A program made the translations under genes and the position numbers. This document shows, one piece after another, positions 1 to 64,000 of a DNA stretch of 64,000 bases (position 1 is the first letter of the stretch; the number at the start of each line of letters is the position of its first letter). The notes below the pieces were generated by a model that was not told the origin of the DNA, searched no databases, and was given only the letters and a program-made list of their open reading frames with translations. Where the stretch lies: positions 1 through 64,000 of the forward strand of contig NZ_JQGC01000014.1 of NCBI RefSeq assembly GCF_000743575.1, in the 5' to 3' direction. Source of the stretch: Devosia riboflavina (GTDB taxonomy: Bacteria; Pseudomonadota; Alphaproteobacteria; Rhizobiales; Devosiaceae).

Positions 1-131
1 TGCGTCTGCACCTGCTGACCTACAACACCACACCGAGAAAGTGCCTTGACTGGAAAACCCCGGCCGAGGCCTTCTACAACCAACTGTTGCACTTCGAACG
101 AGAATCCACCTTCCCGCTTTCGCGGGAATGA
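1..131 (+). mobile_element. IS30-type transposase, C-terminal end (cut by window edge)
   Basis: An open frame enters from the left edge (codons in phase with position 3) and stops at 129-131. It encodes about 42 residues, including TYNTTPRKCLDWKTPAEAF, which matches the conserved C-terminus of IS30-family DDE transposases (R-x-x-LGWKTPAE). Only this tail is visible, so whether the element is intact cannot be judged. The last residues (STFPLSRE) and the stop codon lie inside a palindromic repeat that begins at 111, so the end of the protein has been supplied by the repeat. Confidence 0.7.
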
Positions 132-202
132 CACCGAGTTTGGCTGAGATATTGCGCCAACCCACCGGCCTGTCATCCCCGCGAAAGCGGGGACCTCTGT
201 TT
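111..202. repeat. Palindromic repeat copy 1, left of the GIY-YIG gene
   Basis: The element begins with TTCCCGCTTTCGCGGGAATG and ends with GTCATCCCCGCGAAAGCGGG followed by GACCTCTGTTT. The two ends are inverted versions of the same core (CCCGC-TTTC-GCGGG), so the element is palindromic at both small and large scale. Positions 111-180 align to 521-590 with about 9 mismatches, and 171-202 align to 623-654 with one mismatch. Its right edge falls within the stop codon of the GIY-YIG gene. Confidence 0.85.
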
Positions 203-513
203 CACCAATGGGCCGCAAGCTCCGGATAGAGGTCAGTCCATTCTGGATTGCCCTGTTCAATCAATTCGATCTTCCACGCGCGCCGCCATTTCTTGAGCCG
301 CTTCTCGCGCAGGATGGCCTCGTCGATATCCTCAAAGACTTCGAAATAGACGAGGCTGTGAATGTGGTAGCGACTCGTCTGCCCGCGCACCAGTTCTTCG
401 CGGTGCGTATAAACGCGTCCAACGAGGTCGTTCGTCACACCGATGTAGAGCGCGCCATATTTTCGACTGGCGAGGATATAGACAAAGTAAGTCTTCCCCA
501 TTGCGACATCCAA
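202..513 (-). CDS. GIY-YIG nuclease family protein
   Basis: This encodes 103 residues. It is a single GIY-YIG domain of the small stand-alone type (UPF0213/YhbQ-like). The motif is visible as YFVYILAS (residues 9-16) followed by ALYIGVTNDL (about 21-30), then the conserved Arg and His of R-x-x-x-H-R-E. The YREKRLKKW-like segment (LREKRLKKWRR) is typical of the family. These proteins are predicted metal-dependent endonucleases; the cellular substrate is not established. The gene is boxed between two copies of the same palindromic repeat. Its start lies 8 nt from one copy and its stop codon overlaps the other. The start at 513 gives MDVAMGKTYF; the inner Met (MGKTYF) is an equally plausible start. 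Confidence 0.85.
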   Translation of the reverse strand: MDVAMGKTYFVYILASRKYGALYIGVTNDLVGRVYTHREELVRGQTSRYHIHSLVYFEVFEDIDEAILREKRLKKWRRAWKIELIEQGNPEWTDLYPELAAHW

Positions 514-520
514 ACAGAGG

Positions 521-654
521 TTCCCGCTTTCGCGGGAATGACACCGAGTCTGCGTGAACTATTGCGCCAAGCCACCAGCGTGTCATCTCCCCCAAGCGGA
601 AATCTTCAGTTTCCGTCCACGGTGTCATCCCCGCGGAAGCGGGGACCTCTGTTT
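521..654. repeat. Palindromic repeat copy 2, right of the GIY-YIG gene
   Basis: Positions 521-590 repeat 111-180 in the same orientation. After a short interruption (591-622), positions 623-654 repeat 171-202 with a single mismatch. The same CCCGC-TTTC-GCGGG core occurs at 523-536. The right edge (AAACAGAGG when read on the minus strand) forms the end of the stop codon of the DUF6886-type gene at 653. Confidence 0.85.
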
Positions 655-1156
655 ACGTTCGCGCCCCCGCATTCCGCATCCGGATCATCGAAAACACCAG
701 GCTCGACGCCTTCACCCCATCATGCAGCGCCCACAGCGACGGCAGCACTTTTAGCGTCACGCCCTCGGCCGCAATCGCCCCCGGCAGATCGTCCAAAACC
801 TCGACATCAAGCGGTTCTATGGCGCCATAGGACACCCAATATCCCGCGCCTTCATCCTTGAGCACAAAGCCATCACTGGGCATTGCATAGCGGTGCAGTT
901 TTCCGCCCGCGAGCCGCTCCAGCCAATCTTCCTCGATGGCAATCACCACCCGGCTATCGCCCAAAAACCGCTCGACATCCTCTGCCGAACTCTCGTGCCC
1001 GGCGCGAAAACACACGCGCGGGCAATCGCGCGGCAGGAGGTAATTGGCGATGCGCTGGTCCGAAATCGCCCAGACCACCGGCTCCTCGGTATAGGCCGAG
1101 GGCCTCGGTTCGAACCGGGCAATCGCCGGATCATCGCTGAGGTGAAAGAGTTTCAC
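653..1156 (-). CDS. DUF6886 family protein
   Basis: This encodes 167 residues of unknown function. The protein has the family pattern LFHLSDDPAIARFEPRPS at the N-terminus, PVVWAISD, NYLLPRDCPRVCF and a C-terminal SMIRMRNA. I match this to DUF6886 from memory. There is no signal peptide or membrane segment. It is the last gene of a leftward operon. Its start overlaps the stop of the upstream acetyltransferase gene by 4 nt (ATGA at 1153-1156), implying translational coupling. Its stop codon (TAA) is completed by the edge of a palindromic repeat, so the native C-terminus may have been altered by repeat insertion. Confidence 0.75.
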   Translation of the reverse strand: MKLFHLSDDPAIARFEPRPSAYTEEPVVWAISDQRIANYLLPRDCPRVCFRAGHESSAEDVERFLGDSRVVIAIEEDWLERLAGGKLHRYAMPSDGFVLKDEGAGYWVSYGAIEPLDVEVLDDLPGAIAAEGVTLKVLPSLWALHDGVKASSLVFSMIRMRNAGART

Positions 1157-1806
1157 CGCACGGCCAGCTTGGTCTTCTGTTGTCCAGCCGCGTCAAAATT
1201 ATCGGGGCTCAGCCAGCGCTCATATTCCTCGCGCAAAGCCGGCCATTCGCCGTCCACAATCGAGAACCACGCCGTATCGCGGCTCTCGCCCTTGATGATC
1301 ATGTCCTGCCGGAACACGCCCTCAAATTGAAACCCGAAGCGCGTCGCCGCCGCCTTGGACGGCTCATTGCGATCATTACATTTCCACTCAAAACGCCGAT
1401 AGCCCAAGTCATCGAAGGCATGGCGCGCAAAGAGGTAAAGCGCCTCGGTCGCCATTTGCGTCCGCGCCATCGGCAAGCCCCAATAGACACCGCCGATTTC
1501 GATGGAACCATGCTCGGGGCGAATACGCATCCAGCCCTGCTGGCCCAGCGCCTTGCCGCTCGCCTTGTCGACGATCGCCACATAGGCGGGGTCCGTCCCG
1601 GCATTGGCCTCGTCGATGCGCGCTTCCATATCCGCAACGCTCGTTGGCGCATGGCTGAAGAGCCAGCGATACCGCTCCGCCCCACCATCCATGGTCGACA
1701 CCGCAAAAAGGTCCGCCGCATGGTGCTGGTCCAGCGGTTCAAGCCTGACATAGCGACCTTCGAGCACGATCCTTTGCGGCGCAGACTTTGCCGGTTTGAC
1801 GCTCAT
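1153..1806 (-). CDS. GNAT family N-acetyltransferase (RimJ/RimL-like)
   Basis: This encodes 217 residues. The protein resembles the RimJ/RimL branch of GNAT enzymes, which transfer acetyl from acetyl-CoA to N-terminal or small-molecule amines. LEGRYVRLEPLDQHHAADLF opens the domain. The later stretch QMATEALYLFARHAFDDLGY, followed by RFEWKCNDRNEPSKAAATRF and GFQFEGVFRQ, is the typical acetyl-CoA binding half of this branch. The substrate is unknown. It overlaps both neighbours by 4 nt (ATGA junctions) in the GST-SDR-GNAT-DUF6886 operon. Confidence 0.88.
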   Translation of the reverse strand: MSVKPAKSAPQRIVLEGRYVRLEPLDQHHAADLFAVSTMDGGAERYRWLFSHAPTSVADMEARIDEANAGTDPAYVAIVDKASGKALGQQGWMRIRPEHGSIEIGGVYWGLPMARTQMATEALYLFARHAFDDLGYRRFEWKCNDRNEPSKAAATRFGFQFEGVFRQDMIIKGESRDTAWFSIVDGEWPALREEYERWLSPDNFDAAGQQKTKLAVR

Positions 1807-2675
1807 CGATAAAAGTCCTTCCAGATGGCATCGAGGCCAGCGCGGTAATTGGGATAAAGCAGTTCCACGCCGAGCGCCGTCTTAATAGCCTTGTTCGACA
1901 CCCGCTTGTTGTCGCGATAAAAACTGCGCGCCATGGGCGTCATCTCGGCGGTCTCGAAATCGACTTCCGCCGGCGGCTCCACGCCCATCTTTTCGGCGGC
2001 GTAGGTGATGAGATCCTGCGGCGGGCAAGGTTCGTCATCGGCAAGATTAAAACTGCCGGCCAGCCGCCGTTCCGCCGCCAGCATGGTCACACGGGCAATG
2101 TCTTCGACATGGATGCGGTTGAACACCTGCCCCGGTTTTACTACGCGCCGCGCCGTCCCATCGGCGAGCTTGTCAAAACTCGACCGCCCCGGCCCATAGA
2201 TGCCAGCCAGCCGCAAAATGCAGAGCGGCACACCGCGCGCCTTGGCGTAGTCGATCCACTCTTCCTCGGCACTGGCGCGCACACCCGAGCGCAGATTGCG
2301 TGGGCTCAGCGGCGCCGTCTCGTCGATCCAGGCACCGCCGAAATCCCCGTAGACCCCAACCGTGGAATAATAGCAGAGCCATTGCAGATCGGGCATGGCG
2401 TCGAGTTCGGCGCGATGGTGGCGCAACACCACATCGCCCGCCTCATCGGGCGCAATCGAGACCACCACATGCGTGCTCTCCCGCAGCGCCGCAGCCACAT
2501 CCGGCCCCGGCGCGGTCCCATCGAAGGTGACCGCCGAAATGCCCTTTTGCGTTAACGTATTCGCCTTGTCGGTGGTCCTCACCGTTCCCAGTGTGTCAAC
2601 GAACTCGCCACTCTTTTGCATGAGTTGCGCACTCGCCTGCGACGAGTAGCCAAGGCCGAAAAAGAACGCGCGCAT
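1803..2675 (-). CDS. NAD(P)-binding SDR / YeeZ-like epimerase family protein
   Basis: This encodes 290 residues. It is an extended Rossmann-fold protein of the YeeZ-like atypical SDR group. The N-terminus MRAFFFGLGYSSQA holds the nucleotide-binding loop in a degenerate form. YYSTVGVYGDFGGAWIDET contains the Ser/Tyr region, and ILRLAGIYGPGRSSFDKL and FNRIHVEDIARV are hallmark segments of NAD-dependent epimerases. The substrate cannot be told. It lies 15 nt downstream of the GST gene and overlaps the GNAT gene by 4 nt. Confidence 0.85.
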   Translation of the reverse strand: MRAFFFGLGYSSQASAQLMQKSGEFVDTLGTVRTTDKANTLTQKGISAVTFDGTAPGPDVAAALRESTHVVVSIAPDEAGDVVLRHHRAELDAMPDLQWLCYYSTVGVYGDFGGAWIDETAPLSPRNLRSGVRASAEEEWIDYAKARGVPLCILRLAGIYGPGRSSFDKLADGTARRVVKPGQVFNRIHVEDIARVTMLAAERRLAGSFNLADDEPCPPQDLITYAAEKMGVEPPAEVDFETAEMTPMARSFYRDNKRVSNKAIKTALGVELLYPNYRAGLDAIWKDFYR

Positions 2676-2690
2676 AAAGTTATCCCCGGC

Positions 2691-3368
2691 CTAAAAATCC
2701 AGGTCGGCATAGCCCTTGCTCGGCGGCATGGCAACGACGCGATCGTTGAGCAGGGTCCTGAAGGCCGGGCGCGATTTCAGCCGCGAATACCAGTCGCGCG
2801 TCTCGGCGGCCTTGGACCAATCGATATCGCCCATATAGTCGAGAGTGGACAGATGCGCGGCGAGGGCAAAATCGGCCAGCGTCATCTCGTCGCCGGCCAG
2901 CCATTTCCGGCTCGCGAGCAGCCAGTTGAAGTAAAGCATATGCTCGGCAAGGTTGGCCTTGGCCGCCCGCAGGACCGAGGGTTCGGGCGTCGCGCCCTTG
3001 AGATCGCGCTTGGCGATCTTTTCCTCGACGAGATAGCGCGTCACTTCGTCGTTGAGCTTTACCAGCATCCATTCGACCAGCCGCCACATTTCGGCGCGGT
3101 CAAGCGGATGGGTTGGCACCAGCCCGCCCACGGTCTCGAGCGTATAAATATCCTCCACCACATGGATCGATGCCAGAATGCCGATGACAGGCACATCCTC
3201 GTCGGTCACCAAAATGGGGAGCGTCGCGGCGGGATTGAGATCAAGCAGGTGTGGCTCACGCAGCCAGGGCTTTATCTCCTCCACATCCAGCGGCACGCCA
3301 TATTCGGCGCACATCAGCCGGATAAGCCGCGAAGCAGGATCGAGAGGGTGGTGCACGAGTGTCGGCAT
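2691..3368 (-). CDS. Glutathione S-transferase family protein
   Basis: This encodes 225 residues with an N-terminal thioredoxin-like fold (TLVHHPLDPASRLIRLMCAEYG, NPAATLPILV with the cis-Pro) and a helical C-terminal domain (WLAGDEMTLADFALAAHLSTLDY). It probably conjugates glutathione or reduces small substrates in the cytosol. A GST divergent from uppP is a common rhizobial arrangement. It heads the leftward operon. The queG gene often found beside this GST in related genomes is not present here. Confidence 0.88.
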   Translation of the reverse strand: MPTLVHHPLDPASRLIRLMCAEYGVPLDVEEIKPWLREPHLLDLNPAATLPILVTDEDVPVIGILASIHVVEDIYTLETVGGLVPTHPLDRAEMWRLVEWMLVKLNDEVTRYLVEEKIAKRDLKGATPEPSVLRAAKANLAEHMLYFNWLLASRKWLAGDEMTLADFALAAHLSTLDYMGDIDWSKAAETRDWYSRLKSRPAFRTLLNDRVVAMPPSKGYADLDF

Positions 3369-3479
3369 GAAGGGGACCCGGTTGACGCGAGGCTGGTCTG
3401 CTGATCCCTCGCTTGGCGCGATTGGCGAACACCGCTAAGAGGGGGGCAAATTGGCCCAAGAGACGAGTTAGGAGATCAG

Positions 3480-4292
3480 ATGAACGCCGATCAAGGTCTT
3501 TTTGTGCCCCTTATTCTGGGAATTCTGGAAGGCCTTACCGAATTCCTACCCGTCAGCTCCACCGGACACCTTTTGTTAGCAGGTCATTTCTTCGGCCTGA
3601 CCCAGCCGGCAACCTTCGTCGTACTCATCCAGCTCGGCGCCATTCTGGCCATCGTCACCGTCTATTTCGCCAAATTGGGCCTGCTCATTCGTGATGCGCT
3701 GACCGGCAAGCGCTACGCCTGGCAGTTCGCCCTCTCGGTCTTTCTCGCCTGTTTCCCGGCTGTTATTGCCGGGGTGCTGCTGCGCGATTTCATCCAGGGG
3801 GATCTGTGGGAATCGGCGGCCCTGATCTGCTGGACCCTCCTCATCGGCGGTTTTGTCCTGCTCATCGTCGATCGGCTGAAACTCGAGCCAAAGTACGACG
3901 ATATCTACACTTTTCCCTGGCACCTCGCCCTGATCATCGGCCTTTTCCAGATGCTGTCGCTGGTTCCCGGCGTTTCGCGCTCGGGTTCGACCGTGGTCGG
4001 CGGCATGCTCTTCGGTGCCAGTAAGCGCGCCGCTGCCGAGTTCACCTTCTTTGTCGCCCTGCCCATCATGGTCGGCGCCTTCGGCTATGATCTCTACAAG
4101 AGCCGCGACCTGATCGACGCCTCCATTGCCCTCAATGTCGCCGTCGGTTTTGCCGCCGCCTTCGTCGTCGGCGCGCTGGTCGTGCGGTACCTTCTCAACT
4201 TCGTCTCGCGCTACGGCTTTGCCCCCTTCGCCTGGTGGCGCATCGCCGTCGGTATTTTTGGCCTCATCGGGATTTATTTCTTCGGGCGCTGA
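3480..4292 (+). CDS. uppP: Undecaprenyl-diphosphatase (UppP/BacA)
   Basis: This encodes 270 residues, the usual length. It is an integral membrane enzyme that recycles undecaprenyl pyrophosphate to the monophosphate for peptidoglycan and polysaccharide export. The first active-site motif is EGLTEFLPVSSTGH (Glu17, Glu21, Ser27, His30). The second is PGVSRSGSTVVGGMLFGASK at about residues 163-182, with the essential Arg. About eight hydrophobic segments are visible. The start has a good ribosome site (AGGAGA). The gene stands alone, divergent from the GST operon, and ends at a bidirectional terminator. Confidence 0.97.
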   Translation: MNADQGLFVPLILGILEGLTEFLPVSSTGHLLLAGHFFGLTQPATFVVLIQLGAILAIVTVYFAKLGLLIRDALTGKRYAWQFALSVFLACFPAVIAGVLLRDFIQGDLWESAALICWTLLIGGFVLLIVDRLKLEPKYDDIYTFPWHLALIIGLFQMLSLVPGVSRSGSTVVGGMLFGASKRAAAEFTFFVALPIMVGAFGYDLYKSRDLIDASIALNVAVGFAAAFVVGALVVRYLLNFVSRYGFAPFAWWRIAVGIFGLIGIYFFGR

Positions 4293-4365
4293 GATCAGGC
4301 CGGCAGCAGCCTCCATTCGTCCGTCGACGACCAAAGATGGATCAGGTCACGCCGAGGACATCGCA

Positions 4366-4403
4366 AAACAAAAAGCCCTCCCGATCGGGAGGGCTTTTTG
4401 TTT
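4366..4403. terminator. Bidirectional rho-independent terminator
   Basis: This is a perfect 38-nt inverted repeat: 18-nt arms at 4366-4383 and 4386-4403 around AT. The GC core is GCCCTCCCG/CGGGAGGGC, with an A tract on one side and a T tract on the other. It can therefore terminate transcripts from uppP (rightward) and from the converging LolA-like gene. Confidence 0.93.
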
Positions 4404-4417
4404 CGCCGGCTGATCGT

Positions 4418-5050
4418 TCAGCGCGTTGCGGGATCGACACCCTTGTAGGTGGCGGGAATCGAGAAATAGGAGCGGGGAATTTCGACGCCCTGTTCCACAT
4501 CGTAGAGCGAAAACGTCAGTTCCGCACCACTGGGTTCAACCAGGCTCCATTGCGCCAGATCCTTGGTCTCGACATCGAAAATCAACGACACCTGCACCGT
4601 GCCGGCCACCGTCTCGTCGATGATGGTAATGGCCATATAGCCATCCGAGGTCGTGATATCGATCACATTGGCATTGAGCAGGTTGATCTGGTCGCCCAAA
4701 AATTGGCGCAGCGGGATCGTGTCCTGCGGATAGGCGTAATAGGTCTCTTCCTGGCGATTGAGCACATAGAAACCGCGGCCGACCGAGACGATTTCTTCGC
4801 GGCTCGGCGGATTGTAGCGAAAACGCACCTTGTCGGGACGCTCGAGAAAGAACGTGCCTTCCGTGCGTCCGCCATTGGTATCGATCTGCAGGAAGCGCCC
4901 CACCATGGTGCGGATCGCCGAATTATGCGTGTTGATCTCGGTGATGAGTTGCTGCTCTTCCGGGGTCAGCGTCCGGCCTTGACCGAGGGCCGGCACGATC
5001 GGAGCGAGGGCGGCGGCAACACCAAGAAGGAGAGCATGGCGGCGAATCAT
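4418..5050 (-). CDS. LolA-like outer-membrane lipoprotein carrier protein
   Basis: This encodes 210 residues with a signal peptide ([20 protein letters not shown], cleavage near ALGQG). The mature part has the LolA pattern: a helix with MVGRFLQIDTNGGRTEG, FFLERPDKVRFRYNPPS, then SVGRGFYVLNRQEETYYAYP and IPLRQFLG. LolA carries lipoproteins across the periplasm to the outer membrane. In rhizobia the lolA gene lies beside ftsK. Here it is separated from ftsK by a small secreted gene and the ArsR/SRPBCC pair, which fits insertion of those genes. A paralogue of LolA cannot be excluded. Confidence 0.85.
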   Translation of the reverse strand: MIRRHALLLGVAAALAPIVPALGQGRTLTPEEQQLITEINTHNSAIRTMVGRFLQIDTNGGRTEGTFFLERPDKVRFRYNPPSREEIVSVGRGFYVLNRQEETYYAYPQDTIPLRQFLGDQINLLNANVIDITTSDGYMAITIIDETVAGTVQVSLIFDVETKDLAQWSLVEPSGAELTFSLYDVEQGVEIPRSYFSIPATYKGVDPATR

Positions 5051-5148
5051 CGGCGGGATATCCTCGCTGGGTTTTTAGTCTGGTAAACTAACCTAGGAAG
5101 CAATTGCGGCAAGAGGTGGAAAGTTCCACCGGCCGGAAGGGAACGACA

Positions 5149-5448
5149 ATGCGCAAATTGGTGATGTGCTTAACGCTGCTGCTTGCCACGACACTGCCGG
5201 CCCTCGCGGCCCTGCCGCCGCAATATCAGCGCCGCGCCGAACTGACCGCCGTCCTCAATGTCGCCACCGAGATTTTAGGCATCGGCCATGTCATCGACGC
5301 CATCGAACGCACCGGACCCGACGTCTATGCAGTGCGGTCCGGTACCTGCACGCTCACCGTCCGCATCGTCGATACGCCGAAAAAGCGCGAGCCCGGCTGG
5401 GCCGGCCCGCGCGAATTTTCCGCCGTGCCCGATCCCCTCACCTGCTGA
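5149..5448 (+). CDS. Small secreted protein of unknown function
   Basis: This encodes 99 residues. ATG at 5149 is preferred over an earlier in-frame codon because GGAAGGGA sits just upstream and the protein then opens with a classic signal peptide (MRKLVMCLTLLLATTLPALA). The mature part of about 79 residues has two cysteines (GTCTLTV and the C-terminal PLTC) that could form a disulfide in the periplasm. I do not recognise a family. It lies divergent from the LolA-like gene, 98 nt away, and convergent with the ArsR gene. Confidence 0.75.
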   Translation: MRKLVMCLTLLLATTLPALAALPPQYQRRAELTAVLNVATEILGIGHVIDAIERTGPDVYAVRSGTCTLTVRIVDTPKKREPGWAGPREFSAVPDPLTC

Positions 5449-5454
5449 GCGATG

Positions 5455-5793
5455 TCACTCGCCCATTTCGCCCCGCTCCTTCTTGCCGCGCGCCACTTCG
5501 GTGGCCAGCGCCTCGAGCTTGTGCGGCCAGAAGACGCGAAACCGTTCGAGCCAATCGTCAATGCCGCGCAGCGGCGTCGTGTCGAGTTCATAGATGCGCC
5601 GCGTGCCCTCGGGCCGGACGCTCGCAAAACCATTGTCGCGCAGCACTTTCAAATGTTGGCTGATGCCGGCCTGCGAGATGCCGAACTCCGCGGCAATCAC
5701 CTCCACGACCTCGCCCGAGGAGCGCTCGCCCTCGGCCAGCAGTTCGAGAATACGGCGGCGCACCGGGTCGCCGAGGACGTCGAAAGCGTGCAT
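5455..5793 (-). CDS. ArsR-family transcriptional regulator
   Basis: This encodes 112 residues. It is a winged helix: DPVRRRILELLAEGERSSGEVVE, then the recognition helix segment ISQAGISQHLKVLRDNGFAS and the wing VRPEGTRRIYELD. No metal-binding CxC pair is visible, so it belongs to the SdpR/aromatic-type non-metal ArsR proteins commonly encoded beside SRPBCC domains. Its ATG directly follows the TAA of the SRPBCC gene (0 nt spacing), so the two are co-translated. It is likely to repress its own operon at the large palindrome at 6446-6483. Confidence 0.92.
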   Translation of the reverse strand: MHAFDVLGDPVRRRILELLAEGERSSGEVVEVIAAEFGISQAGISQHLKVLRDNGFASVRPEGTRRIYELDTTPLRGIDDWLERFRVFWPHKLEALATEVARGKKERGEMGE

Positions 5794-6432
5794 TTATTCC
5801 GCCGGTTCGCCCGAATAGAATTTTCGCGTGGCTTCCGCGGTCGCCAGCGCATGCTCGCGCGGTTCGCCCGCTACGATATCGGCCCGGCCCCAGTCGTCAC
5901 TGGCGGTGCGGATGAAGGATTTGGCCTCGTCCGAGCCAAACCAGCCGGCAACCGTCTCCGCCGGCACATCGGCTTCGGGCTCGGCAAGATGGCGCGAGAG
6001 GCCCATGAAACCGAGATCCCAACCGACGCCAACGGCACCCGGTCCATATTGATCCCAATGCGGGCTGAGATGGGCGATATGCTGCAATTCGAGCCGCGTC
6101 CCCGCGCCATCCGGGATCAGCGTGACAATGACCCAGCTCACTGCCGGCCCAAACTCCCAGGTCAGCGCGATCTTCTTGTCCGGCACACATTCTGTGATCG
6201 TGCCGCCGGCATTGTTTTCGACCTGGTAGCGGCCGCCCAGCGCCAGATCGCCCGTCACCGGAGCAAACCAGCGTTTTATGCGTTCCGCCCGCGTCAGCGC
6301 GTCCCAGAGGTCGGCCGGCGTCGTATCATAGACCCGGCTCGCCACCACGGCCTTGGCCGGTTGCCCCTCCCAGTCGAGATTGTCGACCCGGCGCACCATC
6401 AAGGCGAGGTGGTCTGCAAGAGAGAAAGCCAT
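5794..6432 (-). CDS. SRPBCC (AHSA1-like START) domain protein
   Basis: This encodes 212 residues from ATG at 6432, chosen for the GAGGAGA ribosome site; the open frame runs further upstream. The AHSA1 pattern is clear: VASRVYDTTPADLWDALTRAERIKRWFAPVTGDLALGG, then GGTITECVPDKKIALTWEFG and LELQHIAHLS. This helix-grip fold binds hydrophobic ligands or client proteins. It has a C-terminal extension of about 60 residues. The pairing with an ArsR regulator is a recurring autoregulated module. The ligand is unknown. Confidence 0.9.
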   Translation of the reverse strand: MAFSLADHLALMVRRVDNLDWEGQPAKAVVASRVYDTTPADLWDALTRAERIKRWFAPVTGDLALGGRYQVENNAGGTITECVPDKKIALTWEFGPAVSWVIVTLIPDGAGTRLELQHIAHLSPHWDQYGPGAVGVGWDLGFMGLSRHLAEPEADVPAETVAGWFGSDEAKSFIRTASDDWGRADIVAGEPREHALATAEATRKFYSGEPAE

Positions 6433-6445
6433 GTCCGTCTCCTCG

Positions 6446-6483
6446 TATTTCAGTTTTGTCTTATATAAGTGAAAACTGAAATA
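6446..6483. promoter_or_regulatory. 38-bp near-perfect palindrome, probable ArsR operator
   Basis: The outer arms TATTTCAGTTTT (6446-6457) and AAAACTGAAATA (6472-6483) are exact inverted repeats of 12 bp. Centred on the same axis is a 10-bp palindrome, CTTATATAAG (6460-6469). Only the two dinucleotides between them break the symmetry. It sits 14 nt upstream of the SRPBCC start, overlapping the likely promoter, as expected for autorepression. Confidence 0.8.
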
Positions 6484-6510
6484 GAGTCCACGGGTTCCAG
6501 ACCAAGGCAG

Positions 6511-6546
6511 CAAAACAAAAAGCCCCGGCATAAGACCGAGGCTTTT
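6511..6546 (-). terminator. Rho-independent terminator downstream of ftsK
   Basis: Read on the minus strand, AAAAGCCTCGG and CCGGGGCTTTT pair (one G-U) around a 7-nt loop and are followed by TGTTTTG. It lies 21 nt past the ftsK stop. Confidence 0.85.
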
Positions 6547-6566
6547 CAACCGCTTAGCTGCTCATC

Positions 6567-9299
6567 CTAGTAGCCGTCGGCATTGTTCCCGACCAAAATT
6601 TCGCGCTTGCCGGCATGGTTGGCCGGGCTGATGACGCCCTCGCGTTCCATGCGCTCGATCAGCGTCGCGGCCTTGTTGTAGCCAATGGCGAGGCGGCGCT
6701 GGACATAGGAGGTGGAGGCCTTCTTGTCCGTAAGAACGACATGCACGGCCTTGTCATAGAGCTCGTCGCCCGAGCCGGCATAGTCGTCGCCACCGCCGGA
6801 GCCGCCAGCATCCATGCCGCCTTCGTCTTCGTCGGCGGTGACGGAATCGAGATAATCCGGCGCGCCCTGGCTCTTCAAATGGTTCACCACCGCCTCGACT
6901 TCGGCGTCGGACACGAAGGCGCCATGGAGACGCTTGGTGCGGCCGCCCGAGGCCATGTAGAGCATGTCGCCATTGCCCAGGAGCTGTTCGGCACCCTGCT
7001 CGCCGAGAATGGTGCGCGAGTCGATCTTCGACGTCACCATGAACGAGATTCGGGTCGGGAAATTGGCCTTGATCGTACCGGTGATGACGTCGACCGACGG
7101 GCGCTGCGTGGCGGTGACGATATGGATGCCGGCGGCACGGGCCATCTGGGCAAGACGCTGGATGGCGCCTTCGATATCCTTGCCGGCCACCATCATCAGG
7201 TCGGCCATTTCGTCAACGATGACAACGATATAGGGCAAGGGTTCGAGATCGAATTCTTCCGATTCATAGATCGCCTCGCCGGTTTCGCGGTCAAAACCGG
7301 TCTGCACCGTGCGGGTAATGGTCCGGCCCTCCTTGGCCGCTTCCGAGACGCGCTGGTTGAAACCGTCGATGTTTCTGACACCGATCTTGCTCATCTTGCG
7401 ATAGCGGTCTTCCATTTCGCGCACGGCCCATTTGAGGGCCACCACGGCCTTCTGTGGATCGGTCACGACCGGCGTCAGCAGATGCGGAATGCCGTCATAA
7501 ATCGACAATTCCAGCATTTTCGGGTCGATCATGATCATGCGGCACTGCTCGGGCGTCATCTGGTAGAGCAGCGAGAGAATGAAGGTATTGATACCCACCG
7601 ACTTGCCCGAGCCGGTGGTACCGGCGATCAGCAAATGCGGCATGCGCGCCAGATCAGCAATGATCGGCTCGCCGCCAATGGTCTTGCCCAGGCAGATCGG
7701 CAGCTTGCCCTTCATCTTCTCGAAATCGGACGAGGCCAGCATTTCGCGGAAATAGACGGTTTCGCGCGTCTGGTTGGGCAGTTCGATACCAATGGCATTG
7801 CGGCCCGGCACCACGGCGACGCGGGCGGAAATGGCCGACATGGAACGGGCAATATCGTCGGCCAGCGAAATGACCCTGGACGACTTGATGCCCGGTGCCG
7901 GCTCGAGTTCGAACAAGGTGACGACCGGACCGGGGCGGACATTGATGATGTCGCCCTTGACGCCGAAGTCACCAAGCACTTCTTCGAGGCGGCGGGCCAT
8001 CTCTTCGAGCCGTTCCGGCGAATGCTCCGCCGACGGACCCGAGCGCTTGGGCTCGGCAAGCAGGCTCAGCGCCGGCAGCTCAAAGCCCATGGGCTCGTCG
8101 AGGAGGCTCGGCTGGGCCTCGCGGAACTGGCGCTGGCCCTGGGCCGGGCGGGGGGCGGGCGCGGCAACGCGCGGCGCCGAATGGTCGACGGGCTGGAAGC
8201 GCGAATCGCCGCGCTGGGTGTGGTTGACCACGGCCGGATGCTGGGCAATCGGCATGTCCGGTTCGAAGGGGATGGAATCATCCTCCGCCTCATCGGGATA
8301 GTCGATTTCGGTCTCGTCATAGGACGGGCCGGCATTGATGCGGGCCGACACGACGGGGGCCGCTTCGAAGGCCGGCTCGACCGGCGCATGAATGCGGCGC
8401 TGGGTGACGGCGAGCGTCGGCTCCTGTTGGGCCGGAGCACGCGGGGAAACGGAAACGTCGAGGTCCGGCTCCTGGCCATGCTCGCGCCATTCTTCCTCTT
8501 CCTCGTGACGGGCCGCCTGGGCGGCACGGGCACGGCGCCAGGCAGTGCGAAGGGAATAGCCCATATGCACCACAGCGCCGAGGGCCACTTCCACCAGCGG
8601 ATTGGCTTCGCGCTCGTCCTCTTCCTCCGCCTGCGCTGCCTTGCGAGAACCCTTGGCCGGCATGGCGGGGACGGAGGTGCCGAGGCCCATGGCGATCCAG
8701 AGCAGGGCAAAGGCGGGCACGGCGATGATGACGGCAAAAAGCGCGCCGGTGATCGGCTGCGGGTCGGCACCGGCAATCATGGCGGCAAGATTGGTGAACA
8801 GCATGCCCGCGAGACCACCGAGCCCGGTCGGCAGCGGCCAGCTTTCCGGCGTCGGCAGGAAGGCGAAGACACCGGTCGAGAGCACAATCGCGCCGAACCA
8901 GGAGAGCGTGCGCAGCACGACATGGGTCAAGCGACGCTTGCGCAACAGAGCCCAGCTCCAGAGCGCCAGGGGCACGATGGCGACAATGCCGCCAAGCCCG
9001 AGGAACTGGAAGACGAGATCGGCAATGACCGCGCCGGGATAACCCAGCCAGTTTTGCGCAATCTTGCTCGTCGCATAGGAGAGCGAGGGATCATCGACCG
9101 ACCACGAACTCAGCGACAGCAGCAGGATCGCGACAATGCCGAACAGCACCATGCCGGCCACGCGCAGGGGAATGCGAATGGCGATGACCGGGGCCGGTTT
9201 CGGCATTGAGGCCGCCGTCTTCTGGCGGGCAGCGCCGCGTGGTGGCACGGGGCGGACATCGTCGAGCGTCGGAACGGGATGGCTGGGCATGGCACGCAT
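6567..9299 (-). CDS. ftsK: DNA translocase FtsK
   Basis: This encodes 910 residues. FtsK is the septal DNA pump that clears and dimer-resolves the terminus at division. The N-terminal part (about 40-215) has four membrane segments. A long acidic, proline-rich linker follows, then the RecA-type motor. Walker A ([10 protein letters not shown]) is near residue 557 and Walker B ([11 protein letters not shown]) near 691. The C-terminal gamma winged helix (about 845-905, [18 protein letters not shown]) reads KOPS. The start could be MRAM (9299) or the ATG 9 nt inside; neither has a strong ribosome site. A CtrA-like box lies upstream. Confidence 0.97.
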
Positions 9300-9357
9300 T
9301 ACTTTTTGGGGCCACGACCCATTCGCGGGCCCCGCATCGCCTGCATGCTAGAGCGAT

Positions 9358-9380
9358 GTGGTTAATCGCACGCTAACCAC
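9358..9380 (-). promoter_or_regulatory. CtrA-like box and inverted repeat upstream of ftsK
   Basis: GTGGTTA (9358-9364) and TAACCAC (9374-9380) form a perfect 7-bp inverted repeat. Read toward ftsK it contains TTAG-N7-TTAAC, one mismatch from the alphaproteobacterial CtrA consensus TTAA-N7-TTAAC. It lies about 60 nt upstream of the ftsK start codon. Confidence 0.5.
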
Positions 9381-9399
9381 TCCGAACTGGGCTGAAAGC

Positions 9400-9424
9400 A
9401 AAATCGCCCCAATGGGGCGATTTT
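9400..9424. terminator. Rho-independent-type hairpin
   Basis: AAAATCGCCCC (9400-9410) pairs perfectly with GGGGCGATTTT (9414-9424) around a 3-nt loop. A and T tracts flank the GC core on both strands. It lies between amtB and ftsK and would insulate ftsK from upstream transcription. Confidence 0.75.
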
Positions 9425-9593
9425 AGGTGAGGAGGCCATGAGAGCTAGGCTCGAATGGCGCGCGGAAGCGAAAGTTTTCTGTTTCGGTCTCCGAACTTTC
9501 CCGGGGAGTGCGGCCCACCATTGCGCGTGGGAAGCCTCTGTGGCGGGCCAAGAGGAAGCAGGCCGCACACCGCGAGAAAGTCTTTTGCAAAAG

Positions 9594-9615
9594 AGGTGGC
9601 GCCGAAGCGCCACCT
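9594..9615 (-). terminator. Terminator of the glnK-amtB operon
   Basis: On the minus strand AGGTGGCGC and GCGCCACCT pair around a TTCG tetraloop and are followed by CTTTTG. It begins 10 nt past the amtB stop. Confidence 0.85.
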
Positions 9616-9624
9616 GCAAGGTTC

Positions 9625-10989
9625 TTAGCCGTTATAGGCGCGTTCGCCGTGGCTCGAGAGATCGAGGCCGTCGCTTTCGCCGGCTTCGCTGACGCGGGCA
9701 CCACCAAAGATCGCCTTGACGATGAGCATGGCAATAAGAGCCACGACGCCGGACCAGACGACGGCGATGACGACACCAGTGAGCTGGACCATGAACTGGC
9801 CGCCGATCGAATAGGCAGCAGCATCGCCGAGCGGATAGCCGCCGAGGCCGGGGGCCGCGACGATGGCGGTGCCGAGGGCGCCGATGATGCCGCCCACGCC
9901 GTGGATGCCGAAGACGTCGAGCGAGTCGTCATACTTGAGCAGCGGCTTGAGGGTAACGACGGCCCAGAGACAGACGACGCCGGCAATGGCGCCGAGCACG
10001 ATGGCGCCACCGACACCGGCAAAGCCGGCAGCCGGGGTGATGGCGACGAGACCGGCAACAGCGCCCGAAACGGCACCCAGAGCCGAAGCATGGCCACGGG
10101 TGATCTTTTCGCCGAGCGCCCAGGCCAGCGCACCGGCAGCAGGCGCGAGAACCGTGTTGATCAGGGCAACGGCGGTCAGGGCATTGGCTTCGAGGTTCGA
10201 ACCGGCATTGAAGCCGAACCAGCCGAACCAGAGGAGACCGGCACCGATATAGGTGAGGACGAGGTTATGCGGCGGGATCGGTTCCTTCATGAAGCCGATG
10301 CGCGGCCCAAGGACGATGGCAGCGACGAGAGCGGCCACACCGGAATTGATGTGAACCACGGTGCCGCCGGCAAAGTCATAGGCGCCCATGCCGAACAGCA
10401 GGCCCGGACCCGACCAGACCATGTGAGCCATGGGGATATAAGAGAAGGTGAACCAGATGGCGAGGAAGGCCATCAGCGCGCCGAACTTCATGCGCTCGGC
10501 AATACCGCCGATGATGAGGGTCGAGGTGATGCAGGCGAAGGTGAGCTGGAAGGTCACGAAGACCAGTTCGGGCAGTTCGAAACCGGCCGAGAAGGTCGCC
10601 GCACGCGAATCGAGCGTCACGCCATTGAGGAAGAATTTCGAGAGGTCGCCGACGAAAGCGGAGAGACCACCTTCGGTCGGGCCGGCAAAGGCCAGCGAAT
10701 AGCCATAGGCCACCCAGAGAATGGCGATCATCGAGAAGCCGAGGAACACCTGGGTCAGCACCGACAGGATATTCTTGGCGCGCACGAGGCCGCCATAGAA
10801 GAGCGCGAGGCCCGGAATGGTCATGACGATAACGACCATGGTCGAAACCAGCATCCAGGCGACGTCGCCCTTGTCGACCACGGCAGCGGCTTCTTCGACG
10901 ACTGGCGCGGCAGCGTCCTGGGCAAAGGCTGGCAGGGCCAGCAAGAGGGAGGCCAGAGCGGCGCCTCCAAGTACCTTATCCATCTTCAT
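9625..10989 (-). CDS. amtB: Ammonium transporter AmtB
   Basis: This encodes 454 residues from ATG at 10989, which has GGGGAG eight bases upstream; the open frame extends further but the extra part looks non-coding. A signal peptide (about 1-23, ending LPAFA) is followed by 11 expected membrane segments. Family markers are GLALFYGGLVRAKN, the FTSKS-like region replaced by FTFSYIPMAHMVW, DFAGGTVVHINSGVAALVAA (with a pore His) and DVFGIHGVGGIIGALGT (with the second pore His). It conducts ammonia/ammonium across the inner membrane and is gated by GlnK, encoded 22 nt upstream. Confidence 0.97.
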   Translation of the reverse strand: MKMDKVLGGAALASLLLALPAFAQDAAAPVVEEAAAVVDKGDVAWMLVSTMVVIVMTIPGLALFYGGLVRAKNILSVLTQVFLGFSMIAILWVAYGYSLAFAGPTEGGLSAFVGDLSKFFLNGVTLDSRAATFSAGFELPELVFVTFQLTFACITSTLIIGGIAERMKFGALMAFLAIWFTFSYIPMAHMVWSGPGLLFGMGAYDFAGGTVVHINSGVAALVAAIVLGPRIGFMKEPIPPHNLVLTYIGAGLLWFGWFGFNAGSNLEANALTAVALINTVLAPAAGALAWALGEKITRGHASALGAVSGAVAGLVAITPAAGFAGVGGAIVLGAIAGVVCLWAVVTLKPLLKYDDSLDVFGIHGVGGIIGALGTAIVAAPGLGGYPLGDAAAYSIGGQFMVQLTGVVIAVVWSGVVALIAMLIVKAIFGGARVSEAGESDGLDLSSHGERAYNG

Positions 10990-11011
10990 CTTGTTTTCTC
11001 CCCGAAGACGC

Positions 11012-11350
11012 TTAGAGGGCGGACGCGCCGGTTTCACCGGTGCGGATGCGGGTAACGGCCAAGAGATCGAGCACGAAGATCTTGCCGTCGCCGATGCGGC
11101 CGGTCTGGGCCGAGTCACGAATGGCATTGCTCACATTGTCGGCCAGGCTGTCGTCGACAGCGATTTCCAGCTTCAGCTTGGGCAGGAAATGCACGGCATA
11201 TTCCGTGCCGCGGTAAATCTCGGAATGGCCCTTTTGGCGCCCATAGCCCTTCACCTCGGTAACGGTCATGCCGTGAACGTCGAGCGAGTTGAGCGCCTGC
11301 CGAACCTCTTCCAGCCGGGACGGCTTGATGATGGCAACCACCAGTTTCAT
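11012..11350 (-). CDS. glnK: Nitrogen regulatory protein PII (GlnK)
   Basis: This encodes 112 residues, the standard PII length. It is a trimeric sensor of 2-oxoglutarate, ATP/ADP and glutamine status that blocks AmtB and modulates nitrogen regulators. The T-loop carries the uridylylation site Tyr51 in YRGTEYAVHF. The B- and C-loop regions (GRIGDGKIFV and VTRIRTGE) are intact. Coupling with amtB identifies it as GlnK rather than GlnB. A sigma-54-like promoter lies 50 nt upstream, which fits NtrC control. Confidence 0.97.
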   Translation of the reverse strand: MKLVVAIIKPSRLEEVRQALNSLDVHGMTVTEVKGYGRQKGHSEIYRGTEYAVHFLPKLKLEIAVDDSLADNVSNAIRDSAQTGRIGDGKIFVLDLLAVTRIRTGETGASAL

Positions 11351-11399
11351 ATGACCCCCTTTGGCGCCTTAGAGCGCGTGTTGGAACTGCACTTTGGAA

Positions 11400-11416
11400 T
11401 TCAAGTGCCGTGCCAA
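11400..11416 (-). promoter_or_regulatory. Sigma-54-type promoter of glnK-amtB
   Basis: The minus strand reads TTGGCACGGCACTTGAA, which matches YTGGCACG-N4-TTGCW at every position except TTGA in place of TTGC at the -12 element. The -24 GG and -12 elements have the correct 10-bp phasing. It sits about 50 nt from the glnK start. No clear NtrC enhancer sites were found by eye. Confidence 0.75.
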
Positions 11417-11629
11417 ACCAAACGGCAGGGATTTTTGCTATTTTTACAATGGCTTAACCGGGACACAGAAAATACCGACTCGGAATTGGGCAATTTGGCG
11501 CCGCTTTTTTGTGCGGATGAATTCGCGTTTGCCTGTTTTTTGGACAGCCCGATTCCTGCCGCGGCATAGGGCGCACTTGCACCGCGCCGCCGGGCGCCCG
11601 ACAATGAGACCAGAGGCAAGGAGACGGCG

Positions 11630-12844
11630 ATGAGCGCAGCGGCAGAAGACCATTTCGACGTGGCGATCGTGGGTGGCGGCCCGGTGGGCATGACCCTGGC
11701 GCTGGCGCTGGTCCAGTCGATGCGCGGTATTCGCGTGGCTCTGATCGACCGCCGACCGCTCTCGGTTCCCAAGGACAATCGCGCCTCGGCCATTGCTGCC
11801 GGCGTGCGCCGCGTCTTCGACGCCCTCGGGGTCTGGGGGGAGATGGAAACGCAGTCCCAGCCGATCACGGCCATGCGCATCACCGATTCGGGCAGCGGCG
11901 ACATTGCGCGGCCGCTCTTTCTCCAGTTCGAAGGCGAAGTCGCGCCGGGCGAGGCCTTTGCCCATATGGTGCCGAATACGGCGAGCCAGGCGGCCCTGCT
12001 CGGGGCCATGGGCGATGCCGTAACCGTCATCGCCCCAGCCGAAATCGCCGACTGGTCGGAAGGCCGGGTGACCCTGGCCGACGGGCGCACCATCATCTCG
12101 CCACTGATCGTCGCCGCCGATGGCGCACAATCGGCCCTGCGCCAGCGCGCTGGTATCGCCACCACCGGCCACGATTACCGCCAGACCGGGCTCGTTGCGA
12201 CCATCACCCATGAGCTGCCGCATGACGGGGTGGCCTACGAGCATTTTCGTCCCTCGGGCCCCTTTGCGAGCCTTCCCCTCAAGGGCGACCGATCCTCGCT
12301 GGTCTGGACCGAAACCAGCGAGAACGCAAAAACCTTCCTCGCCATGGATAGCGACCAGTTGGCGCGCGAAATCGAGGCCGTTATGGGCTCGAGCCTCGGC
12401 GCCGTCACGCTCGAAGACAAATTGATGGGCTTTCCCTTGCGCCTTCAGATCGCCCGCGACTTTGTCGGGCCGCGACTGGCCCTCATCGGCGACGCGGCCC
12501 ATGTGGTGCACCCGATTGCCGGGCAGGGCCTTAATCTGGGGTTGAAGGATGTCGCGGCTCTGGCGGAGGTCATTGTCGACGCCATCCGCCTCGGGCTCGA
12601 TCACGGCAGCGAAGACGTGCTTGCCCGCTATCAAGCCTGGCGCCGGCTCGATACGGCCAGCATGGTCATGGTGACTGATGGCATGAACCGGCTCTTTTCC
12701 AATGACGTCGCCCCGGTCCGCGCCATCCGCGATTTCGGCCTCGGCCTGGTCGACCGCGCCGGTCCACTGAAGGACGCCATGATCCGGGCGGCGTCCGGCG
12801 TCTCGCAGAACGGACCTAAACTTTTGAGTGGCCTGCCGATCTAG
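11630..12844 (+). CDS. UbiH/UbiF/VisC/COQ6-family FAD-dependent hydroxylase
   Basis: This encodes 404 residues. The FAD fingerprint is IVGGGPVGMTLALAL (GGGPVG at 15-20). The second FAD motif is LIGDAAHVVHPIAGQGLNLGLKD from about residue 282. This is the flavoprotein monooxygenase family that hydroxylates the ring during ubiquinone synthesis; which carbon it modifies cannot be told from sequence alone. A strong AAGGAGA ribosome site precedes the ATG. It is divergent from glnK, a conserved rhizobial neighbourhood. The stop codon shares CTAG with the converging Trm112 gene. Confidence 0.93.
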   Translation: MSAAAEDHFDVAIVGGGPVGMTLALALVQSMRGIRVALIDRRPLSVPKDNRASAIAAGVRRVFDALGVWGEMETQSQPITAMRITDSGSGDIARPLFLQFEGEVAPGEAFAHMVPNTASQAALLGAMGDAVTVIAPAEIADWSEGRVTLADGRTIISPLIVAADGAQSALRQRAGIATTGHDYRQTGLVATITHELPHDGVAYEHFRPSGPFASLPLKGDRSSLVWTETSENAKTFLAMDSDQLAREIEAVMGSSLGAVTLEDKLMGFPLRLQIARDFVGPRLALIGDAAHVVHPIAGQGLNLGLKDVAALAEVIVDAIRLGLDHGSEDVLARYQAWRRLDTASMVMVTDGMNRLFSNDVAPVRAIRDFGLGLVDRAGPLKDAMIRAASGVSQNGPKLLSGLPI

Positions 12845-13074
12845 TGCGGCTGGCGCGACAGCGCCTGCAGCTCTTCCGGCTCGACATTGCGCGCCTCTTC
12901 AAGGCTGAGGAGCGGCACGCCTTTGACGATCGGAAACGCGAGCCGCGCGGCGATGGAAATCAGTTCCTTGTGGTCCGACGACAGGGTCAGCCGCGTCTTG
13001 GTCAGCGGACAGACCAGCATTTCCAGCACCTGCCGATCGATGACATGGCGGGGATCGACCGGGTCTTCTGCCAT
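12841..13074 (-). CDS. Trm112 family protein
   Basis: This encodes 77 residues. It has the Trm112/YcaR signature VIDRQVLEMLVCPLTKTRL, then ELISIAARLAFPIVKGVPLLSLEEAR. Eukaryotic Trm112 is a methyltransferase partner; bacterial versions are small and often lack the full zinc site, as here (a single CP pair). Its ATG shares one base with the TGA of the upstream LON-domain gene (TGATG), so the two are coupled. Confidence 0.88.
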   Translation of the reverse strand: MAEDPVDPRHVIDRQVLEMLVCPLTKTRLTLSSDHKELISIAARLAFPIVKGVPLLSLEEARNVEPEELQALSRQPH

Positions 13075-13739
13075 CAGTTGAGCGGCACGGCGCCCTTGCC
13101 GCCCCCAGCCATTTCATATTCGGTCATGGCGATCAGGGTTTCCGCCCGGTCGTTGAGCGTCTGGGCTTCGAGCAATACCTGCTTTTCCGCCGGCCCATAG
13201 GGCGAGACCATGGCGCAGAAATTGACGAGATCGGCCGTGCCGGTGCGCTCGATCTCTTCCCAGTTGAGCTCGATGCTGGCGAATTCGGCATAGTCGCGCA
13301 TCATTTTCACAAAGCGCGCTCGGTCCACTTCGTCTTCCCCGTCATTGCGCGCGAAATCGGCGGCAAAGGCCTCGGCCGAAATTTTTGCGAGCCGATAGGG
13401 CGTGCCGCGTTCGATCTCTTCCCTGAGCGAGAACCGCGTCACCCCTTCGAGGATGATGAAATAGCGGCCATCGCCGCTTTCCTCGAAATGGGTAATCCGC
13501 CCCAGGCAGCCGATCCTGTGTAGCGGCACCTGGCCCATTGGGCTTTCTTCGCTCGTGTCCTCGGGCTGGATCAGCCCGATCAAGCGGTCGGTCGAAAGGG
13601 CAAAATCCACCATCTCGATATAGCGCGGCTCGAAAATATTGAGCGGGCGATGGGAATAGGGCAGCAACAGCGCCCCGGTCAGCGGAAAGATCGGGACCAC
13701 GTCCGGCACTTGCTGAGGGCTCGCGGGGCGCTGCGGCAT
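13074..13739 (-). CDS. LON peptidase substrate-binding domain protein
   Basis: This encodes 221 residues from ATG at 13739; a longer open frame upstream runs antisense-like through the neighbour and is not used. The domain is seen in VVPIFPLTGALLLPYSHRPLNIFEPRYIEMVDFAL, IGLIQPEDT, VPLHRIGCLGRITHFEES and FIILEGVTRFSL. It matches the N-terminal domain of Lon with no ATPase or protease part. Its role is unknown; it may be a substrate adaptor. It sits 10 nt downstream of the thioredoxin-TPR gene and is coupled to Trm112, a conserved alphaproteobacterial trio. Confidence 0.9.
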   Translation of the reverse strand: MPQRPASPQQVPDVVPIFPLTGALLLPYSHRPLNIFEPRYIEMVDFALSTDRLIGLIQPEDTSEESPMGQVPLHRIGCLGRITHFEESGDGRYFIILEGVTRFSLREEIERGTPYRLAKISAEAFAADFARNDGEDEVDRARFVKMMRDYAEFASIELNWEEIERTGTADLVNFCAMVSPYGPAEKQVLLEAQTLNDRAETLIAMTEYEMAGGGKGAVPLN

Positions 13740-13749
13740 ATTTTTGGAC

Positions 13750-14682
13750 CTAGGAGAAAAGGGCAGCAGAGAGCAGGCGACGACCTCTAAGGGTCGCCGG
13801 ATCCTTGGCGCCCCAGGCGTCGAAGAATTCGAGCAGCTTTTTGCGTGCGCCGTCTTCGTTCCAGGTGCGGTCGCGCTTGAAGATAGCGACCAGGGCTTCG
13901 GCCGCCTCGACGCGCTTGCCTTCGGCATTGAGCACGACCGCCAGATCAAAGCGAGCCTGGTGATCATTGGGATCGGCAGCAATAGCCGCTTCAAGTGCGG
14001 CCGATTCGGAGAGACCAGCGGCTTCATCCTGCAGGCGAATCGTATTGGCGACAGCCATATAGGCGTCACCCTTGCGCTTGTCCTCGGGCACCATATCGAG
14101 CGTGGCGCGAGCCTGTTCCACTTCACCGGCTTCGAGATAGACGCGGGCAAGCCCGATCAGCGCCAGTTCGTTTTCGGGGGAATGCTGCAGCACCATGCCA
14201 AAAATCTGCGCCGCCTGACCAAGGTCGCCGGCGCCAAAAGCCTCTTCGGCGACCTTCAAGGCATCGGCAATCTGCGCCTCGATCGAATCGGCCGGCGGCG
14301 CGCCCGGAGGGGCGGCGGCGATGACGCGTTCGGCAAATTTCCGAACTTCACCTTCCGGCATGGCGCCCATGAAACCGTCCACCGGCCGGCCACCGGCAAA
14401 GGCGAAAACGGCCGGAATCGATTGCACGCCCAATTGCCCGGCAACGCCCGGATGGTCGTCGATATTGATCTTCACCAGCCTGATCTTGCCGGCCTTCTCG
14501 TTGACCACCTTTTCAAGCGCCGGGGTCAACTGGCGGCAGGGGCCACACCAGGGCGCCCAGAAATCGACGAGAACCGGAACCTCGCGCGAGGCTTCGAGCA
14601 CGTCGGCGCGGAAGCCGGCATCGGTGGATTCGCTGATATAGGCCTGGCTGGCCGGGGCAGCGCCATTGGTGGAAATCGACAT
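13750..14682 (-). CDS. Thioredoxin-TPR co-chaperone (YbbN/CnoX family)
   Basis: This encodes 310 residues from ATG at 14682. An N-terminal thioredoxin domain (about 18-125) has the full redox motif WCGPC at 45-49 and the cis-Pro region QSIPAVFAF. A C-terminal half of TPR-like helices (FGAGDLGQAAQIFGMVLQHSP, ALIGLARVYLEAGEVEQA) follows. E. coli CnoX holds unfolded proteins for GroEL and lacks the CXXC pair. Retention of both cysteines here suggests real disulfide activity, as in Caulobacter-type CnoX. It heads the operon with the LON-domain and Trm112 genes. Confidence 0.92.
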   Translation of the reverse strand: MSISTNGAAPASQAYISESTDAGFRADVLEASREVPVLVDFWAPWCGPCRQLTPALEKVVNEKAGKIRLVKINIDDHPGVAGQLGVQSIPAVFAFAGGRPVDGFMGAMPEGEVRKFAERVIAAAPPGAPPADSIEAQIADALKVAEEAFGAGDLGQAAQIFGMVLQHSPENELALIGLARVYLEAGEVEQARATLDMVPEDKRKGDAYMAVANTIRLQDEAAGLSESAALEAAIAADPNDHQARFDLAVVLNAEGKRVEAAEALVAIFKRDRTWNEDGARKKLLEFFDAWGAKDPATLRGRRLLSAALFS

Positions 14683-14874
14683 AAAGAGCTCTCGCGAAAG
14701 GCATTGAGGGAGCAGTCGCGGGCCTTTTTGCGCCCGCGCCACAGCGGTTGCAAGTCCTAGTTCCCACAGGCTTTCAACAAGATGACATGAAAGCGAAGAA
14801 GAAGGGTTGCAATCGGTCTGATGATTAGGCATATAGCGCCTCGTCGACGCGCTTCAAGGCGCTGCGACACGGAT

Positions 14875-14949
14875 GCGGGTGTAGCTCAGGGGTAGAGCAT
14901 AACCTTGCCAAGGTTAGGGTCGAGGGTTCGAATCCCTTCGCCCGCTCCA
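14875..14949 (+). tRNA. tRNA-Gly (GCC)
   Basis: The gene starts at GCGGGTGTAGCTCAGGGGT. The anticodon stem AACC/GGTT encloses loop TTGCCAA, giving anticodon GCC. The T-arm GAGGGTTCGAATCCCTT is perfect, the acceptor stem closes with CCCGC, and CCA is encoded in the DNA. Confidence 0.98.
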
Positions 14950-14984
14950 ATTCTCTCAGGTTGGCAAGCCGGGAGAGAAACAAA

Positions 14985-15007
14985 GGGTCCTTCGGGACCC
15001 TTTTTGT
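14985..15007 (+). terminator. Terminator of tRNA-Gly
   Basis: GGGTCC and GGACCC pair around a TTCG tetraloop, preceded by AAA and followed by TTTTTGTTTT. It ends about 50 nt past the tRNA. Confidence 0.92.
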
Positions 15008-15092
15008 TTTTCCGGCATCATTTCCCGTCCCATTGCCGAAGGCGGCGACTCGCGATCTAGCTGGCGCCCCTGCCTTGAGACACGAGACTTCC

Positions 15093-15794
15093 ATGACCGA
15101 CCTTACGAGTTTCCCCATCGCCCAGCGCTGGCCCTCTGCCCATCCCGATCGCCTGCAGCTTTATTCCTGGCCCACGCCCAATGGGGTGAAGGTCTCCATC
15201 ATGCTCGAAGAAACAGGCCTGCCCTATGAGGCGCATGCCATCCAGATCGGCAAGAACGAGACCTGGACGCCCGAATTCCTCTCGCTCAATCCAAACGGCA
15301 AGATTCCGGCTGTTATCGATCCCAATGGCCCCGGCGGCAAGCCGCTGGCGCTCTTCGAATCGGGCGCGATTCTGCTCTACCTCGCCGAAAAGACCGGAAA
15401 ATTCCTCCCATTCGATCCGGCGCTGCGCTACGAAACCATCCAGTGGGTGTTTTTCCAGATGGCCGCCATCGGCCCGATGTTCGGCCAGGTCGGCTTTTTC
15501 TATAAATTCGCCGGCAAAGAGTTTGAGGACAAGCGGCCGCTCGAGCGTTACCGCGCCGAATCGCGCCGGCTGCTCGAAGTGCTGGACACGCGCCTTGAGG
15601 GTCGCGACTGGATCATGGACGATTATTCCATCGCCGATATCGCGACCTTGGGCTGGGTCCGCAATCTTATCGGCTTTTATGGCGCCCGCGACATCGTCGA
15701 ATTCGACACGCTCAAGCGCGTTCCCGCATGGCTCGAACGCGGCCTTGCCCGCCCCGCCGTGCAGCGCGGCCTGACGATCCCCGCCGCCAGCTAA
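15093..15794 (+). CDS. Glutathione S-transferase (YghU/YfcG-like)
   Basis: This encodes 233 residues from ATG at 15093. LYSWPTPNGVKVSIMLEETGLPYEAH is the start of the thioredoxin-like domain typical of the nu-class disulfide-bond oxidoreductase GSTs (YghU/YfcG). NPNGKIPAVIDP holds the cis-Pro, and FESGAILLYLAEKTGKFLP holds the glutathione-binding Glu-Ser pair. The C-terminal domain ends with YSIADIATLGWVR. It probably reduces small disulfides or peroxides with glutathione. It stands alone between tRNA-Gly and a converging VOC gene. Confidence 0.92.
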   Translation: MTDLTSFPIAQRWPSAHPDRLQLYSWPTPNGVKVSIMLEETGLPYEAHAIQIGKNETWTPEFLSLNPNGKIPAVIDPNGPGGKPLALFESGAILLYLAEKTGKFLPFDPALRYETIQWVFFQMAAIGPMFGQVGFFYKFAGKEFEDKRPLERYRAESRRLLEVLDTRLEGRDWIMDDYSIADIATLGWVRNLIGFYGARDIVEFDTLKRVPAWLERGLARPAVQRGLTIPAAS

Positions 15795-15827
15795 TTTTTT
15801 CCGCCGGCGGCGGCAGGAGGTTTTCGA

Positions 15828-16298
15828 CTAACCCTTTGCCGCCGCCTCAAGCGCCGAAATATCGAATTTCACCTGCTTGAGCATGGCTTCCGTAACGCGC
15901 TTCGATACGGCCGGATCGGGGTCCATCATCAGTTCGCCAAGGCGTTTCGGGGTGATCTGCCAGCTCAACCCCCAACGATCGCGCAACCAGCCGCATTGCT
16001 CCGTCGAGCCGCCTTCTTTCAGCGCATCCCAGAGCCGGTCGATCTCGGCCTGGGTGTCGCATTCAACCAGAATCGAAAAGCTATGGTTGAACGGGTCGAG
16101 CGGACCGGCATTGATCGCCATATAGCGCTGGTCGCCGATGGTGAAGGCAGCCATGCCGACACTGCCGGCCGGACCGCTGGGATTGTCCGCCGGAATGGCC
16201 GAGACCCATTCGATCTTCGAACCCGGAATCAGCGACGTATAAAACTTGATCGCCGCGTCCATATCCCTCTCGAACCAGAGATGCTGGGTGACCTTCAT
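15828..16298 (-). CDS. VOC family protein (PhnB-like)
   Basis: This encodes 156 residues. It is a single glyoxalase/bleomycin-resistance type fold of the PhnB group: HLWFERDMDAAIKFYTSLIPGS, NHSFSILVECDTQAEIDRLWDAL and CGWLRDRWGLSWQITP. Old annotations call this family 3-demethylubiquinone methyltransferase, which the fold does not support. The substrate is unknown. A strong AGGAGG ribosome site precedes the ATG. Confidence 0.9.
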   Translation of the reverse strand: MKVTQHLWFERDMDAAIKFYTSLIPGSKIEWVSAIPADNPSGPAGSVGMAAFTIGDQRYMAINAGPLDPFNHSFSILVECDTQAEIDRLWDALKEGGSTEQCGWLRDRWGLSWQITPKRLGELMMDPDPAVSKRVTEAMLKQVKFDISALEAAAKG

Positions 16299-16387
16299 CT
16301 GTTCCTCCTGTTGAACCGTCTGCCTTCAAGACGATTCAACGCGAAAAACTTCGACATGGTCCCAAGATTATGTGGCACGCGCCGGGG

Positions 16388-17200
16388 CTAGTGAACCTGA
16401 ACCGACCCGAGCTGGAAAAACACCGTCAGCAGCGGCGCCAGCATCTTGGGGTCATATTCATGGCTCTGGCCGGCCAGCGTCATGCGCTCGACATTGTGGA
16501 GGGCCGAGGCCACCCATTCGGCGCCTGCCGCCATGAAGGGAAAGCTCTTGTCGCCATCGAGAACCAGCACGGGCATGATGGCGTTCTGCCAGCGTTCCGG
16601 CGGTCCGTCGCTTCCCCGCGCGTCCGCGAGAATGCGGTAGTCGTGTTCGAGGGTCAGGCCGACCGCAGCAGAAGCCGGCCAGGCGGGGCTCTGCTTGAAC
16701 CCATCCAGCTCCGCGCCTGACATGCCGACGCCGAGCAGAAAGTCGCTCATCATCTCGGCGGCGCGTCCCTGCGCGGCCTGGACGGCCATCTGCATATGCT
16801 CATAGCGGTAGGCATCACCCGAACGGTCGGGATCGATCGGCGGCTCATAAAGCGCCAGGGCCTTGATCTTTCTGGGCATGGCTGCTGCGGCCTCAAGCGC
16901 CAGCACGGCACCCGAGGACATGCCGAAGACAAAGGCTTCGCCGCCGACCACATCGAGTAGGGCGCCAATGTCCTCCACCTCGCGCGCCACCGCATAGGGC
17001 CATTTATCCCTCGATTCCCCGCGGCCGCGCCGGTCGTAATTGATCACCGTAAAATGCTGCGCCAGAAGCGCGATCAATATCGGGGTCACCTGGTCCACCG
17101 CCCGATATTGCGTCGCGCCGGCCACGAGGATCACCGCCGGGCCCGATCCGGTCACGTCATAGCCGATGGTGACGCCATCCTTGGAGGTAACCTGCGGCAC
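16388..17200 (-). CDS. Alpha/beta hydrolase
   Basis: This encodes 270 residues from a GTG start at 17200 (GGGGA upstream). The alpha/beta-hydrolase fold is complete. The oxyanion-loop region is VILVAGATQYRAVDQ, the nucleophile elbow is GMSSG (Ser95), the acid is in LVLDGDKSFP and the catalytic His in GQSHEYDP near the C-terminus. It is a cytosolic esterase or related hydrolase of unknown substrate. It is transcribed alone. Confidence 0.9.
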   Translation of the reverse strand: MPQVTSKDGVTIGYDVTGSGPAVILVAGATQYRAVDQVTPILIALLAQHFTVINYDRRGRGESRDKWPYAVAREVEDIGALLDVVGGEAFVFGMSSGAVLALEAAAAMPRKIKALALYEPPIDPDRSGDAYRYEHMQMAVQAAQGRAAEMMSDFLLGVGMSGAELDGFKQSPAWPASAAVGLTLEHDYRILADARGSDGPPERWQNAIMPVLVLDGDKSFPFMAAGAEWVASALHNVERMTLAGQSHEYDPKMLAPLLTVFFQLGSVQVH

Positions 17201-17257
17201 GAGAGAATCCCCTTTTTGCCGACACTATGCACGAGGGCTGGAGGCGCCAAAACGGAA

Positions 17258-17277
17258 ATCCCCGCTTGCGCGGGGAT
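17258..17277. repeat. Short palindromic unit (ATCCCCGC core)
   Basis: ATCCCCGC (17258-17265) and GCGGGGAT (17270-17277) form an exact inverted repeat around TTGC. It is of the same general type as the core of the repeats at 111-202 and 521-654. It lies just past the end of the ABC operon and may act as a weak terminator or mRNA stabiliser. Confidence 0.65.
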
Positions 17278-17307
17278 CACACGGTATTTCTCGAATGGCT
17301 GCAGTTT

Positions 17308-18363
<1,056 letters not shown>

Positions 18364-18380
18364 GGGTCTTCTCCTGAAGC

Positions 18381-19460
18381 TTACCGGAACTCGGCCGGAA
18401 CCCAGCTCTGATAGAGCGGGTGGTCGGGGCCCAGGGGCAGAACGACCTCCTGGTGGGTGGAAGAGGAATGGTAGAAGGCCGTCACCAGTTCGAGCGAACG
18501 ACGCGAGTCGGCCGAGGTCACCGGCAGCGGAATCTTGCCATCGATGGCGTCGTAGAAGCGCGCCATCTGCGTCTGGAACCGGCTCGGCACATGCTGCCAA
18601 TTGGCGAGCGCTGCTTCGATTTTCGCTTTCACCTCGTCATTGCGCGGCAGGATTTTCCAGAGCGCATGGCCCGGATTGTAGGGCGCATGGTCGCTTTCGA
18701 TGGTGACGTTTTCGAACTGCAGGCGGACGCGGGTGATTTCATCCACCGAGCCCAAGGTCGCGGTAAAGCTCGCCAAAGCGCCGCTCTTCATTTCGAGCGA
18801 AGCGGAGATCGTATCCTCCACTTCGATCGGATTGACCCGCGTCGCCACGCGGCCAAAGACGCGCGAAATGTCGCCCATGAGGTAGGTAAAAATATCATGC
18901 GGGTGGATGGCATGGCCCATCAGCACGCCGCCGAGTTCGGTCTTCCACTTGCCGCGCCAGGGCACGGCATAATAGGGGGCCTCACGGCGCCACATGGTTT
19001 CGACCGTGCCGGCAAAGGGTTTTCCGGCAATGCCGGAATCGATGATTTTCTTGGCCTGCTCGATGCCATCGCCGAAGCGATACTGGAACACCGGCATCAG
19101 CTTGCCCTTGGCGGCCTTTTCGGCCTCCACGATCTCATCGATCTGAGCGAGCGAGCCGACGAGCGGCTTTTCGCAGACGACGTGCTTGCCGGCCGCGAGG
19201 GCCTTGGTGACCATGGAGAAATGCACGCCCGGCGGGGTGCAGACGTCGATCACGTCGATATCGTCCATGGTGAGCAGGTCGTCGAAGTTGGTGATACGGC
19301 GCTCCACGCCGAATTCATCGCCGATCTTGCTCAGGCGTTCCGGGTCGAGGTCGCAAAGCGCCAGGACCTTGAATTTATCCGCATTGGGCAGATAGCCTTC
19401 CACAATATGCGAGCGGCCAATGCCGCAACCGACGACGGCGACGTTAAGAATCCGGCTCAT
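18381..19460 (-). CDS. Gfo/Idh/MocA-family oxidoreductase (second of the operon)
   Basis: This encodes 359 residues from ATG at 19460. The NAD(P) loop is VAVVGCGIGRSH (about 7-18), and the catalytic EKP motif is VVCEKPLVGS (EKP at 97-99). GGVLMGHAIHPHDIFTYLMG is the substrate-domain Asp/His segment. The family oxidises or epimerises sugars and inositols. Its start overlaps the preceding Gfo gene by 4 nt (ATGA at 19457-19460), which points to co-translation and a joint pathway. Confidence 0.92.
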   Translation of the reverse strand: MSRILNVAVVGCGIGRSHIVEGYLPNADKFKVLALCDLDPERLSKIGDEFGVERRITNFDDLLTMDDIDVIDVCTPPGVHFSMVTKALAAGKHVVCEKPLVGSLAQIDEIVEAEKAAKGKLMPVFQYRFGDGIEQAKKIIDSGIAGKPFAGTVETMWRREAPYYAVPWRGKWKTELGGVLMGHAIHPHDIFTYLMGDISRVFGRVATRVNPIEVEDTISASLEMKSGALASFTATLGSVDEITRVRLQFENVTIESDHAPYNPGHALWKILPRNDEVKAKIEAALANWQHVPSRFQTQMARFYDAIDGKIPLPVTSADSRRSLELVTAFYHSSSTHQEVVLPLGPDHPLYQSWVPAEFR

Positions 19461-20476
19461 TTCACCCACTCCGTACCCTGTTCGGCCTTGGCCTGGGCAG
19501 TCAGCGCCAGTTTCATGGCATTGTAGCAACGCTCCTGCGGCATGGCCGTCTCGGTCCGATTTCTGACGTCATCGAGGAAGAGGCGGCCAAAGGGCAGGTC
19601 GACCCCAGAGCAATCGATATGCTGCACGCCCTTCTTGTCGACGAGGAACAGATGGTCCGTACCCGGCTTGCCGGCGACGTCGATATATTTCCGGAGCTCG
19701 ATATAGCCTTCGGTTCCCAAAATCGTCAGGCGACCGTCGCCCCAGGTGGGGAGGCCCTCGGGGGTGAACCAGTCGACGCGGATATAGCCGGTGGTGCGTT
19801 CGGTGCGGACATGGGCATCGCCCACATCCTGCAGACCCGGACGATGCGGATGGTTGCGATTGTAGACGCTCGAGGAGATCACTTCCCCATCATTGGCGTT
19901 GGAGAAGAACAAAAACTGTTCGAACTGGTGACTGGCGATATCGCACAGGATGCCACCATAGCGATTGCGCGTGAAAAACCAGTCGGGGCGGTTGTTGAGG
20001 CGCAAAGAATGCGGCCCAAGGCCCACCGTGTTGATCACCTCGCCGATAGCGCCCTTAGCAATGAGATTGCCGGCCTCGACAGTGGCAGGCACTTCAAAAT
20101 GCTCGGAATAGAGCACGGAGAAGATGCGGCCGGTTTCCTTCTGCACGCGCTTGATCTCGTCAAGCTGGGCAAGGGTGGTCATGCCCGGCTTGTCGGTGAG
20201 CACATCCTTGCCGTGGCGCATGGCGGCAAGGCAGATATCGGCGCGGTCGCCGGGAATGGCGGCGGTGACGACGATTCCGATGGAAGTATCTTCGAGAATG
20301 GCACGCGGGTCTGAAACCCGCTTGGCTTCCGGATATTTGGCACCGAACGTGGCGGCTAGGTCGTCTTCCAGGGCGTGGAAGGCGACGAATTCTGCGCCGG
20401 CACGTTTCAGGCAGTCGACCTGCCCATAGATGTGCGCGTGGTTGATGCCGATGGCGGCGAATTTCAGGTCAGACAT
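19457..20476 (-). CDS. Gfo/Idh/MocA-family oxidoreductase (first of the operon)
   Basis: This encodes 339 residues. The dinucleotide loop is degenerate (AAIGINHAHIYGQV rather than GxGxxG). The catalytic motif DVLTDKPGMT (DKP at 95-97) and GGILCDIASHQFEQFLFF are those of the family. The changed loop suggests altered cofactor use or a non-catalytic partner to the next gene. It lies 4 nt downstream of the second permease gene. The imported sugar is unknown. Confidence 0.9.
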   Translation of the reverse strand: MSDLKFAAIGINHAHIYGQVDCLKRAGAEFVAFHALEDDLAATFGAKYPEAKRVSDPRAILEDTSIGIVVTAAIPGDRADICLAAMRHGKDVLTDKPGMTTLAQLDEIKRVQKETGRIFSVLYSEHFEVPATVEAGNLIAKGAIGEVINTVGLGPHSLRLNNRPDWFFTRNRYGGILCDIASHQFEQFLFFSNANDGEVISSSVYNRNHPHRPGLQDVGDAHVRTERTTGYIRVDWFTPEGLPTWGDGRLTILGTEGYIELRKYIDVAGKPGTDHLFLVDKKGVQHIDCSGVDLPFGRLFLDDVRNRTETAMPQERCYNAMKLALTAQAKAEQGTEWVK

Positions 20477-20480
20477 AGGT

Positions 20481-21365
20481 TTAACGCTTCATACCGGTGG
20501 TCGCGATGCCCTCGATGAGCAAGCGCTGGAAGATGAGGAAGAAGAGGAAAATCGGCACGATCGAAAGGACGCTCATGGCGAAGAGCCCGCCATAGTCCGA
20601 CATGCCGGTTGAGTCCGTAAAAGTGCGGAGGCCGAGCATCACCGTGTAGTCGCTCATCCGGTTGAGGTAGATCAGGGGGCCGAAGAAATCGTCCCAGGTC
20701 CAGATGAAGGTGAAGATGGCAGCCGTCGCCAGAACCGGGGTCGAGAGCGGCAGCATGATCTTCCAGTAGATACGCCAGGGTCCGGCGCCGTCCATCATCG
20801 CGGCTTCGTCGAGTTCACGCGGAATGCCGCGGAAGAACTGCACCATGAGGAAGATGAAGAAGGCATCGGCCGCAAGGAATTTCGGCACGATCAGCGGCAG
20901 GAAGGTGTCGACCCAGCCGAGCTGACGGAACAGCACATATTGCGGGATCAGCGTCACCTGATAGGGCAGCATCAGCGTCATCAGCATCAGCGCGAACCAG
21001 ATGCGGCGGCCGCGGAATTCGAGACGGGCAAAGGCAAAGGCTGCCAGCGAACAGGCAAAGACATTGCCGATCACCGAAAAGGTCGAGACGATGAAGCTAT
21101 TGGTGAAGAAGACCGAGAAGGACGTCCTCAGCCCGTTCCAGCCGCGGAAATAGGCATCGATGCTCCAGGAAGTGGGAATGATGCTGGCCGAGGTAAAGAT
21201 CTCGTTTTCCGGCCGGAAGGATGCGGCGAGCATCCAGAGCAGCGGATAAAGCATCAGGATCGAGGCGCCTATAAGCAGGCCATGGCTCACCACCGACATC
21301 AGGCGCTTGCGCCAGATCGGAGTTTCTGCGCCGACCACGGTCAGTTTCATGGGGGCATCAGTCAT
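20481..21365 (-). CDS. Carbohydrate ABC transporter permease (MalG type)
   Basis: This encodes 294 residues from ATG at 21365, overlapping the upstream permease gene by 8 nt. Six membrane segments are visible. The EAA coupling loop is ELDEAAMMDGAGPWRIYWKIMLPLSTP, and the typical C-terminus RLLIEGIATTGMK ends the protein. The longer open frame upstream runs out of phase inside the first permease gene and is not used. It forms the inner-membrane channel with the other permease. Confidence 0.94.
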   Translation of the reverse strand: MTDAPMKLTVVGAETPIWRKRLMSVVSHGLLIGASILMLYPLLWMLAASFRPENEIFTSASIIPTSWSIDAYFRGWNGLRTSFSVFFTNSFIVSTFSVIGNVFACSLAAFAFARLEFRGRRIWFALMLMTLMLPYQVTLIPQYVLFRQLGWVDTFLPLIVPKFLAADAFFIFLMVQFFRGIPRELDEAAMMDGAGPWRIYWKIMLPLSTPVLATAAIFTFIWTWDDFFGPLIYLNRMSDYTVMLGLRTFTDSTGMSDYGGLFAMSVLSIVPIFLFFLIFQRLLIEGIATTGMKR

Positions 21366-22299
21366 CGTAGTGCACCCAGTATTTTGAGGTGAGGAACGAG
21401 AAGGCGGTGAAGATGGCAACGAGCGCCAGCAGCACCCAGGCCAAAGCCGAAGCGTAGCCCATGCGGAAGAAGCCGAACGCCTCCTGGTAGAGATAGAGCG
21501 TGTAGAACAGGGTCGAATTGATCGGATTGCCCGTGCCGCCCGAGATGATGAAGGCGGGTGTAAAGCTCTTGAAGGCTTCGATCGTCTGAATAATCGCGTT
21601 GAAGAAGACGACTGGTGTAAGCAGCGGCAGGGTGATCTTCCAGAACTGGCGCCACTTGCTGGCGCCGTCGAGCGAGGCCGCCTCATACATGTCCTGCGGG
21701 ATCTGCCTCAAGCCAGCGAGGAAGATGATCATGGGCGAGCCGAACTGCCAGATCGAGAGCACGATCAGGGTCCAGAGCGAGTAATTCGGGTTCGAAATCC
21801 AGCTCGGCCCGATAATGCCGAAGAGGGAGAGGAACTTGTTGACCAAGCCATCGGCGGCAAAAATCTGGCGCCAGAGAATGGCAATGGCGACCGAAGCACC
21901 CAGAAGGCTCGGCAGATAGAAGAGCGAACGATAGAGGGTAAGACCCTTCATGCCGCGATTGAGCAGCAGCGCCACGCCGAGCGCAAAAGCGAGTTTTAGC
22001 GGCACCGAAAAGACCACGAAGAACATCGTCACGCGCATGGAGGCGGCGAATTTCGGGTCATTGGTGAACATGCGGACATAGTTGTCGACGCCAGCCCAGC
22101 GCGGCGCGGTCAACAGGTCGAAATGGGTAAAGCTCAGATAGAGCGAAGAAATCATCGGCCCCAGGGTCAGGCCGAAAAAGCCGATGAACCAGGGCAAGAG
22201 GAACAGGTAGCCGGGGGCATCCTGTTGCCAGATGCGTCGCCAGACCGAAGGCTTTTCAGCCTCTGCCGGCGCCGACGTCGCGACGTGTTGCAGTGTCAT
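21358..22299 (-). CDS. Carbohydrate ABC transporter permease (MalF type)
   Basis: This encodes 313 residues with six membrane segments. GYLFLLPWFIGFFGLTLGPMISSLYLSF opens the CUT1 permease domain. The EAA loop is MYEAASLDGASKWRQFWKITLPLLTP, which contacts the ATPase. It is the second gene of the operon, separated from the binding-protein gene by 154 nt that contain a strong hairpin, so it is probably expressed at a lower level than the binding protein. Confidence 0.94.
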   Translation of the reverse strand: MTLQHVATSAPAEAEKPSVWRRIWQQDAPGYLFLLPWFIGFFGLTLGPMISSLYLSFTHFDLLTAPRWAGVDNYVRMFTNDPKFAASMRVTMFFVVFSVPLKLAFALGVALLLNRGMKGLTLYRSLFYLPSLLGASVAIAILWRQIFAADGLVNKFLSLFGIIGPSWISNPNYSLWTLIVLSIWQFGSPMIIFLAGLRQIPQDMYEAASLDGASKWRQFWKITLPLLTPVVFFNAIIQTIEAFKSFTPAFIISGGTGNPINSTLFYTLYLYQEAFGFFRMGYASALAWVLLALVAIFTAFSFLTSKYWVHYDD

Positions 22300-22417
22300 G
22301 CTTAGCTCGTCCTCCCCAGGCCGATCACCTGGTCATAAGGGCAGGGCCGGTCATGGCCGACATCGCTCCGCAGGGGCATTCCCCTGGAGCACCGCCGCCA
22401 TTGAAACCGAAGATCGA

Positions 22418-22441
22418 CCACGCGCCCCAAGGGGCGCGTGG
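22418..22441 (-). terminator. Intra-operon hairpin after the binding-protein gene
   Basis: CCACGCGCCCC (22418-22428) pairs perfectly with GGGGCGCGTGG (22431-22441). There is no clear T tract on the minus strand. Position, 13 nt past the binding-protein stop and before the permeases, fits an attenuating or 3'-end-protecting structure that sets the usual excess of binding protein. Confidence 0.7.
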
Positions 22442-22453
22442 CTTTGCTTGAAA

Positions 22454-23746
22454 TCAGCTCGCGCGTTCGAGGATGGCCGTGGCTTCGGCGACGAAGTACG
22501 GACCAGCATCTTCCGGCGTGCGAGCGCCGAAGGCCACTTCCTGGCCGATGACGCGCAGCAGCGAGAGATCGATTTCACCGGCAGCGGCCGGCGGCGGCGG
22601 CGGCAACGGCCCAAGCAGGTCACCCAGGTTCGCCACGAAGTTGAGGGCGATCTGGTTGGCTTCATCGAGGGTCGGAGCGACGATGTCGCGGGTCTCGGGC
22701 AGGCAGGGAATGCCGCGCTCGACGCCGAGAATCTTTGCCGATTCCGGATCGGAGATGAAGAAGCTGAGGAATTCCGCAGCCTTTTCCTTGGCGGCCGAGG
22801 AGCCGGCAACCGAGAAGAACATCGAGGGCTTGCGGTAGTGACCGCCGCCGACACCGGCGGCGAGGCGCGGATAGCCGACCATGTCGAGCTTGTCGGGCAC
22901 GAGAGCCTGGAAGCCGACAAGCTGGTTCGAGTTCGACGGCATCAGGGCCGACTTGCCCGAAACGAGCATGGTGGTTTCGAGCGGGCCGGTATCGAGAGCC
23001 TGCGCATCCGGCGCCACGATCACGCCGGCATCGCGGAAGGTCTTCCAGAGGTTGAACCACTCGGTCATTTCGTCGGCGCCAAAGCCGAGCTTGCCGTCGG
23101 CGGTATAGAGGGCGAGGCCCTTCTGGCGCAGCCAGTTGTCCAGCATCGGCTCGGTATAGGAGCCGTCCGACATCATCTTCATGCCATTGCGGATATTGGC
23201 CTTGGAGAAGGCTTCACCCTTGGTCATGATGTCATCGAGCGTCCAGTCATTGGTCGGCGGCTCGACGCCGGCTTCCTCGAAGGCCACGGTATTGACCAGG
23301 GTCGCCACCGAGTTCGCGCCGAGCGAAATGCCATAAAGCTTGCCGTCGACCTTGCCGCCTTCGAGCTGGTCTTCATCGAAACCGTCGAGCTTCAGCGCGC
23401 CGCCAACAAATTCGTCGAGCGGGGCAATGGCGTTACGCTTGGCGTATTCGACGATATAGCGATAGTCCATCTGGATGATGTCGGGGGCATTGCCGCCGGC
23501 AGTCTGGGTGGCGAGCTTGGGCCAGTAATCGTTCCAGGCGAGGAATTCGCCTTCGATCTTGTTGCCGGTAGCCGCTTCGAAGAGATCGGTGACGCCATAG
23601 GTGCGGTCGGCGCGACTCTGGCCGCCCCAGAAGATCAGCCGCATATTGGCGGCCTGGGCCCAGGCGGGGCTGATGCCGGCGACACCGGCAGCCATGAGAG
23701 CCGAAGTTCCCATCAGGAACTGACGGCGATCCATACGAAATGTCAT
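22454..23746 (-). CDS. Sugar ABC transporter extracellular solute-binding protein
   Basis: This encodes 430 residues. The leader MTFRMDRRQFLMGTSALMAAG has twin arginines with the RRQFLMG pattern, so export may be by Tat; cleavage is likely after PAWAQA. The mature protein is a family-1 binding protein (RLIFWGGQSRADRTYGVTDLFEAATGN, APDIIQMDYRYI, FLSFFISDPESAKILG). An unusual proline-rich stretch, LGPLPPPPPAAAGE, lies near residue 375. A strong GGAGGAAA ribosome site precedes the ATG. It heads the operon and binds the sugar in the periplasm. Confidence 0.95.
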   Translation of the reverse strand: MTFRMDRRQFLMGTSALMAAGVAGISPAWAQAANMRLIFWGGQSRADRTYGVTDLFEAATGNKIEGEFLAWNDYWPKLATQTAGGNAPDIIQMDYRYIVEYAKRNAIAPLDEFVGGALKLDGFDEDQLEGGKVDGKLYGISLGANSVATLVNTVAFEEAGVEPPTNDWTLDDIMTKGEAFSKANIRNGMKMMSDGSYTEPMLDNWLRQKGLALYTADGKLGFGADEMTEWFNLWKTFRDAGVIVAPDAQALDTGPLETTMLVSGKSALMPSNSNQLVGFQALVPDKLDMVGYPRLAAGVGGGHYRKPSMFFSVAGSSAAKEKAAEFLSFFISDPESAKILGVERGIPCLPETRDIVAPTLDEANQIALNFVANLGDLLGPLPPPPPAAAGEIDLSLLRVIGQEVAFGARTPEDAGPYFVAEATAILERAS

Positions 23747-23820
23747 GTGTTTCCTCCCATGAACAGTTGTTGCTCCAGCCTTGCGGAGCGAATTGAACCA
23801 GCGACCTCCCCGTCGCTAAA

Positions 23821-23835
23821 TCACCAACCGGTTAC
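23821..23835. promoter_or_regulatory. Operator-like site A (TCAC-N6-GTTAC)
   Basis: TCAC CAACCG GTTAC lies 75 nt upstream of the binding-protein start. It fits the pattern TNAC-N6-GTTAC shared with site B (23908) and with the two sites between the Gfo gene and tetR (46870 and 46960). Confidence 0.5.
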
Positions 23836-23907
23836 TGTATTGAGCATATGAAGCGCATCGCCAACACTGCTGTGCCTGCCGCTTTGCGCAAAACCTCTCC
23901 TCACAAA

Positions 23908-23922
23908 TAACCAGCCAGTTAC
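23908..23922. promoter_or_regulatory. Operator-like site B (TAAC-N6-GTTAC)
   Basis: TAAC CAGCCA GTTAC is a dyad of TAAC and GTTA. Its centre is 87 bp from site A, nearly the same spacing as the pair at 46.9 kb (90 bp). Confidence 0.55.
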
Positions 23923-24182
23923 CCCTACCATAGGACCGCGCCGCGGGGCAACAATCCTTGTATGGAAGATTTTCTTTGACTGAGACGCCTCGTGGCGGCC
24001 GCTGCCGCGCGAATCGTCCTGGCGCTGTCCTCCCGGTTTGCCCAGTGGTGGCGCGCATCGCGCTTTCTCGCCGGGGCCTTTTGTCTCTGCTGCACAGTGG
24101 CGCAAAATCTCCTCTTGGAAAACTACAAAATTGCCCGGCATATTATAGAAGAAATCTATGGCCAGCGTCGGAGGATATCGTT

Positions 24183-25103
24183 TTGGACAAGTTGCTCACC
24201 CAGTTCCTGGCGGTGGCCGATGCCGGTTCGCTCAGTGGCGCCGCAACGACCCTCCTTATCACCCAGCCCACCCTCACCTTCAACATGCGCAAGCTCGAAG
24301 AGACTTTTGGGGCGCCGCTTTTCGAGCGCTCTTCGCGCGGAGTGCGGCTGACGCGTTATGGCGAAACGCTCTACGAAAATGCGCGGCTGATGAACCGGCT
24401 CTACGATAACACCTTGAGCGCCATTGCCGACCAGCAGCGCGGCACCGAAAGAGGCCTTACCGTGGGCTCGGGCTATTCGTGGTGGACCATGTTTCTCAAG
24501 GATCTGGTCATCGCCTATCAGCTGGAATTTCCCAAGGCACCCGTGCAGGTTAGCCTCGGTAACCAGCTCCGCCTTCTCGACCAGATGCTGTCGGGCGATA
24601 TCTCGCTTTTCCTCGCCCATGAGATCGACGGGCTCAATCCCAGCATCGGTACCGATTTCATCCCCCTGAGCCGGATCTACAACGCCCACTTTGTACATAA
24701 GCAGCACCCGCTGCTGGGGGCGCCGCGCAGCCGGGCGCAGATCAACGATTATCCGCAGATCATCAGCTCGCTGGCCGAAAGCCGGCACGAGCGCTTCTTC
24801 GATATTTCACGCCGCCGCACCCGGGCCGAAACCATTTTCGACCGCACCCACTATGCCTTCCGCTCCAATTCCCTCGCCGCCTGTATCGACTACGCCCTTT
24901 CCACCCAGGCAGTCCTCACACACACACATGTGATGCGCGACGCCTTCACCAAAAGCGGGCTTTTCGAGGTGGAACAGGCCGAACCGCTGCGCATGAATGT
25001 CGCCGGCATCTATGTGCTGAAGGAAAGACGCGGCGAGGAGCGGGTCGAAGACCTGATCGCGCGCATTTCCAAAGCGGCCAAGGCCACGCTGCCGCCGCTC
25101 TAG
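24183..25103 (+). CDS. LysR-family transcriptional regulator
   Basis: This encodes 306 residues from TTG at 24183, chosen because GGAGGA stands 7 nt upstream and the protein then begins exactly at the LysR helix-turn-helix (LDKLLTQFLAVADAGSLSGAATTLLITQPTLTFNMRKLE). FERSSRGVRLTRYGETL completes the DNA-binding part. The C-terminal half is a periplasmic-binding-like effector domain. It is divergent from the sugar ABC operon and may control it, although the shared dyads suggest a second regulator as well. Confidence 0.92.
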   Translation: MDKLLTQFLAVADAGSLSGAATTLLITQPTLTFNMRKLEETFGAPLFERSSRGVRLTRYGETLYENARLMNRLYDNTLSAIADQQRGTERGLTVGSGYSWWTMFLKDLVIAYQLEFPKAPVQVSLGNQLRLLDQMLSGDISLFLAHEIDGLNPSIGTDFIPLSRIYNAHFVHKQHPLLGAPRSRAQINDYPQIISSLAESRHERFFDISRRRTRAETIFDRTHYAFRSNSLAACIDYALSTQAVLTHTHVMRDAFTKSGLFEVEQAEPLRMNVAGIYVLKERRGEERVEDLIARISKAAKATLPPL

Positions 25104-25145
25104 CGGACCCATCTTTTCGGACCGCAGCTCGTTTCAAGGAATGCC

Positions 25146-25481
25146 ATGACCCTGCCCTATCTTGTCTGCGCCATCATCACGGCAATCAGCGCCGCCGTCA
25201 GCTTCGGCTATTCGATCGCTGCACTTCGAACCGCCGGGGGCGAGGCCAAAACTCTTGCGCTCTATGCCGGCGGCAGAAGCGCAGCATTGCTGCTTGGTGC
25301 AATAGCGGCCCTTGTTTTGCAGCAGGCCGGCTGGCTCTTCGCCATTGCCACCATGATGATCATCGTGCAGGCCTTCGATGCCTATATCGGCACCACCATA
25401 AAGGATCGTCTCAAGACCTTCGGTCCAGCTCTCACGGCCTTGTTCAATCTTGCGGCCCTTATCTGGGCAATCCTGGGCTGA
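25146..25481 (+). CDS. Small membrane protein of unknown function
   Basis: This encodes 111 residues with four hydrophobic segments (about 4-22, 38-60, 63-82 and 92-111). GGRSAALLLGAIAALVLQQAG and IVQAFDAYIGTTIKDRLKTFGP stand out. It resembles the general DUF4267-type small membrane proteins, but I cannot place it firmly. It starts 42 nt after the LysR gene in the same direction, so it may share the transcript. Confidence 0.75.
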   Translation: MTLPYLVCAIITAISAAVSFGYSIAALRTAGGEAKTLALYAGGRSAALLLGAIAALVLQQAGWLFAIATMMIIVQAFDAYIGTTIKDRLKTFGPALTALFNLAALIWAILG

Positions 25482-25554
25482 ACGGCGGGATGGAATGGCG
25501 GCGTTTTCTCAAACACCCTCGCCAGCCGCGCCGCTAACATGTTAGCTTCGACCC

Positions 25555-28473
25555 ATGCAGCAAGCCCCTCTCTTTTCGATTCAGCCCACAGCCCCCACAC
25601 CTCTGCGCCTCGCCGCCGGCGAGCGCGTTGCGGCGCGCCTAAAACCCCTGGTGCGCGGCGCGATCCATACCGATCCCCTGATGACCTATGCCTGGAGCGG
25701 CGACGCCAGTTCCTATCGGCTGATCCCGGCCGTGGTGGTCTTCGTCAATTCCGAAGACGATGTGCGCGAGGTTTTTAAGGCCGCCCGCGCCGAGGGCCTG
25801 CCCGTCACGTTTCGCGCCGCCGGCACCTCCCTCTCAGGCCAGGCCGTCACGGATGGCGTGCTCGCCGTTCTGGGCGATGGCTGGCGCAAGCTGGCCATCC
25901 ATCCGGGCGCCGAAAAGATCACCCTGGGGCCGGCCATCATCGTTGCCGAGGCCAATCGCGCGCTGAAGAAATTTGACAAAAAGATCGGGCCGGACCCGGC
26001 GAGCCAGGCGACCTGCAAGATCGGTGGCGTCGTCAACAACAACTCGTCCGGCATGTGCTGCGGTGTCGCGCAAAACACCTATCACACCATGGACCGCCTG
26101 CGGATCGTCCTCACCGACGGCACCATGCTCGATAGCGGCGATGCCGCCAGCCGCGACGCTTTTCGCGCTTCGCATGGCAAGATGCTGGCTGGGCTCCATC
26201 AGCTCCACCATGACGTCATGGCGGACGAAGAACTCGTCGCCCTGATCCGCCACAAATACCGGATCAAGAACACCGTCGGCTATTCGCTCAATGCGTTGGT
26301 CGACTATCACGACCCGCTCGATATTCTCATCCACCTGATGGTGGGTTCGGAAGGTACGCTCGGCTTCGTCTCGGAAGTCACCTACAACACCGTGCCCGAG
26401 CACCCGTTCAAGGCCACGGGGTTGATCCCCTTCCCCAATCCGCAATCGGCCGGCCGCGCCATCATCGAAATGGCCAATGGTGGCGTGCAGGTGACCACAG
26501 GCGTCACCGCCGCCGAATATATCGAGCGCCGCGCCCTCGCCACGGTCGAACATCTTGCCCCCATGGCCCCGCTCTTGCCCTGGCTCACGGAAGACTCGCC
26601 GGCTGTGCTGATCGACGTCACGGCCCCCGATGCCGCAACGCTCGAAATGGAAGTCGCCAAAGCCAACGCCCTCCTCGCCCGCCATGGCGCAACTCATATC
26701 GACCTCTCCACGGACGAGCATCGCAGCCACGCCCTCTGGGACATTCGAAAAGGCTTTTTCACCTCGGCCGGCGCTGCGCGCCCCAAGGGCACGATCATGC
26801 TCACCGAGGACGTTGCCGCCCCGATCGAAAAGCTCGCCGAATTCGTCGTCGACCTCCGCACCATGCTCGACGAGCACGGCTATACCGACGCCGTCATTTT
26901 CGGCCACGCGCTTGCCGGCAATCTCCATTTCCAGATGGGCGACGATTTTTCTGTCCCCGGCGCCGCGGAAAAATTCGACGTCTTCAACCAGGAACTGAGC
27001 AAGCTCGTCTCGCTGCGCTATGGCGGTTCCCTGAAAGCCGAGCACGGCACCGGCCGCGCCATCGCACCCTTCGTCGAGGCCGAATGGGGCTCAAAAGCCT
27101 ATGCGATCATGCATCGCATCAAGGCACTCTTTGATCCCGAGCGCCTGCTCAATCCCGGCGTGCTGCTCAATGATGACGCCAAAATCCACGTCAAAAACCT
27201 GAAGGTCATGCCGCTGGCCGACGAAATCGTCGATCTCTGCATCGAATGCGGTTTCTGCGAGCCGGCCTGCCCCAGCCACCATATGACGCTGACCCCGCGC
27301 CAGCGCATCGCCGTCACCCGCGAACGCGCCCGCCTACGTGCCAGTGGCGAAGACCCCGCCCGCCTCGCCCGCTTCGAGGCCGATTTCCAATATGCCGGCA
27401 TGGATACCTGTGCCGCCTGCAATCTCTGCTCGCTGCGCTGCCCCGTCGGCATCGAGACCGGTACTCTTATTCTGGGCGAACGCGCCCGCCGTCGTGGCGG
27501 CACGGCCCATACCGTCGCCCGCATTGCCGCCGACCACCGCGGCACGGTGGAACGCGCCATGCGCGGCGGCGTCGCCTTTGCCGATGCGGCCCGCACGATC
27601 ATCCCCGCCCCTGCCGTGGAGGCCATCACCGAAACAGCCCGGCGCCTCACCAATAAGCGCGTGCCCCGCGTCTCCCGTGCCCTGCACCACGGCCCCGGCG
27701 CACCCCGTGCCCACGACGCGAGGCAGGACCCGCGCAAGACCGGCTTCCCGGTCCCCACCGCGCAGGCCGGCCGTCCGCAGATCGTCTACTTCCCCGCCTG
27801 CCCCAGCCGCATGTTCGGCGCGCCGAAAACCGAGCATGACCTGCTCGACACGCCCGCGGCGATGATGGCCCTCCTCGAGCGCGCCGGTTACGACGTCATC
27901 GTGCCCGACCATCTTACGGGTCAATGCTGCGGCCAACCTTTCCAGTCGAAGGGTTTTCCGGAACAGGCCGCCGAAGTCGGCAAGGCCCTCAAGGCCGAGC
28001 TGTCGGTGCTGTCCGATGCCGGTCGCCTCAATGTCGTCACCGACGCCTCCACCTGCGCCAAGCACCTCAAGGAATTCCCCGGCGATGCGCCGGTCGCCGA
28101 CTCGGCCCAGTTCCTCGTCACCCACGTGCTGCCAAAACTGGCGATCACACAAAAACTGCCCGTTGTCGCCGTGCACCACAATTGCTCGGCCCAGCGCCTT
28201 GCCGAACAGCCGGCGACGGAAGCCGTTGCCGCCGCCTGCGCCGACAAACTGGCCGTGCTCTCCTCGATCACCTGCTGCGGCTATGCCGGGGACAAGGGCC
28301 TGTTCCTGCCCGAACTCAACGCCCACGCGACCCGCCGCGTCCACAATGACATTCCGGACAATTGCACGCTGGGCGTTTCCACGGTCTCGACCTGCGCCTC
28401 GGGTCTCAGCGAAAGGGCCGACATCCCCTTCGTGAGCCTTGCAAGCCTCCTCGAATGGGCCAGCCGACCCTGA
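25555..28473 (+). CDS. FAD-binding and Fe-S oxidoreductase (D-lactate dehydrogenase-like, YdiJ/Dld type)
   Basis: This encodes 972 residues. The N-terminal half is a PCMH-type FAD domain (VTFRAAGTSLSGQAVTDG, GGVVNNNSSGMCCG, VGSEGTLGFVSEVTY) plus FAD-oxidase C-terminal domain (GHALAGNLHF). Two 4Fe-4S ferredoxin motifs follow: CIECGFCEPAC (Cys562, 565, 568, 572) and CAACNLCSLRC (619, 622, 625, 629). The C-terminal third has two CCG-type cysteine domains (GQCCGQPF, ITCCGYAGDKG). Such fusions oxidise D-2-hydroxyacids, chiefly D-lactate, and pass electrons to quinone at the membrane. The exact substrate, D-lactate or D-2-hydroxyglutarate, cannot be told. Confidence 0.92.
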   Translation: MQQAPLFSIQPTAPTPLRLAAGERVAARLKPLVRGAIHTDPLMTYAWSGDASSYRLIPAVVVFVNSEDDVREVFKAARAEGLPVTFRAAGTSLSGQAVTDGVLAVLGDGWRKLAIHPGAEKITLGPAIIVAEANRALKKFDKKIGPDPASQATCKIGGVVNNNSSGMCCGVAQNTYHTMDRLRIVLTDGTMLDSGDAASRDAFRASHGKMLAGLHQLHHDVMADEELVALIRHKYRIKNTVGYSLNALVDYHDPLDILIHLMVGSEGTLGFVSEVTYNTVPEHPFKATGLIPFPNPQSAGRAIIEMANGGVQVTTGVTAAEYIERRALATVEHLAPMAPLLPWLTEDSPAVLIDVTAPDAATLEMEVAKANALLARHGATHIDLSTDEHRSHALWDIRKGFFTSAGAARPKGTIMLTEDVAAPIEKLAEFVVDLRTMLDEHGYTDAVIFGHALAGNLHFQMGDDFSVPGAAEKFDVFNQELSKLVSLRYGGSLKAEHGTGRAIAPFVEAEWGSKAYAIMHRIKALFDPERLLNPGVLLNDDAKIHVKNLKVMPLADEIVDLCIECGFCEPACPSHHMTLTPRQRIAVTRERARLRASGEDPARLARFEADFQYAGMDTCAACNLCSLRCPVGIETGTLILGERARRRGGTAHTVARIAADHRGTVERAMRGGVAFADAARTIIPAPAVEAITETARRLTNKRVPRVSRALHHGPGAPRAHDARQDPRKTGFPVPTAQAGRPQIVYFPACPSRMFGAPKTEHDLLDTPAAMMALLERAGYDVIVPDHLTGQCCGQPFQSKGFPEQAAEVGKALKAELSVLSDAGRLNVVTDASTCAKHLKEFPGDAPVADSAQFLVTHVLPKLAITQKLPVVAVHHNCSAQRLAEQPATEAVAAACADKLAVLSSITCCGYAGDKGLFLPELNAHATRRVHNDIPDNCTLGVSTVSTCASGLSERADIPFVSLASLLEWASRP

Positions 28474-28483
28474 TCTCGAACAG

Positions 28484-28506
28484 GGCCCCGGCACCCAGCC
28501 GGGGCC
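28484..28506 (+). terminator. GC-rich hairpin after the dehydrogenase gene
   Basis: GGCCCCGGC (28484-28492) and GCCGGGGCC (28498-28506) pair around ACCCA, 10 nt past the stop. There is no T tract, so it is a 3' stabiliser or a weak terminator. Confidence 0.5.
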
Positions 28507-28587
28507 ACACTGGACGCCCCAGAGCTTCCGCGGCTTTTCAAGCCGAGGCGTCCCGCGCTACAAGACGCGTCGCGAAGTGGGGACGAG

Positions 28588-29895
28588 ATGGCTACCTATA
28601 CCGATATTGCGCGGCGCGTTTACAACCATACCTGGAAGCTCGATCCGATCATCCGCAGTCTGCTCGACACGGATTTTTACAAGCTCCTGATGCTGCAAAT
28701 GATCTGGGGCCTCTATCCCAAGGTCGACGCCACCTTCTCGCTGATCAACCGCACCAAATCCGTTCGCCTCGCCGACGAAATCGACATCGATGAGCTCCGC
28801 GCCCAGCTCGACCATTGCCGCACGCTGCGCGTTTCCAAGAAGGAAATGATCTGGCTGGCCGGTAACACTTTTTATGGGTCCAAGCAGATTTTTCAGCCCG
28901 GCTTCCTCCGCTGGCTCGAAAATTTCCAACTGCCGGAATATCGCCTGGAAAAGCGCGACGGCCAGTTCGTGCTCGAATTCCCCGGCCTCTGGGTCGAAAC
29001 GTCCATGTGGGAAATCCCGGCCCTCGCCATCATCAACGAACTGCGCTCGCGCGCCGCGATGAAGAGCTACGGCCCCTTCACCCTCGACGTTCTCTATGCC
29101 CGCGCCAAGGCAAAGATGTGGGAAAAGGTCGAGCGGCTGCAAAAGCTGCCGGACCTCAAAATCTCAGATTTCGGCACCCGCCGCCGCCACTCTTTTCTTT
29201 GGCAGCGTTGGTGCGTGGAAGCGCTCAAGGAAGGGATCGGCGACAATTTCACCGGCACCTCCAACGTAAAACTCGCCATGGATACCGATCTCGAAGCGCT
29301 GGGCACCAATGCCCATGAGCTGCCCATGGTGCTGGCGGCCCTGGCGCGGTCCGACGACGAGTTGCGCGAGGCGCCTTATCGCGTGCTGCAGGATTGGAAG
29401 AGCTATTATGGCGGCAACCTGCTCATCGTCCTCCCCGATGCCTTCGGCACCGACGCCTTCCTCCGCGATGCGCCCGACTGGGTTGCCGATTGGACCGGCT
29501 TCCGCCCGGATAGCGCTCCGGCCATCGAAGGTGGCGAGCGAATCATCAAATTCTGGGAGAGCCGCGGCCGCGACCCCAAGGAGAAGCTGCTGATCTTTTC
29601 CGACGGGCTCGACGTCGACATGATCGAGGAAGCCTATCTCCATTTCGATGGACGCGTCCGCATGAGCTTTGGCTGGGGCACCAACCTCACCAACGACTTT
29701 GAAGGCTGCTCGCCCGAAGACAATCGCGGCCTCGAACCGATTTCCATCGTCGCCAAGGTCAGCGAGGCCAATGGCCGACCGGCGGTAAAACTCTCGGACA
29801 ATCCGGCCAAGGCAACGGGCGAACAGAGCGAAATCGAGCGCTATATCCGCGTTTTCGGCGATGCCGGCCGCGTCGAGCACGCCGTCCGCGTCTGA
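28588..29895 (+). CDS. pncB: Nicotinate phosphoribosyltransferase
   Basis: This encodes 435 residues. It catalyses nicotinate plus PRPP to nicotinate mononucleotide with ATP hydrolysis in NAD salvage. The family hallmarks are [28 protein letters not shown] (here [11 protein letters not shown], with the phosphorylated His region), [28 protein letters not shown] and [18 protein letters not shown] ribosome site precedes the ATG. It is transcribed alone; a GCGCGCCC/GGGCGCGC hairpin (29921-29950) follows. Confidence 0.97.
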
Positions 29896-29968
29896 CGCTT
29901 TTCACCTCAAAGCAAACAAAGCGCGCCCTGTGGAGAAACCATGGGCGCGCCGGCGCATTAATGCCTCA

Positions 29969-29985
29969 TGAACCAACTAGGTTCA
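29969..29985. promoter_or_regulatory. 17-bp inverted repeat TGAACC-N5-GGTTCA
   Basis: TGAACC (29969-29974) and GGTTCA (29980-29985) are exact inverted repeats around AACTA, 33 nt upstream of the start of the following small gene. It could be an operator for that gene. The binding protein is unknown. Confidence 0.4.
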
Positions 29986-30017
29986 GTTTCGGCACGGGGG
30001 CTCCAATGGAGCCGAAT

Positions 30018-30266
30018 ATGAGTCTTGAACTAATCGACATTGCGCTGGCCGAACGCCACGACCACCCGCGCCTCGTCAATCGGGTGACGGGCAAGGTCAA
30101 GGCCGTGCTCACCGAAACCATCGACGGCCGGGAGCAGCGGCACGAAATTTTTATCCCGGCCTGGATCGAGCGCGAGGATGGCATGGATGAAAGCGATATT
30201 GACCTGGCCTTGATGGTCAAGGCCGCAAAGATCGTCGGCCGCCTCAAGTCGAGGCTCGCGAGCTAG
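30018..30266 (+). CDS. Small protein of unknown function
   Basis: This encodes 82 residues from ATG at 30018, chosen because GGAG (30008-30011) lies six bases upstream; two earlier in-frame ATGs are less well placed. It is a soluble, charged protein with the pattern LIDIALAERHDHPRLVNRVTGKVKAVL and a C-terminal helix DESDIDLALMVKAAKIVGRLK. I do not recognise the family. Its TAG stop overlaps the stop of the converging membrane-anchored gene in CTAG. Confidence 0.65.
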   Translation: MSLELIDIALAERHDHPRLVNRVTGKVKAVLTETIDGREQRHEIFIPAWIEREDGMDESDIDLALMVKAAKIVGRLKSRLAS

Positions 30267-30511
30267 TCCTTGTTTTTTGCCGTCTTGGCGATGGACTGCA
30301 GGAACATGCGGTCGGAGGGCGAAAGCCCCATGGGAATATAGGCCGGGGCCGGCGCGACAGTGCCCGATGCCCGATGCCGATAGGCCGGCGCGGTGGCAAA
30401 ATGGCGAGCCTGGGCGGCCATGGCGGCAAACTTCTGCCGCTTCTCGCTCCGCACAAAAGCAACGAGCGTCGTGGCCGCGATGAGCACGATAGCGATAATT
30501 TGCCAATCCAT
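30263..30511 (-). CDS. Small single-pass membrane protein of unknown function
   Basis: This encodes 82 residues from ATG at 30511, with AAGGAGG just upstream. An N-terminal hydrophobic helix (MDWQIIAIVLIAATTLVAFV) is followed by a basic segment (RSEKRQKFAAMAAQARHF) and a proline/alanine-rich tail, so the bulk is probably cytoplasmic. No family was recognised. It lies upstream of plsC in the same direction but with its own good ribosome site. Confidence 0.65.
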   Translation of the reverse strand: MDWQIIAIVLIAATTLVAFVRSEKRQKFAAMAAQARHFATAPAYRHRASGTVAPAPAYIPMGLSPSDRMFLQSIAKTAKNKD

Positions 30512-30588
30512 GTCGGCCTCCTTCAACCGGGCCAACATAGCTAATAAAACGTTAATTCCGAAGCGAAGCCGCGCGTTAAGCCTAACGC

Positions 30589-31395
30589 CTAAACTTGCAC
30601 CGAAACCGGCAGCGGCAGGTCGCGATTGAGCGCCACCAGCATGGCACGCACTTCCTTTTCGGCGGCCTTGGTCACCGTCTTGCGGTCGGCGCCATGGGCC
30701 AGAACCTGCGGCGTACCGAAGGCTACCGTGACGTCCTTGCGCGGTCCCCCGAGAATTTCGGCAATGTTCTGCTTGACCGACTTGGACTTGATCCAGGCCA
30801 CCAGCGAACGCTCATTGCGACTGATCGGCAGGCCCTCAAGCCTGGTATAGGCGACGGTCAGGGGCTGGATGTTCACTTCCATCGCGCCGGCCGCCTCCAT
30901 GGCGTGCTGGGCCGCGCCGACCAGCGCCGAGCGGAAGGGCAGGACGTGAGTGCCGATATCGGACTGGCCCTCGGCAAAGAGCACCACCGCATTGCCATCC
31001 GCCATATGCCTGCCCATGGCCTCGGCCGTGCGGCCGGTGCCCGAGCGGCGGGTGCGGTCGACATAGATGGTCTTTTGCAGGTTCGCCATCATGCTCACGA
31101 AGGGCCATTTGGCGATTTCCTGCTTGGCCACAAAGGTCACCGGCGCCACCGAGCCGATGGCGACGATATCGGTCCAGGAAATATGGTTGGACACCAACAG
31201 CGTTGGCCGGCCCTTGGCCGGTGCCCCGATCACGGTGACCCTGAGGCCAAGGAACCAGCAGCCGACCTTGTGGAAGACCTGTGGCAGGACCGGCCAGAAC
31301 GGCAGCTTCAGGGCAATGACCAGCGCCTGCAGCGGGATGATCACGATCAGCACAGGCAGGAAGATGAAGATGAAGAACAGGCTGCGGCGGATCAT
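30589..31395 (-). CDS. Lysophospholipid acyltransferase (PlsC family)
   Basis: This encodes 268 residues from ATG at 31395. An N-terminal membrane helix is followed by the acyltransferase motifs NHISWTD (His71-Asp76, the H-x4-D catalytic pair) and LFAEGQSDIG (the EGT-like motif). It would add a fatty acid to lysophosphatidate or a related lysolipid at the inner membrane. Its ATG overlaps the fur TAA by one base (TAATG). The fur-plsC pair is conserved in rhizobia; miaB, phoH and ybeY, which usually follow, are absent here. Confidence 0.93.
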   Translation of the reverse strand: MIRRSLFFIFIFLPVLIVIIPLQALVIALKLPFWPVLPQVFHKVGCWFLGLRVTVIGAPAKGRPTLLVSNHISWTDIVAIGSVAPVTFVAKQEIAKWPFVSMMANLQKTIYVDRTRRSGTGRTAEAMGRHMADGNAVVLFAEGQSDIGTHVLPFRSALVGAAQHAMEAAGAMEVNIQPLTVAYTRLEGLPISRNERSLVAWIKSKSVKQNIAEILGGPRKDVTVAFGTPQVLAHGADRKTVTKAAEKEVRAMLVALNRDLPLPVSVQV

Positions 31396-31847
31396 TATTC
31401 GGACTTGTCCTTTTGCCCCGCCTTGTCCGTCAGCGGCACGGCATAGAGTTCGAGACGGTGGTCGACGAGCCGATATCCCAGCCGCTTGGCGATGACTTCC
31501 TGGATGGCCTCGATTTCCTCGTTGCGGAATTCGATGACTTTTCCCGAGCGGATATCGATCAGGTGGTCGTGATGCTCGTCCGGAATCAGTTCGAAACGGG
31601 CGCGACCGTCCTTGAAATCGTGCTTGGTGACGAGCCCTGCTTCCTCGAAGAGGTTGACGGTGCGGTAGACAGTCGAGAGCGAAATTTTCGGGTCGATGGC
31701 CGAGGCGCGGCGGTAAAGCTCTTCCACGTCGGGATGGTCGGAACTTTCCTCGATGACCCGCGCAATAACGCGCCGCTGGTCGGTCATGCGCATGCCGCGC
31801 GCCACGCAGGCTTCTTCCAGGGTCGGATCGGACGGCGTCTTGCTCAA
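31395..31847 (-). CDS. Fur/Mur-family metalloregulator
   Basis: This encodes 150 residues from TTG at 31847. AAGGAGA precedes it at the right distance, and an ATG inside the same stretch opens only a two-codon frame (ATG GCT TGA). The winged helix (MRMTDQRRVIARVIEESSDHPDVEELYRRA, SLSTVYRTVNLFEEAGLV) and the metal site HHDHLID (92-98) are clear. The C-terminal CxxC zinc pairs are missing, as in rhizobial Mur, which senses manganese. Iron sensing is therefore less likely, but sequence alone cannot decide. Confidence 0.92.
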   Translation of the reverse strand: MSKTPSDPTLEEACVARGMRMTDQRRVIARVIEESSDHPDVEELYRRASAIDPKISLSTVYRTVNLFEEAGLVTKHDFKDGRARFELIPDEHHDHLIDIRSGKVIEFRNEEIEAIQEVIAKRLGYRLVDHRLELYAVPLTDKAGQKDKSE

Positions 31848-31883
31848 GCCATGTCTCCTTGCCTAGCCTTGTTCGGCATGGGG

Positions 31884-32366
31884 TTACCCAAGATCGCGCG
31901 TCATGACAAGCGCGGTAGCCGCGCTGCCATCGGCCTTGGCATAGTAGCCTTTTCGCGACGAAACCGTCGAGAAGCCAAGCTTTTTGTAGAGTTTGATGGC
32001 CGGCTGGTTCTGCTCGTCGACTTCGAGGAACATTTTTCGCGCCGGCGACATCATGAGGTCGGCAAAGACCGCATCGAGCAGCGCCCGCCCCACCCCCTTG
32101 CCGCGCCATTTCGGGTCGACGGCAATCGTAAGAAGTTCGCTCTCATCGGCCACGAGCCGGATCAGCGCAAAGCCGGCAATGCGGCGCTTGGCGTCGCAGG
32201 CCACATAGGTCGGCGTCGCCTTGTCCTCGAGAAACCCCAGAAAATCGGCGACCGGCCAGCCGCGGAAAAAGCCCTGCGCATGCAATTGCGCGAGGCGCTG
32301 CGCGTCCTTCAATTCAGCCGGTTCGATATGCAGCCCATGCGGGGCCATCCAGAGCTTGTCCATCAC
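31884..32366 (-). CDS. rimI: Ribosomal-protein-alanine acetyltransferase RimI
   Basis: This encodes 160 residues. The GNAT acetyl-CoA loop is ELLTIAVDPKWRGKGVGRALL, followed by MFLEVDEQNQPAIKLYKKLGFSTVSSRKGYY, the typical RimI C-terminal pattern with the catalytic Tyr region. It acetylates the N-terminal alanine of ribosomal protein S18 in E. coli. The start overlaps the tsaB stop by 4 nt; tsaB-rimI coupling is a widespread arrangement that supports the name. Confidence 0.93.
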   Translation of the reverse strand: MMDKLWMAPHGLHIEPAELKDAQRLAQLHAQGFFRGWPVADFLGFLEDKATPTYVACDAKRRIAGFALIRLVADESELLTIAVDPKWRGKGVGRALLDAVFADLMMSPARKMFLEVDEQNQPAIKLYKKLGFSTVSSRKGYYAKADGSAATALVMTRDLG

Positions 32367-32974
32367 ACCCGCCTCGGAATTTTGGCCGCATCCTGCGGCT
32401 TGGCATCGGCATCGCGGATATAGGCAGCGTGCGGCGGATAGGCCAGCGGATCGGCGAAACCGGCGAAGCGCACCATGGCCGAGAGATCAACAAAGGGGGA
32501 TTCGACCAGCGTCACGCTTGGCACCACGCGGCTACGTGCCTCTTCGATCGGCAGCAGCATGGGCTCGGTCTCGGCCACACCCGGCGCCGAAAAGGCCTGG
32601 AAATAAGCCTCGCCCCGGCGCGCATCAAGCAGCACCGTCACCGGACCCGAAGCGACACCAAGCGACAGGGCGAAAAGACTAGGAATACCAAGCACCGGCA
32701 GCTTTCGCGCCAGCCCCAGCCCGCGTGCCGCCGAAAGACCGATACGCAATCCCGTAAACGAGCCCGGCCCGGTCGTGACGGCAATCCGTTGCACGTCGGC
32801 ATGGCCGAGACCATTGCGCGCGAGCAGCGCCGCAAGCCGATCAAAGAGAATTTCGGCATGACCCGTCGCAATATCGTCGACACTGACATCCGTCACGCCA
32901 TCGGCCCGCAGGACGGCCAGTTGCAGGCGCGGCGCGGCCGTGTCGATGGCTAGAGTGATGGGCGGCTTCGTCAT
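32363..32974 (-). CDS. tsaB: tRNA threonylcarbamoyladenosine protein TsaB
   Basis: This encodes 203 residues. It is an ASKHA-fold protein that partners TsaD and TsaE to make t6A37 in ANN-decoding tRNAs. ITLAIDTAAPRLQLAVL is the first phosphate-loop-like strand, VTTGPGSFTGLRIGLSAARGL is the family signature and TVLLDARRGEAYF follows. It heads the operon tsaB-rimI-fur-plsC and is divergent from lnt with 136 nt between. Confidence 0.95.
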   Translation of the reverse strand: MTKPPITLAIDTAAPRLQLAVLRADGVTDVSVDDIATGHAEILFDRLAALLARNGLGHADVQRIAVTTGPGSFTGLRIGLSAARGLGLARKLPVLGIPSLFALSLGVASGPVTVLLDARRGEAYFQAFSAPGVAETEPMLLPIEEARSRVVPSVTLVESPFVDLSAMVRFAGFADPLAYPPHAAYIRDADAKPQDAAKIPRRV

Positions 32975-33110
32975 TCTCGCTCCTGTCGGCAGCGACGTTC
33001 AGGCATTCTGGCTCGTAACGCCAGCGCGAGCCCAAGTCCACTGCCTTGACGCCTCCCGCCCTCGGGGCGACCTTCCCCGGCATGTGCCGTGATTCGCGTC
33101 TGCCCCCACC

Positions 33111-34742
33111 ATGATCAAGCCCGTGACCTGGCTGGCCGAAACCACCATGCTCAGCCATGGCTGGCAGCGCTTTTGCATCCTGCTTGTCGCCGGGGCCGTC
33201 GCCGGTCTCTCGGTGCCGCCCTTTTTCGTGCTGCCCGCGCTCTTTGTCGCCATGCCCTTCTGGGTCTGGGCGCTCGACGGGGCCGAGCGCAAGCGCAACT
33301 GGTTCCGGCGGATTTTCGGGCCCGCCTTCACCATCGGCTTCGCCTTCGGCTGGGGCTATTTCCTCGTCGCCTTCCATTGGCTGGGCGCCGCCTTCTTCGT
33401 CGATGGCGGCTGGATGCTGGCGCTCATGCCCTTTGCCATCGCGGCTCTCGCAGCCTTGATCGCCCTCTTCTGGGGCCTTGCCAGCGCTCTCGCCCATCTC
33501 TTCTGGAGCCACGGCGCCGCCCGCATCGTGACACTCTCGTCCTTCCTCGCCGTCGCCGAATTTGCCAGGGGCCATGTGCTCACCGGTTTCCCCTTCGATC
33601 TCCTCGGCTATGCGCTGACCGGCACGGACGAGCTCATGCAACTCGCCTCGGTGATCGGGGTCTATGGCCTGACCTTCCTCGCCCCGCTCCTCGCCATGAC
33701 GCCAGCCCTGATCTGGCCGGCCGACGACCGCCCGATGAGCCGGCGGCTCTTTCCATTCTTCCTGGCGCTGGCCGTGATTGCCGGCCAATTGGCCTATGGC
33801 TGGAACCGTCTCTCGGGCACCGTCGCCACCGAGCGCCAGGACGTCGCCATGCGCCTCGTCCAGCCCATGGTCTATGAGCATGCCGATTTCGGCAATGTCG
33901 ACCCGGTCGCCCTCATCGACCGCCTGCTCATGCTCTCGGACATGCGCATGGACCCCACCGATCAGGGGCTTGCCGACATCACCCATCTTGTCTGGCCCGA
34001 ATCGAGCGTCCCCTTCTTCCTCGATACCTATCCCGACGCCCTGGCGCGCATTGCCCGCATGCTGCCCGAGACCGCGACCCTGCTCGCCGGCGTCCCGCGC
34101 CAGATTTTTGGGCTCGACGGGGAAAAGCCGCAGGGTGCGCCCTATAATTCGCTCGTCGCCATCAATACCGATGGCGAAATCATCGCCAGCTACGACAAGT
34201 CCCACCTCGTTCCCTTCGGCGAATACCTGCCGTTCCAGGACATTCTTTCCCGTGTGGGCATAAAGCAGTTCGTGCCGGGTGCCGATGGCTGGTCGCATGG
34301 CGATGCGCGTCGCCGCCTGATGGAACTGCCGGGCACCCCGGCCTTCCTCGCCGTCATCTGCTACGAAGTGCTGTTCTCGGGCGATCTCGGCGATACGGCC
34401 AATGCCCAGTTCATCCTCAATGTCACCAACGACGCCTGGTTTGACGGCTCCATCGGCCCGGCCCAGCACGCCCATCACGCCCGCCTCCGTGCCGTCGAAG
34501 AGGGCATGAGCCTCCTCCGCGCCGCCAATACCGGCCTCACCTTTGCCACCGACCCGCTTGGCCGCATCACCGCGCAACTGGTCCCCGGCCAGATGGCTGC
34601 GCTTGACGTCCGCCCCCACCAGCGCCTCGCTCCCACTATCTTTGCCCAGCTCCGGCACTATCCCTTCGCGATTGCCATCATCGCCGGCATCCTGATCGGC
34701 TTCGTCGCCTCGCGGCGCGCGCGGCGAAAACTGCCGGAATAG
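33111..34742 (+). CDS. lnt: Apolipoprotein N-acyltransferase Lnt
   Basis: This encodes 543 residues. An N-terminal half of about six membrane helices precedes a nitrilase-type periplasmic domain, and a final helix (about 515-535) anchors the C-terminus. The catalytic triad is Glu297 (VWPESSVPF), Lys363 (YDKSHLVPFGEYLPF) and Cys417 (VICYEVLF). It adds the third acyl chain to lipoproteins at the inner membrane before Lol sorting. The usual neighbours (tlyC upstream, metK downstream) are not here. A terminator follows. Confidence 0.97.
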   Translation: MIKPVTWLAETTMLSHGWQRFCILLVAGAVAGLSVPPFFVLPALFVAMPFWVWALDGAERKRNWFRRIFGPAFTIGFAFGWGYFLVAFHWLGAAFFVDGGWMLALMPFAIAALAALIALFWGLASALAHLFWSHGAARIVTLSSFLAVAEFARGHVLTGFPFDLLGYALTGTDELMQLASVIGVYGLTFLAPLLAMTPALIWPADDRPMSRRLFPFFLALAVIAGQLAYGWNRLSGTVATERQDVAMRLVQPMVYEHADFGNVDPVALIDRLLMLSDMRMDPTDQGLADITHLVWPESSVPFFLDTYPDALARIARMLPETATLLAGVPRQIFGLDGEKPQGAPYNSLVAINTDGEIIASYDKSHLVPFGEYLPFQDILSRVGIKQFVPGADGWSHGDARRRLMELPGTPAFLAVICYEVLFSGDLGDTANAQFILNVTNDAWFDGSIGPAQHAHHARLRAVEEGMSLLRAANTGLTFATDPLGRITAQLVPGQMAALDVRPHQRLAPTIFAQLRHYPFAIAIIAGILIGFVASRRARRKLPE

Positions 34743-34751
34743 GGCATAAAA

Positions 34752-34775
34752 AAGCCCCGGATCGCTCCGGGGCTT
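34752..34775. terminator. Rho-independent terminator after lnt
   Basis: AAGCCCCGGA (34752-34761) pairs with TCCGGGGCTT (34766-34775) around TCGC. A run of A precedes it, and on the minus strand the run becomes a T tract, so it works best for the converging csbD gene and partly for lnt. Confidence 0.88.
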
Positions 34776-34797
34776 CTTCGCAAACGACAGACTGGCG

Positions 34798-35004
34798 TCA
34801 GTGCCAGGTCTGACGGTCATACCAAGTATCGACATCCCGACGGACCTCGTCCTTGGCCTTGCCGTAGCGCTCCTGGATCTTGCCTTCGAGCTGCTCGCGC
34901 TTGCCGTTGATCTCGGTCAGATCGTCGTCAGTGAGTTTGCCCCACTGTTCCTTGACCTTGCCCGAGACCTGCTTCCAGTTACCTTCAACGCGGTTCCAGT
35001 CCAT
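34798..35004 (-). CDS. CsbD family stress protein
   Basis: This encodes 68 residues. It is a full CsbD domain: MDWNRVEGNWKQVSGKVKEQWGKLTDDDL and the repeat-like second half QLEGKIQERYGKAKDEV. These small, hydrophilic, helical proteins are induced by general stress in many bacteria; the mechanism is unknown. It has a GGAG ribosome site and lies just before the DUF1365 gene's end in the same direction. Confidence 0.93.
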   Translation of the reverse strand: MDWNRVEGNWKQVSGKVKEQWGKLTDDDLTEINGKREQLEGKIQERYGKAKDEVRRDVDTWYDRQTWH

Positions 35005-35029
35005 GAAAAGCTCCTTTGGTTATGAAGGG

Positions 35030-35818
35030 CTAATCCCTGGGAGCCGGAACCGGTTCCGAAACGTGATCGGCTTCGCGCCTCTGTGAACGGATCGCGTTGA
35101 TCTTGTCATTGGACACGTGGCCATGCACGCGAACGCCTTTGAGCAGCAGCCGCAAGGCTTCCCAGTGGATGCCTGCCGTAACCTTCAGCGTCATCAGCGG
35201 ATGGCTGAAAAACAGCTTTAGAAGATTTGCGTCGGTGAACTCGCGACGCGTGCCGGAAAAGGCGGCGTAGAGCAGCGGTTCGCCTGCCTCGGTCTCGTTG
35301 ATGGCGATGCGCACCCGCTCTTCCGGCGGCACGATCTTGAACTGATAGCGACAGTCGAACCCGATGAAGGGCGACACATAAAATTCCTTGTCGGCCGCCT
35401 GTTCCGCACCAACAGGCAGCACGTATGTGTGCCGCTCCCCAAAAGTGTTGTGCACTTCATAGATTGTCGCCATCGGCGAGCCGCTCTCATCGTCGCAAAA
35501 CCAGACGCTTAATGGATTGAACACATAGCCAAGAATGCGCGGATAGCAGAGGAGCCGAATTTTTGCCGGCGCTGGTAGACCCGCCCCATGAAGTTGCTCA
35601 GTGGCCCAGTCGCGAAGCCCCTGACCATGTCCATGATCCTTCGACATGAAGGCAAAAAGCGCCCTCCGATCCCAGCCGAAATATTTGAGACGATCAAGCG
35701 CTGGCAGCTCATCGAGATCGATGAGCATCGAAAATACGCGATAGCGCAGCCTATGCCGCTTTGGCCGGTGGCGCTGATGCACCACCTCCCCGACATAGAT
35801 TGCCGAACCCATGCTCAT
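35030..35818 (-). CDS. DUF1365 domain protein
   Basis: This encodes 262 residues from ATG at 35818, giving a 4-nt ATGA overlap with the FAD oxidoreductase gene. Family segments are GEVVHQRHRPKRHRLRYRVF, CYPRILGYVFNPLSVWFC and EVHNTFGERHTYVLP. DUF1365 proteins are encoded with flavin oxidoreductases and cyclopropane-synthase-like enzymes. In Rhodobacter sphaeroides the homologous pair belongs to the RpoE regulon and has been linked to fatty-acid modification (furan fatty acids). I infer a membrane-lipid role here. A TGATCT-N16-CGTATC promoter precedes the operon. Confidence 0.92.
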   Translation of the reverse strand: MSMGSAIYVGEVVHQRHRPKRHRLRYRVFSMLIDLDELPALDRLKYFGWDRRALFAFMSKDHGHGQGLRDWATEQLHGAGLPAPAKIRLLCYPRILGYVFNPLSVWFCDDESGSPMATIYEVHNTFGERHTYVLPVGAEQAADKEFYVSPFIGFDCRYQFKIVPPEERVRIAINETEAGEPLLYAAFSGTRREFTDANLLKLFFSHPLMTLKVTAGIHWEALRLLLKGVRVHGHVSNDKINAIRSQRREADHVSEPVPAPRD

Positions 35819-37158
35819 GCAACCATGCTGGCGAGCGGCGCCAGGGTGATGCGGCCCGACTGGTCGGGCACGATCCAGGGCCGCGGCAGTGCGCCCATAT
35901 CCTCGGCGGCGGCGAGCCCTGATTGCAGGCCATCCTCGTGAAAACCCCGACCGAAATGGGCGCCGGCATACCAGGTGTTCCTGTGCCTCTGGATGCGCCA
36001 GAGATTTTCCTGCGCCGCGATCGCCTTGGCGTCGAAAAGCGGGTGCGTATATTCGAAGCGGGCGACTTCCTCGCGCGGATCGTCCGGCGGGTTGAGCGTG
36101 ACGAAGAGATCGCGCCCCTCGAGATGCTGCAGCTTGTTCATCCAATAGGACACGCAGAGCGGTTTTCCTTCTGCCTCGGCCGAAGAAATATAGTTCCAGC
36201 AGCACCAGACCTTCTTGCGGCGCGGCATATAGCTGGCGTCCGCATGCAGCACCGCGAGATTTTTGGTGTATTCAAAGGCCCCGAGCAGTTTTCGTTCGTC
36301 TTCGGCCGGCTCGTCGAGCATGGCCAGCGCCTGATCCGCATGGGTCGCGATGAGAATGCGGTCGAACCGATCCTCATTGCCCTTCCGATCCCGCACGGTG
36401 ACACCCGTCGCATCGCGGAAAACCTTTGCGACCGGCGAAGACAGCCGCAGCTCGCCCGAAAACTGTTTCAGCAGCGAATTTACGTAAACCCGGCTACCAC
36501 CCCGCACCGTGCGCCAGAGCGGCCGCGCCGTCAGCAGCAGCAGGCCATGGCTTTCGAAAAAGCGCACGAAGGCCAGCAAGGGATAGGAACGAATGTCATT
36601 GGCCGTGGAAGACCAGATCGCCGCCGCCATCGGCAGCAGATGGTCGTCGACGAAGGAGCGCGAATAACGCTGGGCCCGCAGATATTCGTCGAGCGTCATG
36701 CCCTGCAGGTCGGGTCGTTCGATGACCGAAGGCGCTTCGCGATAAAAGCGGATGAGGTCGCGCAACATGGTCCAGAAGCGGGGCCGAAACGCGTTGCGGC
36801 GCTGCGCCAGCATGCCGGCCAGGCCCTCGCCGCAATATTCGAAAGTGCCGCGATCAAGGGACGCCGAGAACGACATCTCCGTCGAGACGCTATCGACTTC
36901 GAGGTGCCGCATCATGGCGGTGAAATTGGGATAGTTCCGATCATTGTAGACGATGAAGCCGGTATCGACCGGCCCGGTCCCCGGCACATCGACGGTATTG
37001 GCGTGGCCGCCGATGCGGCCCTCGGCCTCATAGAGAACCACGTCGTGCGATTTCGACAGCAGCCAGGCCGCCGAAAGGCCGGAAACACCGCTGCCGATGA
37101 CGGCAACCCGCTTACGCATGGATTGCGGCCCCGAAAAAGCACCCGCGGAATGAAACAT
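35815..37158 (-). CDS. NAD(P)/FAD-dependent oxidoreductase (flavin amine oxidase type)
   Basis: This encodes 447 residues, or about 434 if translation starts at the inner ATG at 37119 (MRKRVAV). The FAD loop is VAVIGSGVSGLSAAWLL, then VVLYEAEGRIGGHANT. Later segments DRILIATHADQALAMLDEP and WYAGAHFGRGFHEDGLQSGLAAAEDMG complete the FAD domain. It is the partner of the DUF1365 protein. Its homologue in R. sphaeroides is under RpoE control and takes part in fatty-acid modification, which I take as the likely role. It is first in its operon, divergent from rpoE. Confidence 0.92.
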   Translation of the reverse strand: MFHSAGAFSGPQSMRKRVAVIGSGVSGLSAAWLLSKSHDVVLYEAEGRIGGHANTVDVPGTGPVDTGFIVYNDRNYPNFTAMMRHLEVDSVSTEMSFSASLDRGTFEYCGEGLAGMLAQRRNAFRPRFWTMLRDLIRFYREAPSVIERPDLQGMTLDEYLRAQRYSRSFVDDHLLPMAAAIWSSTANDIRSYPLLAFVRFFESHGLLLLTARPLWRTVRGGSRVYVNSLLKQFSGELRLSSPVAKVFRDATGVTVRDRKGNEDRFDRILIATHADQALAMLDEPAEDERKLLGAFEYTKNLAVLHADASYMPRRKKVWCCWNYISSAEAEGKPLCVSYWMNKLQHLEGRDLFVTLNPPDDPREEVARFEYTHPLFDAKAIAAQENLWRIQRHRNTWYAGAHFGRGFHEDGLQSGLAAAEDMGALPRPWIVPDQSGRITLAPLASMVA

Positions 37159-37183
37159 GATCTGGTCCCGTCTGTTTGAAGAA

Positions 37184-37211
37184 GATACGGGCGCCGAAGC
37201 GATTTAGATCA
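37184..37211 (-). promoter_or_regulatory. RpoE (ECF11)-type promoter of the FAD oxidoreductase-DUF1365 operon
   Basis: On the minus strand TGATCT (37211-37206), a 16-nt spacer and CGTATC (37189-37184) match the promoter form used by RpoE-ChrR systems. It lies 25 nt upstream of the ATG at 37158. Confidence 0.8.
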
Positions 37212-37256
37212 CTTTTGCGGTCATATTTTTCTTTCTGCGAATTTTCGCCGTTGCGG

Positions 37257-37282
37257 TGATCCATGGATTTGGACCCAGCGTA
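37257..37282 (+). promoter_or_regulatory. RpoE (ECF11)-type promoter of rpoE-chrR
   Basis: TGATCC (37257-37262), a 16-nt spacer and CGTA (37279-37282) repeat the divergent promoter with identical spacing. This implies autoregulation of rpoE-chrR. It also shows that the rpoE start must lie downstream, not at the open-frame edge at 37256. Confidence 0.8.
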
Positions 37283-37393
37283 GATTGCGGCATGACACTG
37301 GCGATTTACCCACTGACCGGGAAGTGCAACCATGGCGCGGCGACGATCCGCCCGCGACGTCCTGCGCCCATCAAGGACAAAAACCAACAGGTC

Positions 37394-37969
37394 ATGACAT
37401 CAGACCAGAACGATGACGGCTCCCTACCGCACGATCTCAGCGCCAAGCTCGTGGCCATTGCCGCCTCGGCCGACATGGTCGCCTTCGAGGCCCTGTTCCG
37501 CGAATTCTCGCCGCGCATCCGCGCCTATCTCCTCAAGATGACGCGCGACACCCAGGCGGCGGAAGACTTGATGCAGGAAACCATGCTGGCCATCTGGCGC
37601 AAGGCCGGCCAATTCGATCCCTCGCGTGGCCATGCCTCGGCTTGGATCTATACGATCGCGAGAAACATCTGGATCGATGCGTGGCGGCGCCAGCGCCGGC
37701 CGGCTTTCGATCCCGACGATCCGGCCCTAGTCGCCGACCCCGAACCCGATGCCCCCAAACGCATGGAAGACAAGGAAAGCAGCGCCGCGCTCCATGCCGC
37801 GCTCAAGAACCTGCCGCAGGAGCAGGTCGAGCTGATAAAATTGTCCTTCTTCGACGAGGCCTCCCACAGCACCATTGCCACCCGGCTCGGCCTGCCCATC
37901 GGCACGGTCAAGTCGCGCATCAGGCTCGCCTTCGGCCGCCTGCGCACGGCGCTGGAGGATTTCAAATGA
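37394..37969 (+). CDS. rpoE: ECF sigma factor RpoE (ChrR-controlled, ECF11 type)
   Basis: This encodes 191 residues from ATG at 37394, chosen because the promoter at 37257-37282 excludes earlier codons. Sigma region 2 (FEALFREFSPRIRAYLLKMTRDTQAAEDLMQETML, ASAWIYTIARNIWIDAWRR) and region 4 (LPQEQVELIKLSFFDEASHSTIATRLGLPIGTVKSRIRLAFGRLR, broken here for length into its known helices) are typical. It directs the singlet-oxygen and organic-hydroperoxide response in relatives. Its stop overlaps chrR by 4 nt (ATGA at 37966), as expected for a sigma/anti-sigma pair. Confidence 0.93.
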   Translation: MTSDQNDDGSLPHDLSAKLVAIAASADMVAFEALFREFSPRIRAYLLKMTRDTQAAEDLMQETMLAIWRKAGQFDPSRGHASAWIYTIARNIWIDAWRRQRRPAFDPDDPALVADPEPDAPKRMEDKESSAALHAALKNLPQEQVELIKLSFFDEASHSTIATRLGLPIGTVKSRIRLAFGRLRTALEDFK

Positions 37970-38613
37970 CCATCCGCCATCACATCAACGACGATCTTCT
38001 CCTCGCCTATGCCTCGGGCAATCTTGCCGAAGGCTGGTCGCTGGCCGTCGCCTGCCATCTCGCCATGTGCCCCGAATGTCGCCGCAATCTCGCAACCGCC
38101 GAAGCCGCGGCCGGCGCGCTGATGGAAAACCTCGCGCCCGAACCCGGCCCCGATGATTCCTGGGAGCGCTTCAAGGCACGCCTTCTCACCGAGCCGCAGG
38201 ACGCCGCCGAGCCGGTAAAACGCCCGGCCAAGGCTACTCTGCCCGAACCCCTCCGCTCCTATCTCGGCGGCGATCTCGACACGCTCAAATGGCGCAGCAT
38301 GGGCACGGCCAAGCAGATCGTCATCCGCACCAATGACAATGAAACCCAGGTGCGGCTCCTCCGCATCGGTGCCGGCACGCCCGTGCCCGAGCACACCCAT
38401 GGCGGCCGCGAACTGACGCTGGTGCTTACCGGACGGTTCCACGACGAAGTCGATAGTTTTGGCCCCGGCGATCTGGAAGACGCCGATGGTTCGCTGACGC
38501 ATCAGCCGGTGGCGGATCCGGAAGAAGATTGCATCTGTCTTGCCATCACCGACGCCCCGTTAAAATTCCGCAGCCGTCTCATGCGGATCATCCAGCCCTT
38601 CCTCGGCATCTAG
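37966..38613 (+). CDS. chrR: Anti-sigma factor ChrR (zinc ASD plus cupin)
   Basis: This encodes 215 residues. The N-terminal anti-sigma domain has all four zinc ligands known from R. sphaeroides ChrR at the same numbers: His6, His31, Cys35 and Cys38 (CHLAMCPEC). The C-terminal cupin has the second zinc set in PEHTHGGREL (His143, His145, Glu149) and LTHQP (His179). It holds RpoE inactive until singlet oxygen triggers its turnover. The gene is coupled to rpoE and followed 9 nt later by a DUF2177 gene. Confidence 0.95.
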   Translation: MTIRHHINDDLLLAYASGNLAEGWSLAVACHLAMCPECRRNLATAEAAAGALMENLAPEPGPDDSWERFKARLLTEPQDAAEPVKRPAKATLPEPLRSYLGGDLDTLKWRSMGTAKQIVIRTNDNETQVRLLRIGAGTPVPEHTHGGRELTLVLTGRFHDEVDSFGPGDLEDADGSLTHQPVADPEEDCICLAITDAPLKFRSRLMRIIQPFLGI

Positions 38614-38622
38614 GAGAAGACC

Positions 38623-39039
38623 ATGGCCGGCATTTCGCTCGTGACGCTCCTCGCCGCCTATGCCGGCGCTGCCGCTGTTTTCTTCGCCCTCGATTTCCTC
38701 TGGCTCTCGGTCATCGCCATCGGCTTTTACCGCGCCGAAATCGGTACTCTGCTGCTCGAGCGCCCCAATTTCATGGCGGCCGGCGCCTTTTATCTCTTCT
38801 ATGTCGCCGGCATTGTCGGCTTTGCCGTGGTCCCGGCCGTTTCGGCCCAATCCTGGCTCTGGGCCGTCATTGCCGGCGTGGCGCTCGGCCTCATCGCCTA
38901 TGGCACCTATGACATGACCAATCTCGCAACGTTGAAAGACTGGTCCTGGAAGGTGAGCGCCATCGACCTCTGTTGGGGCGGCTTCCTCAGCGGCCTTGCG
39001 GCTCTTGCCGGCTATTGGGCCGCCCGCCTCACCGCTTGA
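38623..39039 (+). CDS. DUF2177 family membrane protein
   Basis: This encodes 138 residues with four membrane helices. Family pattern: FFALDFLWLSVIAIGFYRAEIG, GIVGFAVVPAV, GLIAYGTYDMTNLATLKDW and DLCWGGFLSGL. The function is unknown; DUF2177 genes commonly accompany lipid-modification genes of ECF11 regulons. It is the third gene of the rpoE-chrR operon (GGAGAAG ribosome site). Its 3' end overlaps the end of the converging SDR gene by 11 nt. Confidence 0.9.
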   Translation: MAGISLVTLLAAYAGAAAVFFALDFLWLSVIAIGFYRAEIGTLLLERPNFMAAGAFYLFYVAGIVGFAVVPAVSAQSWLWAVIAGVALGLIAYGTYDMTNLATLKDWSWKVSAIDLCWGGFLSGLAALAGYWAARLTA

Positions 39040-39760
39040 GTTTGGCCGCGATCGGCAGCGACAGCGCATAGGGCAGGATACCGAGCAGCCGCAGCGGCCA
39101 GATCAGCCGGCGCGGAAAGGCAATTTCAAAACCTTTCCCGTCGAGCCCGCGCAGGATCCTTTTCGCCGCATCCTCGGGCTCCAGCAAAGCCGGCATATCG
39201 AAATCGTTCTGGTCGGTCAGCCGCGTGCGTACAAAGCCCGGCGTCACCAGCCGCACATCGACCTCGGGCCAAAATTCCACCCGCAGGCTCTGCGCCAGAT
39301 TGACGATACCGGCTTTGGTTGCCGAATAGACCTGCCCTTGCGGCAGGCCAAAGAGCGCTGCCGCCGAACCGAACAGCACCAATTGCCCGCCTTTTCGCAG
39401 ATGTTTTGCTGCACAACGGGCGACGTTGAATGTCCCCGTCAAATTGGCGGCAAAGATGGCCTCGGCCTTTTGCTGGTCGGCCTTCAGCACCGGACCCGGA
39501 TCATAGATCGCCGCCGTAACGATAACCCGATCGAACGGTCCATGCGCCGCTGCCGCCCTTTCGAGCGAAACGGGATCGACCACGTCGGCCACTGCCCCGG
39601 CATGCCCGCTGCCAAGTTCTGATACCACCGCATCGAGTGCATCCTGCTTGCGGCCGGAAACGACGATTCGCGCCCCCTTTTGCGCATAGGCTTTCGCCAA
39701 CGCCGTCCCGATGCCGCTGCTACCGCCGATGATCCAGATTTTCTCGCCCGTCGCCGCCAT
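39029..39760 (-). CDS. SDR family NAD(P)-dependent oxidoreductase
   Basis: This encodes 243 residues from ATG at 39760 (AAGGAGA upstream). It is a classical short-chain dehydrogenase. The cofactor loop is IIGGSSGIGTALAKAYA, and GSAAALFGLPQGQVYSATKAG carries the Ser...Tyr-x3-Lys active site. The substrate is unknown. A possible RpoE-type promoter stands directly upstream, and an SDR gene is also part of the RpoE regulon in R. sphaeroides, so it probably belongs to the same stress response. Confidence 0.92.
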   Translation of the reverse strand: MAATGEKIWIIGGSSGIGTALAKAYAQKGARIVVSGRKQDALDAVVSELGSGHAGAVADVVDPVSLERAAAAHGPFDRVIVTAAIYDPGPVLKADQQKAEAIFAANLTGTFNVARCAAKHLRKGGQLVLFGSAAALFGLPQGQVYSATKAGIVNLAQSLRVEFWPEVDVRLVTPGFVRTRLTDQNDFDMPALLEPEDAAKRILRGLDGKGFEIAFPRRLIWPLRLLGILPYALSLPIAAKLKR

Positions 39761-39782
39761 GGAATTCTCCTTGTGTGAAGGA

Positions 39783-39810
39783 GATACGAGGCAAAGACGC
39801 ATTTGGATGC
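39783..39810 (-). promoter_or_regulatory. Candidate RpoE-type promoter of the SDR gene
   Basis: On the minus strand GCATCC (39810-39805), a 16-nt spacer and CGTATC (39788-39783) match the two promoters at 37.2 kb, with two changes in the -35 element. The -10 ends 23 nt from the ATG. Confidence 0.55.
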
Positions 39811-39856
39811 GCCAAAAACACGAAAGCCCCGGACCAGGAGGTCACGGGGCTTTTCG
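39811..39856 (-). terminator. Terminator of tRNA-Leu
   Basis: On the minus strand GAAAAGCCCCG and CGGGGCTTTCG pair through an internal GACC/GGTC extension around TCCT and are followed by TGTTTTTGG. It lies directly downstream of the tRNA. Confidence 0.85.
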
Positions 39857-39867
39857 CATCGAGAAAT

Positions 39868-39952
39868 TGGTGCCCAGAAAAGGACTCGAACCTTCACGCC
39901 TTGCGGCACACGGACCTGAACCGTGCGCGTCTACCAATTCCGCCATCTGGGC
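39868..39952 (-). tRNA. tRNA-Leu (CAG)
   Basis: This is an 85-nt class II tRNA on the minus strand. It starts GCCCAGATGGCGGAATTGGT, has the anticodon stem CACGG/CCGTG with loop TTCAGGT (anticodon CAG), a long variable arm (GTGCCGCAAGGCGT), T-arm GGTTCGAGTCC, and an encoded CCA. Confidence 0.97.
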
Positions 39953-40008
39953 GACGGGCGTGTAACTAGGGCCCAGCCAATTCAAAGTCAACGGGCTTGT
40001 GACGGTTT

Positions 40009-40371
40009 TTAGAAGTTTGCCCCATCCCAATGCTTTATCGCCTCTCGATCGACCTTGGGCGGGTTTTCGAGGCAGTTGACATTGATCATGTACATGACAT
40101 TGCCCTTGCCGTCCGAACTCCGGGCAAAGGACTCGATTCCGCAGGTCTTGCAGAAGAGATGGTCGATCATTTCGCTGTTGAAGTGATAGGTCGTCAGATT
40201 ATCCGCGCCCGAAAGCAGGGTGAAATCGGCCTCCGGCATGGACTGCATGATCCAGCCCAGCCGCCGGCAGCGCGAACAGTTGCAATCGCCCAGACCCGAA
40301 AGATCGGTATGGGCCGAAAAGCGCACGGCGCCGCAATGGCACTGGCCTTCATAATCCTGTTTTTGGGGCAT
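40009..40371 (-). CDS. GFA family protein (glutathione-dependent formaldehyde-activating type)
   Basis: This encodes 120 residues from ATG at 40371 (AAGGAGA upstream). The zinc-binding cysteines of the fold are all present: GQCHCGAVRF, GDCNCSRCRR and HLFCKTCGIESF. Despite the name, most members have no proven formaldehyde activity, and the substrate is unknown. A LexA-like box (GAAC-N7-GAAC) is 17 nt upstream, so it may be induced by DNA damage. It is transcribed alone, between tRNA-Leu and a divergent epimerase-like gene. Confidence 0.92.
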   Translation of the reverse strand: MPQKQDYEGQCHCGAVRFSAHTDLSGLGDCNCSRCRRLGWIMQSMPEADFTLLSGADNLTTYHFNSEMIDHLFCKTCGIESFARSSDGKGNVMYMINVNCLENPPKVDREAIKHWDGANF

Positions 40372-40387
40372 GATATTCTCCTTCTTG

Positions 40388-40402
40388 GAACAAAAGAAGA
40401 AC
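40388..40402 (-). promoter_or_regulatory. LexA-like box GAAC-N7-GAAC
   Basis: GAAC AAAAGAA GAAC matches the alphaproteobacterial SOS box (GTTC-N7-GTTC on the other strand). It lies 17-31 nt upstream of the GFA start, where a repressor would overlap the promoter. A TTGACT hexamer further upstream (about 40418-40423) could be the -35. Confidence 0.5.
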
Positions 40403-40514
40403 ATATTCTGTCGCGAGTCAAGCGCCGCACTATCACGATTTCCTCGACATCGGCGGCTTGGCTGGGATAGAAGCATTCCAAACTTTGTGCCCAAACGCCT
40501 TGCCGGAGTCCAAA

Positions 40515-41513
40515 ATGGATCGCTTCTCTCCCAAACTCGTCACTGTCTTTGGCGGTTCGGGATTTGTCGGCACCCATCTGGCCCAGGTTCTGGCCCGCGC
40601 CGGTTATCGCGTGCGCCTCGCCGTACGCCGCCCCGATCTCGCCGGGGACGCGAAAATGCTCGGCGGCGTCGGCCAGATCGTCCCGATCCAGGCCAATATC
40701 CGCAACGAAGCCTCGGTGCAGCGCGCCGTTGCCGGCGCCGATGTCGTCATCAATCTCGTCGGTCTCGGCTATGAAAGCGGCAAGCAGACTTTTGCCGCCG
40801 TCAATGTCGAAGGCGCCGCCACCGTCGCCCGCGCCGCCAAGGCATCAGGCGCCTTGGCTCTGGTCCATCTTTCCGCCCTCGGCGCCGATGTGGCGGCCGA
40901 AGTCAGCGAGTATGCGGCAAGCAAGCTTGCCGGCGAAGAGGCCGTGTTGGCAGCCTATCCGCAGGCCGTCATTCTGCGTCCCTCGCTGATGTTCGGCCAT
41001 GGCGACGGGTTCTTCAACAAGATGGGCTCCCTGGCCCGCGGCCTGCCGGTCATGCCGGTGATTTCGGGCGCTTCACGCTTCCAGCCGGTGCATGTCGGCG
41101 ACGTCGCCGAGGCCATCGTGGCTGCCGCCGAAGGCAAGGTGAAGACCGGAAAAATCTATGAACTCGGTGGCCCCACCATCGAGACGCAGAAGGACCTTCT
41201 CGCCCGCGTACTGCGCGAAACCGGCCGCAAGCGTCCGCTCGTGGCGCTGCCCTCGGGCATTGCCAAGCTCTTCGCGCTGCCCTTCGCTATCTTGCCCGTC
41301 GCTCCGCTGGTGACCGCAGACCAGATCGAGCTGCTCGGCGTCGACAATGTCGTCTCCGATGCGGCCATCAAGGACAAGCGCACCCTTGCCGCCTTCGGCC
41401 TCACGCCGACCTCGATGGATACGATCCTGCCGCAATATCTCTGGCGCTTCAGCAAGCACGGCCAGTTCGATCGTCCCAAGACCGGTGACGTTTCATTGGC
41501 AAATAGCCGCTAA
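40515..41513 (+). CDS. Complex I NDUFA9-subunit family protein (atypical SDR)
   Basis: This encodes 332 residues from ATG at 40515 (GGAG upstream). The Rossmann loop is VTVFGGSGFVGTHLAQVLARAGY. VINLVGLGYESGKQTFAAVNVEGA, LVHLSALGAD, YAASKLAGEEAV and ILRPSLMFGHGDGFFNKMG are the marks of the alphaproteobacterial NDUFA9-like proteins. The mitochondrial relative stabilises complex I and binds NADPH. A respiratory assembly or lipid role is likely in bacteria, but unproven. Confidence 0.9.
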   Translation: MDRFSPKLVTVFGGSGFVGTHLAQVLARAGYRVRLAVRRPDLAGDAKMLGGVGQIVPIQANIRNEASVQRAVAGADVVINLVGLGYESGKQTFAAVNVEGAATVARAAKASGALALVHLSALGADVAAEVSEYAASKLAGEEAVLAAYPQAVILRPSLMFGHGDGFFNKMGSLARGLPVMPVISGASRFQPVHVGDVAEAIVAAAEGKVKTGKIYELGGPTIETQKDLLARVLRETGRKRPLVALPSGIAKLFALPFAILPVAPLVTADQIELLGVDNVVSDAAIKDKRTLAAFGLTPTSMDTILPQYLWRFSKHGQFDRPKTGDVSLANSR

Positions 41514-41604
41514 CAGAATTGTTTTGAGCATGTCTTCTTCCCGAAACCGCTAGGCACTTTCGGGAGACATGCTGTAATTCCGGGGCAGCAAGCCCCGGAC
41601 TGTC

Positions 41605-42807
41605 ATGACCCTGAACATAAAAATCGAATACCTCGGCCACAAGGGCGAGGGCGTCGCCCATATTGATGGCGAACGTATTTTTGTGCCTTTCGCCCTGCCG
41701 GGAGAAGACATCAGCCTCACGCGCGAGGGCGAGCGCGGCACGCTGGTCGATGTCCTCACCCCGTCTGCCGACCGCCAAGCCCCCTTCTGCCCCCATTATG
41801 GCGCCTGCGGCGGCTGCCAGCTCCAGCATATGGCGCCCGAGGCCTATCGGGCCTTCAAGATCGGCCTCGTTGAAACCCCGCTGATGCAGGCCGGGATCGA
41901 CGCCAAGGTGCAAAAATTCGTCGATGCCGGCGGGGCCGGGCGACGCCGGGCGACGCTCCATGCGCGAAAAGACGCGGCCGGCTATATGCGGCTGCGCAGC
42001 CACGATCTCCTCGATCTCGACGCCTGCCCCATTCTCGTACCGGCCCTCAAACCCGCGCCCGACATTGCCCGCGCCATCGGCGCCATGATCGGCCCCTCTG
42101 ACGTCAGTTTCACGGCCACCAATACCGGCCTCGACGTTTCCGTCAGAAGCGCCGTCAAAGGCCTAAAAGGCGACCGGCTGATCGCCTTGGGCAATCGCTT
42201 CCACCTCGCCCGCCTCGCCTTCAATGGCGAAATGCTGTTCCTCTCGCAGATGCCGAGGATCACCATGGGCAGGGGCGATGTAGAACTCCCCGTCAGCAGC
42301 TTTCTGCAGGCCACCAGCGAAGCCGAGCAGGTTCTCGCGGACTACGTGACCAGTGCCGTGGGCAAGGCAAAGTCGGTCGCCGATCTCTTCTGCGGCGTCG
42401 GCCCTTTCGCCCTGCGGCTGGCCGAAAAATCCACCGTCTTTGCCGCCGATAGCGACAAGCCGGCCGTCGCCGCGCTCGACAAGGCGGTCCGCTATGCCAG
42501 GGGTCTCAAGGCGGTCACCGCCAAAACGCGCGACCTTTTTCGCGAGCCCCTGACCCGTTTCGAGCTCAATTACGACGCCGTCGTGCTCGATCCGCCCCGC
42601 GCCGGCGCCGAAGCGCAGGTGAAGGAAATCGCTGCTTCAAAGCTGAAACACGTGGTGATGATCGCCTGCGACGCCAAAAGCTTCGCCCGCGATGCGGCTA
42701 TTCTGGTGAAAGCCGGTTTCGTGCTTTCCGACCTCGTGGCGGTCGATCAGTTCACCTGGTCGACCCATATCGAAATAGCCGCGACCTTCCGCCGCCAGGT
42801 TGCTTAA
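41605..42807 (+). CDS. Class I SAM-dependent RNA methyltransferase (RumA/TrmA family)
   Basis: This encodes 400 residues. A short TRAM domain (about 1-55) precedes an iron-sulfur site with four cysteines, Cys62, 68, 71 (FCPHYGACGGC) and Cys141 (DACPIL). The SAM pocket is ADLFCGVGPFALRLAE, the catalytic region VVLDPPRAGAE, and the nucleophile Cys lies in MIACDAKSFARDA. The protein would methylate C5 of a uridine in 23S rRNA or tRNA; which one cannot be told. No close operon partner. Confidence 0.93.
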   Translation: MTLNIKIEYLGHKGEGVAHIDGERIFVPFALPGEDISLTREGERGTLVDVLTPSADRQAPFCPHYGACGGCQLQHMAPEAYRAFKIGLVETPLMQAGIDAKVQKFVDAGGAGRRRATLHARKDAAGYMRLRSHDLLDLDACPILVPALKPAPDIARAIGAMIGPSDVSFTATNTGLDVSVRSAVKGLKGDRLIALGNRFHLARLAFNGEMLFLSQMPRITMGRGDVELPVSSFLQATSEAEQVLADYVTSAVGKAKSVADLFCGVGPFALRLAEKSTVFAADSDKPAVAALDKAVRYARGLKAVTAKTRDLFREPLTRFELNYDAVVLDPPRAGAEAQVKEIAASKLKHVVMIACDAKSFARDAAILVKAGFVLSDLVAVDQFTWSTHIEIAATFRRQVA

Positions 42808-43057
42808 TTCGGGGCAATATCTGGGGCCAGACTAAGGCGAAGAGGCTGGCATGCATTTTATGCAGACCAGTAATCTCCCTGAAATCTCTGGGAAATCTGA
42901 AAATTTTACAAAATCTTAGTTTGGCCGATTTTTATGGTTCTATTCACCATGAAACCTTCGGCCGGCTTCGGCGTTGGACCACTACACAAACATGTCAAGA
43001 AGGGTGCTTCTGGCGCGGCTTTGCGCTGCAGCGGGGACGCCCTTCAGGAGAGAACCA

Positions 43058-43438
43058 ATGCTTCGTTACGCACTCGCCCTTCCCATTGCCCTCGCCTTTT
43101 TCGCCCTTCCGGCCGCCGCTCAGAACGTGAACCCGAATGGCGCCTGGGTGGATAATTACGGCACGTCCTTCGAATTCTCGCTCTGCGGCGACGGCACCGA
43201 CCTTTGCGGCGTCCTGAAAGATATTCAGGGCAAGTCGCGTACCCCCGACAACCTCGCCTATGTCAACAAGCAGGTCGTCTCGGCCCAGCAGGTCGCCTCC
43301 AATGAATGGAAGGGCACCGTGGTCTATGACGGCGCCAAGGCCGCCGCCACCGTGAAGCAGGTTTCCCCGGATACCATCAAGATCACCGGCTGCCGCGCCG
43401 GCATCTTCTGCCAGACGCTGACGTTCAACCGAGTCTAA
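43058..43438 (+). CDS. Secreted DUF2147-like protein
   Basis: This encodes 126 residues from ATG at 43058 (CAGGAGA upstream). A signal peptide (MLRYALALPIALAFFALPAAA) precedes a mature part beginning QNVNPNGAWVDNYGTSFEF. The pattern GAW...D.YG..F..SLCGDGTDLCGVL resembles DUF2147 periplasmic proteins. Four cysteines in the mature part (LCGDGTDLCG, GCRAGIFCQ) could form two disulfides. The function is unknown. It ends at a bidirectional terminator. Confidence 0.8.
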   Translation: MLRYALALPIALAFFALPAAAQNVNPNGAWVDNYGTSFEFSLCGDGTDLCGVLKDIQGKSRTPDNLAYVNKQVVSAQQVASNEWKGTVVYDGAKAAATVKQVSPDTIKITGCRAGIFCQTLTFNRV

Positions 43439-43487
43439 AGGCCTAAGCGCATCGCGCTTTAGCGATCTCGCTCCCCATGGGAGGAGC

Positions 43488-43534
43488 AAAAGGCCGTGCA
43501 TCGGAGCCCTCCCGATGCGCGGCCTTTTGTATTT
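43488..43534. terminator. Bidirectional terminator
   Basis: AAAAGGCCGTGCATCGG (43488-43504) pairs with CCGATGCGCGGCCTTTT (43512-43528) with a single G-U, then TGTATTTT. It separates the secreted gene from the converging sugar isomerase operon. Confidence 0.92.
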
Positions 43535-43544
43535 TCGCCTAACC

Positions 43545-44369
43545 TCAGCAGACCGTCGCCACCCGCTCCTTGATCACGGCAAGCACTTTGTCGCCGGGTC
43601 GCTTCCACCAATTGTCCTGGCTGAAAATTTCCACTTCCTGGGGCCCAAAAAAGCCGGCGTCCTCGATCATTTTCCGGATCGCGGGCAGGTCGATGACCCC
43701 ATCGCCCATCATGCCGCGATCGAGCAGCATATCCTTGGTCGGCACCAGCCAATCGCAGATATGGTGCGCAAAGATGCGCTTCATCCGCCCGGCCCGGGCA
43801 ATGGCCTGCGCCAGGTTCGGGTCCCACCAGACATGATAGACGTCAATGGCGACCCCAACGGTTTCGCCCAGCATTTCGCAGATATCGAGCGCCTGATCCA
43901 AGGTGTTCACGCAGGCCCGGTCAGCCGCATACATCGGATGCAGCGGTTCGATGGCGATTTTCACGCCCGAGGCCTTGGCATGGGGCAGCATGGCGGCGAT
44001 GCCGTCGCTCACCATTTTCCGCGCGCCCGGCAGGTCCTTGGACGAGCCCGGCAGGCCGCCGACGACGAGCACCAGGCAATCGGCATTGAGCGCCGCCGCC
44101 TCGTCGATAGCGCGCAGATTGTCGTCGATCTGCTTTTGACGACCCTCGGCCGTTTCCGCCGGAAACATGCCGCCGCGGCAAACGCCCGTTACCTGCAGCT
44201 TGTTTGTTTTGACGATGCGCGCCGCCTCATCAAGGCCGATGGCCGCGACCTGGTCGCGCCAGGGCGAGATAGCCGTAATCCCGGCACGCAGACACCCGTC
44301 CACGGCCTCGGCAAAGCCCCAGACCTGACGCGTCGTCGCAAGATTGAGCGAAATCTTTCTTTCGGTCAT
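43545..44369 (-). CDS. Sugar phosphate isomerase/epimerase (TIM barrel)
   Basis: This encodes 274 residues of the xylose-isomerase-like AP-endonuclease-2 fold. Metal-binding segments are ISPWRDQVAAIGL, VKIAIEPLHPMYA (Glu), VGVAIDVYHVWWDP (Asp-x-x-His) and AHHICDW, and QEVEIFSQDNWW (Glu). It is last in a three-gene operon with a Gfo/Idh dehydrogenase and a DUF993 aldolase-like protein, and its start overlaps DUF993 by 4 nt. Together they probably oxidise, isomerise and cleave a sugar or sugar acid. Confidence 0.9.
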   Translation of the reverse strand: MTERKISLNLATTRQVWGFAEAVDGCLRAGITAISPWRDQVAAIGLDEAARIVKTNKLQVTGVCRGGMFPAETAEGRQKQIDDNLRAIDEAAALNADCLVLVVGGLPGSSKDLPGARKMVSDGIAAMLPHAKASGVKIAIEPLHPMYAADRACVNTLDQALDICEMLGETVGVAIDVYHVWWDPNLAQAIARAGRMKRIFAHHICDWLVPTKDMLLDRGMMGDGVIDLPAIRKMIEDAGFFGPQEVEIFSQDNWWKRPGDKVLAVIKERVATVC

Positions 44370-45535
44370 GCCGAGACTCCGTTCACCTGCAGAACAGCCT
44401 TCATCCGTGCCGTCGCCAGCTCCGGATCAGCCAGCACGCGAGCCTTGTCGGCCAAGCGGAAAAGCTCGGCGAGATGCTGGACCGAGCGGGTCGACTGCTG
44501 GCCGCCGATCATCTGGAAGTGATCCTGCAACCCGTTGAGATAGGCGAGGAAAACGACGCCGGTCTTATAGAACCGGGTCGGGGCCGCAAAGATATGGCGG
44601 CTCAGCGGCACAGTGGGTTCCAGGATATCGAAGAACTCATTGCTATTGCCACGCCCAAGCGCGGCCAGGCCCGCCGAGGCGGCCGGCGCAATGGCATCAA
44701 AAATGCCGAGCAGGGCGTGGGAAAAACCCAGATCGTCGCCGGCGATCAGTTCGGCATAGTTGAAATCGTCGCCCGTGTACATTTTCACGCCTGCCGGCAG
44801 GCGGCGGCGCATGGCGATCTCTTTTTCCGCGGACAGCAGCGAGATTTTGATGCCGTCCACCTTGTCCGCATTGGCGGCGATGACATCGAGGCAAACGTCC
44901 ATTGCCGCGTCGTGGTCGATATTGCCCCAATAGCCCTGCAGCGCCGGGTCGAACATTTCCCCGAGCCAATGCATGATCACCGGCTGTTTTACATTGGAGA
45001 GCACATGGCCATAGACGCGGGCATAATCGTCCGGCGACTTGGCCGCCGCAGCAAGCGCGCGGCTCGCCATCAGGATGACGCGGCCGCCCTCGGCTTCCAC
45101 AAACCCAACCTGCTCGTCATAAGCGCGCAGAATGTCGTCGATGGTGACATCGGGGCCGGGCGCCAGGTGATCGGTGCCGGCGCCATAGGCGATAAGCGCG
45201 TCATCGCGCGTCCGCGCTTCCGCCTGGGCGCGACGAATAAGTTCCTTGGCCTCGGTCCAGGTCAGCCCCATGCCGCGCTGGGCGGTATCCATGGCTTCGG
45301 CAACGCCAAGGCCGAGATCCCACATGCGATGGCGGAATTTGAGCGTCGTGTCCCAATCGATCGCCGGGGTCAGCCAGGGATCGTTTGATGCCAGCGGATC
45401 GGCGACGACATGGGCGGCCGAATAGGCGATGCGCGGAAAGTCCGTCGCCTTGAATTTGACGAAGGGGATGGGATCGCCGGTCAGCGTATAGGGACTGATG
45501 GAGCGGTCGGGATTGGGCAGGTTGATGGTCGGCAT
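44366..45535 (-). CDS. DUF993 family protein (dihydrodipicolinate-synthase-like)
   Basis: This encodes 389 residues from ATG at 45535, which has GGAGG five bases upstream. The DUF993 family has a class I aldolase (DapA-like) barrel. Visible segments include AYDEQVGFVEAEGGRVILMASRALAAAA, VIMHWLGEMFDPALQGYWG and DGIKISLLSAEKE (with a candidate Schiff-base Lys) and VKMYTGDDFNYAELIAGD. Its substrate is unknown. Context with Gfo and isomerase genes points to aldol cleavage in sugar catabolism. Confidence 0.9.
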   Translation of the reverse strand: MPTINLPNPDRSISPYTLTGDPIPFVKFKATDFPRIAYSAAHVVADPLASNDPWLTPAIDWDTTLKFRHRMWDLGLGVAEAMDTAQRGMGLTWTEAKELIRRAQAEARTRDDALIAYGAGTDHLAPGPDVTIDDILRAYDEQVGFVEAEGGRVILMASRALAAAAKSPDDYARVYGHVLSNVKQPVIMHWLGEMFDPALQGYWGNIDHDAAMDVCLDVIAANADKVDGIKISLLSAEKEIAMRRRLPAGVKMYTGDDFNYAELIAGDDLGFSHALLGIFDAIAPAASAGLAALGRGNSNEFFDILEPTVPLSRHIFAAPTRFYKTGVVFLAYLNGLQDHFQMIGGQQSTRSVQHLAELFRLADKARVLADPELATARMKAVLQVNGVSA

Positions 45536-45548
45536 TTTTGCCTCCAAG

Positions 45549-45685
45549 AAGGCCCCCTCACCCGGCGCTTCGCGCCGACCTCTCCCCCAAAGGGAGAGGT
45601 GGAAGAGGGCACGGTGACTCGTCTTGCGTCACCTCTCCCTCTGGGGGAGAGGTCGGCCCCTCTCGGGGCCGGGTGAGGGGGCCTT
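45549..45685. repeat. 137-bp nested inverted repeat inside the operon
   Basis: The outer arms AAGGCCCCCTCACCCGG (45549-45565) and CCGGGTGAGGGGGCCTT (45669-45685) are exact inverted repeats of 17 bp. Inside, CCGACCTCTCCC pairs with GGGAGAGGTCGG, and each half also folds on its own (ACCTCTCCC/GGGAGAGGT). It fills the whole gap between the Gfo gene and DUF993, so the operon mRNA would contain a cruciform-like structure. Confidence 0.9.
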
Positions 45686-45692
45686 GCCTATC

Positions 45693-46844
45693 TCAAAACT
45701 CCAGCTTCGGGACGTCGAGCCAGCGGCGCTCGGCCCAGCTCTTCAAACCGAGTTCGGCCAGTTGCACGCCCTTGGCGCCGGCTTCAAGGCCATAGGGCCA
45801 TGGCGCATCTTCGGCCACGTGGCGAAGGAACATTTCCCACTGCACCTTGAAACCGTTATCGGCCGGCCAATTGTCCGGAACCTCTTCCCAGTCGTTGAAG
45901 AAGTTCATGGTCTGCGGCTGGTCCGGGTTCCAGACCGGCTTTGGCGTATTGACGCGATGCTGGGTCCAGCATTTGTGCAGCCCCGCCACGGCCGAGCCAT
46001 GGGTACCATCGACGTGGAAAGTCACGAGATCGTCGCGGCGGACGCGGGTCGTCCAGCTCGAATTGATCTGAGCCACCACACCGCCTTCGAGTTCGAAGGT
46101 CGCATAGGCCGCATCGTCGGTATCGGCCTTGAAGCGCTTGCCGTTTTCGTCGACGCGTTCCGGGATATGCGTCGCGCCGAGGCAGGAGACGGCCTTCACT
46201 TCGCCGAAGAGATTATCGAGCACATAGCGCCAGTGGCAGAGCATATCGAGGATGATGCCGCCGCCATCGTTCTTGCGATAGTTCCAGCTCGGCCGCTGCG
46301 CCTTCTGCCAATCGCCTTCAAAGACCCAATAACCGAATTCGCCGCGCACCGAGAGAATGTCGCCGAAGAAGCCACTATCGCGCAGCATCTTGATCTTCAT
46401 CAGGCCGGGCAGGAACAGCTTGTCCTGCACCACGCCATGTTTCAAACCAGAAGCGCGGGCGGTCTTTGCGAGGTTCACGGCAACTTCTAGATCATCCGAA
46501 GTCGGCTTTTCACAATAGACGTGCTTGCCGGCAGCGAGGGCCTTTTCGAGCAGCCCAGCGCGCATCAGCGTCGTGCCGGCATCGAAGAAGATCGTGTCAT
46601 CGGGATTGGCCAAAGCCGCATCGAGGTCCGTGCCCCAGCGCGCAATATTGTGCTTCTTGGCCAAGCGCTCGATCTTGTCGCGGTCGCGGCCGACGATGAT
46701 CGGGTCGACGACGAGACGATCGCCATTGGCAAGCGCGATGCCGCCCTGATCCCGGATCGCCAGAATGGACCGCACCAGATGCTGGTTATAGCCCATGCGT
46801 CCCGTGACGCCATGCATGATGATGCCGATACGCTGTTCCGCCAT
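45693..46844 (-). CDS. Gfo/Idh/MocA-family oxidoreductase
   Basis: This encodes 383 residues. The NAD(P) loop IGIIMHGVTGRMGYNQ is followed by the catalytic motif HVYCEKPTSDD (EKP at 112-114) and GGGIILDMLCHWRYVLDNLFG. The domain NYRKNDGGGI is typical of this sugar-dehydrogenase subgroup found with DUF993. A strong GGAGGAG ribosome site precedes the ATG. Two operator-like dyads lie between this gene and the divergent tetR gene. Confidence 0.92.
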   Translation of the reverse strand: MAEQRIGIIMHGVTGRMGYNQHLVRSILAIRDQGGIALANGDRLVVDPIIVGRDRDKIERLAKKHNIARWGTDLDAALANPDDTIFFDAGTTLMRAGLLEKALAAGKHVYCEKPTSDDLEVAVNLAKTARASGLKHGVVQDKLFLPGLMKIKMLRDSGFFGDILSVRGEFGYWVFEGDWQKAQRPSWNYRKNDGGGIILDMLCHWRYVLDNLFGEVKAVSCLGATHIPERVDENGKRFKADTDDAAYATFELEGGVVAQINSSWTTRVRRDDLVTFHVDGTHGSAVAGLHKCWTQHRVNTPKPVWNPDQPQTMNFFNDWEEVPDNWPADNGFKVQWEMFLRHVAEDAPWPYGLEAGAKGVQLAELGLKSWAERRWLDVPKLEF

Positions 46845-46869
46845 ATGCTCCTCCGGCCGCTTTGCGGTG

Positions 46870-46884
46870 TAACTGATTGGTTAC
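46870..46884. promoter_or_regulatory. Operator-like site C (TAAC-N6-GTTAC)
   Basis: With the preceding G it reads GTAAC TGATTG GTTAC, a perfect 5-bp dyad (GTAAC/GTTAC). It lies 26 nt upstream of the Gfo start. It matches sites A and B at 23.8-23.9 kb. Confidence 0.6.
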
Positions 46885-46959
46885 TTGCATATCGCCCACT
46901 CCCGGCAGCGTCAAGCCGGATCGTGCCGCAAAAATGCAATGAATGAGACTCTCGGTATA

Positions 46960-46974
46960 GCACCGTCCGGTTAC
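46960..46974. promoter_or_regulatory. Operator-like site D (GCAC-N6-GTTAC)
   Basis: GCAC CGTCCG GTTAC is a weaker copy of the dyad. Its centre is 90 bp from site C. Confidence 0.45.
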
Positions 46975-47175
46975 TTGTACTTGACAGGGGGCGGGGTGCG
47001 TCCCAGACTCCGGTCAATGGCCCAAAGCGGCAGCGGGAGAAGCGGGGAGGGATCGAGCCATGGGGCAAGGCTTTGCCTGCCGGCGCCGCCATGGCGCTGC
47101 TTTACCGCCTGGAATGCGGCTGCTATTGGCCAACCCGACTTCCCGCGCCCCGTAAAAATCCGGCGGTACCAAGAC

Positions 47176-47868
47176 GTGTCAGACACAAGTTCAAGCGCCG
47201 CGGCCGAGCCGCCCCGCAGCAAGCCGGAGCCGGCCGCCAAGCGCACGCGCAATTCGGCGAAAACCAAGGCTTCAATTCTGTCGGCCGCCCGCGTCGAATT
47301 TGCCGATCGCGGTTTTGAGGGCGCGCGCGTCGACGCCATTGCCGAGCGCGCCGGCGCCAATAAGCGGCTGCTCTACCATTATTTTGGCAACAAGGAAGAT
47401 CTCTACCGGGCCGTGCTGCTCGATGCCTATCAGGAGATCCGCAAGGGCGAACGGGCGCTGTCGCTCGATCAATACGATCCGATCCAGGCCATGGACCGGC
47501 TGGTGCGCTTCACCTTCCGGCATTTTCTCGCCAATCCCTGGTTCCCGCGCCTCCTCGGCACGGAAAACATCGAGAACGCGCGCTTCCTCAAAACCCTGCC
47601 CGACATCAAGGCACTGCATTCCCCGCTCGTCGGCCAGATCGCCGAAATCATCGCCAGGGGCAGCGAGGCGAACACCTTTAGGCGCGATGTCGACCCGGTG
47701 CAGCTCTACATTTCCGTCGCCGCGCTCGGGTTCTTCTACGTGTCGAACACTGCGACGCTCTCGGTGATCTTCGAGCGCGATCTCAGTAGCGTCGCCATGG
47801 TGCAGGAGCGCGAGGCCCACGCCGTGCAGATGGTGCTGGATTATCTAAAGACCAAGCCGGGGGCCTAA
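47176..47868 (+). CDS. TetR/AcrR-family transcriptional regulator
   Basis: This encodes 230 residues from GTG at 47176; the sequence before it looks non-coding. The helix-turn-helix is textbook: ILSAARVEFADRGFEGARVDAIAERAGANKRLLYHYFGNKEDLYRAVL, read here as helix 1, helix 2 and recognition helix in order (about residues 33-80). The ligand-binding C-terminus includes RFTFRHFLANPWFPRLLGTENI. It is divergent from the Gfo-DUF993-isomerase operon and probably represses it and itself through sites C and D, and perhaps the ABC operon through A and B. Confidence 0.93.
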   Translation: MSDTSSSAAAEPPRSKPEPAAKRTRNSAKTKASILSAARVEFADRGFEGARVDAIAERAGANKRLLYHYFGNKEDLYRAVLLDAYQEIRKGERALSLDQYDPIQAMDRLVRFTFRHFLANPWFPRLLGTENIENARFLKTLPDIKALHSPLVGQIAEIIARGSEANTFRRDVDPVQLYISVAALGFFYVSNTATLSVIFERDLSSVAMVQEREAHAVQMVLDYLKTKPGA

Positions 47869-47874
47869 CCGCAG

Positions 47875-47953
47875 CCGTCACCCTCGGGCTTGACCCGAGG
47901 GCTCTGCACTTTCCGTCAGTTCAGTCTCCTCGGGTCAAGCCCGAAAATGACGG
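47875..47953. repeat. Palindromic repeat (CCTCGGGCTTGACCCGAGG family), copy 1
   Basis: The left arm starts CCGTCACCCTCGGGCTTGAC and the right arm ends CAAGCCCGAAAATGACGG; they pair over about 24 bases. Each arm also contains the shorter dyad CCTCGGG-CTTGA-CCCGAGG. It closely resembles the element at 50098-50185. It lies between tetR and padR, whose ends converge, and may terminate both. Confidence 0.85.
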
Positions 47954-47968
47954 CCGGTGGTGTGGTCG

Positions 47969-48658
47969 CTATAGATCCACGTCATCCTCGCCCAGCGCAT
48001 CCACTTCCGCGGCGGCGCGTCGCAGGATTTCCGCTGCCCGGCGCTGATGCTCTTCCGAGCCATGCCGCGCCTTGCGGATCGCTCCCTTCAGAGCTTTTCG
48101 CGCCTGATCCAGCTCCGGCACCGCATCATGCAGCGGCCGATCCTCACCCCCGCGATGTGGCGGCTCATTGCCGTCTTCCGCACGCCCACCAAAAGGCCAA
48201 TCGGCCCGCACAAATTCGCGGAAACGATTGAACTGCTCGCCAGTCCGGGCCAGGAAATCCAGCGTCGAAGCCACGGCCTCGCGGTTTTCATTCAGATGCG
48301 CCCGGCCTTCCTCGGTGATCGTATAGAGCTTCTTGTTGCCCTCGGCCGACGAAGTGACATAGCCCGCTTCCTCGAGATAGGTCAGCGCCGGATAGACGAT
48401 GCCGGGGCTCGGCGAATAGACGCCATTGGACCGCTCCTCGATGGCCTTGATCAGATCATAGCCATGCCGGGGCTGCTGCTCGATGAGATAGAGCGCCACA
48501 AGGCGCACATCGCCCGAAGCGAGCATGCGGCCAACGCGAAAATTGCCGCCGATATTGCCGAGGTCTTCCTCGCTGAAATTCTGGAATTTGCCCCAGCCGC
48601 GACGAGCCATCTGCTCAAAACGCCGCCAATTGGGTTCGCCATTGCGCCAGTAAGACAT
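47969..48658 (-). CDS. PadR-family transcriptional regulator
   Basis: This encodes 229 residues from ATG at 48658 (CGGAGA upstream). A glycine/aromatic-rich N-terminal part (about 1-45) precedes the PadR winged helix: VRLVALYLIEQQPRHGYDLIKAIEERSNGVYSPSPG, then VYPALTYLEEAGYVTSSAEGNKKLYTITEEG. The C-terminal tail is charged and helical. The inducer is unknown. It is transcribed away from the dmeR-dmeF operon. A 12-bp perfect palindrome (48720-48731) upstream is its likely operator. Confidence 0.93.
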   Translation of the reverse strand: MSYWRNGEPNWRRFEQMARRGWGKFQNFSEEDLGNIGGNFRVGRMLASGDVRLVALYLIEQQPRHGYDLIKAIEERSNGVYSPSPGIVYPALTYLEEAGYVTSSAEGNKKLYTITEEGRAHLNENREAVASTLDFLARTGEQFNRFREFVRADWPFGGRAEDGNEPPHRGGEDRPLHDAVPELDQARKALKGAIRKARHGSEEHQRRAAEILRRAAAEVDALGEDDVDL

Positions 48659-48714
48659 GATGTGTCTCCGATATGTTTTGTTCCTGAGCAATGAGGTTGG
48701 AACGGCCCAATCCG

Positions 48715-48738
48715 CTTTCAAGATATATCTTATGAAAG
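48715..48738. promoter_or_regulatory. Palindrome upstream of padR (AAGATATATCTT)
   Basis: AAGATATATCTT (48720-48731) is a perfect 12-bp palindrome, flanked by CTTTCA and TGAAAG, which are inverted copies one base out of register. It lies about 60-80 nt upstream of the padR start, a plausible autorepression site. Confidence 0.55.
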
Positions 48739-48807
48739 AATCGTAATGTGATCGGCAACGGTCCGAGATTCCGCCCCCGCCCAACCAACCCTTGTGGCCA
48801 ACAAAAA

Positions 48808-48826
48808 TATAGGGTACCCCCCTATA
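48808..48826 (+). promoter_or_regulatory. DmeR operator (TATAGGG-TACCC-CCCTATA)
   Basis: TATAGGG (48808-48814) and CCCTATA (48820-48826) are exact inverted repeats around TACCC. Tracts of G and C with flanking TA steps are the form of RcnR/CsoR-family operators. It ends two bases before the dmeR ATG, so repressor binding would block transcription start or translation directly. Confidence 0.8.
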
Positions 48827-48828
48827 CT

Positions 48829-49107
48829 ATGTCACACACCATCGCCCAAAAACCCAAAATCCTCGCCCGCGTCCGACGCCTCAAAGGCCAGTTGGAAGCA
48901 GTCGAACGCGCGCTCGAAGCCGAGGCCGATTGCGCCGATATCCTCAACCTCGTCGCCTCCGTACGCGGGGCCGTAAACGGGCTCACCGTGGAACTGATCG
49001 AGGATCACATCCGCCACCACGTCGCCGATCCCGATACGGATAGTGATCCGCATCGGGCCGAAGGCGCCGCCGAACTCATCGATGTCATCAGGACCTATCT
49101 GAAATGA
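48829..49107 (+). CDS. dmeR: Ni/Co-responsive repressor DmeR (RcnR/FrmR/CsoR family)
   Basis: This encodes 92 residues from ATG at 48829. The all-helical family fold is clear (ILARVRRLKGQLEAVERALE, LVASVRGAVNGLTVELIEDH). The metal ligands are His3, Cys35, His60 and His64, the set that marks RcnR-type nickel/cobalt sensors and differs from formaldehyde (FrmR) and copper (CsoR) members. The gene overlaps dmeF by 4 nt. The near-leaderless layout puts the operator on the start codon. Confidence 0.93.
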   Translation: MSHTIAQKPKILARVRRLKGQLEAVERALEAEADCADILNLVASVRGAVNGLTVELIEDHIRHHVADPDTDSDPHRAEGAAELIDVIRTYLK

Positions 49108-50084
49108 CCGAAGCCTCAGCTCAATTCGCCAGCCCGCACGATCACGTCTTCCTCGGCGCCAATCACGCCCGCAACGAGCGCCGCACCTGGCTGGTCATTG
49201 CGCTGACGGCCTCGATGATGGTGATTGAGATCGTCGCCGGCTCGATCTTTGGCTCCATGGCGCTGGTGGCCGATGGCTGGCACATGTCGACCCATGCCGG
49301 CGCCATGCTGATCGCGGCCCTCGCCTATCGCTATGCGCGCCGCCACGCCAAGAACCCGCGCTTTACCTTCGGCACAGGCAAGCTGGGCGACCTCGCCGGC
49401 TTTGCCAGCGCCATGATCCTGGTGATGATTGCCCTCCTCATCGCCTGGGAGAGCTTTTTGCGGCTCTCCGCACCGGTCGAGATCAATTTCACCCAGGCTA
49501 TCGTCGTCGCCGTGATCGGCCTCTCGGTAAACCTCGTCTCGGCCTTCCTCCTCCATGACGATCACGGCCATCATCATGGTCACCATCACGATCCCCACCA
49601 TGATCACGACCACGGGCATGATCATCACCACGGCGACCACGACCATCACGGCGGCGCCCGCGACAACAATCTGCGCGCAGCCTATTTCCACGTGCTCGCC
49701 GATGCGCTGACCTCGCTCCTCGCCATGGTCGCGCTGGTTCTGGGCAGTCTCTATGGCTGGATCTGGATGGACCCTGCCATGGGCATTGTCGGCGCCCTCG
49801 TCATCGCCCGCTGGTCCTGGGGCCTCATCCGCGACAGCGGCAGCGTGCTTGTCGACTATTCCCGCGAAGGCGAAGCGATCGGCACGGAAATCCGCGAGGC
49901 GGTCGAAGCATCAGGCGACAAGATCGCCGACCTCCACGTCTGGCACCTCGGCCCCGGCCACTATGGCGCCATAGTATCCATCGCCACCAACGCCCCAAAG
50001 CCACTTTCGGTCTATCGCGAACGCCTCGCCCACGTGCACGAAATTTCGCACCTGACGCTGGAAGTTCAGGCGGCGGCGACTTAG
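49104..50084 (+). CDS. dmeF: Cation diffusion facilitator DmeF (Ni/Co efflux)
   Basis: This encodes 326 residues with six membrane helices. The metal sites are in ADGWHMSTHAG (H-x3-H/D type) and HVLADALTSLLAM. Between helices 4 and 5 lies a loop of about 34 residues with 19 histidines, a metal-buffering feature of DmeF. The C-terminal cytoplasmic domain ends ISHLTLEVQ. In R. leguminosarum and Agrobacterium the dmeRF operon gives cobalt and nickel resistance. The same gene pair and overlap here support that role. Confidence 0.94.
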   Translation: MTEASAQFASPHDHVFLGANHARNERRTWLVIALTASMMVIEIVAGSIFGSMALVADGWHMSTHAGAMLIAALAYRYARRHAKNPRFTFGTGKLGDLAGFASAMILVMIALLIAWESFLRLSAPVEINFTQAIVVAVIGLSVNLVSAFLLHDDHGHHHGHHHDPHHDHDHGHDHHHGDHDHHGGARDNNLRAAYFHVLADALTSLLAMVALVLGSLYGWIWMDPAMGIVGALVIARWSWGLIRDSGSVLVDYSREGEAIGTEIREAVEASGDKIADLHVWHLGPGHYGAIVSIATNAPKPLSVYRERLAHVHEISHLTLEVQAAAT

Positions 50085-50097
50085 TCGCTCACATAAG

Positions 50098-50185
50098 CCG
50101 TCACCCTCGGGCTTGACCCGAGGGCCCTGCACTTCGGCCTCGCATCGCAACGTAAAGCGCTCTCGGGTCAAGCCCGAGGGTGACG
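50098..50185. repeat. Palindromic repeat (CCTCGGGCTTGACCCGAGG family), copy 2
   Basis: The left arm CCGTCACCCTCGGGCTTGAC pairs with the right arm ending CAAGCCCGAGGGTGACG over about 24 bases. The order and sequence match copy 1 at 47875-47953, including GAGGG(C/T)CTGCACTT just inside the left arm. It lies between the converging ends of dmeF and the YcaQ-type gene. Confidence 0.88.
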
Positions 50186-50204
50186 AGCGGCGCTGGGCGA
50201 GAAC

Positions 50205-51347
50205 CTACGCCCCCAGTTGAAACCGCTCGAACCGCCCGAGTTCAGCGTCCACCGCCGCCTTCTCCTCGGCCCCGATCTCTTCGAGCCAGGTCCACTTCTG
50301 CACCAGCAGTTTTCCCGCCGCGCGGTCGGTCTTCAAATCCAATGCGGCCACAACCCGGTCGCCCAAAAACACCGGCAGCGCGAAATAGCCATAAACCCGC
50401 TTGGCCGCCGGCAAGTAAGCTTCGAACAAGTGGTCATAGCCAAAGAAAATTTTTAGCCGCTTGCGCTGGATGACAAGCGGATCGAAGGGCGAAAGCACAT
50501 GCACGCGGCCTGACAGCGCCGTCGGCGCCTCCAGCACCGCCGGTTCGGCCCAATGCGGCACCTTTTCGGCGCCCTCGATGGTCACCGGCACCAGGTCCCG
50601 CCGCTTCACCCGCGCCTCGATCAGCTCACGCACCGCTTTCTTCGCCGGTGCATTGAGGTGGCAGATAGAATCGAGGCTCACGATCCCCTGGCTCCTCAGC
50701 GCCCGGTCCAGCAGATAGGCGGTGATCTGCCGCTCCGTCGCCGGCTTTGGACTGCTCTCCCAGCCAAAATGCCGCTCGATCAGGTCATAGGTTTTCAGCA
50801 TGCCCTCGCGCGCCGAAATCGCGACATGGCCCTGATAGAACATCAGTTGCAGCACCCGTTTTGAGGGTTTTCTGCTCGCCCAGGGATGGTCCTTTTCGAC
50901 CAGTTCATCATCGTCGATATCGCGGATGGACAATGGTCCACCCTCGCGCAACCGCTTCTTCATGGCGCTGACCTCCGCCTTTGAAACGGTACCGAACCAG
51001 GCGCTGGGATTCTCGCGATATGCCTTCATGGCCGGCAGAAAAAAGCGCAGGTCTGCCGTCGGCACATAGCTCAGCGCATGCGTCCAATATTCGAGGATCG
51101 ATCTATCGACGCTCTGCAAATGCGCCAGATCAGTCCGCCGATAATCGGGAATACGGGAAAAAAGAATGTGATGGTGGCAGCGCTCGATCACGTTGATCGT
51201 ATCGATCTGCACATAGCCCAGATGCGCGATCGCCGCCGCGGAAGCCTCGGGACCGGAACCGAATGGCGCCTCCTCGTCGAGCCGCTGCGCCCTGAGCCAG
51301 ATTTTTCGCGCCTTTTCGGTTGGGATTGTGATGGGTTTTCTCGCCAA
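50205..51347 (-). CDS. YcaQ-type winged-helix DNA glycosylase (AlkX-like)
   Basis: This encodes 380 residues from TTG at 51347 (AAGGA upstream); the open frame continues to a TTG at 51407. The HTH_42 domain marks are LGYVQIDTINVIERCHHHILFSR (with the catalytic QxD motif), DYRRTDLAHLQ, YWTHALSYVP and HVLSPFDPLVIQRKRLKIFFGYDH. E. coli YcaQ unhooks interstrand crosslinks by cutting alkylated bases. The stated start is not certain. It is alone on its transcript. Confidence 0.88.
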   Translation of the reverse strand: MARKPITIPTEKARKIWLRAQRLDEEAPFGSGPEASAAAIAHLGYVQIDTINVIERCHHHILFSRIPDYRRTDLAHLQSVDRSILEYWTHALSYVPTADLRFFLPAMKAYRENPSAWFGTVSKAEVSAMKKRLREGGPLSIRDIDDDELVEKDHPWASRKPSKRVLQLMFYQGHVAISAREGMLKTYDLIERHFGWESSPKPATERQITAYLLDRALRSQGIVSLDSICHLNAPAKKAVRELIEARVKRRDLVPVTIEGAEKVPHWAEPAVLEAPTALSGRVHVLSPFDPLVIQRKRLKIFFGYDHLFEAYLPAAKRVYGYFALPVFLGDRVVAALDLKTDRAAGKLLVQKWTWLEEIGAEEKAAVDAELGRFERFQLGA

Positions 51348-51426
51348 GTCGCAAAGTCCTTGTTCGGCACGGAATCGAAGAGATGCCAGAAGGATAGCCA
51401 GCGTCAAACCCGATTATGGCAGGAGG

Positions 51427-53232
51427 CTAATTGGCAACGACTGGCTGGTTGTGCCGGAACCAGCCGCCTTCAATCAGGGCCCGCGGCCCGTGCCGGGTCA
51501 GCTTTGCCTCAAGGGCCTCAAGTTCCGCCGGCGAAAAACCCTTGGGATCGGTGACCGCCACCCAGCCATCAAAATAGTCCTGTGGCGCATAGACATGTCC
51601 GAAGCCGATGGGCGCGGTCTGGGCCAGCGCCATGTCGAGCGCGAGTTGCAGGAAGGTGACGACCGGATACCAGTTGAGCAATGGCGAGACCGAAGGCGCC
51701 CGCTCGCCGCTGAGCCAGGCCGGCTCGCGATAGGGCAGCGCCCAATCAAAAAAGACGATCGGGTCCGAAGGATATTGCAGATAGACGATGCGCAGCGGCC
51801 CCCACACTTCCGCGTTGTCGAGATCATCGCCCGTATTGGCGAAGCGCACCGTCGTTTCCTGCCCGATACGCGGCCGCCAGAAGGGCGAACCGGGATCGCG
51901 ATTGGCCGTGGTGGTGCGCCAGGCCGCGCTGGCAAAGGGCGGCCCGACCCAGAGCGCGCCATCAAAGGGATCGCCCAAAATGTCATAGAGCTGCGCCGAG
52001 GCCGCCGAACTATAGGCGCCCAGGCTCAGGCCATGGAGATAAAGCTTTGGCCGCCGGTCGTGCGGCATGTGGGTCCAGCGCTCATAGACGGCGTTGAACA
52101 GCGCCCGCGCCGTTTCCACCCCGATATCGGGCTCGGAGACCAGCGACAGCCAGCTCGTGAGATAGGAATACTGCACAGCAACGCTGGCCACATCCCCGCC
52201 ATGAAGAATTTCGAGCGTATCCACCGCCGCCGGTTCGACCCAGCCGGTTCCCACCGGCATGATCAGCACCAGCACCGCGCGATCGAAGGCACCAACCCGG
52301 TCCATTTCCCTGATCGCCAATGCCGCGCGCTCCTCGGGCGTTTCGGCCGAGCGCAGCCCCACATAAACGCGCAGCGGCGTCTCCGCCGGTTTTCCAATGA
52401 ATTCGGCAATTTCCTCCGCCGTCGGGCCCGTCTCGACATAGACGCGGGCATCGATGCCGATCGTGTCCCACCTGACGAGGGATTGCGGACTGCCCGAATG
52501 GAGGGGATCGGTCGGCGGCGGATCGGATATGCCCACCAGCCGGTCGAAATTGCCATAAAAACGGTCCGCCGCCAGAAACAGCCCCCGCGCAATGACGCCA
52601 TCGCCCACGGTTGCCGTCGCGAGGCCCACCAAAATCATCGCCCCCACCAGCGCCACGCGCGGTGGAATCAATCGGCCAAGCCAGCGCGCCACGAGGCGCA
52701 CGCCATGGACGATCAGCGTGCCAATGCCCACCAGCAGCGCCGCCGGCACCAGCGCAATCAGCGCCACCAGCAAGGGCTGCGTCGCTTCGAGCGGGGCTTC
52801 GCCCATGCCGGCGCGGATGGAGTTTTGCCAGCCGGTCCAGAACCAGAGAAAGGCAATGGTGAGCACGAGGCAGGCCCCGGCGCAAATCCGCCCGGTCCAA
52901 CGCGCGATCCGCCTATTGGGCCAGCGCAGCTCCAGGAAATTCCACAGCCACTCGAGAAAAACCCCAATGCCATAGCCGGCGGCAAAAGCGCAGCCGCAGA
53001 GAATGCCCTGCACGACCACATTGCGCGGAATGAGCGAGGGCGTCAGCGACAGGGCGGCAAAGAGCAGCCCAAAAAGCCAGCCGCCGGCCGAGAGCGTATC
53101 AAGCCGCCGGCCTGCAAAGCGCACAAGGCGACGCCAATGGGGCTCGGTTTCGGACGAATGCGGACTGATACTGGACGACAAGGGGGCGTCCCCGACTGGT
53201 TCTTGCCGACCAGTATAGAAAACTGGCCCCAT
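51427..53232 (-). CDS. Membrane-anchored alpha/beta-hydrolase family protein (PF10081 type)
   Basis: This encodes 601 residues. The N-terminal part (about 50-215) has five hydrophobic helices, as in the family's N-terminal domain. The C-terminal hydrolase domain includes VYVGLRSAETPEERAALAIREMDRVGAFDR, GTGWVEPAAVDTLEILHGGDVASVAVQYSYL (read as successive strands) and the nucleophile elbow LHGLSLGAYSS. The substrate is unknown; a lipid or wall ester is likely from the membrane location. It is divergent from the hypothetical gene at 53344. Confidence 0.88.
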   Translation of the reverse strand: MGPVFYTGRQEPVGDAPLSSSISPHSSETEPHWRRLVRFAGRRLDTLSAGGWLFGLLFAALSLTPSLIPRNVVVQGILCGCAFAAGYGIGVFLEWLWNFLELRWPNRRIARWTGRICAGACLVLTIAFLWFWTGWQNSIRAGMGEAPLEATQPLLVALIALVPAALLVGIGTLIVHGVRLVARWLGRLIPPRVALVGAMILVGLATATVGDGVIARGLFLAADRFYGNFDRLVGISDPPPTDPLHSGSPQSLVRWDTIGIDARVYVETGPTAEEIAEFIGKPAETPLRVYVGLRSAETPEERAALAIREMDRVGAFDRAVLVLIMPVGTGWVEPAAVDTLEILHGGDVASVAVQYSYLTSWLSLVSEPDIGVETARALFNAVYERWTHMPHDRRPKLYLHGLSLGAYSSAASAQLYDILGDPFDGALWVGPPFASAAWRTTTANRDPGSPFWRPRIGQETTVRFANTGDDLDNAEVWGPLRIVYLQYPSDPIVFFDWALPYREPAWLSGERAPSVSPLLNWYPVVTFLQLALDMALAQTAPIGFGHVYAPQDYFDGWVAVTDPKGFSPAELEALEAKLTRHGPRALIEGGWFRHNQPVVAN

Positions 53233-53343
53233 GACACAACCGAGCCATCATGCATTGGCGCAATCGGGATGAATCCGGCTGGCGGACGGACCCGCCCTGC
53301 CATAGGCTCTTGCGGTCGATGGTGCCTTTTTGGGAGGGCGACC

Positions 53344-54060
53344 ATGAAGGGCGTCATAGCTGCAGTTCTGAACGCATGGGCCGTCTGGGTGCCGATCCTG
53401 GGCGGAACCATGGCGTCCGTGCAAACCCTCTGGCAGTTGGACCTTTATCTGCGCGTCGGGCTGATGCTGGCCGGTGCAACTTTTAGCCTGTTGGCCGCAT
53501 CGCATTTTCTCGGTCGGTTGTGCGCAACGAGGACCGGCTTTCCAAACGCACAACAAAAGGCCGCCCTCAGACGCAAAGCGTGGCTGAGCCGTGGGGCGAT
53601 CATCCTTGCCACCGCTGCTCTGATTGTGCTGGTGCGCGTCGTCTTCGACCTCAGCGCCATCCAATATTGGCAGCCTCGGGATGCGGCCGGCGACAAGGCG
53701 ATCATATATGCCTCCCTTGCCGGGGCCGAGCAGGTGAGCGTTTCCCTTCCGCCTAACGGTGGCTGTCTCGTCGGCGATCTGGCGGGCCGGGCCGGCGCGG
53801 ATTGGATTCCAGCAGGGCTTGGCACCAGCAATCCCGGCATCATCATCCGGAACTTCGCGTTTCCCGAGGCGGTTGCCGTCAATTGCCGCCCAGGGACAAT
53901 GACGTCCGAACTCGTCGTCGATGCCTTGCCGCCACCGCCCGTCAAGCCGCTGTCCGGCGCTGATGCCAGCCGGTGGCATTCTATTTTCCTGATATGGGGA
54001 GTGCTGTTATGCGCGCTTGGATTGGCCTGGTTTCAGTATCGCTCGCGTGCCTCGGTATAG
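53344..54060 (+). CDS. Hypothetical membrane protein
   Basis: This encodes 238 residues from ATG at 53344 (GGGAGGG upstream). Hydrophobic helices lie near 1-24, 36-57, 78-97 and 213-229; between the last two is a domain of about 115 residues, probably periplasmic (ISASLAGAEQVSVSLPPNGGCLVG..., with two cysteines). I do not recognise a family. The much longer frame reaching back to 51328 is antisense to the hydrolase and is not coding there. The 3' end overlaps the next gene by 52 nt. Confidence 0.7.
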   Translation: MKGVIAAVLNAWAVWVPILGGTMASVQTLWQLDLYLRVGLMLAGATFSLLAASHFLGRLCATRTGFPNAQQKAALRRKAWLSRGAIILATAALIVLVRVVFDLSAIQYWQPRDAAGDKAIIYASLAGAEQVSVSLPPNGGCLVGDLAGRAGADWIPAGLGTSNPGIIIRNFAFPEAVAVNCRPGTMTSELVVDALPPPPVKPLSGADASRWHSIFLIWGVLLCALGLAWFQYRSRASV

Positions 54061-54644
54061 GTGCGCTGGCGGGATACGCCTTTGCTCAGAATTCGGAACG
54101 GTTTGGCAGACTCGGCAAGCTCGCCGACGCCGTAGGGGGCGATTTTCTCGAGAGCGGCAGCGCCATGGCCGCCCCACCACACGCAACGACCATGCGGGAG
54201 GGCGAGTGCGAGGCTTTTGTCGGGGCCGAACCCTTCGACAGGGATGAGATCGTCGACGGCAGCTTCATCCTCAACATCGATGGCGAGCAGGCGCTCTTTT
54301 CCCTCATCGCGTGCTCCGCGGGATATAGGCCCAGCTACTATCCTTATCTCTCCAACGAAGTGCACGGAGAGACGATAAAGCCCTTCCCGATCCCCATGAT
54401 CCCCCGCGACCTGGTCATGGCAGCGGACGGGCGATGGGAGGAACAGGCGGCAAACGCCATGCTGGCCCTCGCAAACACGGCGGGCGTCTACTATCGCGCC
54501 GACCCGCACCAGTTCGAAGCGGCCATGAGCCTGGCCGGACGGAAACTTCAGTCGGTCGATTCCGAAGTCGCCCAAGCCTTCGCCGGCCTCTATGGGGTGG
54601 CTGCCGCTTTCGGCCGGGTGGGGCAAGGAATCGTTTGCTGCTGA
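54009..54644 (+). CDS. Hypothetical secreted or membrane-anchored protein
   Basis: This encodes 211 residues from ATG at 54009, seven bases after GGGGAG (53996-54001). It begins with a signal peptide or anchor (MRAWIGLVSVSLACLGIGALAG). The rest is soluble with four cysteines (REGECEAF, IACSAGY, IVCC). GSFILNIDGEQALFSLIACS looks like a beta-rich domain. No family was recognised. Its start lies inside the end of the preceding gene, so the two are probably made together. Confidence 0.7.
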   Translation: MRAWIGLVSVSLACLGIGALAGYAFAQNSERFGRLGKLADAVGGDFLESGSAMAAPPHATTMREGECEAFVGAEPFDRDEIVDGSFILNIDGEQALFSLIACSAGYRPSYYPYLSNEVHGETIKPFPIPMIPRDLVMAADGRWEEQAANAMLALANTAGVYYRADPHQFEAAMSLAGRKLQSVDSEVAQAFAGLYGVAAAFGRVGQGIVCC

Positions 54645-54733
54645 AAGGCAGCGCCAGGGCACAACCGAACCACAACGCATTCGCGCGAAAACCGCGCTCG
54701 ATGCTACCAGTCTGCCAACGATTTCGGAGGAAA

Positions 54734-54809
<76 letters not shown>

Positions 54810-54907
54810 ATTCCGTGGGTACTTCAGGGGCAGTGCCCTGCTGAAGCGAGGCGGAACCTAGAGGATGATTCCGGACAACGCAAGTGCCTAAATGACACTT
54901 TTTTCAT

Positions 54908-54933
54908 CCACCGGGGAAAACCCTCCCCGGTGG
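54908..54933. other. Strong stem-loop downstream of the TIGR02300 gene
   Basis: CCACCGGGG (54908-54916) and CCCCGGTGG (54925-54933) pair around an 8-nt loop. On both strands T6 precedes and A6 follows, the reverse of a classical terminator, so it may act as a 3'-end stabiliser or a rho-assisted end. Confidence 0.6.
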
Positions 54934-54949
54934 AAAAAATCAAATGAAA

Positions 54950-55354
54950 TCAGCGGTCTTCGTCGTCGCCGACGTCAAAACCGAGGCCGTCATCGGCGTC
55001 GTCGTCTTCCTCTTCGAGGAACACGTCTTCTTCATCGTCGCCCAGTTCTTCGTCGACTTCGACATCGTCGACATCAGGGATTTCCTCGTCGCCGCCGCTC
55101 TCTTCGGCATCGGCATCCTCGAGGCTGACGATTTCGGGAGCGTTGGTGTCCTCGGCCTCTTCTTCTTCCTCGACCTCATCCTCATCGTCGATCTTGCGCG
55201 ATGCGGTCGACGCCTTGCCGACGGCGAGGGTGTCGAAATAGGAGCGGGGATAGGACTTGCCGGTATAGGGCGAGACGATCGGATCCATGTTCAGATCGTA
55301 GAACTTCTTGCCGGTATCGGGATCGGTACGTTTCGTGCCGCGTTCGTTGGCCAT
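54950..55354 (-). CDS. TIGR02300 family protein (FYDLN acid domain)
   Basis: This encodes 134 residues. The family signature is the conserved N-terminus RGTKRTDPDTGKKFYDLNMD and PIVSPYTGKSYPRSYFD. The remaining 80 residues are an extremely acidic, disordered tail (Asp and Glu dominate). The family is found only in alphaproteobacteria, and its function is unknown. It is usually followed by aroA and then cmk; here aroA is absent and cmk is divergent. Confidence 0.93.
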   Translation of the reverse strand: MANERGTKRTDPDTGKKFYDLNMDPIVSPYTGKSYPRSYFDTLAVGKASTASRKIDDEDEVEEEEEAEDTNAPEIVSLEDADAEESGGDEEIPDVDDVEVDEELGDDEEDVFLEEEDDDADDGLGFDVGDDEDR

Positions 55355-55543
55355 TTACATGCCTCGTCGATAGGGGAAAATGCCTGTGGCTGGCCGCCGC
55401 GGCCGCGCCTGATATTCGGCCAGTCCGGTTAGGTGCAAAGCCGGGTTGTGTCAAATCCTAAATGCGGGAGAAGCAAGGGTGGCTCCATCGGCCAAAGCCA
55501 TGCTAAGGCGGTCGATGATATGCCAAGCGCCGGGGTAAAGGTC

Positions 55544-56197
55544 ATGATCATCGCCGTCGACGGACCGGCCGCTTCGGGCAAGGGCACCCTGGCCCAGGGT
55601 CTGGCGCGACACTACGGTCTGCCCCATCTCGATACGGGTCTGCTCTATCGCGCTGTCGGGGTGGCCGTGGAAGCCTTTGAAGACAAAGCCGAATTTGAAG
55701 CGGAAGCGGTAAAAGCCGCGCGAAAGCTTGATGCTGCGCACCTTGTCGATCTCGACACGCTCACCAGTGCCAGGGCCGGCACGCTGGCCTCAAAAGTCGC
55801 TGTAATCGCCGATGTGCGGAAAGCGCTGTTCGACTTCCAACGTAATTTTGCCACCCAAAGGGGTGGTGCGGTGCTCGACGGTCGCGACATCGGCACGAAA
55901 ATCTGCCCCGATGCCGATGTGAAACTTTTCATCCAGGCCGACAGCAAGGCGCGCATGGAGCGCCGGGCCCGTCAGTTTGAATCGAAGGGACAGGTGGTTG
56001 ATCGCTATGCCCTCTATCACCAGATAGAAGAGCGGGACGCCCGCGACATGCTCAATCCCAATGGCGGCTTCTACAAGTCCGACGACGCACACTTGCTCGA
56101 TACGACACAACTGAGTATAGAGGCCGCACTCCGCGCTGCCATCGCGATTGTCGATGAGGCCATGGCGCTCAAGGCAGGGGAACGTCAGTTCTCCTAA
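55544..56197 (+). CDS. cmk: Cytidylate kinase
   Basis: This encodes 217 residues from ATG at 55544. It phosphorylates CMP and dCMP with ATP. The P-loop is VDGPAASGKGT (7-15), followed by PHLDTGLLYRAVG, the conserved GRDIGTKICPDADVKLFIQAD and RRARQFESKG, then EERDARD. MPSAG at 55520 is a possible earlier start. It stands 185 nt upstream of rpsA, the usual bacterial pair. Confidence 0.96.
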   Translation: MIIAVDGPAASGKGTLAQGLARHYGLPHLDTGLLYRAVGVAVEAFEDKAEFEAEAVKAARKLDAAHLVDLDTLTSARAGTLASKVAVIADVRKALFDFQRNFATQRGGAVLDGRDIGTKICPDADVKLFIQADSKARMERRARQFESKGQVVDRYALYHQIEERDARDMLNPNGGFYKSDDAHLLDTTQLSIEAALRAAIAIVDEAMALKAGERQFS

Positions 56198-56300
56198 TTT
56201 CCTCCTTGAGGCTTTTGGGCTCCGACAGTCATCCAAAGCGTGTGGCCCGGAAACAGACTAAACAAATCGTCCTATCAGAGAAGCGGTGCTCCGTGCGCCG

Positions 56301-56322
56301 GCTTTGGCACTTGTGCCGAAGC
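56301..56322 (+). promoter_or_regulatory. Stem-loop in the rpsA leader
   Basis: GCTTTGGCAC and GTGCCGAAGC pair (one T-G) with a small loop, about 60 nt upstream of the rpsA start. A leader of this kind would suit autogenous control by S1. No known RNA family was matched. Confidence 0.35.
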
Positions 56323-56382
56323 GGACCCGAATTCTCGATGGGATCAGCAACCCCTCAACGACCGGTGCAACGGAGAAAAAAT

Positions 56383-58098
56383 TTGGCACAGCAAACTGTG
56401 ACTAAAGAAGATTTCGAATCGATGCTGCTCGACTCCTTTGTCGACAACGATGCCGCTGAAGGCACCGTTGTTCGTGGCAAAGTCGTCGCCATCGAAAAGG
56501 ACCTGGCCATCATCGACGTCGGTCTCAAGACCGAAGGCCGCGTCCCGCTGAAGGAATTCGGCGCTGCCGGCCGCGATGGCACCATCACCATCGGCTCGGA
56601 CGTCGAGGTCTATGTCGACCGCGTCGAAAACGCCATGGGCGAAGCCGTTCTGTCGCGCGAGAAGGCTCGCCGCGAAGAGAGCTGGGTCAAGCTCGAAGAG
56701 AAGTACAACGCCAATGAGCGCGTTGAAGGTACCATCTTCAACCAGGTCAAGGGTGGTTTCACCGTCGACCTCGAAGGTGCCGTGGCCTTCCTGCCGCGTT
56801 CGCAGGTCGACATCCGTCCGATCCGCGATATCGCTCCGCTCATGAACGTGCCGCAGCCGTTCCAGATCCTCAAGATGGACAAGCGTCGCGGCAATATCGT
56901 CGTTTCGCGTCGCGCCATCCTTGAAGAATCGCGCGCCGAACAGCGTTCGGAAATCGTACAGCAGCTCGAAGAGGGCCAGGTTGTCGACGGCGTGGTCAAG
57001 AACATCACCGACTATGGTGCGTTCGTTGATCTCGGCGGCATCGACGGCCTGCTGCACGTCACCGACATCGCATGGCGTCGCGTCAACCACCCGTCGGAAG
57101 TGCTCACGATCGGCGAGACCATCAAGGTCCAGATCGTTCGCATCAACCACGAGAGCCACCGTATCTCGCTCGGCATGAAGCAGCTCCAGGCTGATCCCTG
57201 GGAAGGCATCGAAGCCAAGTACCCGATCGGTGCAAAATTCTCTGGCCGCGTGACCAACATCACCGACTACGGCGCATTCGTCGAACTGGAACCGGGCATT
57301 GAAGGCCTGATCCACGTCTCGGAAATGAGCTGGACCAAGAAGAACGTCCACCCGGGCAAGATCGTCTCGACCTCGCAGGAAGTCGACGTCGTCGTGCTCG
57401 AAGTCGATCCGGACAAGCGCCGCATTTCGCTCGGTCTCAAGCAGACCCTGCAGAACCCGTGGGAAGCTTTTGCCGAGAAGAACCCGGTTGGCTCGACCAT
57501 CGAAGGCGAAGTCAAGAACAAGACCGAATTCGGCCTGTTCATCGGCCTCGAAGGCGATGTGGACGGCATGGTTCACCTCTCCGATCTCGACTGGCAGAAG
57601 TCCGGTGAAGTCGCTCTCGACGACTACAACCGTGGCGACATCGTCAAGGCCAAGGTTCTCGACGTCGACGTCGAGAAGGAACGTATCTCGCTCGGTATAA
57701 AGCAGCTCGCTGCTGACGACCTGGCAGAAACCTCCGCTGCTGCTGGCGGCGAAGCCGGCGGTCTGCGCAAGAACGCCGTGGTCACGACGGAAGTCATCGA
57801 AGTCAACGAAGGCGGCATCGAAGTCCGCATCGCTGACAGCGAAGTGACGGCCTTCATCCGCCGCGCCGACCTCAGCCGCGACCGCAACGACCAGCGCCCG
57901 GAACGTTTCTCCAAGGGCGAAAAGGTCGACGCTCGCGTCACCCAGTACGACCGCAAGACCGGCCGCATCCAGCTCTCGATCAAGGCGCTCGAAATCGCCG
58001 AAGAACGTGAAGCCGTTGCGAACTTCGGTTCGTCGGATTCGGGCGCTTCGCTCGGCGACATCCTCGGCGCCGCCCTCAAGGGCCGCGACGAAAAGTAA
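56383..58098 (+). CDS. rpsA: 30S ribosomal protein S1
   Basis: This encodes 571 residues from TTG at 56383. This start is preferred because GGAG lies seven bases upstream and the protein then opens like other alphaproteobacterial S1 proteins (AQQTVTKEDFESMLLDSF); the open frame itself runs 177 nt further. Six S1/OB repeats follow, with markers such as VKNITDYGAFVDLGGIDGLLH and VTNITDYGAFVELEPGIEGLIH. S1 feeds mRNA to the 30S subunit. A terminator follows at 58126. Confidence 0.97.
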   Translation: MAQQTVTKEDFESMLLDSFVDNDAAEGTVVRGKVVAIEKDLAIIDVGLKTEGRVPLKEFGAAGRDGTITIGSDVEVYVDRVENAMGEAVLSREKARREESWVKLEEKYNANERVEGTIFNQVKGGFTVDLEGAVAFLPRSQVDIRPIRDIAPLMNVPQPFQILKMDKRRGNIVVSRRAILEESRAEQRSEIVQQLEEGQVVDGVVKNITDYGAFVDLGGIDGLLHVTDIAWRRVNHPSEVLTIGETIKVQIVRINHESHRISLGMKQLQADPWEGIEAKYPIGAKFSGRVTNITDYGAFVELEPGIEGLIHVSEMSWTKKNVHPGKIVSTSQEVDVVVLEVDPDKRRISLGLKQTLQNPWEAFAEKNPVGSTIEGEVKNKTEFGLFIGLEGDVDGMVHLSDLDWQKSGEVALDDYNRGDIVKAKVLDVDVEKERISLGIKQLAADDLAETSAAAGGEAGGLRKNAVVTTEVIEVNEGGIEVRIADSEVTAFIRRADLSRDRNDQRPERFSKGEKVDARVTQYDRKTGRIQLSIKALEIAEEREAVANFGSSDSGASLGDILGAALKGRDEK

Positions 58099-58125
58099 GC
58101 GCTAGGCTTATTTGCAATCTTTCGG

Positions 58126-58156
58126 CCCGCGCTCTATCAGCGCGGGTCGTTTTGTT
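58126..58156 (+). terminator. Terminator of rpsA
   Basis: CCCGCGCT (58126-58133) and AGCGCGGG (58139-58146) pair around CTATC, followed by TCGTTTTGTTT. Confidence 0.9.
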
Positions 58157-58170
58157 TGGGGATCGATTTC

Positions 58171-58674
58171 ATGCTTTTCAGGGATGTCACCTGGCGCGCC
58201 ATGAGTGGCTATGACCTCAACGCCGTCTCGAGCATTGCTGCAAAAGTGCATCCGGGCTTCTTCGAGGCCGACGAAGTGCTGGCCGAAAAGCACGCGCTTT
58301 ATCGCAATGGCTGCTACCTGCTCGAAGTCGCCGAAAAGCCGGCCGGCTATGTGCTGAGCCATCCCTGGACGCGCGGCTCGCTACCGGCGCTCAACGCGCT
58401 GATCGGCGCGCTGCCCGATCAGCCGGACACTTTTTACATTCACGACCTTGCTTTGTTGCCCGTGACACGTGGCGTTGGCGCTGCCGGCCAGATCGTTGAT
58501 GCGCTTACCAAGCATGCGAAGGCCATGGGTTTTCCCACCATGAGCCTTGTTGCCGTCAACGGCTCGGTGCCTTTCTGGGAAAAGCAGGGGTTTGTCGCCG
58601 AAGACCGCCCGGAACTGACCGAAAAGCTTGCCGCCTATGAAGATGCCGCGCGCTACATGGTAAAAATGCTCTAG
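58171..58674 (+). CDS. GNAT family N-acetyltransferase
   Basis: This encodes 167 residues from ATG at 58171, with GGGGATC as the ribosome site. The central part FYIHDLALLPVTRGVGAAGQIVDAL is the beta4-alpha3 acetyl-CoA region (degenerate R/Q-x-x-G-x-G/A), and SVPFWEKQGFVAED is the usual C-terminal motif. The substrate is unknown. It follows the rpsA terminator and precedes sppA, with 85 nt between. Confidence 0.88.
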   Translation: MLFRDVTWRAMSGYDLNAVSSIAAKVHPGFFEADEVLAEKHALYRNGCYLLEVAEKPAGYVLSHPWTRGSLPALNALIGALPDQPDTFYIHDLALLPVTRGVGAAGQIVDALTKHAKAMGFPTMSLVAVNGSVPFWEKQGFVAEDRPELTEKLAAYEDAARYMVKML

Positions 58675-58759
58675 GCGCAGAACGCCGCAGTCGGCCCAAA
58701 CCATCTGGCCGTTTTGCCTGATGCGTGTATGGTCGCAGCATCTTCTGCAGGACTATGCC

Positions 58760-59707
58760 GTGACCCAGATCCCATCTTCCGAAGCGCACGAAGCACTGGC
58801 CGCCGACAGTTTTCGGCGCTCGCGCGGCCGCTGGCGCATCTTTGCCCTGGTCTGCGCGGCGGCCGTCATTTTGGCGCTGTTCGGGCGTTTTGCTCTCTCG
58901 GGAAACGCGGGCGGCGACGTCATTGCCCGCATCACCATCGACGGCACCATCTCGACCAATGCCGCCCGGCAAAAAGCCTTTTCGCGGCTGATCGAGGACG
59001 ACAAGGTGAAAGCCGTGATCGTCGCCATCAATTCGCCTGGCGGCACCACGGCAGGCGGCGAGGAGCTCTACGAATCCCTCCGCCGGCTCAGCGCCGAAAA
59101 GCCGACCGTGTCGGTCATCAGCGAGCTTGGCGCCTCTGCTGCCTATATGACCGCCATCGGCACCGATCACATTTTTGCCCGGCGCCTTTCGATCGTCGGC
59201 TCGATCGGTGTGCTCTACCAGCATGTTAATGCCGGAAAACTGCTCGATACCATCGGCATCGACCTCGACAAGGTCGCCTCCGGTCCGCTCAAGGCAGAAC
59301 CCGATTTCAACGAGCCGCTCGATGGCGCGCCGCGCGCTTCGCTCGCCGCCCTTGTCGAAGACAGCTTTGTCTGGTTCGTCGATATCGTGGCGGAACGCCG
59401 CAATATCCCCCGTCCCGCGGCGCTCGCGCTGGCCGATGGCCGTATCGTCACCGGCCGCGTCGCGCTTGAAAACCAGCTCATCGACGCCTTGGGCGGGGAA
59501 ACCGAAGCGATCGCCTGGCTCGAAAGCGAGAAGGGCGTCACCGAAGATCTCCCCGTCATTTCCGCCTGGCCGCTACCAGACGAGGGTTTTGGCTGGGTCG
59601 GGCAATTGCTCGGCGGCTCGGCCCGCGCGGCATTGGGACTTCCTGCGGAAGGTCCTGTGATGCTTGACGGTTTGGTTTCGCTTTGGCAGGTTGGAACGAA
59701 CCCCTGA
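58760..59707 (+). CDS. sppA: Signal peptide peptidase SppA (S49)
   Basis: This encodes 315 residues from GTG at 58760 (GCAGGA upstream); an ATG at 58721 has no ribosome site. One membrane anchor (about 26-47) holds a ClpP-like protease domain outside. The nucleophile is Ser126 (GASAAYM) and the general base Lys178 (VASGPLKAEPDF), 52 residues apart as in the short Bacillus-type SppA. It degrades leftover signal peptides. It precedes ihfB by 37 nt, the conserved rhizobial order. Confidence 0.93.
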   Translation: MTQIPSSEAHEALAADSFRRSRGRWRIFALVCAAAVILALFGRFALSGNAGGDVIARITIDGTISTNAARQKAFSRLIEDDKVKAVIVAINSPGGTTAGGEELYESLRRLSAEKPTVSVISELGASAAYMTAIGTDHIFARRLSIVGSIGVLYQHVNAGKLLDTIGIDLDKVASGPLKAEPDFNEPLDGAPRASLAALVEDSFVWFVDIVAERRNIPRPAALALADGRIVTGRVALENQLIDALGGETEAIAWLESEKGVTEDLPVISAWPLPDEGFGWVGQLLGGSARAALGLPAEGPVMLDGLVSLWQVGTNP

Positions 59708-59744
59708 GGCAAGGGGATGAGCGTCTTGGAGACCGGAGCCTTCC

Positions 59745-60026
59745 ATGATCAAGTCTGAACTTGTCGAGAAGCTCGCCGCAGAGAATCCACATCTGTTCCA
59801 GCGCGACATCGAAAATATCGTCAATGCCATTCTCGACCAGATCGGGGATGCCATGGCGCGCGGTGACCGCGTCGAATTGCGCGGTTTTGGCGCCTTTTCC
59901 GTGAAAAACCGTCCGGCTCGCGTCGGGCGCAATCCCCGCACCGGCGAACAGGTCGATGTCGAGGAAAAATACGTGCCGCAGTTCAAGGCCGGCAAGGAAA
60001 TCCGCGAGCGTCTCAATCGCGAATAG
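59745..60026 (+). CDS. ihfB: Integration host factor subunit beta
   Basis: This encodes 93 residues. It is a DNA-bending HU/IHF-fold protein: [59 protein letters not shown] (the DNA-inserting arm with the Arg-Asn-Pro tip) and [15 protein letters not shown]. The length and the arm fit IhfB rather than HU. It acts as a dimer with IhfA in recombination and transcription. Confidence 0.96.
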
Positions 60027-60068
60027 TCGCGAGACGCTTCTGGACCACTAGATAGCTCGGAAGACTGT

Positions 60069-60431
60069 ATGGTCAGCAAGATCGTTGGTTGGCTCGTTCT
60101 GGTACCGCTTTGCGCGGTATTGGTCGCCTTTGCCCTCGCCAACCGGCAACTGGTCGCCATCAACCTCAATCCCTTCGGCGCTCCGGCTTCGGCCGATGCA
60201 GCCGGCTATGGCATTCCGCTCTTCGTCATTCTCTACATCGTGCTGCTGGTCGGGGTTCTGCTCGGCGGCACCGCGACCTGGTTTGCGCAAGGCCAGCACC
60301 GCAAGCGCGAGCGCCAGTGGCGTCGCGAAGCGCAGGCGCTGAATTCCGAGCTGGAAGCCCAGCGCCGGCGCCAGGGACAGGGCGGCGGCAATGCCCTTTC
60401 CGAAGTCGACGAAATATTGGACCTGCGGTGA
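60069..60431 (+). CDS. LapA family (DUF1049) membrane protein
   Basis: This encodes 120 residues. Two membrane helices (about 7-25 and 48-70), the motif FALANRQLVAINLNPFG between them and the basic, coiled C-terminal segment KRERQWRREAQALNSELEAQRRRQ are typical of LapA, which in E. coli acts in lipopolysaccharide assembly together with LapB. It lies between ihfB and trpF, as in other Hyphomicrobiales. Confidence 0.92.
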   Translation: MVSKIVGWLVLVPLCAVLVAFALANRQLVAINLNPFGAPASADAAGYGIPLFVILYIVLLVGVLLGGTATWFAQGQHRKRERQWRREAQALNSELEAQRRRQGQGGGNALSEVDEILDLR

Positions 60432-60486
60432 TCGCATGTTCTTGCCCCACTCATCCTAGCTCCGAGAGCCGAGTTCCGACCACGCG

Positions 60487-61134
60487 ATGGCCGACCCCCT
60501 GATCATCAAAATCTGCGGCATCAAGACTTTTGCCATGCTCGACGCGGCTATTGCCGCCGGTGCCGACATGATCGGCTTCATGCATTTTGCCCGCTCACCC
60601 CGCCATGTTCCCATCGAAATGCTCGCCGAATTGATCTCGGCGGCGCGGGGGCAGGTCGAAAGCTGCGTGGTGCTGGTCAATCCCGACAATAGCTCGGTTG
60701 CCGAGGTCGCGGCGCTCGGCCCGGACTGGATCCAGCTCCATGGTCCGGAAACCCCGCATCGCGTCGAAGCCATTCGCGCCGAGGCCGGCGTCGAAATCAT
60801 GAAGGCCCTGCCCATCGGTTCGGCCGAGGACGTCGCGCAGGTTGCCGGTTTTGTCGAGGTCGCCGACCGTATCCTGCTCGATGCCAAGCCGCCCAAGGGC
60901 GCCGACCGGCCGGGCGGATTGGGCGAAAGTTTTGACTGGTCGCTCCTCAATGCGCTTGACCCGTCCGTGCCCTTCATGCTTTCCGGTGGCCTGACGCCGG
61001 ACAATGTCGCCGAGGCCATAAGAACCGTTTCGCCCTTTGGCATAGACGTGTCTTCGGGCGTCGAGCGGGCACCCGGCGAAAAGGACAAGAGGCTGATCGA
61101 AGCGTTCATCCGCAACGCCCGCGCGGCCGTATAG
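60487..61134 (+). CDS. trpF: Phosphoribosylanthranilate isomerase
   Basis: This encodes 215 residues. It converts phosphoribosylanthranilate to CdRP in tryptophan synthesis. The barrel has the catalytic Cys in [12 protein letters not shown], then [27 protein letters not shown]-type [25 protein letters not shown] (catalytic Asp region) and [12 protein letters not shown]. It begins the trpF-trpB-trpA run. Confidence 0.97.
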
Positions 61135-61178
61135 GGATCGTTTGCCGGGTCATCTCGGCAGCGCCGAGAGGAACTCTA

Positions 61179-62393
61179 ATGGACGGCACCAATTCCCTGC
61201 GCAATGGCCCGGACGAGCATGGCCGTTTCGGGCTCTATGGCGGACGTTTCGTCGCCGAAACCCTGATGCCGCTGATCCTCGATCTCGAAAAGGAATATCG
61301 GGCCGCCAAGGTCGACCCGGAATACCAGGCCCAGATCAAGGACCTTGCCACCCACTATACCGGCCGCCCGAGCCCGCTCTATTATGCCGAGCGTCTCAGC
61401 AAGCATCTGGGCGGGGCAAAAGTCTGGTTCAAGCGCGAAGAGTTGAACCATACCGGCTCGCACAAGATCAACAATTGCCTGGGCCAGATTCTTCTCGCCA
61501 AGCGCATGGGCAAGACCCGCATCATCGCCGAAACCGGCGCTGGCCAGCACGGCGTGGCGACGGCAACGGTCTGCGCAAAATTCGACCTGCCCTGCACCAT
61601 CTTCATGGGTGCCACCGACGTCGAGCGACAGATGCCCAACGTCCTGCGCATGAAGATGCTGGGCGCCGAAGTGCGTCCCGTGACCGCCGGTGCCGGTACG
61701 CTGAAAGACGCCATGAACGAGGCGCTGCGCGACTGGGTCACCAATGTCGAAAACACGTACTACCTGATCGGCACCGCGGCCGGCCCGCATCCCTATCCGG
61801 AAATGGTTCGGGATTTTCAGTCGGTTATCGGCACCGAATTGAAAGAGCAGTTCCGCGAGCTCGAAGGCAAGCTGCCGGATGCCGTGGTCGCCTGCGTCGG
61901 CGGCGGCTCCAATGCCATCGGCACTTTTCACGCCTTCTTGGACGATCCTGAGGTCGCGATCTATGGCGCCGAGGCCGGTGGCCACGGCATCGACATCGAA
62001 AACGGCCATGCTGCCTCGATGACCGGCGGCCGCCCGGGCGTACTGCATGGTAACCGTACCTATCTGCTGCAGGACAAGGACGGCCAGATCCTCGAAGGCC
62101 ATTCCATCTCGGCCGGCCTCGACTATCCCGGCGTCGGCCCCGAGCACTCCTATCTCCACGATACCAAGCGCGTCACCTATGTGCCGATCACGGACAATGA
62201 AGCGCTCGAGGCCTTTCAGCTCTGCACCAAGATGGAAGGCATCATTCCCGCGCTCGAAAGCGCGCATGGCCTCGCGCAGGTCATAAAGCTCGCGCCGAAA
62301 ATGGGCAAAGACCAGTCCGTTGTGCTGTGCCTTTCGGGCCGGGGCGACAAGGACGTCGAAAGCGTCGGTAAATATCTGGGGCTGCTGAAATAA
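61179..62393 (+). CDS. trpB: Tryptophan synthase beta chain
   Basis: This encodes 404 residues. It condenses indole and serine to tryptophan with PLP. The PLP lysine is Lys96 in [24 protein letters not shown] and the phosphate loop [12 protein letters not shown] are intact, and [16 protein letters not shown] is the usual C-terminal segment. Its TAA shares a base with the trpA ATG (TAATG), coupling the subunits. Confidence 0.98.
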
Positions 62394-63217
62394 TGACCAC
62401 CCGTATCGACCGCGCCTTCGCCGCCGCCAAGGCCGCCAATCGCCCCGCCTTCGTCACCTATCTCATGGGCGGCGACCCGGACCTCGCCACCAGCCAGGCC
62501 ATTCTCAACGCCCTGCCGCAGGCCGGTGCCGATGTGATCGAACTGGGCCTGCCCTTTTCCGACCCCATGGCCGATGGCGTCGTCATCCAGATGGCCGGCC
62601 AGCGCGCTCTCAAGGCCGGGCAGACCCTCCTCGGCGTTTTGGGCATGGTCGAAGAATTCCGCCGCAAGGACGAGAATACGCCGATCGTGCTGATGGGCTA
62701 CTACAACCCCATCTACAGCTTTGGCGTCGACAAATTCCTCGCAACCGCCAAGGAAGCGGGCGTCGATGGCCTCATCATCGTCGACCTGCCGGCCGAGGAA
62801 GACAATGAGCTCTGCATCCCCGCCCTCAAGGCCGGGATCAATTTCATTCGCCTGACGACGCCCACCACCGACGACAAGCGCCTGCCCGTCGTGCTCGAAA
62901 ACACCTCGGGCTTTGTCTACTACGTGTCGATGACCGGCATTACCGGCGCCGCCATCAAGTCGCGCTCTGCCGTCGGCGAGGCCGTGAGCCGCATCAAGAC
63001 CCATACCGATCTGCCCGTCGCCGTCGGCTTTGGTATCAAGACCGCCGAAGACGCCGCCGAAATCGGCAAGCATGCCGATGGCATCGTCGTCGGCACCGTG
63101 CTGGTGGACGCCGTCGCCAAGACGCTGGTCGATGGCAAGGCCACCGACAAGACCGTTTCGGCGGTTCGCGAACTGGTCGCTGACATCGCTGCCGGCGTAA
63201 AGCGGGCGCGGGCATAG
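62393..63217 (+). CDS. trpA: Tryptophan synthase alpha chain
   Basis: This encodes 274 residues. It cleaves indole-3-glycerol phosphate and channels indole to TrpB. Catalytic Glu50 ([15 protein letters not shown]) and Asp61 match E. coli Glu49 and Asp60. [15 protein letters not shown] and [11 protein letters not shown] (phosphate site) are present. A palindromic repeat follows before accD. Confidence 0.98.
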
Positions 63218-63232
63218 ATCCCATTCCCCGTC

Positions 63233-63322
63233 GTCACCACCGGGCTTGTCCCGGTGGTCCATGCCATCCACAGGATGGCAAGCCTCCCCAAGATGGATTG
63301 CCGGGACTAGCCCGGCAATGAC
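63233..63322. repeat. 90-bp inverted repeat between trpA and accD
   Basis: The left arm GTCACCACCGGGCTTGTCCC and the right arm ending GGGACTAGCCCGGCAATGAC pair over about 30 bases with several mismatches. Inside is GCCATCC/GGATGGC. Its plan is the same as the repeats at 47875 and 50098, but the sequence differs, so it is a separate subfamily. Confidence 0.8.
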
Positions 63323-63420
63323 GAAGGACTGAGGCGCTGTGCATAGGTCAGAGCCAGCCTTTGCCGCTGGCCTTTCCACCTGATAAGAATTGCCACAATT
63401 GACGTCTAGGTGACGTCCCA

Positions 63421-63447
63421 GAGCGTTTCAGAAACGCCGAAACGCTC
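63421..63447. repeat. Inverted repeat GAGCGTTTC/GAAACGCTC
   Basis: GAGCGTTTC (63421-63429) and GAAACGCTC (63439-63447) are exact inverted repeats around AGAAACGCC, 27 nt before the accD start. AGAGCGTTTC palindromes are widespread between genes in Hyphomicrobiales; the function is unknown. Confidence 0.65.
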
Positions 63448-63473
63448 TTGAGATCACCGCGAAAGGCCGCGCC

Positions 63474-64000
63474 ATGAACTGGATCGACAATTTCGTCCGC
63501 CCCAAAATCCGCTCGTTCCTCACCAACAAGCGCGACACGCCGGAAAACCTTTGGGTGAAAGACCCCGAATCCGGCGAGATGGTGTTCTATCGCGATCTCG
63601 AAGCCAATCAGTGGGTCGTGCCGAATTCCGGCTACCACATGAAGATCAAGCCGACCGACCGGCTGAACACTTTTTTCGACGACGGCGCCTATGACCTCGT
63701 GCCGGTCGCTTCGGTCCCGGTCGATCCCTTAAAATTCCGCGACCAGAAGCGCTATACCGACCGCCTCAAGGAAAACCGCGCCAAGACCGGTTTCGAGGAC
63801 AGCGTCATCGTCGCCACCGGCAAGCTTTACAAGCGCGACATCACCGTCGCGGTGCAGGATTTTGATTTCATGGGCGGCTCGCTTGGCATGGCTGCCGGCC
63901 AGGGCATCATCACCGGTCTCGAAACCGCCGTCGAGCGCAAGACGCCCTTCGTGCTGTTCGTGTCTTCCGGCGGCGCCCGCATGCAGGAAGGCGTGCTTTC
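63474..64000 (+). CDS. accD: Acetyl-CoA carboxylase carboxyltransferase beta subunit (5' part, cut by window edge)
   Basis: 175 codons are visible and the frame is open at the edge. AccD transfers carboxyl from biotin to acetyl-CoA in fatty-acid synthesis. [67 protein letters not shown] and [13 protein letters not shown] identify it. The N-terminal Cys4 zinc ribbon of E. coli AccD is absent: no cysteine occurs in the visible part. It follows trpA, as is usual in rhizobia. Confidence 0.95.

Follow-up and report, generated by a model that had tools for sequence, protein, structure and literature searches.

Introduction

Among the closest described counterparts of the locus analysed here is the sigma-E/ChrR regulon of Rhodobacter sphaeroides, with which it shares an ECF11 sigma factor and cupin anti-sigma factor, divergent ufaD-ufaO genes (in the RSP1091-1087 cluster) and an unlinked ufaM, RSP2144 (PMC6852236, PMC7380195), as well as a photolyase and an SDR as regulon members (PMC6852236, PMC7380195, PMC7074977). 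The chemistry of UfaM, UfaD and UfaO has been shown in R. sphaeroides and in Rhodopseudomonas palustris, where the contiguous ufaD-ufaO-ufaM genes (RPA2571-2569) are sufficient for furan lipid synthesis; the 2020 pathway paper gave the reductant that UfaO uses for ring closure as unknown (PMC7380195). In Chlamydomonas, CFA1, CFA2, one DUF1365 gene and one DUF2177 gene, listed together, need SAK1 for induction by singlet oxygen (PMC4067076). This set belongs to a eukaryote with another regulator, and the available part of that source ties DUF2177 to no lipid product. Here we describe a locus in a 64-kb window (the whole stretch of DNA analysed, from Devosia riboflavina) that resembles the R. 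sphaeroides regulon but differs from it in gene content and, probably, in its origin.

Results

An ECF11-type operon lies divergent from a candidate furan pathway pair

The locus and its edge comprise the following features.

35030..35818, minus strand: ufaO-like gene (DUF1365; PF07103, 263.5 bits), candidate O2-dependent furan-forming protein
35815..37158, minus strand: ufaD-like gene (FAD-dependent oxidoreductase; PF01593/PF13450), candidate methyl-fatty-acyl desaturase, overlapping ufaO
37186..37211, minus strand: sigma-E box for ufaD-ufaO, exact TGATCY-N16-CGTA
37257..37282, plus strand: sigma-E box for rpoE-chrR-DUF2177, exact
37394..37969, plus strand: rpoE, ECF sigma factor
37966..38613, plus strand: chrR, zinc-type anti-sigma factor with a cupin domain
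38623..39039, plus strand: DUF2177 gene, third of the rpoE operon (PF09945, 142.4 bits)
39029..39802, minus strand: SDR gene (PF00106), probable start 39760
39785..39810, minus strand: variant SDR box, GCATCC-N16-CGTA, two mismatches
39868..39952, minus strand: tRNA-Leu(CAG) gene at the module edge, a possible insertion landmark

The window rpoE and chrR genes, which overlap as ATGA, form an ECF11-type operon divergent from the UfaD/UfaO pair. RpoE is an ECF sigma factor with regions 2 and 4 by its matches to PF04542, PF04545 and PF08281, and among solved structures it matches R. sphaeroides RpoE best (PDB 2q1z, E 2.5e-36). ChrR scores 215.9 bits against TIGR02451 (cut-off 124.5), and its residues 1-204 align with R. 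sphaeroides ChrR (PDB 2z2s, E 2e-51). The alignment bears out the original prediction that the R. sphaeroides zinc and cupin residues are conserved: His6, His31, Cys35 and Cys38 (an HxxxCxxC-type zinc site) and His143, His145, Glu149 and His179 (cupin), which we take to be metal ligands, are all present and face the same residue types, the cupin ones lying two positions lower in R. sphaeroides. At rpoE we also found the autoregulation-type promoter by which ECF11 is recognised, TGATCC-N16-CGTA, and the same consensus has been reported for PSPTO_1043 of P. syringae (PMC5507510).

The adjacent oxidoreductase and DUF1365 genes, already called as such in the original prediction with which Pfam agrees, are by domains and gene order a candidate furan pathway pair: R. 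sphaeroides UfaO contains DUF1365, and the ufaD-ufaO order is the same in RSP1091-1090 and in R. palustris (PMC7380195). The predicted structure of UfaO was too poor to use (pLDDT 49). The window differs from R. sphaeroides in carrying DUF2177 in the rpoE operon, in that no transporter or lipoprotein gene is seen beside ufaD-ufaO, and in that the genome's ufaM, found behind recJ, is what is left of a native operon that was deleted. Unlike in R. palustris, ufaM is split from ufaD-ufaO, and no counterpart of fufM was identified in the genome.

One promoter code probably links the window to unlinked genes

Two divergent exact TGATCY-N16-CGTA promoters had been proposed, and these are the only two exact copies in the 64 kb; chance is an unlikely source, as shuffled sequences held 0.10 boxes on average and two in none of 100 shuffles. 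Most relatives retain the nine-base box on the ufaD side with at most one mismatch, and the rpoE-side box is conserved too. The whole genome contains nine exact boxes (three for a reversed-pattern control), including the divergent window pair and one that precedes ufaM. Five others fall inside predicted ORFs and were taken as chance; another separates an inositol-phosphatase gene from a padR gene (L022/L009).

Two further boxes depart from this consensus. The weaker third site anticipated before the SDR has two mismatches, yet 16 of 17 distinct loci having an SDR share its GCATCC form. The promoter of the one photolyase found, a check suggested at the outset, has a one-mismatch box, TGAACC, 52 bp before the start. 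UfaD and photolyase are associated across genomes (40/42 against 2/13), but the association covers 4.6 of 6 independent pairs once paired on the tree (p 0.06). Shuffled versions of the photolyase box gave a mean of 0.48, although one reached 26/35; since shuffled motifs can fall near the real one, the means are the better guide.

The general stress factor EcfG has the consensus GGAAC/CGTT. Conceivably, then, the variant boxes are read by another ECF factor, perhaps EcfG at the photolyase, and the conservation of both as variants rather than as decayed TGATCC, together with the persistence of TGAACC in two of the six genomes where ChrR had no match, lends this idea some weight. We nevertheless consider it doubtful: the photolyase box reads TGATCC in three relatives, the other seven exact GCATCC sites of the genome all lie inside predicted ORFs, and in R. 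sphaeroides phrA is under RpoE control (PMC7074977). A search for a second ECF factor reading GCATCC found none, nor was a matching consensus present in the available part of PMC3420878. As far as family assignments and promoter matches go, the regulon originally proposed, with the FAD oxidoreductase-DUF1365 pair in it, holds.

DUF2177 follows UfaD across genomes

DUF2177 was present in 60 of 64 UfaD-positive genomes tested (the four exceptions belong to the same order) and in none of 34 UfaD-negative ones. Its presence follows UfaD in 6/6 independent pairs (p 0.031), and of the 18 genomes in which the gene is unlinked, 16 give it a box of its own. The structural model, built from only seven sequences (mean pLDDT 74.6), consists entirely of helices, suggesting that DUF2177 is probably a small all-helical membrane protein; it had no match in the PDB at E<=0.001. 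From this distribution we propose that DUF2177 is an unrecognised partner in the furan pathway, which would work with UfaD/UfaO in the membrane. It is unlikely to correspond to RSP1088, which is dispensable in R. sphaeroides, because the latter has 186 aa and a lipoprotein orthologue in P. syringae (PMC7380195, PMC5507510).

Predicted cotranscription with chrR in the window arrangement would also suit a regulatory or general stress protein that is no partner of UfaD/UfaO. This reading is unlikely: three genomes in which ChrR had no match (G008, G033 and G058) retain DUF2177 next to ufaD-ufaO, one that has ChrR and lacks UfaD (G012) does not carry it, and its presence tracks UfaD in every independent pair.

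The methyltransferase lies outside the window with its own box

No cyclopropane-synthase-like gene had been seen in the window, and indeed all four PF02353 hits in this genome are on other contigs. A genome-wide search for a methyltransferase partner with the same promoter, as the original prediction advised, recovered a UfaM orthologue behind recJ (C6:334138-335370) with an exact box of its own, which completes the predicted furan-fatty-acid route of this genome. The protein is about 90% identical to the third gene product of the ufaD-ufaO-ufaM operon in relatives with the native arrangement (type A; the window's module type is called type B) and 46% identical to that of the ufaM-position gene of Rhizobium daejeonense. 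Some points weigh against the scheme: NCBIfam offers no model that tells UfaM and Cfa apart here, and the ufaM box, whose leader is about 340 bp, coincides in part with a perfect inverted repeat downstream of recJ.

Is this box functional, or is UfaM constitutive in this lineage and the box a decaying relic? UfaM is present in 57/61 congeners, many of them without ChrR, and 11-methyl-18:1, the type of product that UfaM makes, is usually a major fatty acid of Devosiaceae (PMC7179689), which suits the predicted pathway too; the acid has been reported for the family and for three Devosia strains other than the window strain (PMC7179689, PMC12301985, PMC5644702). Moreover, the type B boxes often carry one mismatch, four of 16 type B genomes have none within that limit, and one genome without ChrR (G023) keeps an exact box. 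Against this, a box with at most one mismatch precedes ufaM in 12/16 type B genomes versus 1/14 without ChrR, with a shuffled-motif mean of 0.33/16 (one shuffled motif reached 9/16). The association with ChrR reaches significance in a Fisher test but loses it once the genomes are paired on the tree: 2.2 of 4 pairs agree and 1.7 do not differ. On balance, we regard a UfaM outside the regulon as rather improbable, at perhaps one chance in a few.

A probably foreign module and the scar of an apparently native operon

By comparison with 60 congeners, recJ-ufaD-ufaO-ufaM with rpoE-chrR adjoining is the apparent native arrangement. In the window genome the native ufaD-ufaO is gone and the recJ-ufaM gap holds a decayed 3' end of ufaO, which matches that of type A at the nucleotide level; the box in this gap looks, by its position, like the old operon promoter. 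Such a remnant precedes ufaM in 26 of 35 recJ-ufaM gaps at E<=1e-3 and in none of the reversed controls. A trace of the ufaD N-terminus also shows up in the scar (E 0.002 and 0.005), but as this match lacks a separate control it serves as a hint only. The genus contains several versions of the module: type B loci include those of D. sediminis, D. ureilytica and D. faecipullorum, and type C Devosia have UfaM only.

The window module itself is probably a different version acquired horizontally, beside the tRNA-Leu gene. The UfaD tree splits the native from the window type. Similar modules reside on plasmids, namely unnamed2 of R. daejeonense and pAA01 of Aminobacter aminovorans, where, as in the window, DUF2177-chrR-rpoE and ufaD-ufaO diverge and the box facing rpoE is exact, the one facing ufaD reading CGATCC in both; unlike the window's, the R. 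daejeonense module carries its own ufaM. That a Devosiaceae ancestor held both versions and lost them differentially, with no horizontal transfer, would fit their response to the same box and the single well-supported clade formed by window-type UfaD, but is very unlikely given that this clade is nested among other families of the order (a single clade is rejected, p-AU 0.007), that none of the 61 genomes searched has both types, that the type label, although it groups modules by ChrR identity, must change at least 4-5 times on the RecJ+UfaM tree, that five flank queries found the window-lineage flanks at no other type B locus, and that similar modules are plasmid-borne.

Discussion

We favour, with a probability of about 0.82, a furan-fatty-acid pathway governed by a sigma-E/ChrR stress switch, in which the native ufaM was retained and a foreign module supplies the rest, with DUF2177 as membrane partner. 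By analogy with R. sphaeroides, ChrR would hold RpoE until singlet oxygen or an organic peroxide triggers the loss of ChrR, whereupon free RpoE would transcribe rpoE, chrR, DUF2177, ufaD-ufaO and the unlinked ufaM, and probably the photolyase and SDR genes as well. UfaM would then methylate cis-vaccenoyl chains, UfaD add a second double bond, and UfaO close the furan ring with O2, with DUF2177 proposed to act alongside UfaD/UfaO in the membrane; we infer both singlet-oxygen induction and furan lipids in this genome from Rhodobacter and Rhodopseudomonas. In this scheme, the native recJ-ufaD-ufaO-ufaM operon would have lost ufaD and ufaO by deletion, keeping ufaM and the box at the old promoter position, and the incoming rpoE-chrR-DUF2177/ufaD-ufaO module would bring a sigma factor that reads the same box.

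A bolder joint claim, to which we give somewhat less than even odds, is that DUF2177 is a dedicated fourth component of furan-fatty-acid synthesis in bacteria and perhaps algae, for instance as a partner of UfaO in the membrane or as its route for electrons, and that the Devosia lineage kept an orphan native methyltransferase with its old promoter and plugged in a foreign sigma/anti-sigma/enzyme cassette reading the same promoter code. Wherever UfaD/UfaO are lost, relocated or transferred, DUF2177 goes with them, always or almost always under one predicted stress sigma factor, which singles it out for a knockout. The emptied native operon, in turn, would be a clear example of how a resident enzyme and an imported cassette can be combined into one pathway because a single promoter code serves both. 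Finally, UfaM persists in Devosia that lack UfaD; this would account for the wide occurrence of 11-methyl-18:1 in Devosiaceae, with furan synthesis predicted to be patchy.

The RpoE–ChrR locus and its methyltransferase

The window (C14:1-64000 of a 5.05 Mb genome) contains a real regulator locus of a kind already known. From left to right it comprises ufaO (DUF1365, minus strand), ufaD (FAD oxidoreductase, minus strand), two divergent sigma-E boxes, rpoE, chrR and a DUF2177 gene (plus strand), and is closed by an SDR gene on the strand opposite to rpoE-chrR-DUF2177. As the original prediction held, the two divergent boxes are both exact (TGATCY-N16-CGTA), and the residues listed for ChrR as zinc and cupin ligands are present and aligned with R. 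sphaeroides ChrR. The boxes also exceed chance expectation. The nearest named UfaD relatives found belong to two Devosia MAGs (91-94% identity), and no literature on Devosia with furan fatty acid, ChrR, singlet oxygen, photolyase, 11-methyl or ufaM was among the matches listed. A separate exact site, TGATCT-N16-CGTA at L009:1501-1526 (a fetched locus; G000:C22:109611-109636), has an inositol-phosphatase gene on one side and a gene for a padR-type regulator on the other, possibly a further regulon member.

The proposed genome-wide search for a box before a cfa/ufaM-like gene yielded an exact one. The window's genome has four PF02353 matches, one of which, C6:334138-335370, sits behind recJ; its box starts 18 bases past the recJ stop, about 365 bases ahead of the gene. 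This methyltransferase is present in 57/61 Devosia genomes searched and 55/61 of the family, and since its type ends the ufaD-ufaO-ufaM run in 18 fetched Devosia loci, we identify it as UfaM. The best of the remaining CMAS matches (on contig C3) shares 33% identity with it, and NCBIfam holds no model separating UfaM from Cfa here. In the fetched locus L014 (7796-7825), CCCCGTAGTC / GACTACGGGG form a perfect inverted repeat that overlaps the ufaM box behind recJ at its -10 and is either a recJ terminator or chance. In other families, some ufa loci (L135, L138, L139, L140, L147, L150) have a distant UfaM-like match nearby (25-28% identity), possibly a second methyltransferase of the fufM type.

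A pathway probably split and rebuilt

The gene recJ lies upstream of ufaM in 52 of 53 fetched Devosia loci (the exception, L054, ends at a contig end) and in all 20 family loci taken from outside Devosia. In the apparently native arrangement, type A, the order is recJ-ufaD-ufaO-ufaM, mostly adjoined by SDR, chrR and rpoE (18 Devosia loci; 5/20 in other genera); a box with at most one mismatch precedes ufaD in 16/17 type A loci with recJ, the one without it coming from a genome that has no ChrR match (G048). In the window's arrangement, type B, rpoE-chrR-DUF2177 is divergent from ufaD-ufaO and ufaM stays behind recJ. Type B was assigned by a ChrR identity of 60% or more, and lumps at least two modules, because the UfaD of one member (G037) falls outside the window's UfaD clade. 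Other genomes have ufaM alone, or ufaD-ufaO and DUF2177 with no ChrR match (G008, G033, G058). In one genome, G035, the rpoE-chrR-DUF2177 / ufaD-ufaO module is present twice (L090, L091).

When native UfaO proteins were compared with 35 recJ–ufaM gaps from genomes with no ufaD there, a decayed UfaO C-terminus (E<=1e-3) was found in 26, each time on the coding strand; controls with reversed queries or reversed gaps yielded 0 matches. In the window's genome this scar matches UfaO at 68% over 47 residues (E 5e-16), and at the DNA level it aligns at 77% with the sequence joining ufaO to ufaM in a type A relative. Traces of the UfaD N-terminus past the box are weak (E 0.002, and 0.005 in G023). We conclude that ufaD and the larger part of ufaO have been lost and that the box occupies the place of the old operon promoter. 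A gap box (at most one mismatch) occurs in 12/16 type B genomes (all except G001, G040, G018 and G060), 1/4 of the class with 50% ChrR identity, 1/14 with no ChrR match and 0/1 with ChrR and no UfaD (G012); type B differs from genomes with no ChrR (Fisher p 2e-4). Paired on the tree, gap box and ChrR are not significantly associated. The predicted furan-fatty-acid pathway here is unusual in being split and rebuilt.

Origin of the window's module

In the UfaD tree, starred branches part the native type from the window type, which is placed among other families of the order; a single clade of both is rejected (p-AU 0.007). In the RecJ+UfaM tree the window's genome falls within a nine-genome clade (SH-aLRT 99) that also takes in genomes of type A, of the 50% class and with ufaM only, apart from the main type B group. 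Five flanking proteins of the window locus recur in its two closest MAGs and are absent at the other 25 loci compared. Among the loci compared, only those of the window and these MAGs have a tRNA-Leu gene at the module edge:

39868-39952, tRNA-Leu(CAG), directly adjoining the module

Rhizobium daejeonense and Aminobacter aminovorans have modules of the same gene order on plasmids. The simplest reading is that the window's module was acquired horizontally. The rival explanation derives the two module types from an ancient duplication followed by loss; 0/61 genomes hold both types.

DUF2177, photolyase and SDR

DUF2177 (PF09945) follows UfaD closely. In counts that take in all but three of 61 Devosia genomes, it is found in 41/41 UfaD-positive and 0/12 UfaD-negative genomes of a first set, and in 3/3 (one, G054, a partial match with a stop) and 0/2 of an additional one. 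Outside Devosia it occurs in 2/2 UfaD-positive genomes of the family, 14/18 of the order (exceptions G096, G072, G103, G076) and 0/20 UfaD-negative genomes (17 order, 3 family), the last being the 20 listed out of 108 that gave no UfaD match. On the tree, DUF2177 and UfaD agree in 6/6 independent pairs (p 0.031). DUF2177 is unlinked in 18 type A genomes, and a box (at most one mismatch) precedes it in 16, mostly about 40 bp ahead of the start and 13 exact over nine positions; shuffled motifs gave a mean of 0.29 (largest 6). The two without it are G048, with no ChrR match, and G028, with ChrR elsewhere in the genome. In Chlamydomonas, singlet oxygen induces CFA1/CFA2 together with a DUF1365 gene and a DUF2177 gene in a SAK1-dependent way (PMC4067076); passages of two papers that name DUF2177 draw no connection to furan lipids. 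DUF2177 is likely an overlooked pathway component. RSP1088, dispensable for furan lipids, is probably not a DUF2177 protein, because it has 186 aa and a lipoprotein orthologue.

The weaker third box predicted at the SDR gene recurs: [G/A]CATCC-N16-CGTA lies about 50-60 bp upstream in 18/20 loci with SDR, or 16/17 distinct genomes (counted by eye; three of the 20 loci are duplicates), and is absent in D. sediminis. A search before photolyase genes was also proposed; the single photolyase found in the window's genome has TGAACC-N16-CGTA 52 bp upstream. A photolyase box with at most one mismatch occurs in 30/35 genomes with ChrR, the window's counted, of which 29 have it at the usual -48 to -67. 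Among relatives with no ChrR match it is present in 2/6. Photolyase itself is present in 40/42 UfaD-positive versus 2/13 UfaD-negative genomes (55 good genomes; paired on the tree, p 0.06). Ten Devosia (G003, G006, G010, G012, G015, G036, G044, G046, G047, G055) jointly lack UfaD, DUF2177 and photolyase and retain ufaM, a pattern suggestive of a light-stress kit that disappeared as one unit.

Proposed mechanism

To the gene content, boxes, scar and co-occurrence established here, the proposed mechanism adds that singlet oxygen would trigger ChrR turnover (PMC6852236), that UfaM, UfaD and UfaO would carry out the furan chemistry (PMC7380195), and that DUF2177 would act in the same pathway. It is supported by 11-methyl-18:1, which is usually a major fatty acid in Devosiaceae (PMC7179689) and exceeds 20% in two Devosia strains (PMC12301985).
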